Assembly: GCA_028687335.1 (NCBI GenBank)
Contig: JAQUAI010000001.1
Span: forward strand, 62,001 to 126,000
Length of the DNA stretch: 64,000 nt
Direction: 5' to 3'
Origin: Gallionella sp.
Lineage (GTDB): Bacteria; Pseudomonadota; Gammaproteobacteria; Burkholderiales; Gallionellaceae
Shown piece by piece: positions 1 through 64,000 of the stretch (its first letter is position 1; each line of letters starts with the position of its first letter). A model generated the notes under the pieces. It was given only the letters and a program-made list of their open reading frames with translations, was not told the DNA's origin and did no database searches. The translations under genes and the position numbers were made by a program.

Positions 1-273
1 CCTGTGTTGCGCGTGGTGGTACTACGAAAAGTCACGCGTACATTAAAGATGCCGAGTAACGCAGCCGACCATTTGCGCAAGATGAGTTGACGCATTGCCG
101 AGGAAAACATTGGATAGGGAATGACTAGCAACATTCCGTAGCATAGATGAACCAGCAGGCGTAGCGCGCGGAAGCAAGCGATCCATTGTCTGATTAAAGT
201 TGGTTTCATCTCTGATGCTCATTTGGTAATGCAGCAACTAGTGATGGATTGTTTTTCAATGGCAAGCTTGGCC

Positions 274-1860
274 TCATGCGGGAGCAAAACGGAACTGAGC
301 TATTGTTCTGTGCAGTGTTTGCGAGGTAGTCGTCAGCCCGTTCATTTCACCGCGCGTGACCTCAATGTCGCTGCTAGTGGAGGCGGTAATGTCCGACACC
401 GCTTCGATGTGTGCCGCGATTTGTGTGCTGGCATCAGACTGTGACTGTGTGGCTAGCGCGATCTGTTGCATGCTATCCACAACGGCTTGCATGGAGCCTT
501 CAATCGAGACTAGTACCTCGCTGATTTTTCGTCCGTGTGCCACGCCGTTTTGCGCTTCCTTGCGCGCTGCGCTCATGACTTCAACTGCGTTATTGGCCGA
601 CTGTTGCACGCCGTTTAGCAAATTCGAAATATCTTTGGCAGAGCTGTTGGTGCGTTCGGATAGCACGCGAACTTCATTTGCGACGACTGCAAATCCACGT
701 CCGTATTCGCCAGCTCTAGCCGCCTCAATCGCCGCATTCAATGCCAATAAATTGGTTTGTTCGGCGATGTCCCGAATGACTTTGCTGATTGAGCCGATCT
801 GTTTGAGTGACTGTTCCAGGCCGTTCATGGTGTTGGCGGAATGGCTGATGGTGTCGTCCAGTTTGGCCAGTCCGGTGATGGTTGCACGGCCAATGTTGGC
901 ACTCATCTGAACATCATCACGGGTACGGAGCGCGACCTTGTTCGCTTGCTCGGCATTAGCGGCAATTTTCATTACAGTGCGATGCATTTCTTCGATGGCG
1001 ATTTTTGCATTGAACACTTTTTCAGATTGCATTTGCGCATTGCTGCTCGCGCTTTGAGTGACGTTGCTGACTTTGTCGGCGGCGAGAATGGTGAGCCCGG
1101 CGGAAGCATTAACCTCGCGCAAAATGGTTTCAAAGCGAGCAACAAAAGTATTCACCGTGGCGGCCATTGCGCCGATTTCATCCGCGTAACCGGCAGGCAA
1201 GCGGTGCGTTAAATTGCCGTCGAGCAAATGGCTCATGGCGGCAATCACCTCATCCACGCGATCTTTCAGGCGGCGATTGAAGACGGCCTGAAATACGACA
1301 ATGGTTATTCCGGCAAAGACTAGCGGCACAACGATGATCCAGATGATTTGCTCGACTGTGCGGCTGATGGCTTGCTCAGCCTTGATTGCGCCGCTCTGAT
1401 TGGTTTCGATTAGCTTGTCGATATCGGCGATCATGGGCTCGATTTTTGAGCGGTATAGCATGTCGGGTGCGGTGAGCGCATCTTCCGGGCTGGTGGATGC
1501 GATTTCAAAAGCCAGTTTGAAGCCCTGCACGTTCTCGTTCCACAAAGTGGCGATGTGGGCGATTTTTTCTACATCCGTACCGGCGGGGGCAAACTGTGTC
1601 AGCGGTTGCTGCAAGGCGAGGACGCGCGTGTTGGTCGCACCGAGTTTGGCTTCCGACTCAATCAGCATGGGATCAAGGCGTGATACCGCTAATGCTTCGC
1701 TCTTGATGGCCGCGAGGTTGTCGCTGAATAACTGTTGATTGCGGTATCGGTCAAAATCTCCGCGTAGTAAACCGAGTTGGATGATGGAATAAACAATCAC
1801 ACCACCCAGACTCAGCAATGTGACGATTGCAATCAGGCGCAGTTGGGCTTGCAGTGTCAT
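274..1860 (-). CDS. Methyl-accepting chemotaxis protein (N-terminal TM, periplasmic region, second TM, HAMP, MCP signalling domain)
   Basis: 528 aa ORF with the conserved MCP hairpin '[43 protein letters not shown]'; two hydrophobic segments; start codon overlaps the stop of the upstream EAL/GGDEF gene. Confidence 0.95.
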
Positions 1861-3722
1861 AGCGTCACCTCGCTACGTAAAGTGGGCGCGCGGGGTTCGA
1901 TGAACAGGCTGTTGCCGGACGTGCGCTTGGCCATTTTTTTTGCCTCGCTCATCGCGGCGGAGACTTCGTGCGGTGAAAAGTACTGTCCGGGTTGGACGTT
2001 AATCGCACCGATGGAAATGCTGCTCAGCGGATGGCAAACGACGTTGCCGTTGCGGTCTTCGCATTCGTAACCACGGGCAGCCAGATGTGCTGGGTCAAAC
2101 ATGAGCGACACGGCTTGCTCAAAAGCGACCAGTGCCTGCTCGCAGCGGCCTTTCCAGTCGCGGCTTTGCATCAGCAGAATGAAGTCGTCGCCGCCAATGT
2201 GGCCGATGAAATCTAACTTGGGGTCACAGGCCCAATTCAAAATGCGCCCGGTAAGCTGGATCATCTCGTCACCTTTGCGATAGCCATAAACATCGTTGAA
2301 TGGCTTGAAGTGATCTAGGTCGCAATAGCAAGCCGTGAATGGGGTTTGTGCTTGCAGCAAACGTTCGATGTGTTCGTTGATAGGCACGTTGCCGGGCAGC
2401 ATCGTCAGCGGGTTGGCATAACGCGCCGCTTCAATTTGCATCTGCGTCAGCTCGCGCAGCAGATCTTGCCCGGAAGCAGCACCGAGATAGCGGCCTTGTT
2501 CGGTGATGATGAATCCGTCGATGAAGTGGCGCGTGTCGGCATTGGCGACGAAGCCGCCCAGCTCGGCGATCGGCATATTTTTATCCACCAGCAAAGGATC
2601 GCTGCGCATCTCGGTAGTGCAGGGTTTGCGACCGCGCAATTCGTGCTGGAAGGGACGTGAAAAACTTTCGACAAAATCATGGCGATTAATGATGCCAATC
2701 GCAATTCCTTTGGCTACCACGGGAATGATGCGCAGCGAATGGTCTTCAGAAAAACGCTCAAACACTTCGTCATTGCTGGTTTCCGGCTTTACCGGCTCGA
2801 TATACAGAAGTAATATTTCTGCGCTGGCACGCGGCGATTGAAAAAACGACGCTTTTGGAAAAGGGGCAATCTGCGAGGCACTGATAACGCTGCTGGCTTC
2901 CGCAGAAATCAAGAGCGACGGGGTTGGACTGGGACGGGCGAAGAAGTAACCTTGTCCGCAGGCGATGCCGATATTTTTCACGACACGCAATTCCTCAACC
3001 GTCTCCACGCCTTCGGCGATTACGCTGGTACCGCAACTCTCGGCGATTTGCTGGATAGATTTCAAAAACTGCAACTTGATTGCGTCTTTATCCACACCTT
3101 GAACAAAGTGCATATCGATCTTGATGAACTCGGGGCGCAACTCCGACCATAAGCGCAGGCTGGAAAATCCCTCGCCCAGATCATCGATGGCAATTTTGAA
3201 TCCCATCGAACGGTAGTGCAGCAAGGCTTGGCGCATCGCCTGAAAGTCGAAAGTCGGTTGATTCTCGGTAATTTCGATAATGACGCGCGAGGGCGCAATG
3301 CCGAGCTTGGCCATAAAGTCGAGCGTCTGCCCGTTTTTAAAGCTCGGGTGAGTCAGCGTTTCTGGGCTGACATTGAGAAATAAGTGGCCGGGAAGATCTA
3401 GCTGCGCAAATGTTTCCAGCACAATCTGGCGGCACAACATTTCGGTTTCCAGCGACATATCATGCTTCATCGCGGCCTTGAATAAGTTGACTGGCGAGTG
3501 CAGCGGGCTATCCGCCGGGCCGCGAATCAGTCCCTCATAACCGATGAATTCCCCACTCTTGAGGTCGATGATAGGTTGAAACAAAGCACTGAGTTTTCGT
3601 CGCCGCAAAATCTCATACAACTCAAGCGATTCCGGCGCAATCACCTTGCCGGACGAACCGATTTCCAGCAGCGAGGAAAGCGAATTTGAAAAGCATTGTT
3701 CTATAGCGAGCATGGCGGACAT
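1857..3722 (-). CDS. EAL - CBS pair - GGDEF protein (cyclic-di-GMP phosphodiesterase/cyclase family)
   Basis: 621 aa ORF; EAL-type motifs 'YEGLIRGP', 'FLNVSPE', 'IEITE', '[13 protein letters not shown]', 'FIKID', 'AEGVET'; central CBS-like region; C-terminal GGDEF-type '[10 protein letters not shown]'. Confidence 0.93.
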
Positions 3723-3908
3723 GAAAACTCCCTAAGCGGGTTTGGGGAGCGGCACGATAACGCTGGCGTGTTACGGATTGATGACTCAAACCTCATTTTC
3801 TATGGCAGGTATCTTTAACTCTTTTGGTGTTTTGTTGTGTGAGTTTTTCGGAGTGAGGTGTCATTTTTTTGTCATCCCCCGTCACTAGAATCCGCCGCCA
3901 ACATTGAT

Positions 3909-3971
3909 GGAAGCACTGATTAAGTCGTCATTCCCACTTTCTTGGGAACGACAAACTTAATCAGTGCTTCC
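3909..3971. repeat. 63-bp nested palindrome (MITE/REP-like)
   Basis: Perfect 17-bp terminal inverted repeats GGAAGCACTGATTAAGT (3909-3925) / ACTTAATCAGTGCTTCC (3955-3971), enclosing an inner imperfect hairpin GTCATTCCC...GGGAACGAC. Confidence 0.85.
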
Positions 3972-4004
3972 TTAAAACAAAAACTAGGATTCTGGAGGAT
4001 GGAT

Positions 4005-5330
4005 ATGAGTGGGGTGCGTCAGTCTGAGAATGAAATTTTTGCGTTGATTAATTCCGTTGAAGCGGTTTCGCCGGAGAGTACTCTGGATGATCTGGCAGAG
4101 CTATTCGCCAACCCCGCATATGCGAACCTGCTATCGCTGCCCGTTGTTGATAACGGACGTCCGGTGGGGGTCATCAGTCGTTATCATTTTATGGATATTT
4201 ATCTCAAACGTTATGCGCGTGAATTATTTGGCAAACGTTCAATCCGTCGATTTATTAATGATCACCCTTTGCTGGTGGAGTTGGATCAGCCCCTAGCCGA
4301 AGCGGCACAACATGTCGCAAAAAATATGAAATTTCCGCTGACCGAGGATTTTATTGTCACTCGTCACGGGCGCTATTTGGGTGTCGGATTTGTGATGGAC
4401 CTATTGAAGGTGATGGAGCTGAAAATGCGTGCCAACACTGAAGAGTTGGAAAAAGCCTACACACAATTGAAGTCGTCGCAAATGGCCTTGGTGCAATCGG
4501 AAAAGATGGCTTCTCTCGGACAAATGGTGGCCGGTGTCGCTCACGAGATCAATACGCCGCTTGGCTATGTGCAGAGCAACGTCACGATTGGGCAGGAGTT
4601 ATTTTCTCAGCTTAAAACCATGATTACCGAGTATGAAACGCTGGTGGATGGCTTGATGAATGAGCAGGCGGATGACGCGGAAATCGCGGCACAAATGCAA
4701 CTGGTAGCCGAGATGCGTAACGATGTGAATACGCATGAAATGCTGGGTGAAATGCACGGCTTGATGACTGACTCGCTCTATGGCATCGATCAGATTTCCG
4801 AGTTGGTTCTTAACCTCAAGAATTTTTCGCGCATGGATAGTGCTGCTACGGATGTGGTGAATCTGAATGACTGTATTGAGAGTGCGCTGAATATCGGTCG
4901 CAACGTGCTAAAAAACAAAGTGGAGGTGATTAAAGAGCTGGGTGCGCTTCCCAAAGTGTCCTGCGCGCCGTCGCAGTTAAATCAAGTATTCCTCAATTTA
5001 TTTACCAATGCAGCACAGGCAATGCTGGGGAAAGGAGTGCTGCGCATCAAGTCGTGGCATAAGGGAACGGACGTGTATATCAGTGTGAGCGATAACGGCA
5101 AAGGGATTTCGGCAGAAAATCTGACACGTATTTTCGATCCATTTTTTACCACCAAACCCGTGGGAGAGGGGACGGGTTTGGGCTTGGCGATTACGCATCA
5201 AATTATTCAGCAGCACGGGGGCGATATTCGTGTTGACTCACGCGTGGGCGAAGGCACGAGTTTCCATATTCGTTTGCCGGTCTCGTTGGCCGCAATAAAA
5301 CCATCCGCAGAGCTGGAAGCGATTGCGTAA
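4005..5330 (+). CDS. Sensor histidine kinase with N-terminal CBS-type module
   Basis: H-box '[21 protein letters not shown]', N-box '[11 protein letters not shown]', G-boxes 'DNGKGI' and '[10 protein letters not shown]'. Start placed at ATG 4005 behind GGAGG (3994-3998); the ORF-track start at 3942 lies inside the palindromic repeat. Confidence 0.92.
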
Positions 5331-5355
5331 AAGAAAAAAGTAAAAGGAGAAGAAG

Positions 5356-6267
5356 ATGAGTAAACCCACTTTGCTATTGATTGACGACGAAGAACGGATA
5401 TTGCGTTCTTTGCGCATGCTGTTTTTCGTCGGCTATAACGTTCGTATGACCACCGATCCCCAAGAGGCTATCAGCATTCTGCGTGATGAGCGCGTACACG
5501 TCATCGTGAGTGATCAGCGCATGCCGCTGATGCAAGGGTCAGAGTTGTTGCGCATTGCCCGCGAAACATCGCCTGCCACGATGCGTATTTTGCTCACGGG
5601 CTATTCCGATCTGGAGGCTTCTATTGCCAGCGTGAATGAAGGTGAGGTGTTTCGTTATCTGATGAAGCCATGGAATATCGAAGAAGTGAAAAATGTGGTG
5701 GCCGAGGCAGCAGCCATTGCCGAAGCGAGTTTTGCCATGGCGAATACAGATATTGAGAGAGCTGCTGCGAGTGAAAAGCCGCGCGTGCTTATCATGGATC
5801 ATGATGAAGCGACCGCTAAAACCGTGCACGAAACGCTGAGCGATAGATGCGAAATTGTATGGGCTTCTGATGCTCAACACGCCATGGAAGAACTCGCAAG
5901 GCAGGATATTTCGGTGGTGGTATCTGACCTGATGATGGGTGAAACCAATGTCGGATATATTTTGAAAACCATCAAGCAGCTAAACCCGCAAACGCAATGC
6001 ATCGTTGTTACGTCATTTAGCGATACATCCCGTTTGATCGAACTGATTAATCAGGCCCAAATCACCCGCTTTCTACCCAAGCCGATTGCTAAGGGGGTAT
6101 TGGCACGTAATCTTGAATCGATGCTGGAACGGTTTCATATGGTACGCAATCAACCGGTTTTGCAAAAGCGACAAACCGTTGCCCCAATCAGCGATCCTCA
6201 GGAAAAAAAGTTGGCTGGAAACTTTCTGGGTTTACTGGGAAGGCTGCGCGGCAGAGTGGGAGCTTGA
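5356..6267 (+). CDS. Dual-receiver response regulator without obvious output domain
   Basis: Two REC-like domains: 'LLIDDEERI...VIVSDQRMP...LTGYSD...MKPW' and 'LIMDHDEA...VVVSDLMMG...VTSFSD...LPKP'; GGAG upstream of the ATG. Confidence 0.9.
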   Translation: MSKPTLLLIDDEERILRSLRMLFFVGYNVRMTTDPQEAISILRDERVHVIVSDQRMPLMQGSELLRIARETSPATMRILLTGYSDLEASIASVNEGEVFRYLMKPWNIEEVKNVVAEAAAIAEASFAMANTDIERAAASEKPRVLIMDHDEATAKTVHETLSDRCEIVWASDAQHAMEELARQDISVVVSDLMMGETNVGYILKTIKQLNPQTQCIVVTSFSDTSRLIELINQAQITRFLPKPIAKGVLARNLESMLERFHMVRNQPVLQKRQTVAPISDPQEKKLAGNFLGLLGRLRGRVGA

Positions 6268-6357
6268 TCGGTTGCGGATGATGGTCTCGGCTACTTAGCT
6301 AATGGCCTTATAATCACGTCCCTCGCAATTCAAGTCGACACTGTCCTGTCCATCGCA

Positions 6358-8385
6358 ATGAGTAGTGTTATCACCTTTCCCGGTAGTCCTTTCCGCTTGC
6401 ATCAGCCGTTCGAGCCAGCAGGCGATCAGCCTGCGGCTATTGCGCAACTGGTGGAAGGGCTCAATGACGGGTTGGTGTTTCAAACGCTGCTCGGGGTGAC
6501 TGGCTCCGGTAAGACTTACACCATGGCCAATGTGATCGCCCGCACCGGGCGGCCAGCCATTGTCATGGCACCGAACAAAACGCTGGCGGCGCAGTTGTAT
6601 TCGGAAATGCGCGAGTTTTTCCCAGAGAACGCGGTGGAGTATTTCGTTTCCTATTACGACTACTACCAGCCCGAGGCTTATGTGCCCTCGCGCGATGTGT
6701 ATATCGAGAAAGATTCCAGCATCAACGAGCAGATCGAGCAGATGCGTTTGTCTGCCACCAAGTCGATGCTGGAGCGTCAGGATTGCGTCATCGTCGCCAC
6801 AGTTTCCTCGATTTACGGTATCGGCGATCCGGTCGATTATCACGGCATGATTTTGCATTTGCGCGAGCACGAGAAAATCGAGCAACGCGCGATTATCAAG
6901 CGCCTGACCGATATGCAGTACGAGCGCAACGAGATGGATTTTTCGCGTGGCAAGTTTCGCGTGCGCGGTGATGTGATCGACATCTTCCCAGCGGAAAGCA
7001 GCGAGCATGCAGTGCGTTTGACCATGTTCGATGACGAGGTGGAAACTCTGTCGCTATTTGATCCGCTCACGGGGCATATTCTCAGCCGCGTGCCGCGCTA
7101 TACCGTGTATCCGTCCAGCCACTACGTTACGCCGCGCGAGACCACTTTGCGCGCGATAGAGACCATCAAGGTCGAACTGGCGGAGCGCATCGCTTTTTTT
7201 CAGCGCGAGAATAAATTGGTGGAGGCGCAGCGCATCGAGCAGCGCACGCGCCATGATTTGGAGATGCTGGCCGAGATTGGTTTCTGCAAAGGTATCGAAA
7301 ACTATTCACGCCATCTTTCCGGTCGTCCCGACGGCGCGGCACCGCCTACGCTGATGGATTATTTGCCGCCCAATGCGCTGATGTTTCTCGATGAAAGTCA
7401 CGTCATGATTCCGCAGGTCGGGGGGATGTACAAAGGCGACCGCGCACGCAAAGAAAATCTGGTTAATTACGGCTTCCGTTTGCCCTCGGCACTGGATAAC
7501 CGTCCGTTACGTTTTGACGAGTTTGAACGCATCATGCGTCAGAGTGTATTTGTTTCGGCGACACCGGCAGCTTACGAGGCCGCGCATGCGGGGCAGGTGG
7601 TGGAGCAAGTGGTGCGCCCAACCGGGCTGATTGATCCGGTGATTGAGGTGCGTCCTGCCACCAATCAAGTGGACGATCTCATGTCCGAAGTGAATAAGCG
7701 CGTAATGGTTGGCGAGCGTGTGCTGGTCACCACGCTAACCAAACGCATGGCCGAGCAACTCACCGAATATTTCACCGAGCACGGCATCAAAGTGCGCTAC
7801 TTGCATTCCGATATTGAAACCGTGGAGCGGGTCGAAATCATCCGCGATTTGCGTTTGGGTATGTTCGACGTGCTGGTCGGCATTAACTTGTTGCGCGAAG
7901 GTTTGGATATTCCCGAAGTGTCGCTGGTCGCTATTCTCGATGCCGACAAAGAAGGCTTTCTGCGTTCCGAGCGTTCGCTGATTCAAACCATTGGTCGTGC
8001 TGCGCGTCACTTGAACGGCAAAGCGATTTTGTACGCCGACCGGATTACCGAATCCATGCGCAAAGCTATCAGCGAAACTGACCGCCGCCGCGCCAAGCAA
8101 CAGGCGCACAACGAAGCGCACGGCATCATCCCGCAAGGTGTGGTCAAACGCATCAAGGACATCATCGACACCGAATACGATATGGATGCGGGGCGCAAGT
8201 CATTGAAAGCGGCGCAAACCGAAGCCAAGTATCTGGCGATGAGCGAAAAAGATGTGTCGAAAGAAATTAAACGGCTGGAAAAGGACATGCTGCAAGCTGC
8301 CAAAAATCTGGAGTTTGAGAAAGCTGCCCAGTTGCGCGACCAACTGAAAAAATTGCGCGAAAGCGTATTCCTATCGACGCTGTAA
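6358..8385 (+). CDS. uvrB: Excinuclease ABC subunit B
   Basis: 675 aa; '[18 protein letters not shown]', '[25 protein letters not shown]', '[30 protein letters not shown]', C-terminal UVR domain. Confidence 0.98.
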
Positions 8386-8650
8386 ATCTGCTGCGGGCAT
8401 CCGCTACGCGGATTGCCTGCTGCCCCCCTTATCTGAGGGTAGCTGATGCAGCTCATCCCTTGCTAAGGGGAGGCTGGGAGGGGCTTGGGTGTATGCGTTT
8501 CTGAGTTCAAATATCATCTGAACGGATCAATAGTCGACTCAATAGCTCACCTGCGGAATATTCGATTGCGAATCGCCGCCGACCGTGCAACTATGATCGC
8601 AGCCTTTCGTGATCTGTACGAAGCGGCGCAACCAACCAAGGAGAAACGTC

Positions 8651-8725
8651 ATGGGCAGCAAAGACAAGAAAAAAGAATCCAAAGGTAAAAAACCACAACC
8701 TAAACCGGTGCCAGCCGGAAAGTAA
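8651..8725 (+). CDS. Putative 24-aa Lys-rich small protein (MGSKDKKKESKGKKPQPKPVPAGK)
   Basis: Short ORF directly behind an AAGGAGAAACGTC ribosome-binding site; not in the ORF track because of its length. Confidence 0.4.
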   Translation: MGSKDKKKESKGKKPQPKPVPAGK

Positions 8726-8781
8726 ATTCCCCACGTGTGCCCCTGTTGGTGTCGCAAGCTTGTGCGAAAAGGGAGAGTGTC

Positions 8782-9981
8782 ATGAGCAAACAAGTTCAAG
8801 AAGCCTATATCGTCGCCGCCACCCGCACGCCAGTCGGCAAAGCGCCGCGCGGCATGTTTCGCAATATTCGCCCCGACGACTTGCTGGTGCATGTGCTGAA
8901 AAGTGTGTTGGCGCAGGCACCGTCGCTTGATCCGGCCAGTGTTGGCGATGTGATTGTCGGTTGCGCGATGCCAGAGGCGGAGCAGGGCATGAACGTGGCG
9001 CGCATCTCGCTGCTGTTGGCGGGTTTGCCGAACAGCGTGCCGGGTATGACTATCAACCGTTTTTGTTCATCCGGTGTGCAGGCTGTGGCATTGGCGGCAG
9101 ACCGTATCCGGCTTGGCGAAGCGGATGTAATGATCGCGGCGGGCACCGAGAGCATGAGCATGGTGCCGATGATGGGCAATAAGATCGCATTCAATCCCGC
9201 TATCTTCGAGCGCGACGAAAACTACGGCATTGCTTACGGCATGGGGCTGACGGCGGAAAAAGTGGCGGAACGCTGGAAAGTGTCACGCGAGGCGCAGGAT
9301 GAGTTCGCTTTGCAAAGCCATTTGCGCGCTATTGCAGCAATCAACAACGGCGAATTCGAGGACGAGATCACGCCGTATCTCATTACCGAACACGTGCCGG
9401 ACATGGGTAGCCGCGAGGTGCAAATCAGGACGCGCGAAGTGGGGCGGGATGAGGGGCCGCGCGCGGATACCTCGCTCGAAGCACTGAGCAAACTTAAAGC
9501 CGTGTTTGCGCAAAAGGGCTCGGTCACGGCGGGCAATAGTTCGCAAATGTCAGATGGTGCGGGGGCGGTGCTGCTGTGTTCCGAAGCTGCGCTTAAACGC
9601 TACAACCTCACACCTATCGGCAAATTTCTCGGCTTTAATGTGGCGGGCGTGCCGCCGGAAATTATGGGTATCGGCCCCAAAGAAGCGATTCCGCGCGCAC
9701 TGAAACAAGTTGGGCTGAGCCTGCAAGACATGAGTTGGATTGAACTGAACGAGGCTTTCGCCGCGCAATCGTTGGCAGTCATCAATGATATTGGTCTCGA
9801 TCCGGCCATCGTCAATCCGCTCGGCGGTGCAATCGCGCTAGGCCATCCGCTTGGTGCAACTGGTGCGATTCGCACCGCGACGTTGTTGCATGGCCTGCGT
9901 CGGCGCAAACAAAAATACGGCATGGTCACCATGTGCATCGGCACAGGCATGGGTGCAGCGGGGATTTTTGAAGCGTTATAA
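8782..9981 (+). CDS. Acetyl-CoA acetyltransferase / thiolase family protein
   Basis: Thiolase motifs 'NRFCSSGVQAVALAADRI', 'NPLGGAIALGHPLGATGAIRTATLLHGL', 'MCIGTGMGAAGIFE'; start at ATG 8782 behind GGGAG. Confidence 0.93.
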   Translation: MSKQVQEAYIVAATRTPVGKAPRGMFRNIRPDDLLVHVLKSVLAQAPSLDPASVGDVIVGCAMPEAEQGMNVARISLLLAGLPNSVPGMTINRFCSSGVQAVALAADRIRLGEADVMIAAGTESMSMVPMMGNKIAFNPAIFERDENYGIAYGMGLTAEKVAERWKVSREAQDEFALQSHLRAIAAINNGEFEDEITPYLITEHVPDMGSREVQIRTREVGRDEGPRADTSLEALSKLKAVFAQKGSVTAGNSSQMSDGAGAVLLCSEAALKRYNLTPIGKFLGFNVAGVPPEIMGIGPKEAIPRALKQVGLSLQDMSWIELNEAFAAQSLAVINDIGLDPAIVNPLGGAIALGHPLGATGAIRTATLLHGLRRRKQKYGMVTMCIGTGMGAAGIFEAL

Positions 9982-10021
9982 AACGTGCGGCAGTAAAAAA
10001 ACACTGAGAAACGGGCGATAA

Positions 10022-10047
10022 AAAAGCCGCCGAATCGGCAGCTTGTT
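10022..10047 (-). terminator. Probable intrinsic terminator for tRNA-Leu
   Basis: Minus-strand AAGCTGCCG-ATT-CGGCGGCTTTTTT hairpin plus T-tract just 3' of the tRNA. Confidence 0.65.
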
Positions 10048-10056
10048 TTTATCCCG

Positions 10057-10141
10057 TGGTGCGGAAGACAGGACTCGAACCTGCACACCTTGCGGCGCTG
10101 GAACCTAAATCCAGTGCGTCTACCAATTCCGCCACTTCCGC
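10057..10141 (-). tRNA. tRNA-Leu (anticodon TAG)
   Basis: Minus strand GCGGAAGTGGCGGAATTGGTAGACGCACTGGATTTAGGTTCCAGCGCCGCAAGGTGTGCAGGTTCGAGTCCTGTCTTCCGCACCA; acceptor, D, anticodon, variable and T arms all fold; CCA encoded. Confidence 0.97.
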
Positions 10142-10173
10142 GTGGGGCGCGCATTATACCCGAGCAATCTAAC

Positions 10174-11199
10174 TCAGGAAGCGATTTCAACCACGGCGCG
10201 GCCACGTGCCTCGCCGCGCATCAGCGCCGCGCAGGCTTGCGGTAATTCGGCAAACGGAAGGCGGTGTGCGATCAGGGCGGTATCGATGCGCAAACCGGTT
10301 CTGAGTTCGGCTGTCGGGGACGTTGCCAGACGTTGCCACAGTTGTTGCCGCAGCGGCATCGTTGTCGCTGCCGAGTCCACACCGAGCAGTTTTACGCCGC
10401 GCAGGATGAAGGGAAATACCGTGGTGTGGAGCTCAACGCCGCCCGCGTTGCCAAAGCTGGCGATAGCACCATCCTGTTGCATGGTGCGTGCCAGCCAAGC
10501 GAGAGTGTCGCCGCCAACCGCATCTAGCGCGCCTGCCCATTGTGATTTTTCCAGTGGTTTAGTGCTGCTGAAATCGACCGCGCTGCGTGGCAAAACTTCG
10601 CTGGCACCGAGGCCGAGCAGATAGTCTTGTTCCTGCATTTTTCCGGTGAGCGCGACAACGTGATAGCCGAGTTGTGCCAACATGCGTATGGCCAAACTGC
10701 CCACGCCACCCGTGGCTCCCGTGACAATGACCTTGCCGCTTGCCGGAGTCAGTTCGTTTTGTTCAAGACGATGAATCGCCAGCGCCGCAGTAAAACCCGC
10801 CGTGCCCAATGCCATCGCGTCGAACAAAGACAAGCCCTGCGGCAGCGGGACGACCCAGTCGGCAGGAACGCGCACGTACTCGGCAAACCCGCCATCGTGC
10901 GCCACGCCCATGTCGTAGCCCGTGACTAGAACCTCGTCGCCCGCCTTGAAGCGTGCATCGGTCGAGCTTTCCACCACCCCCGCGACATCAATGCCGCCTA
11001 CGCAGGGAAAGCGACGAATAATTCTGCCCACGCCAGTAGCGGCAAGCGCATCTTTGTAGTTCACGCCGGAGTAGCAGGCGCGGATGACCACGTCACCAGC
11101 GGCGAGATCATCCAGTGTTAAATCAACAAAACGGCCCTGCGACTTACCGTTTTCTTCAAAAATGCGGTAAGCGGAAAAAGTGTTGGTGTTGTGCATCAT
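10174..11199 (-). CDS. Zinc-free MDR oxidoreductase, YhdH/AcuI (acrylyl-CoA reductase) family
   Basis: 341 aa; 'CYSGVNYKDALAATGVGRIIRRFPCVGGIDVAGVV', 'VIVTGATGGVGSLAIRMLAQLGYHVVALTGK'; ATGA overlap with the hsdR stop. Confidence 0.88.
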   Translation of the reverse strand: MMHNTNTFSAYRIFEENGKSQGRFVDLTLDDLAAGDVVIRACYSGVNYKDALAATGVGRIIRRFPCVGGIDVAGVVESSTDARFKAGDEVLVTGYDMGVAHDGGFAEYVRVPADWVVPLPQGLSLFDAMALGTAGFTAALAIHRLEQNELTPASGKVIVTGATGGVGSLAIRMLAQLGYHVVALTGKMQEQDYLLGLGASEVLPRSAVDFSSTKPLEKSQWAGALDAVGGDTLAWLARTMQQDGAIASFGNAGGVELHTTVFPFILRGVKLLGVDSAATTMPLRQQLWQRLATSPTAELRTGLRIDTALIAHRLPFAELPQACAALMRGEARGRAVVEIAS

Positions 11200-14100
11200 T
11201 GCCCTCTGATATTAGTTTCGCCACGTGCGCGTAGCGACTCGTAAAGTTGCGCTGGCCCTAGCAGAATGCCCTTCAACCCGCTACGCACTTTTTCCGAATC
11301 CAGCGCCTGCTTGCTCATTGTCGTATGTGCCGATAGGGCATCCATCACCGCGTTCATAATCTCCATAGCAAGGTCGGGCGAATTGGAGAATTGTTCCTTG
11401 GTGTTGTTGCTGGCTTGCTGCACCAGAATGTCAGACTCCAGCAGCTTGCCTTTCAGCACATGGTTCACATACACCAGCTTGTCTTCGTCACTCAGCTCGC
11501 CTTCGAACAGCGTATTCACCTTCTCGATGATTTCCGCGAGGAGTGCTTTTTCCTTTTCCTGCAACTGGCCGCTACCCGGATCAGTCAGCGGCGGCAGCGG
11601 CTCGCCCACCCCCAACGGCAAGGTTCGCTTGCCTTGATTCTTCAGCTTGTGGTGGGTCAGTACCACTCTGGATAGATCCACGCCTTCACGCTCGCGGCCA
11701 AATTCCAGCAGCGGCAGCAAGCGGCGGAAAAACATCGCGCGTTTCTCGATGGCTGTGTTGCCGTAATCGAATATTTGCGACAGGAATGCATACACGCGCA
11801 TGAAGGTGCCGAGGTCGCGCTTGAACAACTGCAGCGAATTCATTTCGTCCTGCGCATCTTGTGTAGCCTTGGCATCCTTCAACGCCTGCGCGTCCTGCCA
11901 TGCCTTGCGCGCCACGGCATAACGTTTCAGCAAGCGGTCGGCCACTGGCTCCAGCGCTGCATTCAATTCGTATTGCGCTGCATTCGGATTCATCTCCACC
12001 GTCACCACGCGCTCCACTTCGTTGTCGTCGTAATGCCCGGTCGCATCCAGCTTGGCGCGCAGGTCATACACCAGATTCGGATCGGTCACGCCTGCCAGTG
12101 TTGCCGTGGCGTAATAGGTCTTGAATGCTTCCAGCACCTCCTCCGCCACATTCACAAAATCGAGCACGTAGGTCGTATCCTTGCCCGGATAGGAACGATT
12201 CAGGCGCGACAGTGTTTGCACTGCCTGTATGCCCGCTAGCCGTTTATCCACATACATGCCGCACAGCAGCGGCTGGTCGAAACCAGTCTGGAATTTATTC
12301 GCCACCAGCAGGATTTGATATTCGTCGGTATTGAACGCCTCGCGCATGTCGCGTCCACGCAGGTTCGGATTCAGCGTCTTGCTGTTCTCGGTGAAAGGAT
12401 CGGTGCCTGATTCCTTGTCGTTCACTTCACCCGAGAAAGCCACCAGCGTGCCGATCTTGTAGTTCTGCGTCTTGATGTATTGATTGATGGCAAGTTGCCA
12501 GCGCACTGCTTCTTGTCTGCTGCCCACCACCACCATCGCCTTGGCGCGACCTTCCAGCAACGGCGACACATTCTCGCGGAAGTGTTCCACCACCACCTGC
12601 ACCTTCTGGCTGATGTTGTACGGATGCAGCCGCACCCAGCGCATGATGCCCTTCATCGCCGCGCTGCGTTCCACCTCCGTCTCGTCCCATTCCTGTCCAT
12701 CGCTGGCAAGTTTGAAAGCTAAGTCGTATGGCGTGTAGTTCTTCAGCACGTCGAGGATGAAACCTTCCTCGATGGCCTGACGCATGGAATACACATGAAA
12801 CGGTGCGGGGAGATTGTCAGGCCCGGCCGGCAACGCAGGATTTGGGCGACGCCCAAACAGTTCCAGCGTTTTGGATTTCGGCGTGGCGGTGAACGCCACA
12901 TAGGTGATGCCCGCATCGTTGGCGCGCGCCGCCATCTGCGCGGCCAGCAAATCTTCCGTACTCACCTCGCCGCCATCGGCCAGCTCCTGCAACTCCTCAA
13001 CAGAAAGCACCGCCTTCAAATTAGCCGCAGCCGAGCCAGTCTGCGAACTGTGCGCCTCGTCGGCGATCACTGCGAAACGCTTGCCCTCAGTCGCAGCCAG
13101 CTCCTGCACCGCCTTCAGCGCGAACGGGAAAGTCTGGATCGTGCACACCACAATCTTCTTGCCGCCGGAAAGCGCCTCGGCCAGCTCTTTGCTCTTGCTG
13201 GCACTCTCGCCCTTGATCGTCGCCACCACGCCCGAGGTGCGCTCGAAATCGAAAATCGCTTCCTGCAACTGTGCATCCAGCACATTGCGGTCGCTCACTA
13301 CCAGCACCGAATCAAACAGCTTTTTGTGCTGCGCATCGTGCAGGTCGGCAAGGAAGTGAGCCGACCACGCAATGGAATTGGTCTTGCCGGAACCGGCTGA
13401 ATGCTGGATCAGATACTTCTGCCCCGCGCCGTGCGTGGTTGTTGACGCTTCAGCGTCTTTACAACCACGGCCTACCCCTTGCGGGTGCTCGGCCAGCACA
13501 GTCGCCAGCAATTTGCGCGTCGCATCGAGCTGGTGATAACGCGGAAAGATGCTTGAGGTAATCTGCTTCTTGCTGTCACGCTTGGTCACGATGTAGCGGC
13601 CAATGATCTCCAGCCAGCTATCGCGCGCCCACACCTCTTCCCACAGGTAAGCCGTGCGGTGCCCGTTCGGATTCAGCGGATTCCCCGCCGCGCCATCGTC
13701 GCCCTTGTTGAACGGCAGGAAAGTAGTCGCCGCGCCCAGCAGGCGCGTGGTCATCATCGCCGCGCTGTTGCTCACCGCAAAATGCACCAGCGCCCCGCGC
13801 GGAAAATCCAGCAGTGGCTCGGCAGCGGGTTGTCCCTTCGGCCTTGGGTGGCGGTCGAAACGATATTGATCCACCGCGTCTTCCACCGACTGGGTGAAGT
13901 TCGATTTCAGCTCCACTGTTGAGACAGGAAGGCCATTCAGGAACAACACCAAATCAATGGCGTTTTCGTTATGCAGCGAATAACGCACCTGCCGCACCAC
14001 GCGCAAACGATTCGCCGCATACCGCGCCTGCAATTCAGGATTCATCGCCAGCGCGGGCTTGAACTGCGCCAGCGACAACGGCTGGCGTAAGCCCAGCAAT

Positions 14101-14378
14101 TCCACACCGTGGCGCAACACATCCAACGTGCCGCGATCATCCAGTTGCTTGCGGATGCGATCGAGCAAAACGGCTTCCGCCGCTGCGCCATTATTCTTGG
14201 TCAGCGTCTCCCATGCTTGCGGTTGCGTAGCCTGCACCCAGCCCAGCACATCGGCGGGGAATAAGGCGCGGGCGCGGTCGTAGCCGGTGTAATCGTTTTC
14301 GGCATGTAGCCAATCGTGCGCCGCAAGGTGCGCGCAGATGTCGTTTTCGAATTCGATTTCCTTATGCAAGCCTGTCAT
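11196..14378 (-). CDS. hsdR: Type I restriction enzyme R subunit
   Basis: 1060 aa; nuclease-like N-terminus ('LFLNGLPVSTVELKSN'), Walker A 'QHSAGSGKTNSIAW', 'VIADEAHSSQ', helicase motif 'TFQ/QTGFDQPLLCGMYVDKRL' region, C-terminal HsdR region. Confidence 0.95.
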   Translation of the reverse strand: MTGLHKEIEFENDICAHLAAHDWLHAENDYTGYDRARALFPADVLGWVQATQPQAWETLTKNNGAAAEAVLLDRIRKQLDDRGTLDVLRHGVELLGLRQPLSLAQFKPALAMNPELQARYAANRLRVVRQVRYSLHNENAIDLVLFLNGLPVSTVELKSNFTQSVEDAVDQYRFDRHPRPKGQPAAEPLLDFPRGALVHFAVSNSAAMMTTRLLGAATTFLPFNKGDDGAAGNPLNPNGHRTAYLWEEVWARDSWLEIIGRYIVTKRDSKKQITSSIFPRYHQLDATRKLLATVLAEHPQGVGRGCKDAEASTTTHGAGQKYLIQHSAGSGKTNSIAWSAHFLADLHDAQHKKLFDSVLVVSDRNVLDAQLQEAIFDFERTSGVVATIKGESASKSKELAEALSGGKKIVVCTIQTFPFALKAVQELAATEGKRFAVIADEAHSSQTGSAAANLKAVLSVEELQELADGGEVSTEDLLAAQMAARANDAGITYVAFTATPKSKTLELFGRRPNPALPAGPDNLPAPFHVYSMRQAIEEGFILDVLKNYTPYDLAFKLASDGQEWDETEVERSAAMKGIMRWVRLHPYNISQKVQVVVEHFRENVSPLLEGRAKAMVVVGSRQEAVRWQLAINQYIKTQNYKIGTLVAFSGEVNDKESGTDPFTENSKTLNPNLRGRDMREAFNTDEYQILLVANKFQTGFDQPLLCGMYVDKRLAGIQAVQTLSRLNRSYPGKDTTYVLDFVNVAEEVLEAFKTYYATATLAGVTDPNLVYDLRAKLDATGHYDDNEVERVVTVEMNPNAAQYELNAALEPVADRLLKRYAVARKAWQDAQALKDAKATQDAQDEMNSLQLFKRDLGTFMRVYAFLSQIFDYGNTAIEKRAMFFRRLLPLLEFGREREGVDLSRVVLTHHKLKNQGKRTLPLGVGEPLPPLTDPGSGQLQEKEKALLAEIIEKVNTLFEGELSDEDKLVYVNHVLKGKLLESDILVQQASNNTKEQFSNSPDLAMEIMNAVMDALSAHTTMSKQALDSEKVRSGLKGILLGPAQLYESLRARGETNIRGQ
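13434..13469. repeat. 36-bp palindromic element inside the hsdR coding sequence
   Basis: CGTGGTTGT (13434-13442) / ACAACCACG (13461-13469), with inner GACGCT/AGCGTC (13444-13449 / 13452-13457). Confidence 0.8.
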
Positions 14379-14387
14379 AGTTCACTT

Positions 14388-14753
14388 TCAATCAAAGAGA
14401 CGTGCCAACAATCTGGCCAGCCAACCGACGCCCCACAAATCGCGCCTGTCCATGCTGCGTGCAACATAGTAATTGCGCACCGCAAAGAACAACCCAACCA
14501 AACCTAACGTAATGCCGATCCATTGCAACCAGTGCATGCGCTTGCCAAACAACGCCTCCACCATCGGCTTGTACATATTGCCCTGTAGCTCATCCAGCTT
14601 CGATTGCAACCAAAAAGGCAACGCCCAATAAAACAGAATGAACAGCACCAAACCGAGTATCGCAGCACCCCACCAAGGCAGTGCATTGGCGATATCCACC
14701 GTATCGCGCACCACGCCGCCAGCCGCACTACGCCTGCGGTAGCGCCTCGCCAT
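14388..14753 (-). CDS. Small two-TM membrane protein between hsdS and hsdR
   Basis: 121 aa; hydrophobic segments 'WWGAAILGLVLFILFYWALPFWL' and 'WLQWIGITLGLVGLFFAV'; start overlaps the hsdS stop. Confidence 0.75.
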   Translation of the reverse strand: MARRYRRRSAAGGVVRDTVDIANALPWWGAAILGLVLFILFYWALPFWLQSKLDELQGNMYKPMVEALFGKRMHWLQWIGITLGLVGLFFAVRNYYVARSMDRRDLWGVGWLARLLARLFD

Positions 14754-16066
14754 CAGGCTGCCTGCCTCACATCAATCTTGCCCGTAACGGCGGCGGAAAT
14801 CAGCGCGCTGCGACGCTCTTGAAGTAGCGCGATGGCGCGGTTGGCTTCGGCGGTGAGGGTGTCGAATTTGGCGGTTTCGGTGTCGAGGTGGGCGGCGATG
14901 ATTTGCTGTTCTTCAAGTTGAGGAAACACACCGAACACTTTAAGCAAATTCTGAATAGAAAGTCTTGGCAAGCCAGCACCTTTAACAAAACCCTCCACCT
15001 GCTGAATTACAAGAAACGACCGGCATAAGTAATGAAGGAAAGTTGAGTCTAAAACTGCGCTGTCTGGTCGAATAATGATGAGTGAAGAGGCCACAACAAA
15101 TTCACGCTCCTCTTTCACAACTACCGTCCGGCCGATTGTTCCATCTTTGCTAAACAACACATCTCCACGAGTTGGTTGACATCCCGATCGCACAAGATAT
15201 TCATAGCTTGAAGGGGAAGTTTTCAAACAACTTTCGAAATCAATTCCAGAATCACTAACGTCTTTGGTTGAAACAAAATCATAGATTCCATCGTCGGTTT
15301 CTGGTGATATATGCGCTCCATCGGTAATGAGAAGCGTCATCCGCTTAATCGCGCACATCTCCCAATGCTCCGGCAACTCGCCCAGCCATTCGATGCCGGA
15401 GTCTTTCATCCTGGCGTTGGGGTTCAGACCCTTGGTGACGGCGTGCGAAATCACCGCCTGCCGCTTTTCCGCCAGCAGTTCCACCAACTGCTGCTGCTCG
15501 GCAATCAGTGCATCAATCTTCCCCGTCTCGCGGTCGAGAAAATTCAGAATGGCAATCTGCTCTTCCTTAGGCGGTATCCCTACACCAATACTTTTGAGAA
15601 TGTCCCAGTTGATTGCCGCACGGTGTTCGAGGATGCCATTCCCAAATGACTGAGCGAAAGTCTGGAATGCACGATTCTCAAATATCCTGAAGGCGTAACG
15701 CGATTCGATTCTATCCGGCCGAGGACGCAAAACGATATAAACCGGGCTACAAATTCCGTCGAGCGCCGACAAGCCATAAGAGCCGATGCCGTAATTCATG
15801 CTGTTGATAACAAAATCCCCCTTGGACACCAACTTGCATTTGGTTAAGTCTTCTGGCTTTTTGTTTCCAACGTCGCCTTTATCTGCATACGGGATGATTC
15901 CGACATTTGCCATCAATGAGAGATAGTCCTTATTCTTGCCGTCATCATTTTTTGCTGTTTGCTCATCCACAAAAGCGCGACAGGGCAACACATCCCAATG
16001 CCCCGGCACCTCGCCCAGCCACTCTACACCGCTGTCCTTGTATTCCGAATAACGCGGCAAGCTCAT
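14753..16066 (-). CDS. hsdS: Type I restriction enzyme specificity (S) subunit
   Basis: Two TRD halves, each introduced by a conserved repeat: 'YKDSGVEWLGEVPGHWDV' and 'MKDSGIEWLGELPEHWEM'; conserved helices 'PPKEEQIAILNFLDRETGKIDALIAEQQQLVELLAEKRQAVISHAVTKGL'. Confidence 0.95.
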   Translation of the reverse strand: MSLPRYSEYKDSGVEWLGEVPGHWDVLPCRAFVDEQTAKNDDGKNKDYLSLMANVGIIPYADKGDVGNKKPEDLTKCKLVSKGDFVINSMNYGIGSYGLSALDGICSPVYIVLRPRPDRIESRYAFRIFENRAFQTFAQSFGNGILEHRAAINWDILKSIGVGIPPKEEQIAILNFLDRETGKIDALIAEQQQLVELLAEKRQAVISHAVTKGLNPNARMKDSGIEWLGELPEHWEMCAIKRMTLLITDGAHISPETDDGIYDFVSTKDVSDSGIDFESCLKTSPSSYEYLVRSGCQPTRGDVLFSKDGTIGRTVVVKEEREFVVASSLIIIRPDSAVLDSTFLHYLCRSFLVIQQVEGFVKGAGLPRLSIQNLLKVFGVFPQLEEQQIIAAHLDTETAKFDTLTAEANRAIALLQERRSALISAAVTGKIDVRQAA

Positions 16067-17085
16067 TCTTTTTTACCTTCGATGCGTTTGATCTCGCGAT
16101 CAAAGTCGGACTCAAACAATCTGTCCTGCACGATGCGGTATTTCTCGAATTCGCTTTCCGCGAAGTCTTTGGCGATCTGCGCCGTGACTTTGCCGCTGTC
16201 TTGCAGAATTTCGCGTTCGGTGAACTCCAAAAATTTGTCCAAGCGGATTGCCCAGTCTTCCATAGTCATAGGGATTTTGCGCAACGCTCTTTCTTCAGCC
16301 AGTTCCAGATAGGCGTTGACGATGCGCCCCAGCGATTCCAGCTCTTCCTTGTTCAGGTAGTTTTTGGCGACGGCAACATCGGTCCTGAGTATCTTGCCGT
16401 GCGGGGCGTTTTCCCATGCGGTGAGGCCCATGTGCTCTTTGTTGCTGTCGGCCCGATTCACGACCAGCTCGGCAGCGGTGTGTCCGTGTATGGCGAAGTG
16501 CAGTTTGTTTTGCACTTTGGCAAAAAAGTCGCGAGTGGTGGGGGCATCTTTGTTGTAGTCCACGCTGGTGGCGTAGATGTCGGTGATCTTCTGGTAAAAC
16601 TTGCGCTCGCTGAGGCGGATTTCGCGAATTTCTGCCAGCAGCCGCTCGAAGTAGTCCTCGCCGAGAAATGCGCCATTCTCCATGCGTTTTTTGTCCAGCA
16701 CGTAGCCCTTGATGGCGAACTCGCGCAGCACTTGTGTGGCCCACTGGCGGAACTGGGTGGCGCGCACGGAGTTGACGCGATAGCCCACGGAGATGATGGC
16801 ATCGAGGTTGTAGAACTGGGTGTTGTAGTTTTTACCGTCTGCGGCAGTTGTCCGGAATTTCCGGATAACTGCCTCTTCCTGCAACTCTGCGCTGGCAAAC
16901 AGGTTGCCCAAATGTTCGCTGATGGTTCGCACATCCACGGCGAACAATGCGGCCATCAGCTTTTGCGTCAGCCAGACCGACTCATCCTCGTAGCGCGCCT
17001 CAATGCTCTGCTCGCCGCTTTGACCTGTGAAAATCAGGAACTCAGCAGTGCTATTGCGGATTTGAAGTTTCTTTTCTTTACTCAT
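16063..17085 (-). CDS. RhuM family protein
   Basis: 'VWLTQKLMAALFAVDVRTISEHLGNLF', 'YNLDAIISVGYRVNSVRATQFRQWATQVLREFAIKGYVLDKKRM' typical of RhuM family; start placed at MSKEKK (17085); ATGA overlap with hsdS. Confidence 0.88.
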   Translation of the reverse strand: MSKEKKLQIRNSTAEFLIFTGQSGEQSIEARYEDESVWLTQKLMAALFAVDVRTISEHLGNLFASAELQEEAVIRKFRTTAADGKNYNTQFYNLDAIISVGYRVNSVRATQFRQWATQVLREFAIKGYVLDKKRMENGAFLGEDYFERLLAEIREIRLSERKFYQKITDIYATSVDYNKDAPTTRDFFAKVQNKLHFAIHGHTAAELVVNRADSNKEHMGLTAWENAPHGKILRTDVAVAKNYLNKEELESLGRIVNAYLELAEERALRKIPMTMEDWAIRLDKFLEFTEREILQDSGKVTAQIAKDFAESEFEKYRIVQDRLFESDFDREIKRIEGKKE

Positions 17086-17116
17086 AAAAAATATCCGGCT
17101 CAGGGAAAAGCTGCGT

Positions 17117-17239
17117 TCATTGGCAGCCTCCAATCCATACCATTTTGCTGACATCAACAAAATGGTTCTCCACCACACCCCAGCCTGCGGATTTCAGCAT
17201 GGGGGCAATATGTTCGGCGCGGGTTTCGGCTTCATTCAT
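17117..17239 (-). pseudogene. N-terminal remnant of a second type I restriction R subunit (MNEAETRAEHIAPMLKSAGWGVVENHF...)
   Basis: 40-codon minus-strand ORF not in the ORF track. 'NEAETRAEHIxPxLKxAGWGVVE' resembles the N-terminus of one HsdR/DEAD-helicase R-subunit family that differs from the intact hsdR here; similarity is lost after about 24 codons. Confidence 0.7.
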
Positions 17240-17251
17240 AGAAAGTATGTG

Positions 17252-17575
17252 TCAGGCAAAACCAAGGAAAACCGCCAGCGCCCGATTTACCGCCAGCATT
17301 GTCTCGTCATCCAGGCGACCAATCACCGCGCCGATTTTTTCGCGCGCAATGGACTGCGGCTTATCCACCATCACCTGCGAAGGTTTGGACAGCCCGTTTA
17401 ACTCATTCGGATTTACGGCAATGCGAAACAGCGGCGCAACGCGCAACTCACTGGTCACAGGCAAGACGGTAATGGAAGGATGCATATCGAACAGATCGGA
17501 CTGAATAACCAATGCCGGGCGCGGCTTGCCCAGATCGCCCTGCAACGCCACCGTCACAAGGTCGCCGCGCCTCAT
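17252..17575 (-). CDS. MazF/PemK-like toxin
   Basis: 107 aa; 'MRRGDLVTVALQGDLGKPRPALVIQSDLF...TVLPVTSEL...LSKPSQVMVDKPQSIAREKIGAVIGRLD'. Confidence 0.92.
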   Translation of the reverse strand: MRRGDLVTVALQGDLGKPRPALVIQSDLFDMHPSITVLPVTSELRVAPLFRIAVNPNELNGLSKPSQVMVDKPQSIAREKIGAVIGRLDDETMLAVNRALAVFLGFA

Positions 17576-17784
17576 TGCCAGTCCGCGCGGTCGCCTGCCG
17601 CTTCAAGCCAATCAGCGATTTCTCGCTCATGCGCATCGCCTTGCAACGACAGCGACTGGCGGCGGCACTCCTCGGCAAAACCAGCACGCCGGGTATCCGG
17701 CACCCAGATCTGCACCGGGCGCAGACCGGACGCACGCAATGCGGCGCGATGCCGCTGAACCCGATCAGATGTACTTGTTCTCAT
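17572..17784 (-). CDS. MazE-like (DUF3018-type) antitoxin
   Basis: 70 aa; 'RVQRHRAALRASGLRPVQIWVPDTRRAGFAEECRRQSLSL'; overlaps the toxin start by ATGA. Confidence 0.88.
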   Translation of the reverse strand: MRTSTSDRVQRHRAALRASGLRPVQIWVPDTRRAGFAEECRRQSLSLQGDAHEREIADWLEAAGDRADWQ

Positions 17785-17807
17785 GGCTGTTCTCCAACAA
17801 TTGTATT

Positions 17808-17851
17808 GTTACATGTAACGCATGGTAGCCCGCTTTTATGTTACATGCAAC
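17808..17851. promoter_or_regulatory. Putative operator pair upstream of the MazEF-type module
   Basis: Perfect palindrome GTTACATGTAAC (17808-17819) and near-identical GTTACATGCAAC (17840-17851), 32 bp apart, 24-67 bp upstream of the antitoxin start. Confidence 0.6.
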
Positions 17852-17990
17852 ACCTGAAAAAGCCGCCAAACGGGTGACAACTTGTCACGGGTTGCGATGT
17901 GTCGATGGCGCGGACATGCATAGAAAACGGGATTTTCTTATCACGTCGCAGGCGACATGTTCAAAGGTGGCGATTTCTTATCACATCCGA

Positions 17991-18018
17991 ACCATATCGA
18001 TGACAAGCTCGATATGGT
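17991..18018. repeat. 28-bp inverted repeat
   Basis: ACCATATCGA-TGACAAGC-TCGATATGGT, perfect 10-bp arms. Confidence 0.7.
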
Positions 18019-18066
18019 CTGCGCCCATCGTCAAAGTCACATCACCCCACTAAAAGCGGCAGTAGG

Positions 18067-18088
18067 GTGGGCACGTTGTTGTGCCCAC
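18067..18088. repeat. GTGGGCAC...GTGCCCAC palindrome next to the truncated fic
   Basis: Perfect 8-bp arms, 6-nt loop. Confidence 0.65.
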
Positions 18089-18104
18089 GCGGAAACAAAT
18101 GTCG

Positions 18105-18506
18105 CTACTGGTAGTACGCCAGCCGTTCGGCAAATTGTTCTTGCTGCATATTTTCTGCCTGACGCAGGAAGTTTTCCGCTTCCAGTTGGCGAAAGATGCG
18201 CCGGGATTCCCGCTCAAGATAGGCTGCGCGGCAAAATAACGAACCGCCTTTGCTCATATCCACGGTGCGGTACACGCCCGCCCATTCATAGAGCGTTTCA
18301 AAGGTGCGCTGCTGGAGTGATTTGAAAAAGGCTTCGTCGAAGCGGGTGGCGGGTTCGCATTCGGCAATAAAGATTTGGTATGCCTGCTGCAACAGTGCTT
18401 CTTCGATTTTGCGTATTTGCTCCGGCGCGGTTATCCCCAAACGATTTTTGGGGAGGTCAGTGCCGGGCAGGTAGATGTCACTTGCGTGGAACTGATACTT
18501 GGACAC
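18105..18506 (-). pseudogene. Truncated Fic-domain toxin (lacks the catalytic HPFxxGNGR motif)
   Basis: 'SKYQFHASDIYLPGTDLPKNRLGITAPEQIRKIEEALL...SLQQRTFETLYEWAGVYRTVDMSKGGSLFC...QEQFAERLAYYQ*' matches the Fic N-terminal half; TAG falls where the active-site segment should follow; GTG start overlaps the antitoxin ORF. Confidence 0.8.
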
Positions 18507-18636
18507 GGTGCTGTTCCATGAGTGCCTTGACCTGAGCCTTGATTGCCGGGGATTGTGTGGGTTTATAGCCTTCAATCTGCATGGAGGTCCGAACAGCTTT
18601 GCTGATTTGTTTATTCAGGCTGCTGGTAATTTGCAT
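18478..18636 (-). CDS. Class I Fic antitoxin (VbhA/YhfG-like), 52 aa
   Basis: Read from sequence (below the ORF-track cutoff): MQITSSLNKQISKAVRTSMQIEGYKPTQSPAIKAQVKALMEQHRVQVSVPRK; contains the inhibitory motif [S/T]xxxE[G/N] as S-MQI-E-G; overlaps the downstream fic start. Confidence 0.75.
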   Translation of the reverse strand: MQITSSLNKQISKAVRTSMQIEGYKPTQSPAIKAQVKALMEQHRVQVSVPRK

Positions 18637-18739
18637 CTTGGGTGTCTCCAAATAAGTAACCCCCCGGTTTGAGCTTCACGACAGCGAACTGATGGATAGG
18701 CTTGGGGGGTGTTGTTGGCAGGATTATGCATGGCAACGC

Positions 18740-20482
18740 TCATGCCGACAGCCCTCCGATCATGGTCAATATTCGATCCGTGCATTGCTTCAATTCCGCA
18801 TCAATCTCAGCAAGTTCGCGCGGTGGTTCGAACACGTAGAAGTGGCGGTTGAACGGGATTTCGTAACCCACTTTGGTCTTATCGTGGTCTATCCACGCAT
18901 CCGGCGCATGGGGTAGCACTTCGCGCTTGAAATAGCTTTCTACATCTTCCGATAGCGGGACGTTTTCGGTGTCGCGCAGGTTGGCATCGGTTTGCGGCTT
19001 GCCTTTGAGTTTGCCTTTTTCGTTCAGTACAACTTTTCCCTGCGCATCCTTTAGCGGGCGTTCGACGGTGATGGTGCGGTAGCCGAAGTCTGCGTTGTTG
19101 AAGATGCGGCTGATGGGCTTGCCGTCCTTTTCCGCTTCGGCGCATTCGCCGAACAGGCGGGTGATCTCGGCGATGTGTTCGTCGGAGAGTTCCTTGCGCT
19201 TGCTGCCGAGGCTCTTGCGCATCTTTTGCCAGAAGGATGAGGCATCGATGAGTTGCACTTTGCCCTTGCGGTATGCCGGTTTGTGATTTGAGAGTATCCA
19301 GACGTAGGTGCTGATGCCGGTGTTGTAGAACATGTCGGTAGGCAGGCCGATGATGGCTTCGACCAGATCGTTTTCGAGCACGTAACGGCGGATTTCACTC
19401 TCGCCGCTGCCTGCGCCGCCGGTGAAGAGCGGCGAGCCGTTGAGCACGATGCCGAAGCGGCTGCCGCCGTCTTTGGCGGGGCGCATCTTGCTGATGAGGT
19501 GCAGCAGAAATAGCAGCGAGCCGTCGGAGACGCGCGGCAAGCCGGGGCCGAAGCGCCCATTGAATCCCTGAGTTTCGTGTTCCTTGCGGATTTCTTTTTC
19601 GACCTTTTTCCATTCCACGCCGAAGGGCGGGTTGGAGAGCATGTAGTCGAACTTGGTGTGCGGGTGGCCGTCTTCGGAAAGGGTGTTGCCGGGAATGATG
19701 TTGCCAACACTTTGCCCCTTGAAAAGCATGTCGGCTTTGCAGATGGCGTAGGACTCGTCGTTGAGTTCTTGTCCGCACATGGTGAGGCGCGCATCTGGGT
19801 TGTGTTCTTCGATGTATTCGCCCGCACAGGAGAGCATGCCGCCCGTACCTGCTGTTGGGTCGTAAATGGTGCGCACCACGCCGGGCTTGCAGAGCACTTC
19901 GTCGTCTTCGATGAACAGCAGGTTGACCATGAGGCGGATGACTTCGCGCGGGGTGAAGTGTTCTCCGGCGGTTTCGTTGGAGATTTCGGCGAACTTGCGG
20001 ATCAGCTCTTCGAACACCAGCCCCATCTGCCCATTGCTGACTGCTTCGGGGTGGAGGTCGATGTTGGTGAATTTTTCGGTGACTTGGTATAGCAGACCTG
20101 CCCGCGCGAGGCGGTCGATCTGGATGTGAAATTCAAAGCGCTCGAAGATGTCGCGCACCGCCGGAGCGAACTCGCCGATGTAGCTGTAGAGGTTTTCGCG
20201 GATATGGTCCTGGTCGCCCATGAGCTTTTTCATGTCCAGCGGCGAGGTGTTGTAAAAGCCCACTTTGGTCTTCTTCAACAGGAACGGCTCCGGGTTCAGC
20301 CCGGCATTCTTTTGTTTTTCGTTTTCGGCCAGCACGGCGGGCTTGGTGGCTTCCAGTACGCAATCGAGACGGCGCAGCACAGTAAACGGCAGGATCACCT
20401 TGCCGTATTCGGATTGCTTGTAGTCACCACGCAGAAGGTCGGCAACCGACCAGATAAAAGAAGAGAGTGCTTGCTGATTCAT
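18740..20482 (-). CDS. hsdM: Type I restriction-modification methyltransferase (M) subunit
   Basis: 580 aa; N6-adenine MTase motifs '[17 protein letters not shown]' and 'NPPFG'; N-terminal HsdM domain. Confidence 0.96.
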
Positions 20483-20484
20483 GC

Positions 20485-21646
<1,162 letters not shown>

Positions 21647-21657
<11 letters not shown>

Positions 21658-24517
21658 GGTGTTTGACTCCTGGTTTGTTCTTTACATTGAGGTCTGGGCG
21701 GAAGGCGGCATCGACCACTGCTTTTTGTTGCTCGTTATGGGTGGCGAGGTATCCCGCCGCAGGGGAGGCGGACGAGGCGCGCAGTGCGTAGTCGAGCCGC
21801 ATGCCGGTACGCAAATGGCGCAGTAGGTAATGTTGGATGCGATGCCATGCGCCCTGATTCCCCGGCTCTTCTTGGCACCACACCACTTCGCTGGCGTTCG
21901 GATAAGCGGCGATTTGCGCCTTGAAGTCGTCGTGCGGAAAGGGGTATAGCTGTTCGATGCGGATGATGGCCATGTCTTCGATGTTGCGCTCATGCCGTGC
22001 TTTGATGAGGTCGTAATAGACCTTGCCGCTACAGGCGATGATGCGGCGCACTTGGGACGGACTCAATGCATCGGTCTCGCCGATGATGGGCTGGAAACGT
22101 CCGTCGGTGAAGTCGCTAATTGGCGACGAGGCATCCTTGCTGCGTAGCAGACTCTTGGGGGTGAATACGATCAAGGGTTTGCGGTAGGCGCGCAACATCT
22201 GGCGACGCAATAGATGGAAGATTTGCGCCGAGTTAGAAGGCACGCAGACCTGAATGTTGTAGTCGGCGCAGAGTTGCAGGTAGCGTTCGATGCGTCCCGA
22301 CGAGTGTTCCGGGCCCTGACCTTCGTAGCCGTGCGGCAGTAGCATCACCAAGCCGCACAATCTGCCCCACTTGGCTTCACCGGAAGCGATGAACTGGTCG
22401 ATCACGACTTGTGCGCCGTTGACGAAGTCGCCGAACTGAGCTTCCCACACGGTGAGGTTGTCAGGTTCGGCGGTGGCATAACCGTACTCGAATCCTAATA
22501 CCGCTTCTTCGGAAAGGATGGAGTCGATGACGATGAAGTCGGCTTGGTCAGGGGCGAGGTTTTGCAGCGGGATGTGGTAGCCCTTGTCGAATTGCACGCG
22601 GTTTTGATCGTGCAGCACGGCGTGACGATGAAAGAAGGTGCCGCGTCCGCAATCTTCGCCGGACAAGCGTACCGGATAACCTTCGCTGACGAGGCTGGCA
22701 TAGGCCAGATTTTCGGCCATGCCCCAATCCAGCGGTAGTTCGCCTTTACTCATTGCTGTGCGGTCGGCAATGATTTTTTCGACGCGTGAATGCAGCTTGA
22801 AGTTTTCTGGGACGGCGGTGAGGCGCTGCGCCAGTGTCTCTAGGCGTGCTGGTGAAATTGCGGTGTCTGTCGGCTGATTCCATGGCACTGGATTTTTGTA
22901 TTTTGCCCAGCTGCTGGCGTGGCCGAATTTGTAATCGGTGAGCACTGGCTGAATCGGATTGTGTCCCTCGTCCATGGCACGGCGATAGGCCGCCACCATT
23001 TCATCCGGTTCGCCTAGATTGAGTGTGCCCTCTGCCACGAGTTTCTGTCCGTATAGCGTGCGCGTGCCGGGGTGCTGGTTGACGTAGCGGTACATGAACG
23101 GTTGCGTAACCAACGGCTCGTCTTGCTCGTTGTGGCCGAGTTTGCGGAAGCACACCATGTCGATCACGACATCTTTGCCGAACTGCATACGGAAATCGAG
23201 CGCGATTTCGGTGACGCGCAACACAGCTTCGGGATCGTCGGCATTGACGTGGAAGATCGGGGCTTCGACCATTTTCGCCACGTCGGTGCAATACAGCGAG
23301 GAGCGTGAGTCGCGCGCATCCGAAGTGGTGAATCCGATCTGGTTGTTGATGACGATATGCACTGTGCCGCCAGTGCCGTAGCCGCGCGTTTGCGACAGGT
23401 TGAATGTCTCCTGATTGACCCCTTGTCCGGCAAATGCAGCATCGCCGTGCAGCAAAATCGGCAGCACTTCGTTGCCTTTGCGGTCGCCGCGTCGATGCTG
23501 GCGCGCACGCACCGAGCCTTCCACCACCGGATTGACGATTTCCAAGTGCGAAGGATTAAACGCCAGTGTCAGATGCATCGGGCCACCGGGCGTGGCAATG
23601 TCCGAAGAAAACCCCTGATGGTATTTCACGTCCCCCGAACTCAAGTGATGGTGATGGATGCCCTCAAATTCGGCAAACAGCATTTTTGGAAGTTTACCCA
23701 GCGTATTGACCAGCACGTTTAAGCGACCGCGATGAGCCATGCCGATGACGGATTCTTGAATGCCTTGCGCTCCCGCGCGTTGCAGCAGATGGTCGAGCAG
23801 CGGGATGAGCGTATCGCCGCCTTCGAGCGAGAAACGTTTTTGCCCGACATACTTGGTGTGCAGATAACGTTCGAGCCCTTCGGCTGCGGTTAGTCCCTCC
23901 AGAATGCGGCGTTTGGTTGCGGCGGAGTAGGGATGCTCGGCATCGGGGCCTTCGAGACGCGCCTGTATCCAGCGTTTTTGCGCCACGCTGCTGATGTACA
24001 TGTATTCCGCACCGACACTGCTGCAATAAATACGACGCAGCCGTTGCATGATTTCGCGCAATGTCAGGCGCGCACCACCAACCAGCGAGCCGGTGTTGAA
24101 GGTGCTATCCATATCCGCTTCGCCTAGATTGTAATAAGCCGGATTCAGCTCGGCGATTTCTGGTTTGGCATGGCGCTTGAGCGGGTCGAGGTCGGCAATG
24201 CGTACGCCGAGAAAACGGTGCGCGTTGATGAGTTGCAATACGGTCGCTTGCTTGCGCATCTCGTCGGTTTGCAGTTCGCACGAGGGGGCGGTGTTGCGCG
24301 GCATGGCGGCAAAACCGCGCTGAATCGGACTGTGGGCGATGTCGGCCGGCTTTTCGGTATTTTGCATCCGATCGAAATAGGCGCGCCACTCGGGCGGCAC
24401 ACTGGCGGGGCTGCGCAGATAGTCTTCGTACAACCCCTCAACGAACACATTGTTGCCGCCGAACAACAGCGAGGTTTCCTGCATGGCCTGCATATAGTCG
24501 CGCGTGGGTACGGTCAT
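21647..24517 (-). CDS. odhA: 2-oxoglutarate dehydrogenase E1
   Basis: 956 aa; '[17 protein letters not shown]', '[19 protein letters not shown]', '[24 protein letters not shown]'. Confidence 0.98.
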
Positions 24518-24530
24518 CGCTTGCTTTCGA

Positions 24531-25841
24531 TTAGCGTTTTTCTACAGGAACGAAATCGCGCTTGGTTGCGCCGAGGTAGAGTTGGCGTGGGCGGCCGATT
24601 TTGTGGTCGGCTTCGGACATCATTTCGTTCCATTGCGCCACCCAACCTATGGTGCGTGCGACGGCGAAAATCACCGTGAACATATTGGTCGGAATGCCGA
24701 TCGCGCGCAACACAATGCCGGAGTAGAAGTCGACGTTGGGGTAGAGTTTGCGTTCGATAAAGTACGGGTCGCTCAGCGCGGTGCGCTCAAGTTCCATGGC
24801 CATTTCAAACAGTTTGTTGTTTTCCAGCTTGAGCTCTTTCAACACTTCGTAACAGGTTTGGCGCATGACGCTGGCGCGCGGGTCCATGTTTTTGTACACG
24901 CGGTGACCAAAGCCCATGAGGCGGTATTTTTTGTCTTTTACACCTTGCACGTATTCTGGCACGCGCGAGATGTCGCCGATTTCTTCCAGCATTTTCAGCG
25001 CGGCTTCGTTCGCGCCGCCGTGTGCGGGGCCCCACAGCGCGGCAATGCCGGAAGCCATGCAGGCGAAGGGGTTCGCGCCGCTTGAGCCAGCTAGGCGCAC
25101 GGTGGAGGTTGATGCGTTTTGTTCGTGGTCGGCGTGCAGGATGAAGATGCGTTCCAGCGCGCGTACCAGAATGGGGTTAGGGACGTAGTCTTCCGCTGGT
25201 GTGCCGAACATCATGTACATGAAATTTTCGACATAGCTGAATTTATTTTTGGGATACATGAACGGTTCGCCCACGTTATATTTGTGCGTCATCGCGGCGA
25301 TTGTGGGCACTTTGGCCAGCAGTCTTTCCGCAGAAACTTTTCGGTGCAATGGATTACTGATGTCGAGCGAGTCGTGATAGAAGGCGGACAGTGCGCCGAC
25401 CACGCCGACCATGACTGCCATCGGGTGCGCGTCGCGGCGGAATCCGTTGAAGAAGCGCGCAAGTTGGTCATGCACGATGGTGTGATGGGTGATGCTGTGG
25501 CAGAACTCGGTCTTTTGCGCGGTATTGGGTAGTTCACCGTTCAGCAGCAGGTAGCACACTTCCAGAAAGTCGGAATGCTCGGCCAGCTGTTCGATAGGGT
25601 AACCACGGTAGTAGAGTAAACCGGCTTCGCCGTCGATATAGGTGATCTTGGAAGAGCAGCTAGCCGTGGAAAAAAATGCCGGGTCGTAAGTGAATAAGCC
25701 AAGTTTGGCAAGATTGTTCAAGTCCAGCACATCTGGGCCGAGCGTGCCGGAGCGAATCGGCAGTTCGATGCTGCGACCGTCATCCAGCGTCAGTGTGGCA
25801 ATGCGCGGTTTTTGTGGTGTGGTATTGGTGTTATTTTCCAT
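24531..25841 (-). CDS. gltA: Citrate synthase (type II)
   Basis: 436 aa; '[19 protein letters not shown]', '[26 protein letters not shown]', '[15 protein letters not shown]'. Confidence 0.98.
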
Positions 25842-25883
25842 TGCGATAGCTCCCAGCGTGTGTATTTACTTCTCTAAAATTAT

Positions 25884-26195
25884 TTAAGCGGCTCGAATTT
25901 TTTCCAGTAGGGGGCGCAGTGTTTCTTTGGCGGCATCCTGTACTACTTGCTCTGTTCTTCCCGCGATCATGTCCCACAGTAAATTGTCCGGCATATCCAG
26001 CAATTCGTCGAAATGTCGCTGTTCTTGTTCATTCATATCTGCGTAATGTTCGTCGACAAAACGCCCTAGCGTGAGATCAAGCTCTAGCAGGCCGCGCCGA
26101 CAACGCCAGCGCATGCGCTGGATCACGAGCGGGTCAGCAATGCTGCCTGCGGGAATCATTTTGCCGTGATCGACCAAAGCTTCTGACTCGCTCAT
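25884..26195 (-). CDS. sdhE: SDH assembly factor (SdhE/YgfY family)
   Basis: 'RMRWRCRRGLLELDLTLGRFVDEHY'; position next to sdhB. Confidence 0.93.
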   Translation of the reverse strand: MSESEALVDHGKMIPAGSIADPLVIQRMRWRCRRGLLELDLTLGRFVDEHYADMNEQEQRHFDELLDMPDNLLWDMIAGRTEQVVQDAAKETLRPLLEKIRAA

Positions 26196-26887
26196 ACCAT
26201 TCTCTTTACCATCATATCCTTGATCTTGCCGATGGCCTCGGTGGGGTTCAGTTCTTTAGGGCAAACATCGACGCAGTTCATGATGGTGTGGCAGCGGAAC
26301 AGGCGATACGGGTCTTCCAGATTATCGAGGCGCTCGCTGGTGGCTTGATCGCGGGTGTCGGCGATGAAGCGGTAGGCTTGCAGCAAACCCGCCGGGCCGA
26401 CAAATTTATCCGGGTTCCACCAGAACGAAGGACACGAGGTCGAGCAGCAACCGCACAGAATGCATTCGTACAGACCGTCGAGATGTTTGCGTTGCGCTGG
26501 TGATTGCAGCCGCTCCGTTTCTGGTGGTGCTTCTTCGTTTACGAGATAAGGTTTAATCGAGTGGTATTGCTTGAAGAACTGCGTCATATCCACGACTAAA
26601 TCGCGGATGACGGGAAGGCCGGGCAAGGGGCGGATCTCAATGGGTTGCTTGAGCGAGGACAGTGGTGTGATGCAAGCCAGCCCGTTGCGCCCGTTGATAT
26701 TCATCGCATCCGAACCGCAGATACCTTCGCGGCAGGATTTGCGCAAGGTGAGTGTGTCGTCCTGCTCTTTCAGCAGCAATAACGCTTCAAGCAACATCGC
26801 ATCCGGCGCATCTAATTGCAGTTCGTAATCCTGCACGTAAGGCGATTTATCGGTTTCGGGGTTGTATCGGTAAATTCGGAATTTCAT
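26192..26887 (-). CDS. sdhB: Succinate dehydrogenase iron-sulfur subunit
   Basis: 'SCREGICGSDAMNINGRNGLACIT', 'ECILCGCCSTSCPSFWW', 'NCVDVCPKELNP'. Confidence 0.98.
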   Translation of the reverse strand: MKFRIYRYNPETDKSPYVQDYELQLDAPDAMLLEALLLLKEQDDTLTLRKSCREGICGSDAMNINGRNGLACITPLSSLKQPIEIRPLPGLPVIRDLVVDMTQFFKQYHSIKPYLVNEEAPPETERLQSPAQRKHLDGLYECILCGCCSTSCPSFWWNPDKFVGPAGLLQAYRFIADTRDQATSERLDNLEDPYRLFRCHTIMNCVDVCPKELNPTEAIGKIKDMMVKRMV

Positions 26888-26896
26888 TGTGCGCTC

Positions 26897-28660
26897 CTAG
26901 TACACCCGTGGTTTGAGTGGGAACGATTCCACGGTCAGCGGTTTTAGGCGTACCGGTTTGTAGTCGAGGCGGCTTCCTTCGCGGAAATACAGGCTGTGTT
27001 TTAGCCAGTTCACATCGTCGCGTTCGGGGAAGTCGTCGCGCGCATGGGCTCCGCGACTTTCTTTGCGTGCTTCGGCGGAGATCATGGTGGCTTGGGCGAC
27101 TTCGATTAGGTTGTCCAGTTCGAGGGCTTCGATGCGCGCGGTGTTGAAGACTTTGCTCTTGTCCTTGATTTCGGTATGCATGACGCGTTCGGCGACTTGT
27201 TTGATTTCGGCGACACCGGCGCTAAGCAGGTCGGGAAAGCGGAATACGCCGCAATGTTTTTGCATGGTGTGGCGCATGGCATCGCCGACTTCGGAAACGC
27301 GCTCGCCATTTTTTTGCGATTCCAATCTGGCGAGGCGCGAGAGGGCGAGGTCAGCGGCATCGGCGGGTAGCGGTTTCGGGTGCGGATTGCCGTGTAAGTC
27401 TTCGATGATTTGTTTGCCCGCAGCGCGACCAAAGACGACGAGATCGAGCAGGGAGTTGCAGCCGAGACGGTTAGCACCGTGTACCGAAACGCAGGCGCAT
27501 TCGCCTACCGCGTAAAACCCGTGCACGATTTCGTTTGGGCCGGTTTTGTAGGGGGCGACGACTTGGCCGTGATAGTTGGTGGGAATGCCGCCCATCATGT
27601 AGTGCGCGGTGGGTACGACAGGAATGGGTTTCTCCGCCGGGTTGACGTGGGCGAATTTGATGGCGATTTCGCGAATGCCGGGCAGACGCTGGCGAATGAC
27701 ATCATCGCCGAGATGGTCTAGTTTGAGTAGAACGTGGTCGCCCTTGGGGCCGCAGCCGCGTCCTTCTTTGATCTCGGTGGCCATTGCGCGCGAGACAACA
27801 TCGCGGCTAGCGAGGTCTTTCGCGGTGGGTGCATAGCGGGGCATGAAGCGTTCGCCATCTTTGTTGAGCAGGTAGCCGCCTTCGCCGCGCACGCCTTCGG
27901 TGATGAGTACGCCTGCACCATAAACGCCAGTCGGGTGGAATTGGTAGAACTCCATATCTTCCAGCGGAATGCCCGCGCGAGCAGCCATGCCGAGGCCATC
28001 GCCGGTATTGATGTAGGCGTTGGTGCTGGATTGGAAGATACGCCCCGCACCACCGGTGGCAAATAGAGTAGCGCGCGCGTGGAAGATCATGGTTTCGCCG
28101 GTCTCGATTTCCATTGCGGTGACACCGAGTACATCGCCGTCTTCATTACGGATCAAATCAAGCGCCATCCACTCGACAAAGAAGTGCGTATTGGCTTTGA
28201 CGTTTTGCTGGTACAGCGTATGCAGCAGGGCGTGGCCGGTACGGTCGGCAGCAGCGCAGGCGCGTTGCACGGGGGCTTTGCCATAGTCTTGCATATGTCC
28301 GCCAAACGGACGCTGGTAGATTTTTCCGCTATCGAGACGGTCAAATGGCATGCCGAAGTGTTCCAATTCATAAACCACTTCCGGTGCGGCGCGGCACATG
28401 AATTCAATTGCATCCTGATCGCCTAGGTAGTCGGAGCCTTTGACTGTGTCATACATATGCCACAACCAATTATCTTCATTAACATTGCCCAGCGAGGCGG
28501 CGATACCACCTTGGGCTGCCACAGTGTGCGAACGGGTTGGAAAAACTTTGGACAATACCGCGACTTTTAATCCGGCTTGCGCTAGTTGCAGTGCGGCACG
28601 CATGCCGGAACCACCGGCTCCGACCACGACGACATCAAAATTCCGTTTTGCAATCGCCAT
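26897..28660 (-). CDS. sdhA: Succinate dehydrogenase flavoprotein subunit
   Basis: '[21 protein letters not shown]', '[20 protein letters not shown]', '[24 protein letters not shown]'. Confidence 0.98.
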
Positions 28661-29007
28661 TACATTCCCCACAAAATTTGTACTGACCAGATGGTGTAGT
28701 ACAGCAAGGCTAAAATAACCAGCACGTGGATCACGAGTCGGATGCTGGCTGGTTTAATGTAGTCCATTACGATGTCACGCACGCCGATCCACGCGTGATA
28801 AAACAAGCAAAGCAGGAATAACAAACTGGCGGTGCGCAGCCAAAGACTGGAAAACAGCGCGGTCCAAGTGTCGTAGTTTATTTGCGGCTGGAGGCATAGC
28901 AGTACACCGAGTGTAGCGATGTACAGCACCATGACCACGGCAGTAACGCGCTGAATTAGCCAGTCGCGCAGACCGTAGTGGGCTCCGACGACGACGCGGT
29001 TCACCAT
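28660..29007 (-). CDS. sdhD: Succinate dehydrogenase membrane anchor subunit
   Basis: '[26 protein letters not shown]', TM helices; true start placed at MVNRVV (29007). Confidence 0.9.
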
Positions 29008-29375
29008 AATTTCACTCCTGCAAAAAATGTGAGCGCGAGACTGATGAACATGACGGCTTTGCTGCTGTTGCGCGCGCCGTTCAGATCGTGAATCCAGTGC
29101 AAGTCGATAGCGAGATAGCGTAAACCCGCAAAAAAGTGATGCAGAAATGCCCAAGCTAAACCGAGTATGACGAGTTTGGCAAAGGGAGGGCTGATGGTGT
29201 CGATCAGAGTGGTGTAGGTTTCAATCGAATTTAGGCTGAATTGCAGCATTAGCAATAGTAGTGGCAGTGCAAAAAACAGAAGCGCCCCACTGAGACGATG
29301 CAGGATAGAAACAAAACCGGGTAGGGGGAGCTTGATCTGGTGCAGTGCGAGGTATTTGGGGCGCGACTTGATCAT
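29001..29375 (-). CDS. sdhC: Succinate dehydrogenase cytochrome b556 subunit
   Basis: 'PGFVSILHRLSGALLF', 'HHFFAGLRYLAIDL'. Confidence 0.93.
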   Translation of the reverse strand: MIKSRPKYLALHQIKLPLPGFVSILHRLSGALLFFALPLLLLMLQFSLNSIETYTTLIDTISPPFAKLVILGLAWAFLHHFFAGLRYLAIDLHWIHDLNGARNSSKAVMFISLALTFFAGVKLW

Positions 29376-29533
29376 GGTTCTCGCTGTGTTGTTTTGGACG
29401 GGGCGATGTTACACCTCTGAATCATGCGAGGAAAGTGACTGGGACATGAATGTTTCTGCGACTGGAAAATGATGCCGAAAGGGCTATGATGTCACCACAA
29501 AATTGTTCCGTTTTTATGCCCAAGGAGAGTCTC

Positions 29534-30526
29534 ATGAAAGCCCCTATTCGAGTTGCGATTACCGGTGCCGCAGGACAGATTGGCTACAACATGTTGTTTC
29601 GTATTGCGAATGGCGATATGTTGGGGCGCGAGCAGCCGATTATTCTCCAATTACTTGATTTGCCGCAGGCGCAACAGGCGTTGCGCGGCGTGGCAATGGA
29701 GTTGGAAGATTGCGTGTTCCCGATGTTGCAGCAAATTATTGTCACGGATGATCCGCGTGTGGCATTCCGTGATGCGGAGGTTGTTGTGCTGGTGGGCGCG
29801 CGTCCGCGCAGTAAGGGGATGGAGCGCAAAGACTTGCTGGAGGCGAACGGTGCGATTTTTTCCGAGCAAGGGCGCGTACTTAATGAGGTTGCAGCACGGC
29901 ACGTGAAAGTGCTGGTAGTGGGAAATCCGGCGAATACCAATGCCTTGATTACCATGAAAAATGCGCCTGATTTAGATCAGCGTAACTTTTCCGCGATGAC
30001 GCGTCTGGATCACAATCGCGCTATCGCTCAAGTGGCTCTTAAATTGTTCCAGCCGATACGGGATATTAATAAGATGATTATCTGGGGGAATCATTCCGGT
30101 ACGCAGTATCCCGATTTGGATCATGCCGAGATTCGGGGGCGCAAGGTTCGCGAGATTTTGCGGCAGAACGGCTGGGAAGATTGGGTTGAAAGCGAATTTA
30201 TTCCCACGGTGCAAAAACGCGGGGCGGCGGTGATTGAGGCACGCGGCTTGTCCAGTGCAGCCAGCGCGGCAAATTCAGCTATTGCTCATATGCATGATTG
30301 GCTGTTGCATTCGCACCACAACGACTGGGTGACTATGAGTGTGCCTTCGGATGGAAGTTATGGCATTCCCGAGGGGGTGGTGTACGGTTTTCCGGTGACT
30401 TGTCGCAATGGACATTATTCCATCGTGCCGGGACTTGAGATTAGTGAATTGGGCCGAAAACATATGATGGATAGCTATCGCGAACTGACCGAAGAGCGGG
30501 AATTGATCAAGCATTTGCTGGTTTAA
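29534..30526 (+). CDS. mdh: Malate dehydrogenase
   Basis: '[25 protein letters not shown]', '[22 protein letters not shown]', '[18 protein letters not shown]'; start at ATG 29534 behind AAGGAG. Confidence 0.97.
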
Positions 30527-30765
30527 GCCGGACTTTGGCAGCCCGTGCGTATGGATGCGGATTCGCGCCCGTCGGATACGATGCCCTCGCGCCTGTGGTA
30601 TCCTTCATGCCGGTTCCGAACAGAGTCGGGGCTTCCTGTGTCTTGCTTGTAGCCGACATCAAACAGTTTTCATACTGCTCTCCGTATCTTGCGGGGTGTG
30701 GTTGTATGGGGAAGCGTGAGCTGAGTAGAACGTAACAATCAATTTAAATTCAAGGAAATCAGAGT

Positions 30766-32064
30766 ATGTCGAGTGTAGAAACCGTCAGCGGCCTGGAGCG
30801 CCGTCTTAACGCTTCCGTAGCCCAGCAAGTTCTTAGCAGCCAAGTTGCTGCGCGACTGAAAAATATCGGCCGGACGGCAAAAATCGCCGGTTTCCGCCCC
30901 GGTAAAGTGCCTGCCAAGGTGCTGGAGCAGTATTACGGTGCGCAAGCTCGTCAAGAAGCCTTGGGCGATGCTTTACAGCAATCGTTTGCCGAAGCGGCAC
31001 AGTTGAATAACTTGAAAGTGGCCGGTTATCCACAGTTTGAGTTGAAAACAACCGACTTGAATGCCGCACAAATTGAATACAGCGCGACCTTTGAGGTCTA
31101 TCCAGAGGTGGCGATTGGTGATTTGTCTGGAGAAACAGTCGAGCGCCTGACTTACGAACTGTCGGCTGCGGACATTGAATCCACCATCAGTACGTTGCGC
31201 AAGCAGCGCGCTACCTTCGAAAGCGTAGACCGCGCGGCTCAGGCGGACGATCAAGTGCGTATCGATTTCGTCGGTAAATTGAACGGTGAGGTGTTCCAAG
31301 GTGGCGAAGCCAAGGATTATCCGTTTGTGCTGGGTGTTGGCCGCATGCTGCCGGAGTTTGAGGCGGCGATTACGGGTATGAAGGCTGGTGAAGTTAAGTC
31401 CTTCGATATGACTTTCCCTGAGGATTATCACGGCAAGGATGTAGCTGGTAAGCAAGTGACTTTCACTATCACGCTGAATCAGGTTGAAGAGGCCAAGCTG
31501 CCAGCACTGGACAATGCATTTGCCACGGAAGTGGGTATCGCTGACGGCGACATCAGCAAGCTGGAAGAGGAAATTCGTAGCAATCTGGCACGTGAATTGC
31601 TGCGTCGACTGAAGGCGCGTAACAAAGATGTGGCGATGGATGCGTTGTTGAAAGTCGCTAACTTTGATATTCCCAAGTCTTTGCTCGAATGGGAGTCGCA
31701 TAACTTGATGCAACAAACCGCACGGGATATGGAGTCGCGCGGGATGAACATGAAAGGTATGTCGTTGCCACCGGAGTTGTTCCGCGAGCGCGCTGAGAAG
31801 CGTGTGAAGCTGGGTTTGATTTTGGCGGATTTAGTACAAAAACATGACCTGAAAGCAAAACCTGAGCAGGTTAAAGAGTTGGCGCAAGAATTTGCGCAGA
31901 GCTTTGATCAGCCAGAAGACGTGGTGCGTTGGTATTACGCTGATGCCTCGCGTTTGCAGGAGTTGGAAAATTTGGCGCTGGAATTGAATGTGGTTGACTG
32001 GGTGTTGGCTCAGGCAAAAACAGTCGACAAAGCGTTGACCTTTAACGAATTGATGGGAAGCTAA
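30766..32064 (+). CDS. tig: Trigger factor
   Basis: '[22 protein letters not shown]', FKBP domain '[37 protein letters not shown]'-type region; upstream of clpP/clpX. Confidence 0.95.
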
Positions 32065-32068
32065 AACG

Positions 32069-32677
32069 ATGCGTTTAGATGAACCGCAAAATATCGGTAT
32101 GATTCCAATGGTCGTTGAGACCAGCGGGCGCGGTGAACGGGCTTATGACATTTACTCCCGTTTGCTCAAAGAGCGCGTGGTGTTTTTGGTTGGTGAAGTC
32201 AATGATCACAGCGCGAATTTGATCGTTGCTCAAATGTTGTTTCTGGAGTCGGAAAATCCAGACAAAGACATTCATTTCTACATTAATTCGCCCGGTGGCT
32301 CTGTTACGGCGGGGATGGCGATCTACGATACGATGCAGTTCATCAAACCCAACGTCAGCACTCTGTGTATCGGTCAGGCTGCCAGTATGGGGGCATTTCT
32401 GTTGACAGCAGGGGAGAAGGGGAAGCGCTTTTGCTTGCCCAATTCCCGTGTGATGATTCATCAACCCTTGGGTGGATTTCGTGGGCAGGCATCCGACATC
32501 GAAATTCATGCGCGCGAGATTCTCTATCTGAAACAAAAGTTGAATCAGATGTTGGCTCATCACACAGGGCAGCCGGTGGAGACGATAGAGCGCGACACAG
32601 ATCGCGACAACTTCTTGAGTGCGCCCGATGCGGTGAAATATGGTCTAGTTGATCAGGTGCTGGAAAAGCGCGTGTAA
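32069..32677 (+). CDS. clpP: ATP-dependent Clp protease proteolytic subunit
   Basis: '[22 protein letters not shown]' (Ser), '[22 protein letters not shown]' (His). Confidence 0.98.
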
Positions 32678-32716
32678 AGCGGGTTTTTTAGCAGGCTAAA
32701 ACAGGAAAGGTTGGCT

Positions 32717-33970
32717 ATGTCAGGCGACAAGAAATCAGGTGATAAGTTGCTCTATTGCTCGTTCTGCGGCAAGAGTCAACATGAGGTGCGCAAGTTGATT
32801 GCAGGGCCGTCGGTGTTTGTTTGCGACGAATGCATCACGCTATGCAATGACATCATGCGCGAAGAAATTCAGAGCGAGAGCAATGGCAAGTCTGATAAAA
32901 CGGATTTACCAACGCCGCAAGAAATCAAGTCTTCGCTTGATGAGTATGTGATCGGGCAGGAGCAGGCTAAGCGGATTTTGGCTGTGGCGGTTTATAACCA
33001 TTACAAACGTTTGAAGAGCAACGACAAGGATGGTGTCGAGCTGTCGAAGAGTAATATTTTGTTGGTTGGCCCGACTGGATCGGGTAAGACTTTGCTGGCT
33101 CAAACCTTGGCTCGGTTGCTAAATGTGCCTTTCGTGATGGCGGATGCAACAACGCTGACCGAGGCTGGTTATGTCGGCGAAGATGTTGAAAATATCATTC
33201 AGAAACTGCTGCAAGCCTGTGATTACGATGTTGACAAGGCACAACGTGGTATCGTTTATGTCGATGAAATCGACAAGATTTCACGCAAGTCGGACAACCC
33301 ATCTATCACTCGTGATGTTTCGGGTGAGGGCGTGCAGCAAGCGTTGCTTAAGTTGATCGAAGGTACTAAGGCATCAATTCCACCGCAGGGTGGACGGAAA
33401 CATCCGAACACTGAATTCTTGCAAGTTGATACAACGAATATTTTGTTTATCTGCGGCGGAGCCTTCGACGGTTTGGAAAAAGTTATTCGCAACCGCTCCG
33501 AAAAAGTGGGTATCGGTTTCGGTGCAACAGTTAGCAGTCGAGATACACGCAAGACGGGCGAAACATTGCGTGATGTTGAGCCCGAGGATTTGATTAAGTT
33601 TGGTTTGATTCCGGAGTTTGTCGGACGTTTGCCAGTGGTTGCTACGTTGGACGAACTGGATGAGGCTGCGCTGATTCAGATTTTGACCGAGCCAAAGAAC
33701 GCATTGACCAAGCAGTATCAAAAGCTGTTTTCTATGGAAGGTGTCGAACTTGAGTTCCGTGAGGGAGTGCTGTCGGCGATTGCTCGCAAGGCATTGTCGC
33801 GCAAAACAGGAGCTCGCGGTTTGCGCTCGATTATGGAGCAAGCTTTGCTTGACGTGATGTTTGATCTTCCATCAACAACGGATGTGCGCAAGGTGGTACT
33901 CGATGAAACACCGGGTAGCGGCGAATTAAAGCCGATGTTGATTTATGCTGATGCGCCGATTGCGGCCTAG
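32717..33970 (+). CDS. clpX: Clp protease ATP-binding subunit ClpX
   Basis: Zn finger '[16 protein letters not shown]', Walker A '[15 protein letters not shown]', '[10 protein letters not shown]'. Confidence 0.98.
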
Positions 33971-34047
33971 TTATATCGTCATCGCTTGACTTGAAAAAGT
34001 GGCCGGTCGCCCTAATCTGAACGTCAACCAACTGACAGGCTATAGAT

Positions 34048-36471
34048 ATGTTTGAACAAACCACTCCAGGTAGTACTGCCACCGATTTGCATCCATTGTT
34101 GCCGCTGCGCGATGTTGTGGTGTTTCCGCATATGGTGATTCCCTTGTTTGTCGGCAGAAGTAAGTCGATCAAGGCTCTCGAAAGCGCGATGGAAGCCGGT
34201 AAAGGTATTGTGTTGGTGGCGCAGAAATCGGCGGCCAAAGACGATCCTAGCAAGGAAGATTTGTACGCGATTGGCAGTATGGCCAATATCTTGCAGATGC
34301 TGAAATTGCCGGACGGGACAGTCAAGGTGCTGGTTGAAGGCGTGCAGCGTATTCGTGTTTTGCGAGTCGTTGATTCCGACAGTCATTTCGATGCTGAGGT
34401 TGAAACCATTCCCGTTGACGCTGGGGGAGATAGTGAATCTGAGGCAATGCGTCGCGCGTTGATTGCTCAGTTCGATCAATACGTTAAGCTTAACAAAAAA
34501 ATCCCGCCCGAAATTCTGACATCTCTGGCCGGTATTGATGAGGCTGGTCGCTTGGTGGATACCATCGCCGCCCACTTACCGCTCAAGCTTGAGCAAAAGC
34601 AGGAGGTGTTAGAGGTGATTGAGGTGCGGCAGCGCTTAGAGCATTTGCTCGGGTTGCTTGAGACGGAGATCGACATTCTTCAAGTGGAGAAGCGTATTCG
34701 TGGTCGCGTTAAGCGCCAAATGGAAAAGAGTCAGCGCGAGTACTACTTGAACGAGCAGGTCAAGGCCATTCAAAAAGAGTTAGGGGATGGTGAGGAGGGC
34801 ACAGATTTCGATGAACTGGAAAAGAAGATCAAAGCTGCCCACATGACCAAAGAGGCCCGCACGAAAGCCGAAGCCGAGCTCAAGAAGTTGCGTTTGATGT
34901 CACCTATGTCGGCAGAGGCAACGGTGGTGCGTAACTTCATCGATATTTTGATTGGTTTGCCGTGGAAGAAAAAAACCAAAATCAGTACAGACTTAAAGCA
35001 GGCTGAAGTGGTTCTTGAGGAAGATCATTACGGCTTGGACAAGGTTAAAGAGCGCATTGTCGAGTATCTGGCCGTGCAGCAACGGGTGGATAAGTTGAAG
35101 GCTCCGATTCTGTGCCTAGTTGGGCCACCGGGGGTTGGTAAAACTTCATTGGGGCAGTCCATTGCGCGCGCCACCAATCGCAAGTTTGTGCGTATGTCTT
35201 TGGGCGGAGTGCGTGACGAATCCGAGATTCGTGGCCACCGCCGCACTTACATTGGCTCTATGCCGGGCAAAATTTTACAAAACATGAGTAAGGTTGCGGT
35301 TCGCAATCCCTTATTCCTGTTGGATGAAGTCGATAAGATGGGCATGGATATGCGCGGTGATCCGGCTTCAGCTTTGCTGGAAGTTTTGGACCCAGAGCAG
35401 AATGCAACTTTTGTCGATCACTATGTTGAGGTCGAGTACGACCTTTCCGATGTGATGTTCGTGGCAACCGCAAATACCTTGAATATTCCCGAAGCATTGC
35501 TGGATCGCATGGAGGTTATTCATGTGTCTAGCTACATGGAAGACGAGAAAATCAATATTGCGACGCGCTATCTGGTACCTAAAGCCGTTAAAAATAATGG
35601 CCTAAAACCAGAGGAAATTTCGATTTCCGAAAGTGCTTTGCGTGACATCGTGCGTTACTACGTGCGTGAGGCGGGTGTGCGCGGAATGGAGCGTGAAATA
35701 TCCAAAATTTGCCGCAAAGTGGTCAAGGCTCTTTCGTTGAAAGAACGCGACACCAAGGTGGTCGTTAATTCGCGCAACCTAGATAAATATTTGGGTGTTC
35801 GTCGTTATTCCTACGGGATTGCGGAAAAAAATAATCAGGTTGGGCAAGTGACCGGTTTGGCGTGGACCGAAGTGGGTGGCGAATTACTCACGATTGAAAC
35901 TGCCGTTATGCCGGGTAAAGGAAAGACCACGACCACAGGTAAATTGGGCGAGGTCATGCAAGAGTCAATTCAGGCTGCGATTAGTGTCGTGCGCGGTAGG
36001 GCAAAACGATTGGGAATTGATGTTGATTTTTACCAAAAGTCCGATTTGCATATCCATTTGCCTGAAGGTGCAACACCCAAGGATGGTCCGAGCGCAGGGA
36101 TTGGTATTTGCACTTCCATTGTGTCGGCATTGACAGGAATTCCCGTAAGAGCAGATGTGGCGATGACTGGTGAAATTACTTTGCGCGGTGAAGTCTTGCC
36201 TATCGGCGGATTAAAAGAGAAGTTGCTGGCGGCGCAACGTGGCGGAATTAAATTGGTTTTAATTCCTGAAGAAAATATTAAAGACCTTGCTGAAATTCCA
36301 GACAATATTAAAAATAAGCTTGATATTCATCCTGTTAAATGGATTGAGCGGGTTTTGGATTTGGCACTGGAACGTAAGCCAACACCTGTTGCGGAGACAG
36401 ATGAAAAGCCAGCTGCGGAATTGCCAGCAGTAGAGGCAGTAGCTGTCGCGACGCCTGTGTTAAAGCACTAA
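34048..36471 (+). CDS. lon: Lon protease
   Basis: '[33 protein letters not shown]', catalytic '[12 protein letters not shown]'. Confidence 0.98.
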
Positions 36472-36608
36472 AATTCCATATCAAAAACTTCGCGGATTTT
36501 GCAAGCTGAATATTTTATTTGCTATGGCTTGACCAGCTTCGCCAAGCCTTGATATAAAGCCGCCGCAGGATAACTCCTGTTTTTAAATCACTAGCAAAGG
36601 GGGCTTAA

Positions 36609-36881
36609 GTGAATAAATCTGATCTGGTAGAAGCGATTGCAAAATCTGCTGATATTTCCAAAGCGGCAGCAGGTCGTGCTTTGGATGCAACTGTTGAGTC
36701 GATCAAAAAAGCGCTGAAAAAAGGCGATACAGTTAGCTTGGTTGGCTTTGGTACATTTAAAGTGGGTAAGCGCGCGGCTCGTAATGGGCGCAATCCACGC
36801 ACCGGCGCGACAATTAAAATCAAGGCAGCGAAAGTTCCTAAATTTTCCGCTGGCAAAGGTTTGAAGGATGCTGTAAACTAG
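36609..36881 (+). CDS. hupB: HU-family DNA-binding protein
   Basis: '[50 protein letters not shown]...GRNPRTG'. Confidence 0.96.
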
Positions 36882-36892
36882 CGTTCTTTGTC

Positions 36893-36968
36893 GGGTGCTT
36901 AGCTCAGTTGGTAGAGCGTCGCCCTTACAAGGCGAATGTCGGCGGTTCGACCCCGTCAGCACCCACCA
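36893..36968 (+). tRNA. tRNA-Val (anticodon TAC)
   Basis: GGGTGCTTAGCTCAGTTGGTAGAGCGTCGCCCTTACAAGGCGAATGTCGGCGGTTCGACCCCGTCAGCACCCACCA folds as a complete cloverleaf. Confidence 0.97.
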
Positions 36969-36985
36969 GACAAAGTAGAGTTTTT

Positions 36986-37062
36986 GGAGTGGTAGTTCAG
37001 TTGGTTAGAATACCGGCCTGTCACGCCGGGGGTCGCGGGTTCGAGTCCCGTCCACTCCGCCA
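36986..37062 (+). tRNA. tRNA-Asp (anticodon GTC)
   Basis: GGAGTGGTAGTTCAGTTGGTTAGAATACCGGCCTGTCACGCCGGGGGTCGCGGGTTCGAGTCCCGTCCACTCCGCCA. Confidence 0.97.
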
Positions 37063-37066
37063 ACAT

Positions 37067-37092
37067 AAGGCGAACGCAAGTTCGCCTTTTTT
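37067..37092 (+). terminator. Intrinsic terminator after tRNA-Asp
   Basis: AAGGCGAAC-GCAA-GTTCGCCTTTTTT. Confidence 0.85.
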
Positions 37093-37125
37093 CATTTTTA
37101 AATTCTGATTTCTTGGGTCCGAGCT

Positions 37126-39015
37126 ATGTTTGATTTTGTTCGTGAGAAAAAGCGAGTTGTTCAGATCGTGCTCGCTGTCATTATTCTTCCATTCGCGCTT
37201 TGGGGGGTGGACTCGTATCAAAGATCAGGAAATGCGCCGGTTCCCGCTACAGTTGATGGCGCAAAAATTACCCAGCAAGAGTTTGATACGGCCATCGAGC
37301 AGCAGCGCGATCGTTTGCGCCAGATGTTGGGGGCATCTTTTGATGCGGCGATGTTTGATAACCCTGAGATGAAGCGTGCTGTACTTGATAATCTGGTTGC
37401 GCAGCGATTACTGCTTGAACGGGCAAAGAAAGCTGGGTTTGTGGTGAGTGATGAACAGCTTATTGATGTTATTCGCAACATTGCCGCTTTTCAGGATGGT
37501 GGTAAGTTCGACAAGAAGCTGTATGAAAGTGCGCTGGCATCCAAAGGCATGTCGCCAGCTATGTTCGAGGCTAAATTGGCTGAAGATATGCTCGCTCAAC
37601 AACTCAGAGATGCCTACGTGCAGGGCGGTTTCGCTTCGCATCAAGTGGCGGCTGAAGTATTGCGATTGAATGAGCAGCAGCGGATGGTGAGTGTGGTTGA
37701 GCTGTCAGCGGCAAACTTGCAGTCGCAAGTTAAAGTAAGCGATGCAGAGGTGTCGAAGTATTACGATGAGCATCGCAAAGAGTTTGAAATTGCTGAGCAA
37801 GCGCGTTTCGAATATGTCAGATTTTCTCCGCAAGATGTTGCTGCGGCAGTGCAAATTGGCGACGATGAAGTTGCTCGATTTTACGAAGAGCATCAGGCTG
37901 AGTATGGCGAGCCTGAACAAAGGCAAGCATCCCACATACTGATTGCTGTTGATCAGGCTGCACCCCAAGCGGAGTTGGATGCCGCCAAGCAAAAGGCGGC
38001 TCAGTTATTGGCTCAAGCTAAACAAAATCCAGCTAAATTCGCTGAGTTGGCCAAGCAGAACTCCCAAGATCCGGGATCCGCAGCGAGCGGTGGTGACTTG
38101 GGCTTTTTTGCCAAAGGCATGATGGTTAAGCCATTTGAAGATGCTGTTTTTTCTTTAAAGTCTGGCGAGTTAAGCGGATTGGTGCAGTCTGATTTCGGCT
38201 ATCACATTATTAAGTTGGTGAATATCAAGCCAGGTAAAGCTAAGCCATTGGTCGAAATGAAAGAGATTATTGCGGGCACTATTCGCCAACAAAAATCTAT
38301 GGATAAGTTTGCTGAATTGGCCGAGCAGTTTAGTAATTCTGTTTACGAGCAAAGCGATACGCTTAAACCTGCGGCGCAGCTTGTTGGTGGAAAAATCGAA
38401 CAAAGCGGCTGGTTGTCGAAGGGGGGCGTTGCATCTACTCCTTGGACGGACAAGCTGATGCAGGCCGCCTTTACCGAAGACGTGCTGAAAAACAAACGCA
38501 ACACCCCCGCGATTGAAGTGGAGTCCGGTGTATTGGTTTCCGCGCGCATGATCGAATATAAACCCGCTTTTGTACGCCCCTTGAGTGAGGTAACTGCGGT
38601 AGTCAAGTCACGGCTTGCGCAGCAACGAGCACTTGAGTTGGCGGAACAGCAAGGCAAGGCAATTTTGGCGAAGTTACAGGCTGGCGAGCAGCCAGTGCTT
38701 TCGTGGAAGCCTTCCTTTGCCGTAACGCGTGCGCGTCACGAAGGTATTGCGGTTGATCTGCTTCGGCAAATATTCCAAGCCGACGCGGCTAAGTTGCCTA
38801 CCTATGTTGGTGCAGTGAAAGCTGGGGCAGGCTATCTTCTGGTGCGTATTAGTGCTGTTAAGGATGTTCGGAGTGAAGATGCTGAACGAGTTACGCAATA
38901 TGCGCAGCAAATTCGTCAGATGGTTGGTGAGGAAATGTTCCGCGCTTATCTGGATGCTGCCAAAAAAGATGCCAAGATTGAGTTTAATCTGAGCGTCGAA
39001 CAAGTTGCTCAGTAA
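37126..39015 (+). CDS. ppiD: Periplasmic folding chaperone / PPIase PpiD (SurA_N + parvulin)
   Basis: 'MFDFVREKKRVVQIVLAVIILPFALWGVDSY', parvulin 'QRQASHILIAVDQAAP...SQDPGSAASGGDLGFFAKGMMVKPFEDAVF'. Confidence 0.95.
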   Translation: MFDFVREKKRVVQIVLAVIILPFALWGVDSYQRSGNAPVPATVDGAKITQQEFDTAIEQQRDRLRQMLGASFDAAMFDNPEMKRAVLDNLVAQRLLLERAKKAGFVVSDEQLIDVIRNIAAFQDGGKFDKKLYESALASKGMSPAMFEAKLAEDMLAQQLRDAYVQGGFASHQVAAEVLRLNEQQRMVSVVELSAANLQSQVKVSDAEVSKYYDEHRKEFEIAEQARFEYVRFSPQDVAAAVQIGDDEVARFYEEHQAEYGEPEQRQASHILIAVDQAAPQAELDAAKQKAAQLLAQAKQNPAKFAELAKQNSQDPGSAASGGDLGFFAKGMMVKPFEDAVFSLKSGELSGLVQSDFGYHIIKLVNIKPGKAKPLVEMKEIIAGTIRQQKSMDKFAELAEQFSNSVYEQSDTLKPAAQLVGGKIEQSGWLSKGGVASTPWTDKLMQAAFTEDVLKNKRNTPAIEVESGVLVSARMIEYKPAFVRPLSEVTAVVKSRLAQQRALELAEQQGKAILAKLQAGEQPVLSWKPSFAVTRARHEGIAVDLLRQIFQADAAKLPTYVGAVKAGAGYLLVRISAVKDVRSEDAERVTQYAQQIRQMVGEEMFRAYLDAAKKDAKIEFNLSVEQVAQ

Positions 39016-39038
39016 GGGCTGTATTCAGTCTGAGTCAG

Positions 39039-39064
39039 AATGCCACCTTCGGGTGGCATTTTTG
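39039..39064 (+). terminator. Intrinsic terminator after ppiD
   Basis: AATGCCACC-TTCG-GGTGGCATT followed by a T-tract. Confidence 0.85.
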
Positions 39065-39196
39065 TATACGGTATGCGTACTTGCGCTTCAGGAGACGCTG
39101 AGAACTGATTGTGTCAATACCAGTAAAGTCAATACAAGCATTGGCCGGAAGCTATCGTATATAATCCCGCGCTGTTAAATTTCAGGTCTCTTTCCC

Positions 39197-39811
39197 ATGC
39201 TGGAAGTCAGCAATCTTGCCTGTAGTCGGGGCGATCACCGCTTGTTTGCCGGACTGAGCTTTGCCTTGTATCCGGGGCAGATCATGCAGGTGCAAGGCGT
39301 GAACGGAAGTGGTAAGACTAGCCTGCTGCGTACGTTGTGCGGCTTCATGATGGCGGACGAGGGCGAAATACGTTGGGAAGGTGAAAATATTCAGTCATTG
39401 GAAGAGGATTATTTCGCCGATATGCTCTACCTAGGGCACCTGAATGCGATTAAAGATGAATTGAGCGCGCTGGAGAATTTGCGCATCGCTGCGGGCTTAT
39501 CTGGTCGGCAGCTGGAGGAGAAAGATGCTATTGCTGCATTGCGGCGTATGGGGCTGAAGGGGCGCGAGCGCCTTCCGACCAAAGTGTTGTCGCAAGGGCA
39601 GCGTCGGCGTGTTGCTTTGGCACGTTTGTTGGTAAGTGACGCGAAGTTATGGATATTGGATGAACCATTAACCGCTCTGGATGTCGGAGCTGTGGGCTTG
39701 ATTCAGGAGTTGATTGCGGAGCATCTTGCTCGGAGCGGTATGGTGATTTACACCACGCACCAGCCGTTGCAGGTTGATGGCGTTGAAATGCGTAGCTTGT
39801 CGCTATCATGA
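39197..39811 (+). CDS. ccmA: Heme exporter ATP-binding protein CcmA
   Basis: Walker A 'GVNGSGKTSLLRTLCG', 'LSQGQRRRVALARLL'. Confidence 0.96.
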   Translation: MLEVSNLACSRGDHRLFAGLSFALYPGQIMQVQGVNGSGKTSLLRTLCGFMMADEGEIRWEGENIQSLEEDYFADMLYLGHLNAIKDELSALENLRIAAGLSGRQLEEKDAIAALRRMGLKGRERLPTKVLSQGQRRRVALARLLVSDAKLWILDEPLTALDVGAVGLIQELIAEHLARSGMVIYTTHQPLQVDGVEMRSLSLS

Positions 39812-40491
39812 AAAAATCCACGATGATTGATTTGCTTTGGGTGGTTACTCGGCGTGACTTGGTACTTGCCATGCGCCGCCGCGCAGATGTACTGACTACG
39901 CTGATCTTTTTTGTGATGGTGGTGAGCTTGTTCCCGCTGGGCGTTGGTCCGGAGATGGATATGCTGCGCAAGATGGCCCCCGGTGTGTTGTGGGTTGCGG
40001 CCTTGCTATCCTCGATGCTGTCTTTGGGACGCTTGTTTTCGGCGGATCATTTGGACGGGACACTGGAGCAAATGTTGTTGGTGCCGCAATCTTTATCGAT
40101 GCTGGTGTTGGGCAAGATGATTGCGCACTGGATGGTGGCTGGGCTGCCATTGGTGTTGATGGCACCGGTGCTGGGGATTCAATTTGATATGTCGGCGGAA
40201 GCCATTGGTGTACTGATACTTGGTTTGTTGCTCGGTACGCCAATACTAAGCATGCTGGGAGCGATCGGTGCGGCATTGACCTTGGGTTTGCGCGGAGGTG
40301 GCGTGCTATTGTCGTTGCTGGTGCTGCCTTTGTGTATTCCGGTGCTGATTTTCGGCACGGGCGCGGTAGATGCCGTATCGAGTGGTTTGAGTGTGGCTTC
40401 GCATTTGTCGTTGTTGGGCGCGATGCTAGTGTTGGCGTTGGTCTTTACCCCGTGGGTAACGGCGCAGGCTTTACGTATTTCAATGGAGTGA
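39808..40491 (+). CDS. ccmB: Heme exporter protein CcmB
   Basis: 'VVTRRDLVLAMRRRADVLTTLIFFVMVVSLFPLGVGPE' and TM profile; overlaps ccmA. Confidence 0.96.
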   Translation: MKKSTMIDLLWVVTRRDLVLAMRRRADVLTTLIFFVMVVSLFPLGVGPEMDMLRKMAPGVLWVAALLSSMLSLGRLFSADHLDGTLEQMLLVPQSLSMLVLGKMIAHWMVAGLPLVLMAPVLGIQFDMSAEAIGVLILGLLLGTPILSMLGAIGAALTLGLRGGGVLLSLLVLPLCIPVLIFGTGAVDAVSSGLSVASHLSLLGAMLVLALVFTPWVTAQALRISME

Positions 40492-40495
40492 TAAG

Positions 40496-41239
40496 TTGGC
40501 GATAAACTGGTTCAAATATTCAGCACCGACTACCTTCTATAGTTTGGCTGGCAAGCTCATCCCCTGGTTCGCGGTGGCTGCTGCTGCGCTTTTTGCCGTT
40601 GGCATGTATATCGGTTTTTACATCGCGCCAGTCGATTATCAGCAAGGCGAGTTTTATCGCATTATTTTCATTCATGTGCCAGCTTCGATTTTGTCGATGT
40701 TTTTGTATCTCATCATGGCGGGGTATGCCGCCATGGGGCTGATTTTTAATACACGTTTATCCGCGATGATGGCGACCGCGATTGCGCCAACGGGGGCTTT
40801 ATTTGCCTTCATTTCCCTGTGGACAGGTGCGCTTTGGGGTAAGCCGATGTGGGGTGCGTGGTGGGTGTGGGATGCACGTCTAACTTCCGAACTAATCCTG
40901 TTGTTCCTCTATCTTGGTTTTATTGCATTGCATGCATCAATTGATGATCCGCGCCGCGCTGATCGCGCCAGTGCGTTACTTGCTATTGTCGGTTCGGTGA
41001 ATGTGCCGATCATCTACTTCTCAGTGAAGTGGTGGAATACTTTGCACCAAGGTTCAACCATCAAATTCAGCGGTACGAGTATGCATGTTGCCATGCAGCA
41101 AGCTATGTTCATCATGCTCGTGGCGTGCTGGCTGTATGCCATTGCGGTCATTCTTGCACGGGTGCGTAGCATTATTTTGGAACGTGAGCGTCACACCAAG
41201 TGGATTAACGAATTGCCGGAGGTGAAGCATGTGGCTTGA
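40496..41239 (+). CDS. ccmC: Heme exporter protein CcmC
   Basis: Trp-rich 'WGKPMWGAWWVWDARLTSELILLFLYLGF'. Confidence 0.97.
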   Translation: MAINWFKYSAPTTFYSLAGKLIPWFAVAAAALFAVGMYIGFYIAPVDYQQGEFYRIIFIHVPASILSMFLYLIMAGYAAMGLIFNTRLSAMMATAIAPTGALFAFISLWTGALWGKPMWGAWWVWDARLTSELILLFLYLGFIALHASIDDPRRADRASALLAIVGSVNVPIIYFSVKWWNTLHQGSTIKFSGTSMHVAMQQAMFIMLVACWLYAIAVILARVRSIILERERHTKWINELPEVKHVA

Positions 41240-41396
41240 TATCTGGATGCGGGAAAATCCCATCACCTACGTATTGCTCGGATCGTATGCAGTGGCGATG
41301 GCGATATTCCTTGTTGAGATCGCACTGGTTAGACACAAAAGAGCGCTTACTTTGCAGCAAGTGCGTTTGATGCAAGAAGCAGGAGAAGAGGAATAA
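41229..41396 (+). CDS. ccmD: Heme exporter protein CcmD (55 aa)
   Basis: Read from sequence (below ORF-track cutoff): MWLDIWMRENPITYVLLGSYAVAMAIFLVEIALVRHKRALTLQQVRLMQEAGEEE; one TM helix, basic C-tail, located exactly between ccmC and ccmE. Confidence 0.93.
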   Translation: MWLDIWMRENPITYVLLGSYAVAMAIFLVEIALVRHKRALTLQQVRLMQEAGEEE

Positions 41397-41876
41397 ATGA
41401 AAGCTCGCCAAAAAAGATTTTTATTTATCGCAGTCGGTCTTGCCGCAGTCGGTCTTGCTGTTGCTTTGGTGCTGAATGCGCTGGATAAAAACGTCAGCTT
41501 GTATTTCACGCCGACGCAGATATTTAACAACGAGGCACCGCAAGGGCGCAGCTTCCGAATCGGTGGTTTGGTTGAAGAAGGTAGCGTCAAGCGCGAAGCG
41601 GATGGCCTAACGGTGAACTTTGTTATCACCGACCGCCATAAAAGTATTCCTGTTATTTACAAAGGCATCCTGCCGGACTTATTCAAAGAAGGTAAGGGGG
41701 TGGTTGCTCAGGGCAAGATGGAGGCTGGGCTGATGCGCGCCGATGAAGTGTTGGCCAAGCATGACGAGAATTACATGCCGCCAGAAGCTGCTGACGCTTT
41801 GCAAAAAGCAGAAATTGCCAATGCGGCTAGTGCTTCAGCTGTTGTCCCCGCCAGCGCTCCTGCTGTCATCAAATAA
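41397..41876 (+). CDS. ccmE: Cytochrome c maturation heme chaperone CcmE
   Basis: '[14 protein letters not shown]', heme-binding '[13 protein letters not shown]'. Confidence 0.97.
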
Positions 41877-41891
41877 TTCGAAAGTGAATCC

Positions 41892-43880
41892 ATGATTCCT
41901 GAAATCGGACAATTTTCCTTGATTTTGGCGCTGTGTTTGGCGCTGTTGTTGGGTGTGCTGCCTATTATTGGTGCGGCACGCAATAACCCCGTGCTAATGG
42001 GGATCGCACGTCCGCTGGCACACGGGCAGTTTGTGTTTCTCGCCATTGCATTTGCCTGTTTGACTTACGCTTTCGTAGCCAACGACTTCTCGGTGTTGTA
42101 CGTTGCGCAACACTCCAACTCGCAGCTTCCCACGGCTTATCGCGTTGCGGCGGTGTGGGGCGGGCATGAGGGCTCCTTGTTGTTGTGGGCATTCATTCTG
42201 GGGTTGTGGACACTCGCGGTAGCGATCTTCAGCAAGCATTTGCCAGAAGAAATGGTGGCGCGAGTTTTGGGTGTGATGGGCTTGGTTGCAGTCGGGTTCC
42301 TCTTGTTCATGCTGGTTACTTCAAACCCGTTTGAGCGCCTAATACCTGCGGCGGCAGACGGGCGCGATTTAAATCCCTTGCTGCAAGACCCTGGTTTGGT
42401 GATACATCCGCCGATGCTTTACATGGGCTATGTTGGTTTCTCGGTTGCTTTTGCTTTTGCCATTGCGGCATTGCTAGGTGGTAAGTTGGATACCACGTGG
42501 GCACGTTGGTCGCGTCCTTGGACAACTGTGGCATGGGTGTTTATGACATTTGGCATTACACTGGGTAGCTGGTGGGCTTATTACGAATTGGGCTGGGGTG
42601 GCTGGTGGTTCTGGGATCCGGTGGAAAATGCGTCATTCATGCCGTGGTTGGTAGGCACCGCATTGATTCATTCGCTGGCGGTAACCGAAAAACGCGGTGC
42701 ATTCAAAAGTTGGACTGTTTTATTGGCGATTGCGGCCTTCTCGTTGAGTCTATTGGGTACCTTCTTGGTTCGTTCCGGCGTGCTGACTTCGGTGCACTCT
42801 TTTGCTGCCGATCCCAAGCGTGGGATATTTATTCTGACTTTCTTGGTGTTGGTAATCGGTATTTCGCTGTTGCTGTTTGCATGGCGAGCTCCAAAGGTTG
42901 GATTGGGCGGCAAGTTTGATTTGCTATCGCGCGAGGCGATGCTGTTGTCCAACAACGTGCTGCTTTCTGTTGCTGCGGCATCGGTATTTATTGGTACGTT
43001 GTATCCCTTGTTTATGGATGCGCTTGGCTACGGCAAGCTCTCTGTTGGTCCGCCTTACTTTGAAGCGGTGTTTGTGCCGCTTATGATTCCCATGGTCCTG
43101 ATGATGGGCTTGGGGCCATTGGCACGCTGGAAAAAAATTGGTGGCCTTGAGCTGGTCAAACGAGTGAAATGGGCGTTCGCTAGTGCCACGCTGATCGCCT
43201 TGTTGTTACCGCTGGTGCTGGGGACTTGGACGGCGATGATCGCGCTCGGTTTGTTGCTGGCATTCTGGGTAATCGCTTCGCTGTTGTTGAGTTTGCGCGA
43301 GCGCTTGGCGGGACGTGACAACTTTTTGCAGCGCGTTCGCGGCCAATCGCTCAGCTACTATGGGATGCAACTGGCGCATCTGGGCGTGGCAGTGTTCATC
43401 ATTGGCGTGACCATGGTTAAAGGCTATGAGACCGAGCGTGATGTGCGTATGGAAGTTGGAGACACGGTACAAGCGGGTGGTTATGTATTCCGCTTTAATG
43501 GCGTGACCGAGGCGGAAGGGCCGAATTACGTTGCCGGACGCGGTAGTGTCACAGTGAGTAAGAATGATAAAACGGTGACTGAGCTATTTCCTGAAAAACG
43601 CCAATACAATGTTTCTGGCATGCCGATGACCGAAGCCGCGATTACAACAGGTGTGTTGGGTGACCTGTATGTATCGCTTGGCGAGCCCATCCCAGATAGT
43701 GATGGGGCTTGGGCGGTTCGCATCTACGTTAAGCCTTTCGTTGATTGGATTTGGGCGGGATGTTTCTTGATGGGACTGGGCGGCATCTTGGCCATCTCTG
43801 ATCGTCGCTATCGCATTCACAACAAAAAACCTGCCAGTACTTCTGCCGATGCCGCGCCGTTGAAGGAGCAAACAGCATGA
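41892..43880 (+). CDS. ccmF: Heme lyase CcmF
   Basis: 'WGGHEGSLLLWAFIL', 'WGGWWFWDPVENASFMPWLVGTALIHS'. Confidence 0.98.
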   Translation: MIPEIGQFSLILALCLALLLGVLPIIGAARNNPVLMGIARPLAHGQFVFLAIAFACLTYAFVANDFSVLYVAQHSNSQLPTAYRVAAVWGGHEGSLLLWAFILGLWTLAVAIFSKHLPEEMVARVLGVMGLVAVGFLLFMLVTSNPFERLIPAAADGRDLNPLLQDPGLVIHPPMLYMGYVGFSVAFAFAIAALLGGKLDTTWARWSRPWTTVAWVFMTFGITLGSWWAYYELGWGGWWFWDPVENASFMPWLVGTALIHSLAVTEKRGAFKSWTVLLAIAAFSLSLLGTFLVRSGVLTSVHSFAADPKRGIFILTFLVLVIGISLLLFAWRAPKVGLGGKFDLLSREAMLLSNNVLLSVAAASVFIGTLYPLFMDALGYGKLSVGPPYFEAVFVPLMIPMVLMMGLGPLARWKKIGGLELVKRVKWAFASATLIALLLPLVLGTWTAMIALGLLLAFWVIASLLLSLRERLAGRDNFLQRVRGQSLSYYGMQLAHLGVAVFIIGVTMVKGYETERDVRMEVGDTVQAGGYVFRFNGVTEAEGPNYVAGRGSVTVSKNDKTVTELFPEKRQYNVSGMPMTEAAITTGVLGDLYVSLGEPIPDSDGAWAVRIYVKPFVDWIWAGCFLMGLGGILAISDRRYRIHNKKPASTSADAAPLKEQTA

Positions 43881-44404
43881 TGCGTTTTATTCTGCCATTC
43901 GTCGTGTTTGTTGTGTTGGCCGGTTTCTTGTTTGTCGGCCTCAATCTCAATCCGCGTGAAGTGCCTTCTCCCTTGGTTGGCAAACCTGCACCAATTTTTT
44001 CTTTGCCGCAATTGCATGAGCCTAGCAAGCAGTTTTCGCCGCAAGACATGAAAGGGCAGGTATGGCTGCTCAACGTATGGGCATCTTGGTGCGTGTCTTG
44101 CCGAGAAGAGCATCCGGTGTTGATGGAGTTGTCGCGCCAAAAAATCGTGCCCATCTACGGCTTGGATTACAAAGATAAACAAGCGGATGCTGAGTTGTGG
44201 TTGAAAAAAGGTGGCGACCCCTACACCTTGAGTGTGGCCGATGTCGAAGGTCGCATCGGTATCGACTACGGTGTCTATGGCGTACCCGAAACTTACGTAA
44301 TTGATAAACAAGGCATCATTCAGTACAAGCAGATTGGTCCAGTAACACCGGACAATTTGCGCGAAAAGATTTTGCCGCTGGTTGCGGAGTTGCAAGCCAA
44401 ATGA
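43877..44404 (+). CDS. ccmG: Thiol:disulfide interchange protein CcmG/DsbE
   Basis: 'WLLNVWASWCVSCREEHPVLMELS', 'DYGVYGVPETYVIDKQG'. Confidence 0.96.
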   Translation: MMRFILPFVVFVVLAGFLFVGLNLNPREVPSPLVGKPAPIFSLPQLHEPSKQFSPQDMKGQVWLLNVWASWCVSCREEHPVLMELSRQKIVPIYGLDYKDKQADAELWLKKGGDPYTLSVADVEGRIGIDYGVYGVPETYVIDKQGIIQYKQIGPVTPDNLREKILPLVAELQAK

Positions 44405-44892
44405 GAAATTTGCTGATTGTTTTATTTTGCCTGCTGCCATCCCTGTCTTTTGCTGGTGAAGCAAAAGATATGGCGGAGGACCCTGTACTGGAAAAACGCA
44501 TGATCGGTTTGGCCGACAAGCTGCGCTGTCTGGTTTGCCAGAATGAGTCACTGGCAAGTTCGCATGCCGAATTGGCGGAAGATTTGCGCCGAGAAGTGCG
44601 CGAGCAGATGCAAAAAGGGATGAGTGATCAGGAAATTATCGACTATCTGGTTTCCCGTTACGGTGATTTCGTGCTGTACGATCCGCCCGTTAAAAAAACA
44701 ACGCTATTGTTGTGGTATGGCCCATTCGCGTTATTGCTGATTGGCTCCGGCGTACTTGTGTATCAGCTGCGCAAACGTAAAGATGCGGTGGCGGATGAAG
44801 TTGCCATCACCGATGCAGACTCGCAACGCGCCGCCGCACTGTTGCGCGAAACTCCCGAACAGACATCTCAAGCGAAAGACTCTCAAGCATGA
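44401..44892 (+). CDS. ccmH: Cytochrome c maturation protein CcmH
   Basis: 'LRCLVCQNESLASSHAELAEDLRREVREQ' (CxxC), 'YLVSRYGDFVLYDPP'. Confidence 0.97.
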   Translation: MRNLLIVLFCLLPSLSFAGEAKDMAEDPVLEKRMIGLADKLRCLVCQNESLASSHAELAEDLRREVREQMQKGMSDQEIIDYLVSRYGDFVLYDPPVKKTTLLLWYGPFALLLIGSGVLVYQLRKRKDAVADEVAITDADSQRAAALLRETPEQTSQAKDSQA

Positions 44893-46157
44893 CCATTTTT
44901 TGGATTATCTGTGTAGCGCTAGTATTGCTTGCACTGCTGTTCGTCCTACTACCATTGTGGCGTGGCGCGGCGCGCAACAATGATGTGCTGCGCGATGCGG
45001 CCAACCTTGACGTGTTGCGCGATCAATCCGCCGAACTTGATGCCGACCTGAAGAACGGACTGCTAACCAGCGAAGCTTATGAGCAAGCTCAGCGCGAGTT
45101 GCAGTCGCGCCTGCTGCAAGAAGTTAAAGGTGAAGATGCTGCGGCAGTGGCTCCGCAGCGACACCCAGCCAAAGTGCTGGCTGTTGTTTTGGCCGTTATT
45201 CTACCTCTACTAGCTGTGCCGCTTTATATGGCGCTGGGCAACACCAAAGCAATGATGCCGCAGGAAGAAGAGCTGGCAATTGCCGAAGGTTTTGGCGTAA
45301 TTCGCTCCGAAGCCGCTTTGCAAGAGCTGGAAAAAAAGATGGAGCGTCTGCCGGAAAATCCCGATGGATGGTTGTTGTTAGCGCGCTCGTATAGTGAATT
45401 ACAGCGATTCCCAGATGCGATACGCGCATACCAAAACTTGGTGAAACTGGTGCCGAACGAAGCACAACTGTGGACAGACTATGCCGACGTTAGCGCCATG
45501 AACAATGGACAGTCACTGCTTGGCGAGCCCACCAAGTACCTCGACAAAGCATTGCAGTTGGACGGCAACAACACCTCCGCACTGGCACTCTCCGGCTCGG
45601 CGGCAATGGAGCGTGGTGATTATTTTGCGGCAGTTCAGCACTGGCAAAAATTGATCGCACTGTTGCCAGCGGATTATCCGGATCTTCAAATGATTCAAGG
45701 TGGTGTCGATCAGGCACGCGAGTTTCTTTCCAAACAAAAAGGCGGCAAGGAAAAGCTGGCGCAATTTGATGCGGGCGTGAGCGTGGAAAAACAACAGCCG
45801 GTTGATATGAGCAAAGCGATCAGCGGCAGCGTGATCTTAAGTCCGACGCTGTCCGCTCAAGTTGCGCCTACCGATACCGTATTCATTCTGGCGCGCGCAG
45901 CAAATGGCCCCAAGATGCCGCTGGCGGTGTTGCGCAAGCAAGTGAAAGACTTGCCACTGGAGTTCACCTTGGATGACAGCATGGCGATGCAACCGCAACT
46001 TAAGCTTTCTGGTTTTGATCAGCTTGTTGTTGTGGCGCGCGTTGCAAAATCCGGCGGCCCCGTTGCTCAGCCCGGTGATTTGCAAGGTATGACAAATGTA
46101 CCGGTCACCCCAGGCAGCAAAGGTTTGCAGATCGTGATCGATACCGTGGTGAAGTAA
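44889..46157 (+). CDS. ccmI: Cytochrome c maturation protein CcmI (TPR)
   Basis: N-terminal TM, TPR-like region 'NPDGWLLLARSYSELQRFPDAIRAYQNLV', follows ccmH. Confidence 0.93.
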   Translation: MTIFWIICVALVLLALLFVLLPLWRGAARNNDVLRDAANLDVLRDQSAELDADLKNGLLTSEAYEQAQRELQSRLLQEVKGEDAAAVAPQRHPAKVLAVVLAVILPLLAVPLYMALGNTKAMMPQEEELAIAEGFGVIRSEAALQELEKKMERLPENPDGWLLLARSYSELQRFPDAIRAYQNLVKLVPNEAQLWTDYADVSAMNNGQSLLGEPTKYLDKALQLDGNNTSALALSGSAAMERGDYFAAVQHWQKLIALLPADYPDLQMIQGGVDQAREFLSKQKGGKEKLAQFDAGVSVEKQQPVDMSKAISGSVILSPTLSAQVAPTDTVFILARAANGPKMPLAVLRKQVKDLPLEFTLDDSMAMQPQLKLSGFDQLVVVARVAKSGGPVAQPGDLQGMTNVPVTPGSKGLQIVIDTVVK

Positions 46158-46235
46158 AGTCACCGCCTGTAAAAATCGAGGCACTGGATACCATGGAAAT
46201 TCAGTTGTTCAGATTTTTCAGGAGTGTGTAAATCG

Positions 46236-46463
46236 CTAGTAGCGTTCAATTGCTACCCGAATTCGGTGAATGGTGTCTTCCATCCGAGCTTTTTTGGTAA
46301 CTTCCAACCCGAGGCTTTGTGCGATTTTACGAATTATGGATGGATCAAGCGGGACACCACCTGCGTCAATCGCCGCGATCAACTGCTTGGCGCGGCGAAT
46401 TTCTGGCGGCATATTGTCTTGCGGCTTAAGCAAAGCCAAAACGCGAGTAATAAAAGAGTTCAT
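46236..46463 (-). CDS. Hypothetical protein (75 aa)
   Basis: Isolated ORF 'MNSFITRVLALLKPQDNMPPEIRRAKQLIAAIDAGGVPLDPSIIRKIAQSLGLEV...'; plausible composition. Confidence 0.5.
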   Translation of the reverse strand: MNSFITRVLALLKPQDNMPPEIRRAKQLIAAIDAGGVPLDPSIIRKIAQSLGLEVTKKARMEDTIHRIRVAIERY

Positions 46464-46551
46464 GTTCGGCAGCCTTAATTCAATACTGGACGGATGTAAT
46501 TCTAGCCAGTCTCCTCAAAGTTTGAGTTTTACAGCTTTTCAGTCCCCATTA

Positions 46552-46791
46552 TCATTCCTTCAATACCGGAGCCTCATTGAGCTGCACACTGATACGCACA
46601 TCCCCAAGGGATACCACTGAACCAGAGCGTATTTTTGCGGTTTTGCGCAACTCGACTTGACCATCGACGAAAACCACGCCCTCAGCCACCAAAGCTTTAC
46701 CAGCCCCACCGCTGTCGCACAATCCGACTATTTTAAGCAATTGGTTAAGCTCTACAAACTCACCGTTTAGCTGAAATTCGGTTTTCTGCAT
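46552..46791 (-). CDS. S4-domain RNA-binding protein (YbcJ-like)
   Basis: 'FVELNQLLKIVGLCDSGGAGKALVAEGVVFVDGQVELRKTAKIRSGSVV'; start at MQKTEF (46791). Confidence 0.85.
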   Translation of the reverse strand: MQKTEFQLNGEFVELNQLLKIVGLCDSGGAGKALVAEGVVFVDGQVELRKTAKIRSGSVVSLGDVRISVQLNEAPVLKE

Positions 46792-47017
46792 GGCAATGAT
46801 GGCTCCGTATCTTGTGGATTTTGAAAAAATGCTTGTGACCGTAAGGAGGTCTGTATATAGGACCGATTTCCAGCCCTGCATCCATTGTTTCGCACGCATT
46901 ACAATGTCGTCCATGAAGCGTACTGCAATACCAACTCACGGATTTTTTTCTTCTCTGATGCCTTGTGTTACAAGGGTATCAATGCCGCCCCGCGACATTC
47001 TCAATGTTGAGCGCAAA

Positions 47018-47047
47018 AGAAAAGGCCTCGCATCGCTGCAAGGCCTT
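47018..47047 (-). terminator. Intrinsic terminator after tRNA-Asn
   Basis: Minus strand AAGGCCTTGC-AGCGAT-GCGAGGCCTT followed by TTTCTTTT-like tract. Confidence 0.75.
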
Positions 47048-47055
47048 GATTTTCT

Positions 47056-47131
47056 TGGCTCCCCGACCTGGACTCGAACCAGGGACCTGCGGATTAACAG
47101 TCCGTCGCTCTACCGACTGAGCTATCAGGGA
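47056..47131 (-). tRNA. tRNA-Asn (anticodon GTT)
   Basis: Minus strand TCCCTGATAGCTCAGTCGGTAGAGCGACGGACTGTTAATCCGCAGGTCCCTGGTTCGAGTCCAGGTCGGGGAGCCA. Confidence 0.97.
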
Positions 47132-47192
47132 ATGAAGAGGTGCGCATGATAGTGATTTTGCTTTGCTCGGTCAACCCTAAATTGGGGCAATT

Positions 47193-48941
47193 ATGCGTTG
47201 GCTGAAGCGGACTATTCTGGCGGTGATAACTTTGTTGGTGCTGGTCATGGCATTGATCTTCATTACGCCGCTGGATACATATATACCGGAAATTGAGCGC
47301 CGCGTCGGTGCGCAAATACAAGAGCCAGTGCGGGTAGGGGCTGTGCAGCTGGGTTTGTTTCCACTTCCTCATCTGGACTTGAAGAATGTGCGCGTCGGAC
47401 GCACGCCCAGTTTGCAGGCGGACGAGGTGGAAATCGAGTTGTCGCTCGTCGCGTTGATGAGTGGTGAGTTGGTGTTGCATCGGGTTTCAGTGTCGGGTGG
47501 TGTTGTTTATTTGCATGAGTTACAACTTTGGCTGGCCCGATTTATTTCTTTCCCGCATACCCAGTCGATACGGTTCACGGAGTTTCAGTTTCGCGGTGTG
47601 ACGTTAATGATCAAAGGCGTTGCTTTGGATAGGCTGGAGGGGAAGGTTGAGCTGGATGAGCGCGGCCAATTGCGACGAATATGGTTGGCAGCGGATGAGC
47701 AAAAGCTGGTGGTGAGCGCTGTTCCTGTTGCGACGAAGGTGGATGTGCAACACCTGCCAGTGCTGGCATTTGAGGTGCATGGAAAAAATTGGCAGCCACC
47801 CTTGATGACGGACTTACCGCTCATGGAGCATGTGGAGGCCAGTGGTGTGCTCGATGGGAATAAGGTTGATGTTCGTTTATTCAATTTATCCACGTCATCG
47901 GCACATGCGACAGGCAGTGCTTTACTCGATTTTGCAATGCCTTGGCGGGTGAGTGCCGAATTAAAAGAGAGTGAGATTTCGTTGCCGCCAATATTGGCAA
48001 TGCTGAATTACCCCGCCACTTCACGTGGCACCTTTCAGGCGCGCGGTGCGGTTCAGAGTGAGGGGGCATCTTTGGATGAGATGCAAAAAAACCTTCGCTT
48101 TAACGGGCGGTTTGCATTGCGTCAGGCGGAAGTTAATCTGGTGAAAGAAACAGGGAAGCCGTTTGTCATTGACGCACTTGATGCTCAGCTCGGTATGGAT
48201 GAGGCAGTGGTATCGCTAAGCGACATTCATACCCGTCTTTATGACGGGCAGGCATCGGGAAAGTTAATGTTAGATCGGGCCACGCTTGGGCTGAGCGTGC
48301 AAGGCGTTGTGAAAAATGTGAATTTGCAACCTTTGATTGCCTCGCTGTCGAGCGAGGTGTTGTTGTCTGGACGAGCAGATGCACAAACGGAATTTCGCTT
48401 GCAGTTGCGAGACTTCGAAAAGTTTCCGGCAAATGTTCGGCTACAGGCTGATTTCCAAATGCGTAACGGCGTATTGCAGAAGGTGGACCTTGAGCAGGTT
48501 GCTAAAAATCCTGCGCAGTCTTACGCAAGTCAGGGGGCGACCAAGTTTGATCAATTAAACGGGCGAGTTCAGGTTGACGGTAATGGTTATCACTTTCGTC
48601 AAATCGCTCTAGCTTCCGGCTCGTTGAATGCGGAGGGGCGCTTGGATGTTTCGCCTAATATGGCATTGAAAGGCATGCTTGATGCCGATGTAAAAGGTAC
48701 TGCGGGTTTGGTTAGTATGCCTATGGTGATTAGCGGAACGTTAGATAAGCCGAGTGTCAGTCCCAGCGGTACGGCCTTGGCCGGCGCGGCGGTTGGGACG
48801 GCGATGCTGGGGCCAGGGTTGGGCACGGCACTGGGTGTCAAGATCGGCGGATTTCTGCACAAACTATTTGGCAGCGATGATGCGCCCGCGAATAAAAAAG
48901 CGATGCATCCGAAGCAAAGTGAAAAACCATCTAAGCCGTGA
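47193..48941 (+). CDS. AsmA-like family protein
   Basis: N-terminal TM 'TILAVITLLVLVMALIFITPLDTYIPEIERRVGAQIQEPVRVGAVQLGLFPLPHLDLKNVRVG', C-terminal AsmA-type repeats. Confidence 0.88.
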   Translation: MRWLKRTILAVITLLVLVMALIFITPLDTYIPEIERRVGAQIQEPVRVGAVQLGLFPLPHLDLKNVRVGRTPSLQADEVEIELSLVALMSGELVLHRVSVSGGVVYLHELQLWLARFISFPHTQSIRFTEFQFRGVTLMIKGVALDRLEGKVELDERGQLRRIWLAADEQKLVVSAVPVATKVDVQHLPVLAFEVHGKNWQPPLMTDLPLMEHVEASGVLDGNKVDVRLFNLSTSSAHATGSALLDFAMPWRVSAELKESEISLPPILAMLNYPATSRGTFQARGAVQSEGASLDEMQKNLRFNGRFALRQAEVNLVKETGKPFVIDALDAQLGMDEAVVSLSDIHTRLYDGQASGKLMLDRATLGLSVQGVVKNVNLQPLIASLSSEVLLSGRADAQTEFRLQLRDFEKFPANVRLQADFQMRNGVLQKVDLEQVAKNPAQSYASQGATKFDQLNGRVQVDGNGYHFRQIALASGSLNAEGRLDVSPNMALKGMLDADVKGTAGLVSMPMVISGTLDKPSVSPSGTALAGAAVGTAMLGPGLGTALGVKIGGFLHKLFGSDDAPANKKAMHPKQSEKPSKP

Positions 48942-48975
48942 TACATCGCCTATTGTCGTGAGTTAGAATAAAGCT

Positions 48976-51900
48976 ATGGACACAAAAGCCGTATTTATCA
49001 GAACGCCGAAAGGTGAAGACGAAGCTCGCAATCGCACATCGCTGCTTTCTGGCGATATTAAGCGCGCGTTACTAATGGTCGACGGTACCGCCACGGCGGG
49101 CGAGATCAGCAAGCGTGCCGCGCCCAGCTTACGTCAGGTATTGGATGAGATGGTCGACGAGTTACAACGCGCCGGTTTCATACAAGATAAGGCCAAAGCC
49201 GCCAATATTCCCAAGATGGTTGTGCCGCAACGCCCACCCGCCACACTAAAAAAACCAGCTGAAGACAGCGGCGAAGAGCTTGATTTTACTGCCGCCTATA
49301 AAGCACCTACTGCCGAAGTTTTAGCCGCCGAAGCGGCTCGGCTTGCAGCTGAAAAATCACAGGCAGAAGCGGTAGCTAAAGCCAAAGTGGAAGCTGAGGC
49401 AGCAGCCAAACTTAAAGCTGAGGCAGAGCAAGCGCGACAAAAGGCGGCGGATGAAGCCAAAGCTCGCGAAGCCGCTGAAAAACAAGCACGGGCAGAAGCC
49501 GATGCAGCACGATTAAAAGCCGAGCAAGAGTCTGCACGCGTGAAAGCTGAGTTGGTCGCAGCCAAAGCTAAAGCCGAGGTGGAAGCGCAAGCGGCTCGCC
49601 GTCAAGCAGAAGAGGAAGCAGCTCGCGCCAAAGTCGAAGCCGAACAAGTCCGACAAAAAGCAGCAGAAGCGAGCGCTCGCGAAGAAGCCGAGAAACAGGC
49701 GCGCGCACAAGCCGAAGCTGAGCGCCGTAAAGCCGAAGAGGAAGTTGCGCGCGCGCGCGCCGAACTGGAGGCGGCGAAAGCCAAAGCCGAGGCGGAGACA
49801 CGCGCACGTGAAGCAGCCGAAAAGAAAGCACGTGAAGAAGCTGATATTGCGCGTCGCAAGGCCGAGGAAGAAGCGCAAGTTGCTCGCCGTCAAGCGGAGG
49901 AAGAGGCTGCAAAAGTGAAGGCAGCAGCAGACGCAGCGAGAGTTCAAGCTGAGGCCGAGGCGCACGCACGCGAAGAAGCAGAAAAGAAAGCACGCGAAGA
50001 AGCAGAAGTTGCACGTCGCAAGGCAGAAGAAGAGGTGCAAGCTGCCCGCCGTAAAGCCGAAGAAGAGGTGGCTCAGGCAAAGGCTGAGGCGGAGGCGGCA
50101 CGCCGCAAAGCGGAGCAAGAAGCTGAAGAGGCACGTCGCCGAGCTGAAGAGGCCGCAGCACAAGCTAAAGCTGAGGCGGAGGCTGCCAAAGCCAAGGCTG
50201 AGACCGAGGCGCGCGCAAGGGCGGAAGCCGAAAGGCTAGCGCGCGAAGAGGCTGAGTCTGCACGTCGTAAGGCGGAAGAGGAAGCCGCTGATTTGCGGAG
50301 AAAGGCTGAGGAAGCCGCAGCGCAAGCCAAGGCTGAAGCCGAGGCGGCGCGCCGCAAAGCCGAAGAGGAAACGGCCAAAGCCAAAGCTGAGGCGGAAGAA
50401 GCTAAGCGTGCCGCTGAAGCCGCTGCGGCGCAGGCCAAAGTGGAGGCTGAGGAAGCGCGTCGCAATGCGGAGCAGGCTGCTGCACAGGCGAAAGCGGAAG
50501 CGGAAGAGGCTAAGCGGAAAGCCGAAGCAGAGGCGCAGGCCCGTGAGGAAGTTGAGAAAAAAGCGCGTGCCGAAGCTGAGGCGGCGCGTCATCAGGCAGA
50601 GCAAGAGGCGGCTCGCGTGCGAGCCGAGCTAGAGGAAGCCAAAGCACATGCCGCAGCTGAAGCACGCGCACGTGATGAAGTTGAGCAGAAATCTCGCGCC
50701 GAGGCGGAGGCTTTGCGCCTCAAGACTTTGCAGGAATTCGAAGCGTTGCAGCAGGCCACACGGGATTCTGAGGTGCAGTCCCAATCCCAAGCCGCTGATG
50801 AGCAGATCATGCAAGATGCGGCGGATGCCGCGCTGCTAAGTTCAATTGCCAGCTTTACCCAAACCAGTATTGATGATCATGCACATAAGACACACGATGC
50901 CGATAGCGCATCGCGTTCAACCAGTGCCACAGTCTTGTTTTTCGATGTGGTTGGCTATACAAAAAAATCTGTCAAAAAACAAATTGCGCTGAAGAAGCAA
51001 TTCAATCAGTTGGTGTCCGATATTCTTGCGGCAGTTGGGCAGGGTGAACGCCTGATTCTGGATACCGGCGATGGCGCAGCGATTGGATTTTTGGATCATC
51101 CCGAAGATGCACTGGAAACCGCGCGTCAGTTCCGTGACCGTGTAACGGCTAACGATCATGCCGAATTTCCCGATATGAATGTGCGTATTGGTATTCATCT
51201 TGGGCCGATCAATGTTGTTAAAGACATGAACGGTCAAAGCAATATGGTCGGCGACGGCATCAATGATGCGCAGCGTGTGATGAGTTTTTCGGGTACCGAC
51301 CAAATTTACGTTTCGCGTCCGTATTTTGATTTTGTTTCTCGGCTTAGTGACGATTATGCCGACTTGTTTGAGTATCGAGGTTCGCAAAAAGACAAACATG
51401 GACGCCCCCATCAGGTCTACGAATTATTGGGGGCAGCACCCAAGACGAGCCAAACTCCTTCCACATTTTCGGTCGATAATGCGGCGGCAGCGGTCAGCTT
51501 GGATCCCTTCACTTTTGCGTTGCCCGAAGAGGTGCCCGTAGCAGTCGCTGTAGTAGAACCTGCGGTTGACGATGCTGTCGCTACTGATGAGGCAAAGCTG
51601 TTGAAAGAGGTTGGGCAAGTGATGCAGGAAACGGCCAAGCCTGTTGAGGATTCGCCCACCAAGAAACAAGCGGTTAAAGAAGTGGCTAAAGCGCACATGC
51701 CCTCGGAAGATGAGGTGGCAAAACTGGCGGAAGAGCAGGCTTTGGCTTGGGCGCGGGCAGAGCAGCGTGCTTTGGAGTCTGCGCGCCATGAAACCGTCGA
51801 GCAGCAGGCGGTAGTAGCCAAACAAAGTCAGCCGCAATCAACACCTACGATACCGGTTGCTGCACGACGCAAACCGTTGCCTATCGGAAAAATAGTTGCG

Positions 51901-53070
51901 GGTGCTCTGGTGGTATTCATCTTGGCACTATTTATCGCGCCGCTGGTGATGCCTATGCAGCATTACGGCAAACAAATCGAAGCTGCCTTGGCTGACAAAC
52001 TTCAACAGCCGGTCAAGATCGGTAGTGTGAGCGGGCGCTTATTGCCGACACCGCGTTTAGATTTGTCCGATGTAAGTATTGGTAAAGAGCAAAAAATTAA
52101 AATTGAGCATGCTCGGCTCGATTTTGCTTTCTCAGCTTTATTCTCCGACGATAAGCGCGTCAAAGGTATTCAACTAGATGGCTGGCAGGTAAGCGGTACA
52201 TCGTTGCTGGATGCGCTGGCGTGGTTCAAGCAAAGCGTTGCTGATCCGGCCAATCCGATTGGTGTGGTTGCGCTATCGGGCGGCTCAGTTAATAACGAAG
52301 GACTGGCAATCAACGATGTTGCAGGCACTGTCACCTTTGATAAATCGGCAGCTTTTGGTGGTGCAAAGCTAACTGCTGAAGGGGGGCGTTATCAGTTGGA
52401 CATCGGTGGGGCCCAAGCCGAGCAATACCCGCTGGCCGTGACGATGCGCAGCGGTGCATTACCGTTGTTACCGGCTTGGTCATTCGACGACTTTTCGGCA
52501 AAGGGAGTGATTGCCGCCGATGGCTTGGTGTTGAGTGAAATCGACGGACGCATCTTGGGCGGTATGCTGAACGGCGATGCAAAAGTAACTTGGGGTTCCG
52601 GCTGGCAAGTTAAGGTGACATTGATCGGCAAAACACTGACGTTGGCGAATTTGAATTCTGTATTGAGTGGTGATGCGGATGCCACTTTGCACCTTACTTC
52701 ACAGGCAGCCAAGTTGGTTGATTTGCCCAGCAAGGCGCGCATGGATGGCACGTTTGAAATTAAAGCTGGTGTGCTTACTGGGGCGGATATGGTGGAGACT
52801 GCACGTTTGCGTAGCCGCGATCCTCAGCCTGGTGGGCGCACACATTTTGATACGGTAACGGGGCAAATCAGCTATAACGACAATCAGTATCGTTTGCGTC
52901 AAATCAGGTTGTCTGCGGGGGTATTGAAGGCAACAGGCGAAGTGGATATTGCGCCGCCGCAAGTGAGCGGACGCATCTCAGCTGATCTGAGTGCTTTGGC
53001 TGGGTTGGGCAATGTTCCGCTGATTTTGGGCGGAACAACACAAAGCCTGTCTTTGCGCGCCGCGCGATAA
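48976..53070 (+). CDS. 1364-aa multidomain protein: N-terminal small domain - Ala/Glu/Lys coiled coil - class III adenylate/guanylate cyclase - TM - AsmA-like domain
   Basis: Coiled coil about 49.3-50.8 kb ('RKAEEEVAQAKAEAEAARRKAEQEAEEARRRAEE...'); cyclase about 50.9-51.43 kb ('VLFFDVVGYTKKS...LILDTGDGAAIGF...MVGDGINDAQRVMSFSG...'); TM 'IVAGALVVFILALFIAPLVM' about 51.9 kb; AsmA-like region to the C-terminus. Confidence 0.88.
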   Translation: MDTKAVFIRTPKGEDEARNRTSLLSGDIKRALLMVDGTATAGEISKRAAPSLRQVLDEMVDELQRAGFIQDKAKAANIPKMVVPQRPPATLKKPAEDSGEELDFTAAYKAPTAEVLAAEAARLAAEKSQAEAVAKAKVEAEAAAKLKAEAEQARQKAADEAKAREAAEKQARAEADAARLKAEQESARVKAELVAAKAKAEVEAQAARRQAEEEAARAKVEAEQVRQKAAEASAREEAEKQARAQAEAERRKAEEEVARARAELEAAKAKAEAETRAREAAEKKAREEADIARRKAEEEAQVARRQAEEEAAKVKAAADAARVQAEAEAHAREEAEKKAREEAEVARRKAEEEVQAARRKAEEEVAQAKAEAEAARRKAEQEAEEARRRAEEAAAQAKAEAEAAKAKAETEARARAEAERLAREEAESARRKAEEEAADLRRKAEEAAAQAKAEAEAARRKAEEETAKAKAEAEEAKRAAEAAAAQAKVEAEEARRNAEQAAAQAKAEAEEAKRKAEAEAQAREEVEKKARAEAEAARHQAEQEAARVRAELEEAKAHAAAEARARDEVEQKSRAEAEALRLKTLQEFEALQQATRDSEVQSQSQAADEQIMQDAADAALLSSIASFTQTSIDDHAHKTHDADSASRSTSATVLFFDVVGYTKKSVKKQIALKKQFNQLVSDILAAVGQGERLILDTGDGAAIGFLDHPEDALETARQFRDRVTANDHAEFPDMNVRIGIHLGPINVVKDMNGQSNMVGDGINDAQRVMSFSGTDQIYVSRPYFDFVSRLSDDYADLFEYRGSQKDKHGRPHQVYELLGAAPKTSQTPSTFSVDNAAAAVSLDPFTFALPEEVPVAVAVVEPAVDDAVATDEAKLLKEVGQVMQETAKPVEDSPTKKQAVKEVAKAHMPSEDEVAKLAEEQALAWARAEQRALESARHETVEQQAVVAKQSQPQSTPTIPVAARRKPLPIGKIVAGALVVFILALFIAPLVMPMQHYGKQIEAALADKLQQPVKIGSVSGRLLPTPRLDLSDVSIGKEQKIKIEHARLDFAFSALFSDDKRVKGIQLDGWQVSGTSLLDALAWFKQSVADPANPIGVVALSGGSVNNEGLAINDVAGTVTFDKSAAFGGAKLTAEGGRYQLDIGGAQAEQYPLAVTMRSGALPLLPAWSFDDFSAKGVIAADGLVLSEIDGRILGGMLNGDAKVTWGSGWQVKVTLIGKTLTLANLNSVLSGDADATLHLTSQAAKLVDLPSKARMDGTFEIKAGVLTGADMVETARLRSRDPQPGGRTHFDTVTGQISYNDNQYRLRQIRLSAGVLKATGEVDIAPPQVSGRISADLSALAGLGNVPLILGGTTQSLSLRAAR

Positions 53071-53089
53071 GTCTTTGCCTTTCTCAAAC

Positions 53090-53118
53090 AAAAAGCCCGT
53101 CATAACGACGGGCTTTTT
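53090..53118. terminator. Bidirectional intrinsic terminator between convergent genes
   Basis: AAAAAGCCCGTC-ATAAC-GACGGGCTTTTT, perfect 12-bp arms. Confidence 0.9.
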
Positions 53119-53138
53119 ACATTTTGGTGAGAGCTATA

Positions 53139-54332
53139 TCAAGAAAGTGCTTTCGCCATGCGCTCAAGCGCTGCCTTGAGGTTGTCCATAGAGGTGGCGA
53201 AGGAGATGCGGAAGTAGCCTTCGCTACCGAAGGCTGAGCCGGGTACGACGGCCACGCCAGCTTCTGCCAACAGGTATTCGCTCAGGGCGATGTCAGTCGT
53301 GTCTTTGATCTTGCCTTGTTGGTGCAAGCGGATGATGGCTTCGCGTGCATCAGGGAAAGCGTAGAACGCGCCACCTGCTTTGATGCATTTCACGCCGGGG
53401 ATTTTGTTGAACGCGCTCACCACGAACTCATGTCGTTCGCGGAATGCGGCGATCATAGGTGCGAGGCAGTTCTGGTCGCCGTTCAGTGCTGCTTCTGCGG
53501 CTACTTGCGAGATGGAGGTGGGATTGGAGGTGCTCTGCGATTGCACGTTCTCCATCGCGGTGATGATGTTCTCGGGGCCAGCGGCATAACCGATACGCCA
53601 GCCAGTCATCGCATACGCTTTGGATACGCCATTCAGTACCATGGTGCGAGGATATAGGTCAGGGCAGGCATCAAGGATGTTGACGAATTTATCGTCTGTC
53701 AGCGCGATGTGTTCATACATGTCATCTGTCGCGATGAGGATATTGGGATGCTTGCGCAACACTTCGCCCAGTGCCTTCAGATCATCCAGTGTGTAAACCG
53801 CACCGGAAGGATTGCTTGGGCTATTGATGACGATCATGCGTGTCTTCGGCGTGATGGCTGCTTCAAGCTGCTTTGGCGTCAGCTTGAAGCCTTGCGCGAT
53901 GTCAGCTTGCACGATGACTGGCTTGCCTTCCGCGATGATGACGATGTCTGGATACGATACCCAATATGGTGCGGTGATGATGACTTCGTCGCCGGGATTG
54001 ATGGTCGCCAACACCAGATTGAAGAAGCTCTGTTTGCCGCCGCAGGAAACGAGGATCTGTTTCGCGCTGTATTCCAATCCGTTGTCGCGCTTTAGTTTAG
54101 CGATGATGGCTTGCTTGAGTGAAGGTGTGCCACCTACAGCGGTGTACTTGGTGAAGCCCTTGTTGATCGCCACGATGGCGGCATCTTTGATGTGTTGTGG
54201 CGTGTCGAAATCCGGCTCGCCTGTGCCCAGTCCGATGATGTCTTTGCCTTCGGCTTTCAACTTCGCCGCGCGAGCTGCGACTGCGAGAGTGGGTGAGGGC
54301 TTAATGGCTTGAACGCGGGTGGAGAGTGTCAC
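53139..54332 (-). CDS. Pyridoxal-phosphate aminotransferase, aspartate aminotransferase class I
   Basis: 'IIGLGTGEPDFDTPQHIKDAA', 'INSPSNPSGAVY', PLP-Lys 'LNGVSKAYAMTGWRIGYAAGP'. Confidence 0.95.
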   Translation of the reverse strand: MTLSTRVQAIKPSPTLAVAARAAKLKAEGKDIIGLGTGEPDFDTPQHIKDAAIVAINKGFTKYTAVGGTPSLKQAIIAKLKRDNGLEYSAKQILVSCGGKQSFFNLVLATINPGDEVIITAPYWVSYPDIVIIAEGKPVIVQADIAQGFKLTPKQLEAAITPKTRMIVINSPSNPSGAVYTLDDLKALGEVLRKHPNILIATDDMYEHIALTDDKFVNILDACPDLYPRTMVLNGVSKAYAMTGWRIGYAAGPENIITAMENVQSQSTSNPTSISQVAAEAALNGDQNCLAPMIAAFRERHEFVVSAFNKIPGVKCIKAGGAFYAFPDAREAIIRLHQQGKIKDTTDIALSEYLLAEAGVAVVPGSAFGSEGYFRISFATSMDNLKAALERMAKALS

Positions 54333-54425
54333 GATTTTTCCTTGATGGGGTTAAACATTGGCGCGAATTATACTCGTGCCAATGTGAAGGTGGGATGGGG
54401 GCGACGGGAGAATTTTTCCGACGTA

Positions 54426-56261
54426 TTAGCTTGGCGGCGGAGCAACTTTGCAGATTTCTTCCAGCGTGGTGAGCCCAGACGCGATTTTGAGTGCGCCTGA
54501 AATTCGTAACGCGGTCATTCCCTCGCGGCTGGCTTGGTCACGTAGCGCAGCGATGTCGGTATCGGCATGAATGAGCTTGCGCAAAGCGGGCGACATGAGC
54601 AGTATTTCATACACGCCGATGCGTCCTGCATAGCCTGTCATCCGGCATTCCAAGCAGCCTTGGGGGTGATATAGCTCGGCTGGATGCGGAGATTTCCACG
54701 GAGCGACCAGCGTATTCCATAGTTCGATTTCATCTGTCTGTATGGGCTGAGCCTGTTTGCAATGCGGACACAGCGTACGCACCAGACGCTGCGCCATGAT
54801 GCCGAGCATGGTGGCATTGATGAGATAGGGCGGTACGCCCAAATCGAGTAAGCGGGTGATGGCTGATGGCGCATCGTTGGTGTGCAGTGTGGAAAGTACC
54901 AGATGGCCGGTAAGTGCGGCCTGAATTGCCATATCGGCGGTGTCGAGATCGCGGATTTCCCCTACCATGATGATGTCGGGGTCCTGCCGCATCAATGCTC
55001 GCACGCCTTCGGCAAAGGTCAAGTCTAGGCCTTGCTGGATTTGCATCTGGTTAAACGCGGGTTCGACCATCTCGATCGGGTCTTCCAGTGTGCATACGTT
55101 CACTTCCGGTGTGGCGAGATGCTTGAGTGTGGAATACAAAGTGGTGGTTTTCCCTGAGCCGGTTGGGCCGGTGACCAGAATGATTCCATTCGGCTTTGTG
55201 GTCATGTGTTGCCAGCGCGAGCGATCATCGGCGGAAAAACCTAGTTCGGAAAAATCGCGCACCAATACCTCGGGGTCGAAAATACGCATCACCAACTTTT
55301 CGCCGAACGCGGTGGGTAGCGTGGAAAGGCGGAGTTCAATTTCCTGTCCGTCTTCAGTGCGTGTTTTGATACGACCATCCTGCGGACGGCGTTTTTCCAT
55401 CAGATCCATACGCCCTAACAGTTTGATGCGACTGGTCATGGCGGTGACGACCGACATCGGCAATTGATGTACCTGATGCAGTACACCGTCGATGCGGAAG
55501 CGCACGATGCCCGAGTCGCGGCGCGGTTCGATGTGGATGTCCGATGCGCGCTGATTAAATGCGTATTGCCATAGCCAATCGACGATATGCACGATGTGCT
55601 GATCGTTGGCATCGAACTGTTTGTTGTTTTTTCCCAGCTCAACCAGTTGCTCGAAGGAGGCTAGGTTAGATGTCTCGGGCGAGGTTTTGGTCGCACTCTT
55701 GATCGAACGTGCCAAATTGTAGAACTCGACTAAGTAGCGGCTGATGTCGGTTGGTGAGGACACCACACGGCGAATGCTTTTGCGTGATGTCTGTCTGAGA
55801 ATGGTTTCCCAGTCGCGTAGAAAGGGCTCGGCGGTGGCGATTACCAACTCGTTGCCGTCAATGCGTATCGGCATAATGGCGAAGCGGTTCGCATAGTCGA
55901 TGGACATCAACTCGGTTAATTCGGAAAAATCAATTTTGAGTGGGTCGATGTGGAAATATTCCAAGCTGACACTTTTTGCCAGCCACTCGGTCAACGTTTC
56001 CAGCGTCAGTGTGCGATGTGGTGTCGTCAAAGACTTCCAGTGTTTTTTCGCGATAACTACCAGCGGATGCACGTCCTGACGGTGAATGCGCCGCTCCGCG
56101 ATCAGGGCTTCGGCTTCGGTTTGTGCGACCATGCCGTCGGCGACAAGAATGTTGAGTACCTCGACTAACTTCAGTTTGTGTTCGGCATGGCTACGGGACA
56201 TGACATTCCTTTGTGGGGGATCAGCAGACGCAAATTTTGTGCGTGCCATTTTAACCAACAT
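54426..56261 (-). CDS. GspE/PulE/PilB-family secretion ATPase
   Basis: Walker A '[20 protein letters not shown]', Asp box 'TLEDPIEMVEPAFNQMQIQ', 'RQDPDIIMVGEIRDLDTADMAIQAALTGHLVLSTLHTNDA', CxxC 'LCPHCKQ...CLECRMTGY'. Confidence 0.95.
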   Translation of the reverse strand: MLVKMARTKFASADPPQRNVMSRSHAEHKLKLVEVLNILVADGMVAQTEAEALIAERRIHRQDVHPLVVIAKKHWKSLTTPHRTLTLETLTEWLAKSVSLEYFHIDPLKIDFSELTELMSIDYANRFAIMPIRIDGNELVIATAEPFLRDWETILRQTSRKSIRRVVSSPTDISRYLVEFYNLARSIKSATKTSPETSNLASFEQLVELGKNNKQFDANDQHIVHIVDWLWQYAFNQRASDIHIEPRRDSGIVRFRIDGVLHQVHQLPMSVVTAMTSRIKLLGRMDLMEKRRPQDGRIKTRTEDGQEIELRLSTLPTAFGEKLVMRIFDPEVLVRDFSELGFSADDRSRWQHMTTKPNGIILVTGPTGSGKTTTLYSTLKHLATPEVNVCTLEDPIEMVEPAFNQMQIQQGLDLTFAEGVRALMRQDPDIIMVGEIRDLDTADMAIQAALTGHLVLSTLHTNDAPSAITRLLDLGVPPYLINATMLGIMAQRLVRTLCPHCKQAQPIQTDEIELWNTLVAPWKSPHPAELYHPQGCLECRMTGYAGRIGVYEILLMSPALRKLIHADTDIAALRDQASREGMTALRISGALKIASGLTTLEEICKVAPPPS

Positions 56262-56290
56262 GGTCGGAGTCTCGTGGGTAAAATGCGCCT

Positions 56291-57034
56291 ATGACCATGC
56301 TTAAAATCGCCACCTACAATATCCACAAAGGATTTTCCCAGTTCAATCGTCGCGTTGTGTTGCATGAACTGCGCGAACAGGTGCGTGAGTTGGATGCGGA
56401 TATTCTGTTTTTGCAGGAGGTGCAGGGCGAACATACGCGGCATGTTTTGCGTCATCAAAACTATCCAGCGGTGGCGCAGCACGAATTTATTGCCGAGGAT
56501 GTCTGGCTGCACCATGCTTACGGTAAAAATTCGGAATATCGCTACGGACATCACGGCAATGCGGTCTTGAGCCGATTTCCAATTGCAGCAGTGAGTAATC
56601 GCGATGTTTCGGCCCATCGTTTTGAAAGTCGAGGCTTGCTGCACTGCGAGCTGGATGTCGCGGGCGGCAATATCCATTGTCTTTGCGTACACTTTGGTCT
56701 GTTTGCTAAGGGGCGCAAGCTGCAAACACGCGCTTTGATCGAATATGTGCAGAGTGAAATTCCCGCCGATGCACCGCTTATCATCGCCGGTGATTTCAAC
56801 GATTGGCGCAATGCACTGGGGCGGCTTTTATCCGCAGCACTCGATGTGCACGATGTGTTTCACACTCACACAGGCAAACCGGCGCGCAGTTTTCCCTCCC
56901 GTTTACCCTTGTTTAGCTTGGATCGTATCTATGTGCGCGGATTTCACGTCCAGCATGCAGTGGTACATGCGGGTGATGCATGGGGGCGGATGTCCGATCA
57001 TGCCGCTTTGTCGGTCCAACTCATTCCTCGCTAA
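56291..57034 (+). CDS. Endonuclease/exonuclease/phosphatase (EEP) family protein, YbhP-like
   Basis: 'LKIATYNIHKGFSQFNRR', 'ILFLQEVQGEH', 'IIAGDFNDWRNALG', 'WGRMSDHAALSVQL'. Confidence 0.92.
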   Translation: MTMLKIATYNIHKGFSQFNRRVVLHELREQVRELDADILFLQEVQGEHTRHVLRHQNYPAVAQHEFIAEDVWLHHAYGKNSEYRYGHHGNAVLSRFPIAAVSNRDVSAHRFESRGLLHCELDVAGGNIHCLCVHFGLFAKGRKLQTRALIEYVQSEIPADAPLIIAGDFNDWRNALGRLLSAALDVHDVFHTHTGKPARSFPSRLPLFSLDRIYVRGFHVQHAVVHAGDAWGRMSDHAALSVQLIPR

Positions 57035-58198
57035 GTGATGGCTACCGAACACCGCATCGACGGACACACACTGACACTGTTGAAGAATGGCACAGAGTTT
57101 TTTCCTGCCCTGTGTGCTGCGATTGATTCGGCACAGCTGACGGTGGCGCTAGAGACTTACATCTTTGCCGATGACGAAACCGGTCGCACGGTAGCGATGG
57201 CCTTGCAGCGCGCGGCGTTGCGTGGAGTGACAGTGAGGTTGCTGCTGGACGGATTTGGTTCGGCGGAACTATCGCCTAAGCGAATTGATGAGTTGCGCAT
57301 CGCGGGTGTTGAGGTGCAATGGTTTCGTCGTGAGCCAGCTTTTCTGTCTTTTCGGCGTAGCCGTTTGCGCCGCATGCACCGAAAAATTGCAGTGATAGAC
57401 AGCGAAATCGCGTTCATCGGTGGTATCAATATACTGGATGACATTCCGGCGGACGCGGCATTCGATATACCTCGTTTCGACTATGCCGTAAAAATGGAAG
57501 GCATGCTGGTTGCAAAGGTGAATGATGCTGTGCGTCATTTGTGGGGCGTGGTGTCGAGAGTAACTCAGGGGCGGCGCGTGCTCCGATTTTTACGTTACAT
57601 TTCTGGCACGCGGAAACGCGGTGCAACCAGACATCTGGCCTTTGTTGTGCGCGACAGTATTCGTCATCGCCGCGATATTGAGCGTGCTTACCTGCAAGCA
57701 ATTGGTAACGCACAGCAAGAAATTATTCTCGCCAATGCCTATTTTTTGCCTGGTCGGTCATTCCGCAAAGCACTCAAACTGGCAGCTGCGCGTGGGGTGC
57801 GAGTGGTGATGTTGTTGCAGGGTAGGGTTGAGTACTGGTTGCAACATCACGCCACGCGCGAGTTGTACGGTGAACTGTTGGCGGCTGGAGTTGAAATATA
57901 CGAATATCAGGCGAGTTTCCTTCACGCCAAAGTGGCGGTGATTGACAGCACGTGGGCGACGGTCGGCTCGTCCAATATTGATCCATTCAGCTTATTTCTG
58001 GCAAAAGAAGCCAATCTGGTGGTGCGTGATAGCGGTTTTGCCGAGCAATTACGCGATAGTTTACAAATGGAAATAGCGCAGCATGCAGTGCAAATTAAGC
58101 AGCTGCACGCTGGCATTGTCGCACGCGTGATGTCACGTATCAGTTATACGCTGATACGGTGGGTGATCGGGCTATTGGGTATTGCCCGGCGCAAGTGA
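57035..58198 (+). CDS. Phospholipase D-type cardiolipin synthase (ClsB-like)
   Basis: Two HKD-type motifs: 'RRMHRKIAVIDSEIAFIGGINI' and 'ASFLHAKVAVIDSTWATVGSSNIDPFS'. Confidence 0.93.
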   Translation: MMATEHRIDGHTLTLLKNGTEFFPALCAAIDSAQLTVALETYIFADDETGRTVAMALQRAALRGVTVRLLLDGFGSAELSPKRIDELRIAGVEVQWFRREPAFLSFRRSRLRRMHRKIAVIDSEIAFIGGINILDDIPADAAFDIPRFDYAVKMEGMLVAKVNDAVRHLWGVVSRVTQGRRVLRFLRYISGTRKRGATRHLAFVVRDSIRHRRDIERAYLQAIGNAQQEIILANAYFLPGRSFRKALKLAAARGVRVVMLLQGRVEYWLQHHATRELYGELLAAGVEIYEYQASFLHAKVAVIDSTWATVGSSNIDPFSLFLAKEANLVVRDSGFAEQLRDSLQMEIAQHAVQIKQLHAGIVARVMSRISYTLIRWVIGLLGIARRK

Positions 58199-58228
58199 GT
58201 CATGCTGTTTCAACACAATTTTTAAGGA

Positions 58229-58708
58229 ATGCAAATGAGCAATTGCCCCTGCGGCTCCCCGCTTGATCTTGATGCCTGCTGCGGCCCGTTATTGGCTGGC
58301 GTGGCAGCAGCTACACCGGAAGCGTTGATGCGTTCGCGCTACACCGCGTTCGTGCTGGGGAAACTTGATCATATTGATCACACCAATGCCCCGGAAATTC
58401 GCGGCGACTTCAATCGCGCCGAGGCCGAGCGCACGATCGCGGAAGTCGAGTGGGAAGGCTTGGAGGTGATGGCGAGTAGCGAAAACGGAGATACTGGGAG
58501 TGTCGAGTTTTATATCCGCTTTTGCCGCGACGGTCAGGAGTTGGGGCAACACGAGTTAGCAAGCTTCCGGCGTGAAGGCGGGAAGTGGTATTACGTCAGT
58601 GGTAAGGTTGGCCCGAAGCCGCCGCCGCGACAGGTTGTTAAGATAGGCCGCAATGACCCGTGCCCGTGCGGTTCCGGTAAAAAATACAAAAAATGCTGCG
58701 GGGGGTGA
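58229..58708 (+). CDS. YchJ-like protein with N- and C-terminal SEC-C motifs
   Basis: '[17 protein letters not shown]' N-terminal, '[18 protein letters not shown]' C-terminal, central YchJ-type region '[20 protein letters not shown]'. Confidence 0.92.
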
Positions 58709-59490
58709 GTGTGATGAGCGCGCGCGTAGACCGTTTTCGTTGCACCGCCTGCGGCAAGTGCTGTTACGGTGCGCTCCCACTGACATTGGACGATGCTCTC
58801 GCTCATGCGGGGCGATTCCCCTTGGCTTTGGTGTGGACGGCGGTACCGCAGGGTGTGAAGTCTTTTCCATTGACGGCCAAACTGGGCATCACACTCAAGC
58901 CGAAAAAACGTCCGCAGATCGCCGTACTTATCGCGCTGACCGCCTATATTCCTGAGGTATTGCCATGCCCCGCGCTGAGCGAGAGTGGGTTGTGCGATAT
59001 TCAGGAAATGAAACCGCTGCGTTGCCGCACTATGCCGTTCTATCCGTATCGCGAGGAGGCAGATCAGGCTGATCTATTGAAGCCGCGTCAAGGCTGGCTG
59101 TGCGATACCTCAGCTAGCGCCCCTTTGGTATATGAAAATAAACGTATCGTCGAACGTGCTGATTTCGAGCTCGAGCGTGCTGCGTTGCTAACACAAGCGC
59201 AGGTTATGCAACAGTATGCCGACTATATGCTGAAATATTCACCGTGGATTGCTGATCATCTGGTTGCGCAAATCATTAAGCCGGGCGGACATGTCATTAC
59301 TAGCCTGTCATCTTTTTTGACTGCGACTAAAAAGCTAGACAGCACTGATATTGCAGGGCGACAACTTCCTGTTTTGTTGAGTTTTGCCGAGCGGACTGCT
59401 GCGTTACCTGAGTTGGCCGACTATCACCGCAATTATTTGGGCTGGGGCAAAGAGATGAGTTACTTGGCTGGACGCGCTTGTGCTGAGTGA
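58693..59490 (+). CDS. YkgJ-family Cys-cluster protein (putative Zn/Fe chelating)
   Basis: '[35 protein letters not shown]', '[27 protein letters not shown]'; overlaps the end of the YchJ-like gene, so the true start may be downstream, e.g. [10 protein letters not shown]. Confidence 0.75.
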
Positions 59491-59560
59491 GGTGACAAAA
59501 ATTAGCCCATCCCATCCCCCTCCGGTAAAATGCGCGTCTTTCGCGAATTAAAGGCAGATC

Positions 59561-59794
59561 ATGGCAGCAAAGGCGCAAAAAACAGCGAGCTTCGAGGTGG
59601 CGATGACCGAGCTGGAAGGTATCGTGGCAGAGATGGAGGGCGGTAAGCTGTCGTTGGAGCAGTCGCTGGCAGCTTATCAGCGTGGCGCTGAGCTGCTTAC
59701 TTTTTGCCGAACTAGGCTGGACGATGCTCAACAGCAGGTGAAAGTTTTGGAAGAGGGTGTGTTGAAAGATTTTTCCGCCGGTGGTGAAGCTTGA
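59561..59794 (+). CDS. xseB: Exodeoxyribonuclease VII small subunit
   Basis: 'SFEVAMTELEGIVAEMEGGKLSLEQSLAAYQRGAELLTFCRTRLDDAQQQVKVL'; next to ispA/dxs. Confidence 0.96.
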   Translation: MAAKAQKTASFEVAMTELEGIVAEMEGGKLSLEQSLAAYQRGAELLTFCRTRLDDAQQQVKVLEEGVLKDFSAGGEA

Positions 59795-60684
59795 GCAAGA
59801 TCGATTTTCAGGGTTGGGTAGCGCATCAGCAAACGCAATTCGAGGGCGTGCTGGGACAGTTATTGCCGTCTGCGGAGATTGCGCCGCAACGCTTGCATGA
59901 AGCAATGCGTTACAGCGTGCTGGACGGCGGTAAGCGCGTCCGTCCGTTGCTGGCTTTCGCGGCAGGTGAGTTGTCTGGGGCGGATAGCGCTCGGGTAAAT
60001 TTTGCGGCGGCGGCGGTTGAACTGATCCATGCTTATTCGCTAGTGCATGACGATATGCCCTGCATGGATGACGATGTGTTGCGACGCGGTAAGCCCACAT
60101 GCCATGTCGCGTATGATGAGGCGACCGCATTGCTGGTGGGAGATGCCTTGCAGAGTCTGGCGTTTCAGTTGTTGTCCGAGCAACGCTTGAGCGACGATGC
60201 CGAACGGCAATTAGAGATGGTGAAACTGCTCGCGGTTGCTTCCGGTTCGCGGGGCATGGCTGGTGGGCAGGCGATTGATCTGGCCAGCGTTGGCAAGCAG
60301 TTGACCTTGCCAGAGTTGGAGCAGATGCATATTCATAAGACCGGCGCACTCATTCGTGCCGCGATTTTGCTGGGGGCGTATTGTGGACAGTTGGATCAGC
60401 CGCAGATGGCCAAGTTGGATCGTTACGGCAAGTTGATTGGCCTCGCTTTTCAAGTGGTCGATGATGTGCTCGATTGCGAGGCTGATACGGCAACCTTGGG
60501 TAAAACAGCGGGCAAGGATGCGGACAATGACAAACCGACTTATGTCAGCTTGCTCGGTTTGGTCGGAGCAAGAGAAATGGCACAGCGGCTGCATGCCGAA
60601 GCACTTGAAAATTTGGCCGATTTTGGCGACTCCGCCCAGCGTCTGCGTGATTTGGCTGACTTTATTGTATTCAGAAAATTTTGA
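59791..60684 (+). CDS. ispA: Farnesyl diphosphate synthase (polyprenyl synthetase)
   Basis: 'DDMPCMDDD' and 'DDVLD' Asp-rich motifs; overlaps xseB and dxs. Confidence 0.96.
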
Positions 60685-62537
60685 TGTATTCACTACTTAA
60701 CACTATTAATTCCCCCGACGATTTGCGCTCGCTGGAACGCGAGCAGTTGCCGCAATTGGCAAGTGAAGTGCGCGAGTTTTTGGTCGAGTCGGTCAGTAAA
60801 ACCGGTGGTCACCTTTCGTCCAATCTCGGTACGGTGGAGTTAACCATTGCGCTGCATTACATTTTTGACACACCGTCGGATCGGGTGGTGTGGGATGTGG
60901 GTCATCAAACCTACACGCACAAAATTTTGACTGGGCGGCGCGAGGCAATGAGTGCGTTGCGCATGAAGGGCGGTATTGCAGGTTTTCCTAAGCGCGACGA
61001 AAGTGTTTACGACACCTTTGGTACAGGGCACTCCAGTACGTCGATCTCGGCGGCATTGGGGATGGCGACAGCTGCCAAATTATCTGGCTCCGAGGCGCGC
61101 GCGGTGGCCGTTATCGGCGACGGTGCAATGACCGGAGGTATGGCTTTCGAGGCGCTTAATAATGCGGGGCCGATGGATGCCAACTTGCTGGTGATTTTGA
61201 ACGACAACGATATGTCGATTTCGCGTCCGGTTGGCGCGCTGAATAATTATCTGGCGAAGTTGATGTCGGGACGCTTTTACGCGGCGATGCGGCGCGGTAG
61301 CGAAAAAATGCTCAAGGGCATGCCGCCGATGCTGGAGTTCGCCAAGCGTGCGGAGGAGCACGTCAAAGGCATGGTGACTCCCAGTACTTTGTTTGAGGAA
61401 TTTGGATTCAATTACATCGGGCCGATTGACGGGCACGACATCAATGTGTTGCTCGATACGCTGAGCAATATTCGCAAGCTGGAGGGGCCGCAGTTTCTGC
61501 ACATTGTTACCCAGAAGGGAAAGGGTTACGCGCTAGCCGAGGAAGACTGTCTGCTCTATCACGGTGTGTCGAAATTTGATCGTACCAGCGGCATTGTGTC
61601 CAAACCCGCATCGCACAAAACCTATACGCAGGTATTCGGCGAGTGGTTGTGCGACATGGCTGCGCAGGATGACAAACTGGTCGGTATCACTCCCGCGATG
61701 TGCGAAGGTTCGGGAATGCAAGACTTCGCCGAACGATTTCCGCAGCGCTATTTTGATGTGGGTATTGCGGAACAACATGCGCTAACTTTTGCGGCCGGAC
61801 TGGCGTGCGAAGGATATAAGCCGGTGGTGGCGATCTACTCGACATTTTTGCAGCGGGCCTACGATCAGCTCATACACGATATTGCCATTCAAAATCTGCC
61901 GGTCATTTTGGCGATTGATCGCGGCGGTTTGGTAGGGGCCGATGGTGCGACACATGCGGGCAGCTTCGACCTTTCATTTTTACGCTGCATCCCGAATATG
62001 ACCGTGATGGCACCTGCCGATGAAAATGAGTGTCGACAAATGCTGACCACCGCTTATCGGATGAATACGCCCACGGCCGTGCGTTACCCACGTGGCACGG
62101 GTGCGGGTGTGCAGGTTGATTTTGCGCTGCAAGCGTTGCCAGTCGGGCAGGGAGAGCTGCGTCGTCAAGGGCGTGGTGTTGCAATGTTGGCTTTTGGCTC
62201 CATGTTGACTCCCGCTTTGCAGGCTGCAGAGCAGATTGATGCCAGCGTGGCGAATATGCGCTTTGTGAAACCGTTGGATGAAGCTTTGGTGCTGCGTTTG
62301 GCGCGCGAACACGACCTCCTAGTCACGCTAGAAGAGAATACGATTCAGGGTGGAGCGGGCAGTGCAGTAGCCGAATGTTTGGCGGCACACGGTATGGCGG
62401 TGCCTTTGTTGCACTTGGGCTTGCCGGATTATTTTGTCGAGCAGGGTGAGCATAAAGTTTTACTGGCAGATTGCGGACTTGATGCGGCAGGTATTGTGCA
62501 ATCTATCGGTGCGGTAACAAGTCGGAAAATTTCCTGA
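60684..62537 (+). CDS. dxs: 1-deoxy-D-xylulose-5-phosphate synthase
   Basis: '[14 protein letters not shown]', '[21 protein letters not shown]', '[17 protein letters not shown]'. Confidence 0.98.
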
Positions 62538-62593
62538 TTGATTTTGTCGGGTAATGGTTATAATGCCTATAGTCCATTTACGGAAAGTTAGAA

Positions 62594-63391
62594 ATGAATT
62601 CAACTGCTTCAATCCCGGATGTGCAAAACAGCGCGGATGCGCGTCAACTAGCTATCAATAAAGTTGGTATTAAAAGCATCCGCCATCCGGTGGTGGTGAA
62701 AGATAAGAGTGTCGGTGTGCAGCACACGGTGGCTACTTTCAATATGTATGTGCATCTGCCGCATAACTTTAAAGGCACGCACATGTCTCGTTTTGTCGAA
62801 ATACTCAACCAGCATGGGCGTGAAATTTCGGTTGAGTCGTTCGAGAGCATCCTGCGTGAAATGGTGGAAAAGCTGGAAGCCCGTTCCGGCTATATCGAAA
62901 TGAGCTTTCCCTATTTTGTCAACAAAACAGCACCGGTCTCGGCGGTGCAAAGTTTGCTCGATTACGAAGTCACTTTTGTGGGGGAAATTATTGAGGGCGA
63001 GTATCGCTTCACCATGAAAGTACTGGTGCCGGTGACCAGCCTTTGTCCTTGTTCTAAAAAAATCTCCGAACGCGGTGCGCATAACCAACGTTCGCATGTC
63101 ACACTGACCGTGCGCACGAAAAAAGTAGTGTGGATTGAAGATTTGGTGCGTGTGGCGGAAGAGCAGGCATCGTGCGAATTGTTTGGCTTGCTCAAACGGC
63201 CCGACGAAAAATTTGTTACCGAGCGGGCTTACGATAATCCAAAATTTGTTGAAGATATGGTGCGTGATGTTGCCGCCGTACTGAATAAAGATGAGCGTAT
63301 TGACGCATTCGTGGTTGAGTCGGAAAATTTTGAGTCCATACATAATCACTCTGCATATGCGTTGATCGAAAGAGACAAGTCGCAGGCGTGA
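62594..63391 (+). CDS. folE2: GTP cyclohydrolase FolE2
   Basis: '[30 protein letters not shown]', '[22 protein letters not shown]'. Confidence 0.96.
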
Positions 63392-63426
63392 ATGCGTTCG
63401 GTGCATAAGGATTAGTGCCTACTCCA

Positions 63427-64000
63427 ATGAAACCTGTCGCTGTCTTCCGTCACTCTCCAGGCGAGGGCCCCGGTTATTTTTCCGAGTTGCTTGATGCGCG
63501 AGGTATTGACTGGATCCTGATCGCTGTTGATGCGGGCGATGCGATTCCGCTGAGCTCATCGTACTTTTCTGGCTTGGTGTTTATGGGCGGGCCGATGAGT
63601 GTGAATGATGATCTGCCGTGGATTGCGCCGGTATTGGCGTTGATCCGCGATGCGGTGGAGCGGGATATTCCCGTTCTGGGGCATTGTCTTGGTGGGCAGT
63701 TGATGTCTAAAGCCTTGGGGGGGGCGGTGTCGCGCAACACAGTTAAAGAAATTGGCTGGGGTGAGGTTGTGGTGGATAGTCACGAACAAGCGCGTGGCTG
63801 GTTTGGCGAGCTACGCTCTTTTGATGCTTTTCACTGGCATGGTGAGACATTTTCGCTGCCAGCGGGAGCGACTCATCTACTTTCTAGTTCTCATTGCGCT
63901 AATCAGGCTTGGTCTATCGGTAAGCACCTTGCGCTGCAATGCCATGTGGAAATGACTATGACGATGATTACCCATTGGTGTGAAATTGGCGCGAATGAGA
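63427..64000 (+). CDS. Class I glutamine amidotransferase-like protein (partial, runs off window)
   Basis: ATG 63427: MKPVAVFRHSPGEGPGYFSELLDARGIDW...FMGGPMSVNDDLPWI...PVLGHCLGGQLMSKALGG...LQCHVEMT; nucleophile GHCLGGQ and His-x-Glu 'HVE'; not in ORF track because no stop lies in the window. Confidence 0.85.
   Translation, partial: MKPVAVFRHSPGEGPGYFSELLDARGIDWILIAVDAGDAIPLSSSYFSGLVFMGGPMSVNDDLPWIAPVLALIRDAVERDIPVLGHCLGGQLMSKALGGAVSRNTVKEIGWGEVVVDSHEQARGWFGELRSFDAFHWHGETFSLPAGATHLLSSSHCANQAWSIGKHLALQCHVEMTMTMITHWCEIGANE

Follow-up and report, generated by a model that had tools for sequence, protein, structure and literature searches.

The window, i.e. the whole stretch of 64,000 nucleotides from Gallionella sp. 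that was analysed, harbored at 48976..53070 (plus strand, as all features located below) one open frame of 1364 codons running from ATG to stop. The frame and its translation were free of internal stops, as stated in the preliminary description of this DNA, and the gene as a whole encoded a small N-terminal domain, a long helix, a class III nucleotide cyclase, a transmembrane (TM) helix and an AsmA domain. Genes resembling ccmG, ccmH and cycH were encountered on the upstream side (CcmH and CycH were recognised by Pfam, ccmG was named from its sequence), followed by an S4-domain gene in the opposite orientation and a gene for a 582-aa AsmA-family protein (47193..48941; PF05170, 65 bits). Only 34 bases separated the stop of the latter from the start of the fusion gene on the same strand, and it is probably the operon partner of the fusion gene; the preliminary description had left this second AsmA-family gene unmentioned. 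Beyond the fusion gene, the minus strand encoded an aminotransferase and a type II/IV secretion ATPase (PilB/GspE-like).

An assembly or frameshift artefact fusing separate genes was ruled out, its likelihood being negligible: nothing was found in its favour, and orthologues displayed the identical architecture in dozens of independent assemblies. As the cyclase was located within this large frame (715-1725 aa) in 49 of the 76 genomes of the genus, the fusion is a genuine gene and not a product of sequencing or assembly. The preliminary description, which had proposed a fusion, would have been equally compromised by a C-terminal region foreign to AsmA or by a cyclase domain deprived of both metal-binding Asp residues; AsmA profiles matched, both Asp were kept, and a sequencing error joining two genes was refuted by the recurrence of the fusion.

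The N-terminal domain (residues 1-75; 48976..49200), previously noticed as a small domain, was conserved in the alignment and modelled by AlphaFold with a pLDDT of 79. It may be winged-helix-like, a designation kept cautious because fold matches were weak. For the window protein the Pfam scan yielded no family and the fold search no significant match, the weak ones including PqqD/RRE-type and MarR wHTH folds, and other family members displayed sub-threshold HxlR/HTH Pfam matches; assignment to a named family was consequently rejected.

Further downstream, a long charged helix (residues 112-600; 49309..50775) was delineated from its composition, its periodicity and its (i,i+4) charge pairs. Its 489 residues were 82% A/E/R/K (Ala 36%, Glu 24%, Arg 12%, Lys 10%), with neither Gly nor Pro. 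Hydrophobic periodicity peaked at 3.59-3.62 (3.5 for a heptad, 3.67 for a hendecad), and K/R-to-E (i,i+4) pairs amounted to 88 versus 27 expected by shuffling, same-charge pairs being limited to two. Because of this period near 3.6 and the many K/R-to-E pairs, the segment would be no less compatible with a single alpha-helix than with a coiled coil. Thus, from the coiled coil of about 500 Ala/Glu/Lys/Arg residues initially announced, length and composition were retained but the coiled coil itself lost its privileged status. TolA domain II and the single alpha-helix (ER/K) proteins likewise display a long Ala/Glu/Lys/Arg helix devoid of Gly and Pro, whereas the helix described here would be located on the cytoplasmic side. 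A rise of 0.15 nm per residue would give it an extent of about 73 nm. In the orthologues measured, the helix comprised anywhere between 224 and 929 residues. An origin by recent expansion of a DNA repeat was discarded since the helix region contained just two short, low-copy tandem arrays.

A linker of about 45 residues (50776..50910, delimited from the sequence) led to the cyclase domain (residues 648-817; 50917..51426). The isolated fragment scored 28.3 bits against PF00211 (cut-off 21.9), and 29 of the 30 members of the family alignment matched this profile at E<=0.001. PDB sequence matches were class III cyclases, and the predicted fold matched those of Rv1900c, Ma1120, RhoGC and CyaB with TM-scores to target of up to ~0.8, in agreement with the class III assignment made earlier. 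The candidate catalytic residues of the preliminary description were likewise borne out: the first and second metal-binding Asp (Asp657, 50944..50946; Asp699, 51070..51072) and the transition-state pair Asn763 and Arg767 (51262..51276) were invariant in 25 orthologues. The fold and these four residues are common to class III cyclases (PF00211; Rv1900c, Ma1120, RhoGC, Pseudomonas aeruginosa CyaB), from which the fusion differs by its base-selecting residues and by the long disordered linker to an AsmA domain.

Non-canonical residues occupied both base-selecting positions. Leu695 (51058..51060), at the Lys/Glu position, aligned with E497(K) of RhoGC and K101 of Ma1120, and Asn756 (51241..51243), at the Asp/Cys position, with C566(D) of RhoGC and D157 of Ma1120; K101 and D157 are the ATP-specifying residues studied in PMC4215837. 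Leu/Asn was invariant in all 25 aligned fusions, and neither of the canonical pairs was present (Lys/Asp for ATP, Glu/Cys for GTP, a criterion which bears on specificity and not on class III membership). With Leu and Asn at these positions the substrate is not assignable from sequence, and it cannot be asserted whether the product is cAMP, cGMP or another cyclic nucleotide. Atypical selectors are compatible with activity in Rv0386 and Rv1900c of Mycobacterium tuberculosis.

The nearest relatives of the domain, at about 50% identity, were stand-alone betaproteobacterial 'LDTGDGAA' cyclases, encountered in the same genome (C17:64458) and in the order (~360-490 aa). Those read displayed the same Leu/Asn selectors, and they possess neither the long helix nor the AsmA domain. 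By eye, the stand-alone cyclase of the same genome displayed one TM-like segment and a PEGA-like tail.

It could be argued that the domain is a degenerate or moonlighting cyclase fold, used for nucleotide binding or dimerisation and producing no standard cyclic nucleotide. The Leu/Asn selectors are compatible with this, as is the repeated absence of the cyclase from close relatives, a frequent loss for which such a fold would account. Against it, all 25 divergent fusions retained both metal Asp as well as the transition-state Asn and Arg, and the same motifs were kept by those stand-alone relatives that were examined. This joint conservation argues for selection on catalysis, and a degenerate fold appears rather improbable. 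A pyrimidine (Pycsar-like) or other non-purine cyclase, placed on an AsmA scaffold and serving defence or stress signalling, is very improbable. The selectors are of a non-purine type and the PADLOC PycC model gave a weak match (21 bits), but such a match is expected of any class III cyclase; moreover, comparison by eye did not obviously reveal the residues reported to select UTP in PycC clades B and D (PMC11224242), and none of the neighbours as annotated was seen to be a Pycsar effector gene.

Downstream of the cyclase were found a disordered linker (residues 821-908; 51436..51699; pLDDT under 50) with a conserved consensus motif L-D/E-P-F-x-F-x-x-P-E, a conserved membrane-proximal helix in the AlphaFold model (residues 911-949; 51706..51822) and a single TM helix (residues 970-991; 51883..51948), identified by hydropathy and as an AlphaFold helix. 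The only hydrophobic segment of the protein lay around 966-997, in accordance with the single TM helix proposed before, and ARRK preceded the helix on its predicted cytoplasmic side; the N-in/C-out topology of the preliminary description stands as a prediction. The remainder formed a beta-rich AsmA-like domain, predicted to be periplasmic (residues 1013-1362; 52012..53061; pLDDT mostly over 80). AsmA was not listed by the whole-protein Pfam scan and emerged when the C-terminal 410 residues were searched alone (PF05170, 32.9 bits, cut-off 29.8), which upheld the earlier reading of this region; 29 of the 30 members of the family alignment matched AsmA at E<=0.001. The YhdP and DUF748 profiles remained below cut-off (31.7 versus 46 and 25.5 versus 50 bits, respectively). 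GspN of type II secretion was rejected, its match being only below cut-off.

Like AsmA, YhdP, TamB, YdbH and P. aeruginosa PA4735 and PA2708 (PF05170), the fusion protein is predicted to be anchored in the inner membrane by a TM helix followed by a beta-rich periplasmic domain. Those proteins carry the TM helix at their N-terminus, whereas about 970 presumably cytoplasmic residues (N-domain, helix and cyclase) precede it here. The AsmA part, of about 350 residues, was far shorter than YhdP or TamB and probably could not bridge the periplasm by itself; in this it is reminiscent of PA2708, which was judged too short to span the periplasm (PMC10900882). A full-length AsmA was encoded elsewhere in the genome (749-aa frame), and the fusion is therefore an additional AsmA-type protein.

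The preliminary description had suggested a coupling of envelope state to the cyclase; in a classical receptor cyclase of this kind, the AsmA domain would sense the envelope state and switch the cyclase directly by a conformational signal through the TM helix. The order of domains is right for this, with a single TM helix and an N-in/C-out topology, and the genus conserves cyclase and AsmA within a single chain. Against it, about 150 residues, largely disordered (residues 821-908 in particular), lay between the cyclase and the TM helix, with neither a HAMP domain nor a continuous helix, and the long helix was set apart from the cyclase as well. Owing to these linkers, of about 45 residues before the cyclase and about 150 after it, neither the helix nor the TM segment is rigidly joined to it. 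The long disordered linker disfavours direct allosteric coupling across the membrane, and a receptor of this kind must be considered unlikely.

Orthologues of the same architecture were found in Gallionella/Ferrigenium and other Nitrosomonadales assemblies, and the fusion gene is conserved in iron-oxidising Gallionella-type bacteria. Sixteen of the 76 genus genomes harbored this gene in a form that comprised N-domain and AsmA domain but no cyclase (824-1347 aa), 15 of them with the flanking aminotransferase and/or ccm genes within the stretch read; the remaining 11 genomes were either incomplete or devoid of the gene. In G626, a cyclase-TM-AsmA protein devoid of N-domain and long helix was encoded directly after the upstream AsmA gene (L182). 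Within the same family, a related genus displayed a cyclase-free form of 1002 aa downstream of ccm genes (L114).

The N-domain profile detected large frames across the order, with some match in 43 of 100 genomes; outside the order it matched short frames (90-337 aa). N-domain and AsmA domain without cyclase were encountered at 21 loci read in the order, nearly all with a long helix between them. The cyclase-free parent, composed of N-domain, long helix, TM helix and AsmA domain, is thus widespread in many families of the order. These proteins of Burkholderiales-type bacteria (L114-L133, L165-L180) represent the same gene, at the same locus within the genus, and differ from the fusion by the absence of the cyclase. 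Another betaproteobacterium (L072/L134) displayed a fused cyclase with the parts in the same order, and a further family (f37, L136-L143) displayed shorter fusions of 720-747 aa in which the cyclase came right after the N-domain. By eye, the fusion gene of f37 lay downstream of a RelA/SpoT-like gene.

The cyclase is an optional plug-in module at one locus of one gene. Sister pairs differed by the whole module: L056, which has the cyclase, and L172, which does not, for example, aligned over their entire length except where the cyclase, a portion of the helix next to it and part of the linker were missing from the latter. In an AsmA-domain tree built by a quick method, the state of the cyclase required 10 changes, at least eight of which were forced by well-supported branches. 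In a careful tree of the cyclases themselves, a single branch (98/94) split fused from stand-alone domains, with the exception of the long-branch L073, while the hosts of the fused cyclases were not united by the AsmA tree. A single origin followed by repeated loss of the module fits best, and transfer of a cyclase cassette between hosts is possible. Since it was missing from many orthologues of the same gene, the cyclase is an accessory of the protein rather than its core function.

Within the family, the upstream AsmA gene adjoined 14 of 27 loci with the cyclase and none of the 15 without it (Fisher p = 0.0005). Once relatedness was counted, two of seven independent pairs were concordant and none discordant, and the association was not significant; with two concordant pairs of seven, it is a lead only.

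We favour, with a probability of about 55%, a membrane-tethered cyclase which an AsmA-type scaffold positions and which clustering or local partners control. The protein would be an inner-membrane accessory of the AsmA family, with a cytoplasmic N-terminus and a periplasmic AsmA domain, whose long cytoplasmic arm would end in the small winged-helix-like domain. The cyclase would have entered this protein as an optional module, inserted between the arm and the membrane anchor. The AsmA domain may bind or sense lipid-like or envelope ligands and may keep the protein where envelope transport takes place, perhaps together with the AsmA protein encoded upstream. The tethered cyclase would produce its cyclic nucleotide when copies meet as head-to-tail dimers, in which case output would depend on clustering or on local concentration instead of a rigid signal through the membrane. 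Control by proximity is proposed because the linkers are disordered in the model, this being its one ground. The product could then act on the many cNMP-binding regulators of the genome. Seven PF00211 matches and twelve matches to the cNMP-binding domain (ten over cut-off) in the same genome render cyclic-nucleotide signalling plausible in this organism, and the state of the envelope could be coupled to a cyclic nucleotide.

All parts of the protein are of known kinds. No description of their combination, of the family of cyclase-free parents or of the on/off behaviour of the module emerged from the open-licence literature, where a search for papers on AsmA and cyclases retrieved nothing relevant. 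A bolder reading, speculative and with a slim chance of being right, sees an AsmA protein with a detachable cyclase, i.e. an evolutionary cartridge, whose Leu/Asn pair would yield a product beyond simple cAMP or cGMP and through which sites of lipid transport would broadcast a cyclic nucleotide by clustering; if true, it would constitute a new signalling principle. The atypical base-selector pair of this cyclase group is open to direct assay.

The fusion would tie an envelope protein to second-messenger signalling. AsmA-like proteins were recently linked to the transport of glycerophospholipids to the outer membrane (PMC8593681, PMC10900882), and the fusion bears on how the cell may regulate this AsmA-linked transport or be informed of it. 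For that link, a natural fusion to a second-messenger enzyme, together with sister genomes devoid of the enzyme, offers a ready comparison.

The fused cyclase had a stand-alone paralogue in the same genome (G000:C17:64458-64976; loci L007 and L036), with a frame of 457 aa. Like the fusion cyclase, it displayed leucine and asparagine at the base-selecting positions, and it carried a PEGA-like tail and a TM-like segment. This paralogue was encountered in almost all genomes of the genus and also elsewhere in the order. Short proteins of about 160 aa (L150-L152), spread across the class, also carried the N-terminal domain of the fusion.

Family f37 (L136-L143) was composed of short versions of the fusion (720-747 aa), arranged as N-terminal domain, cyclase, short helix, TM segment and AsmA domain. 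At the two loci read (L136 and L139), a gene resembling by eye a RelA/SpoT-type (p)ppGpp synthetase ended a few bases upstream. The helix was extreme in an orthologue of 1725 aa (L043:4989-10163), where about 929 residues separated the N-terminal domain from the cyclase. A fragment of a Gallionella-type fusion (L068) lay on a contig labelled Elusimicrobia, which was probably mis-binned.

Two genes, both named from sequence, lay near the fusion locus at window positions 56291-58198: the first was endonuclease/exonuclease/phosphatase-like, and the second resembled a cardiolipin synthase gene.

The disordered linker between cyclase and TM segment (residues 821-908; window 51436-51699) contained a short conserved motif, L-D/E-P-F-x-F-x-x-P-E. 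Related motifs were retained in some cyclase-free orthologues, e.g. KPDTFAFDAF in L172. The linker motif is possibly a docking peptide.
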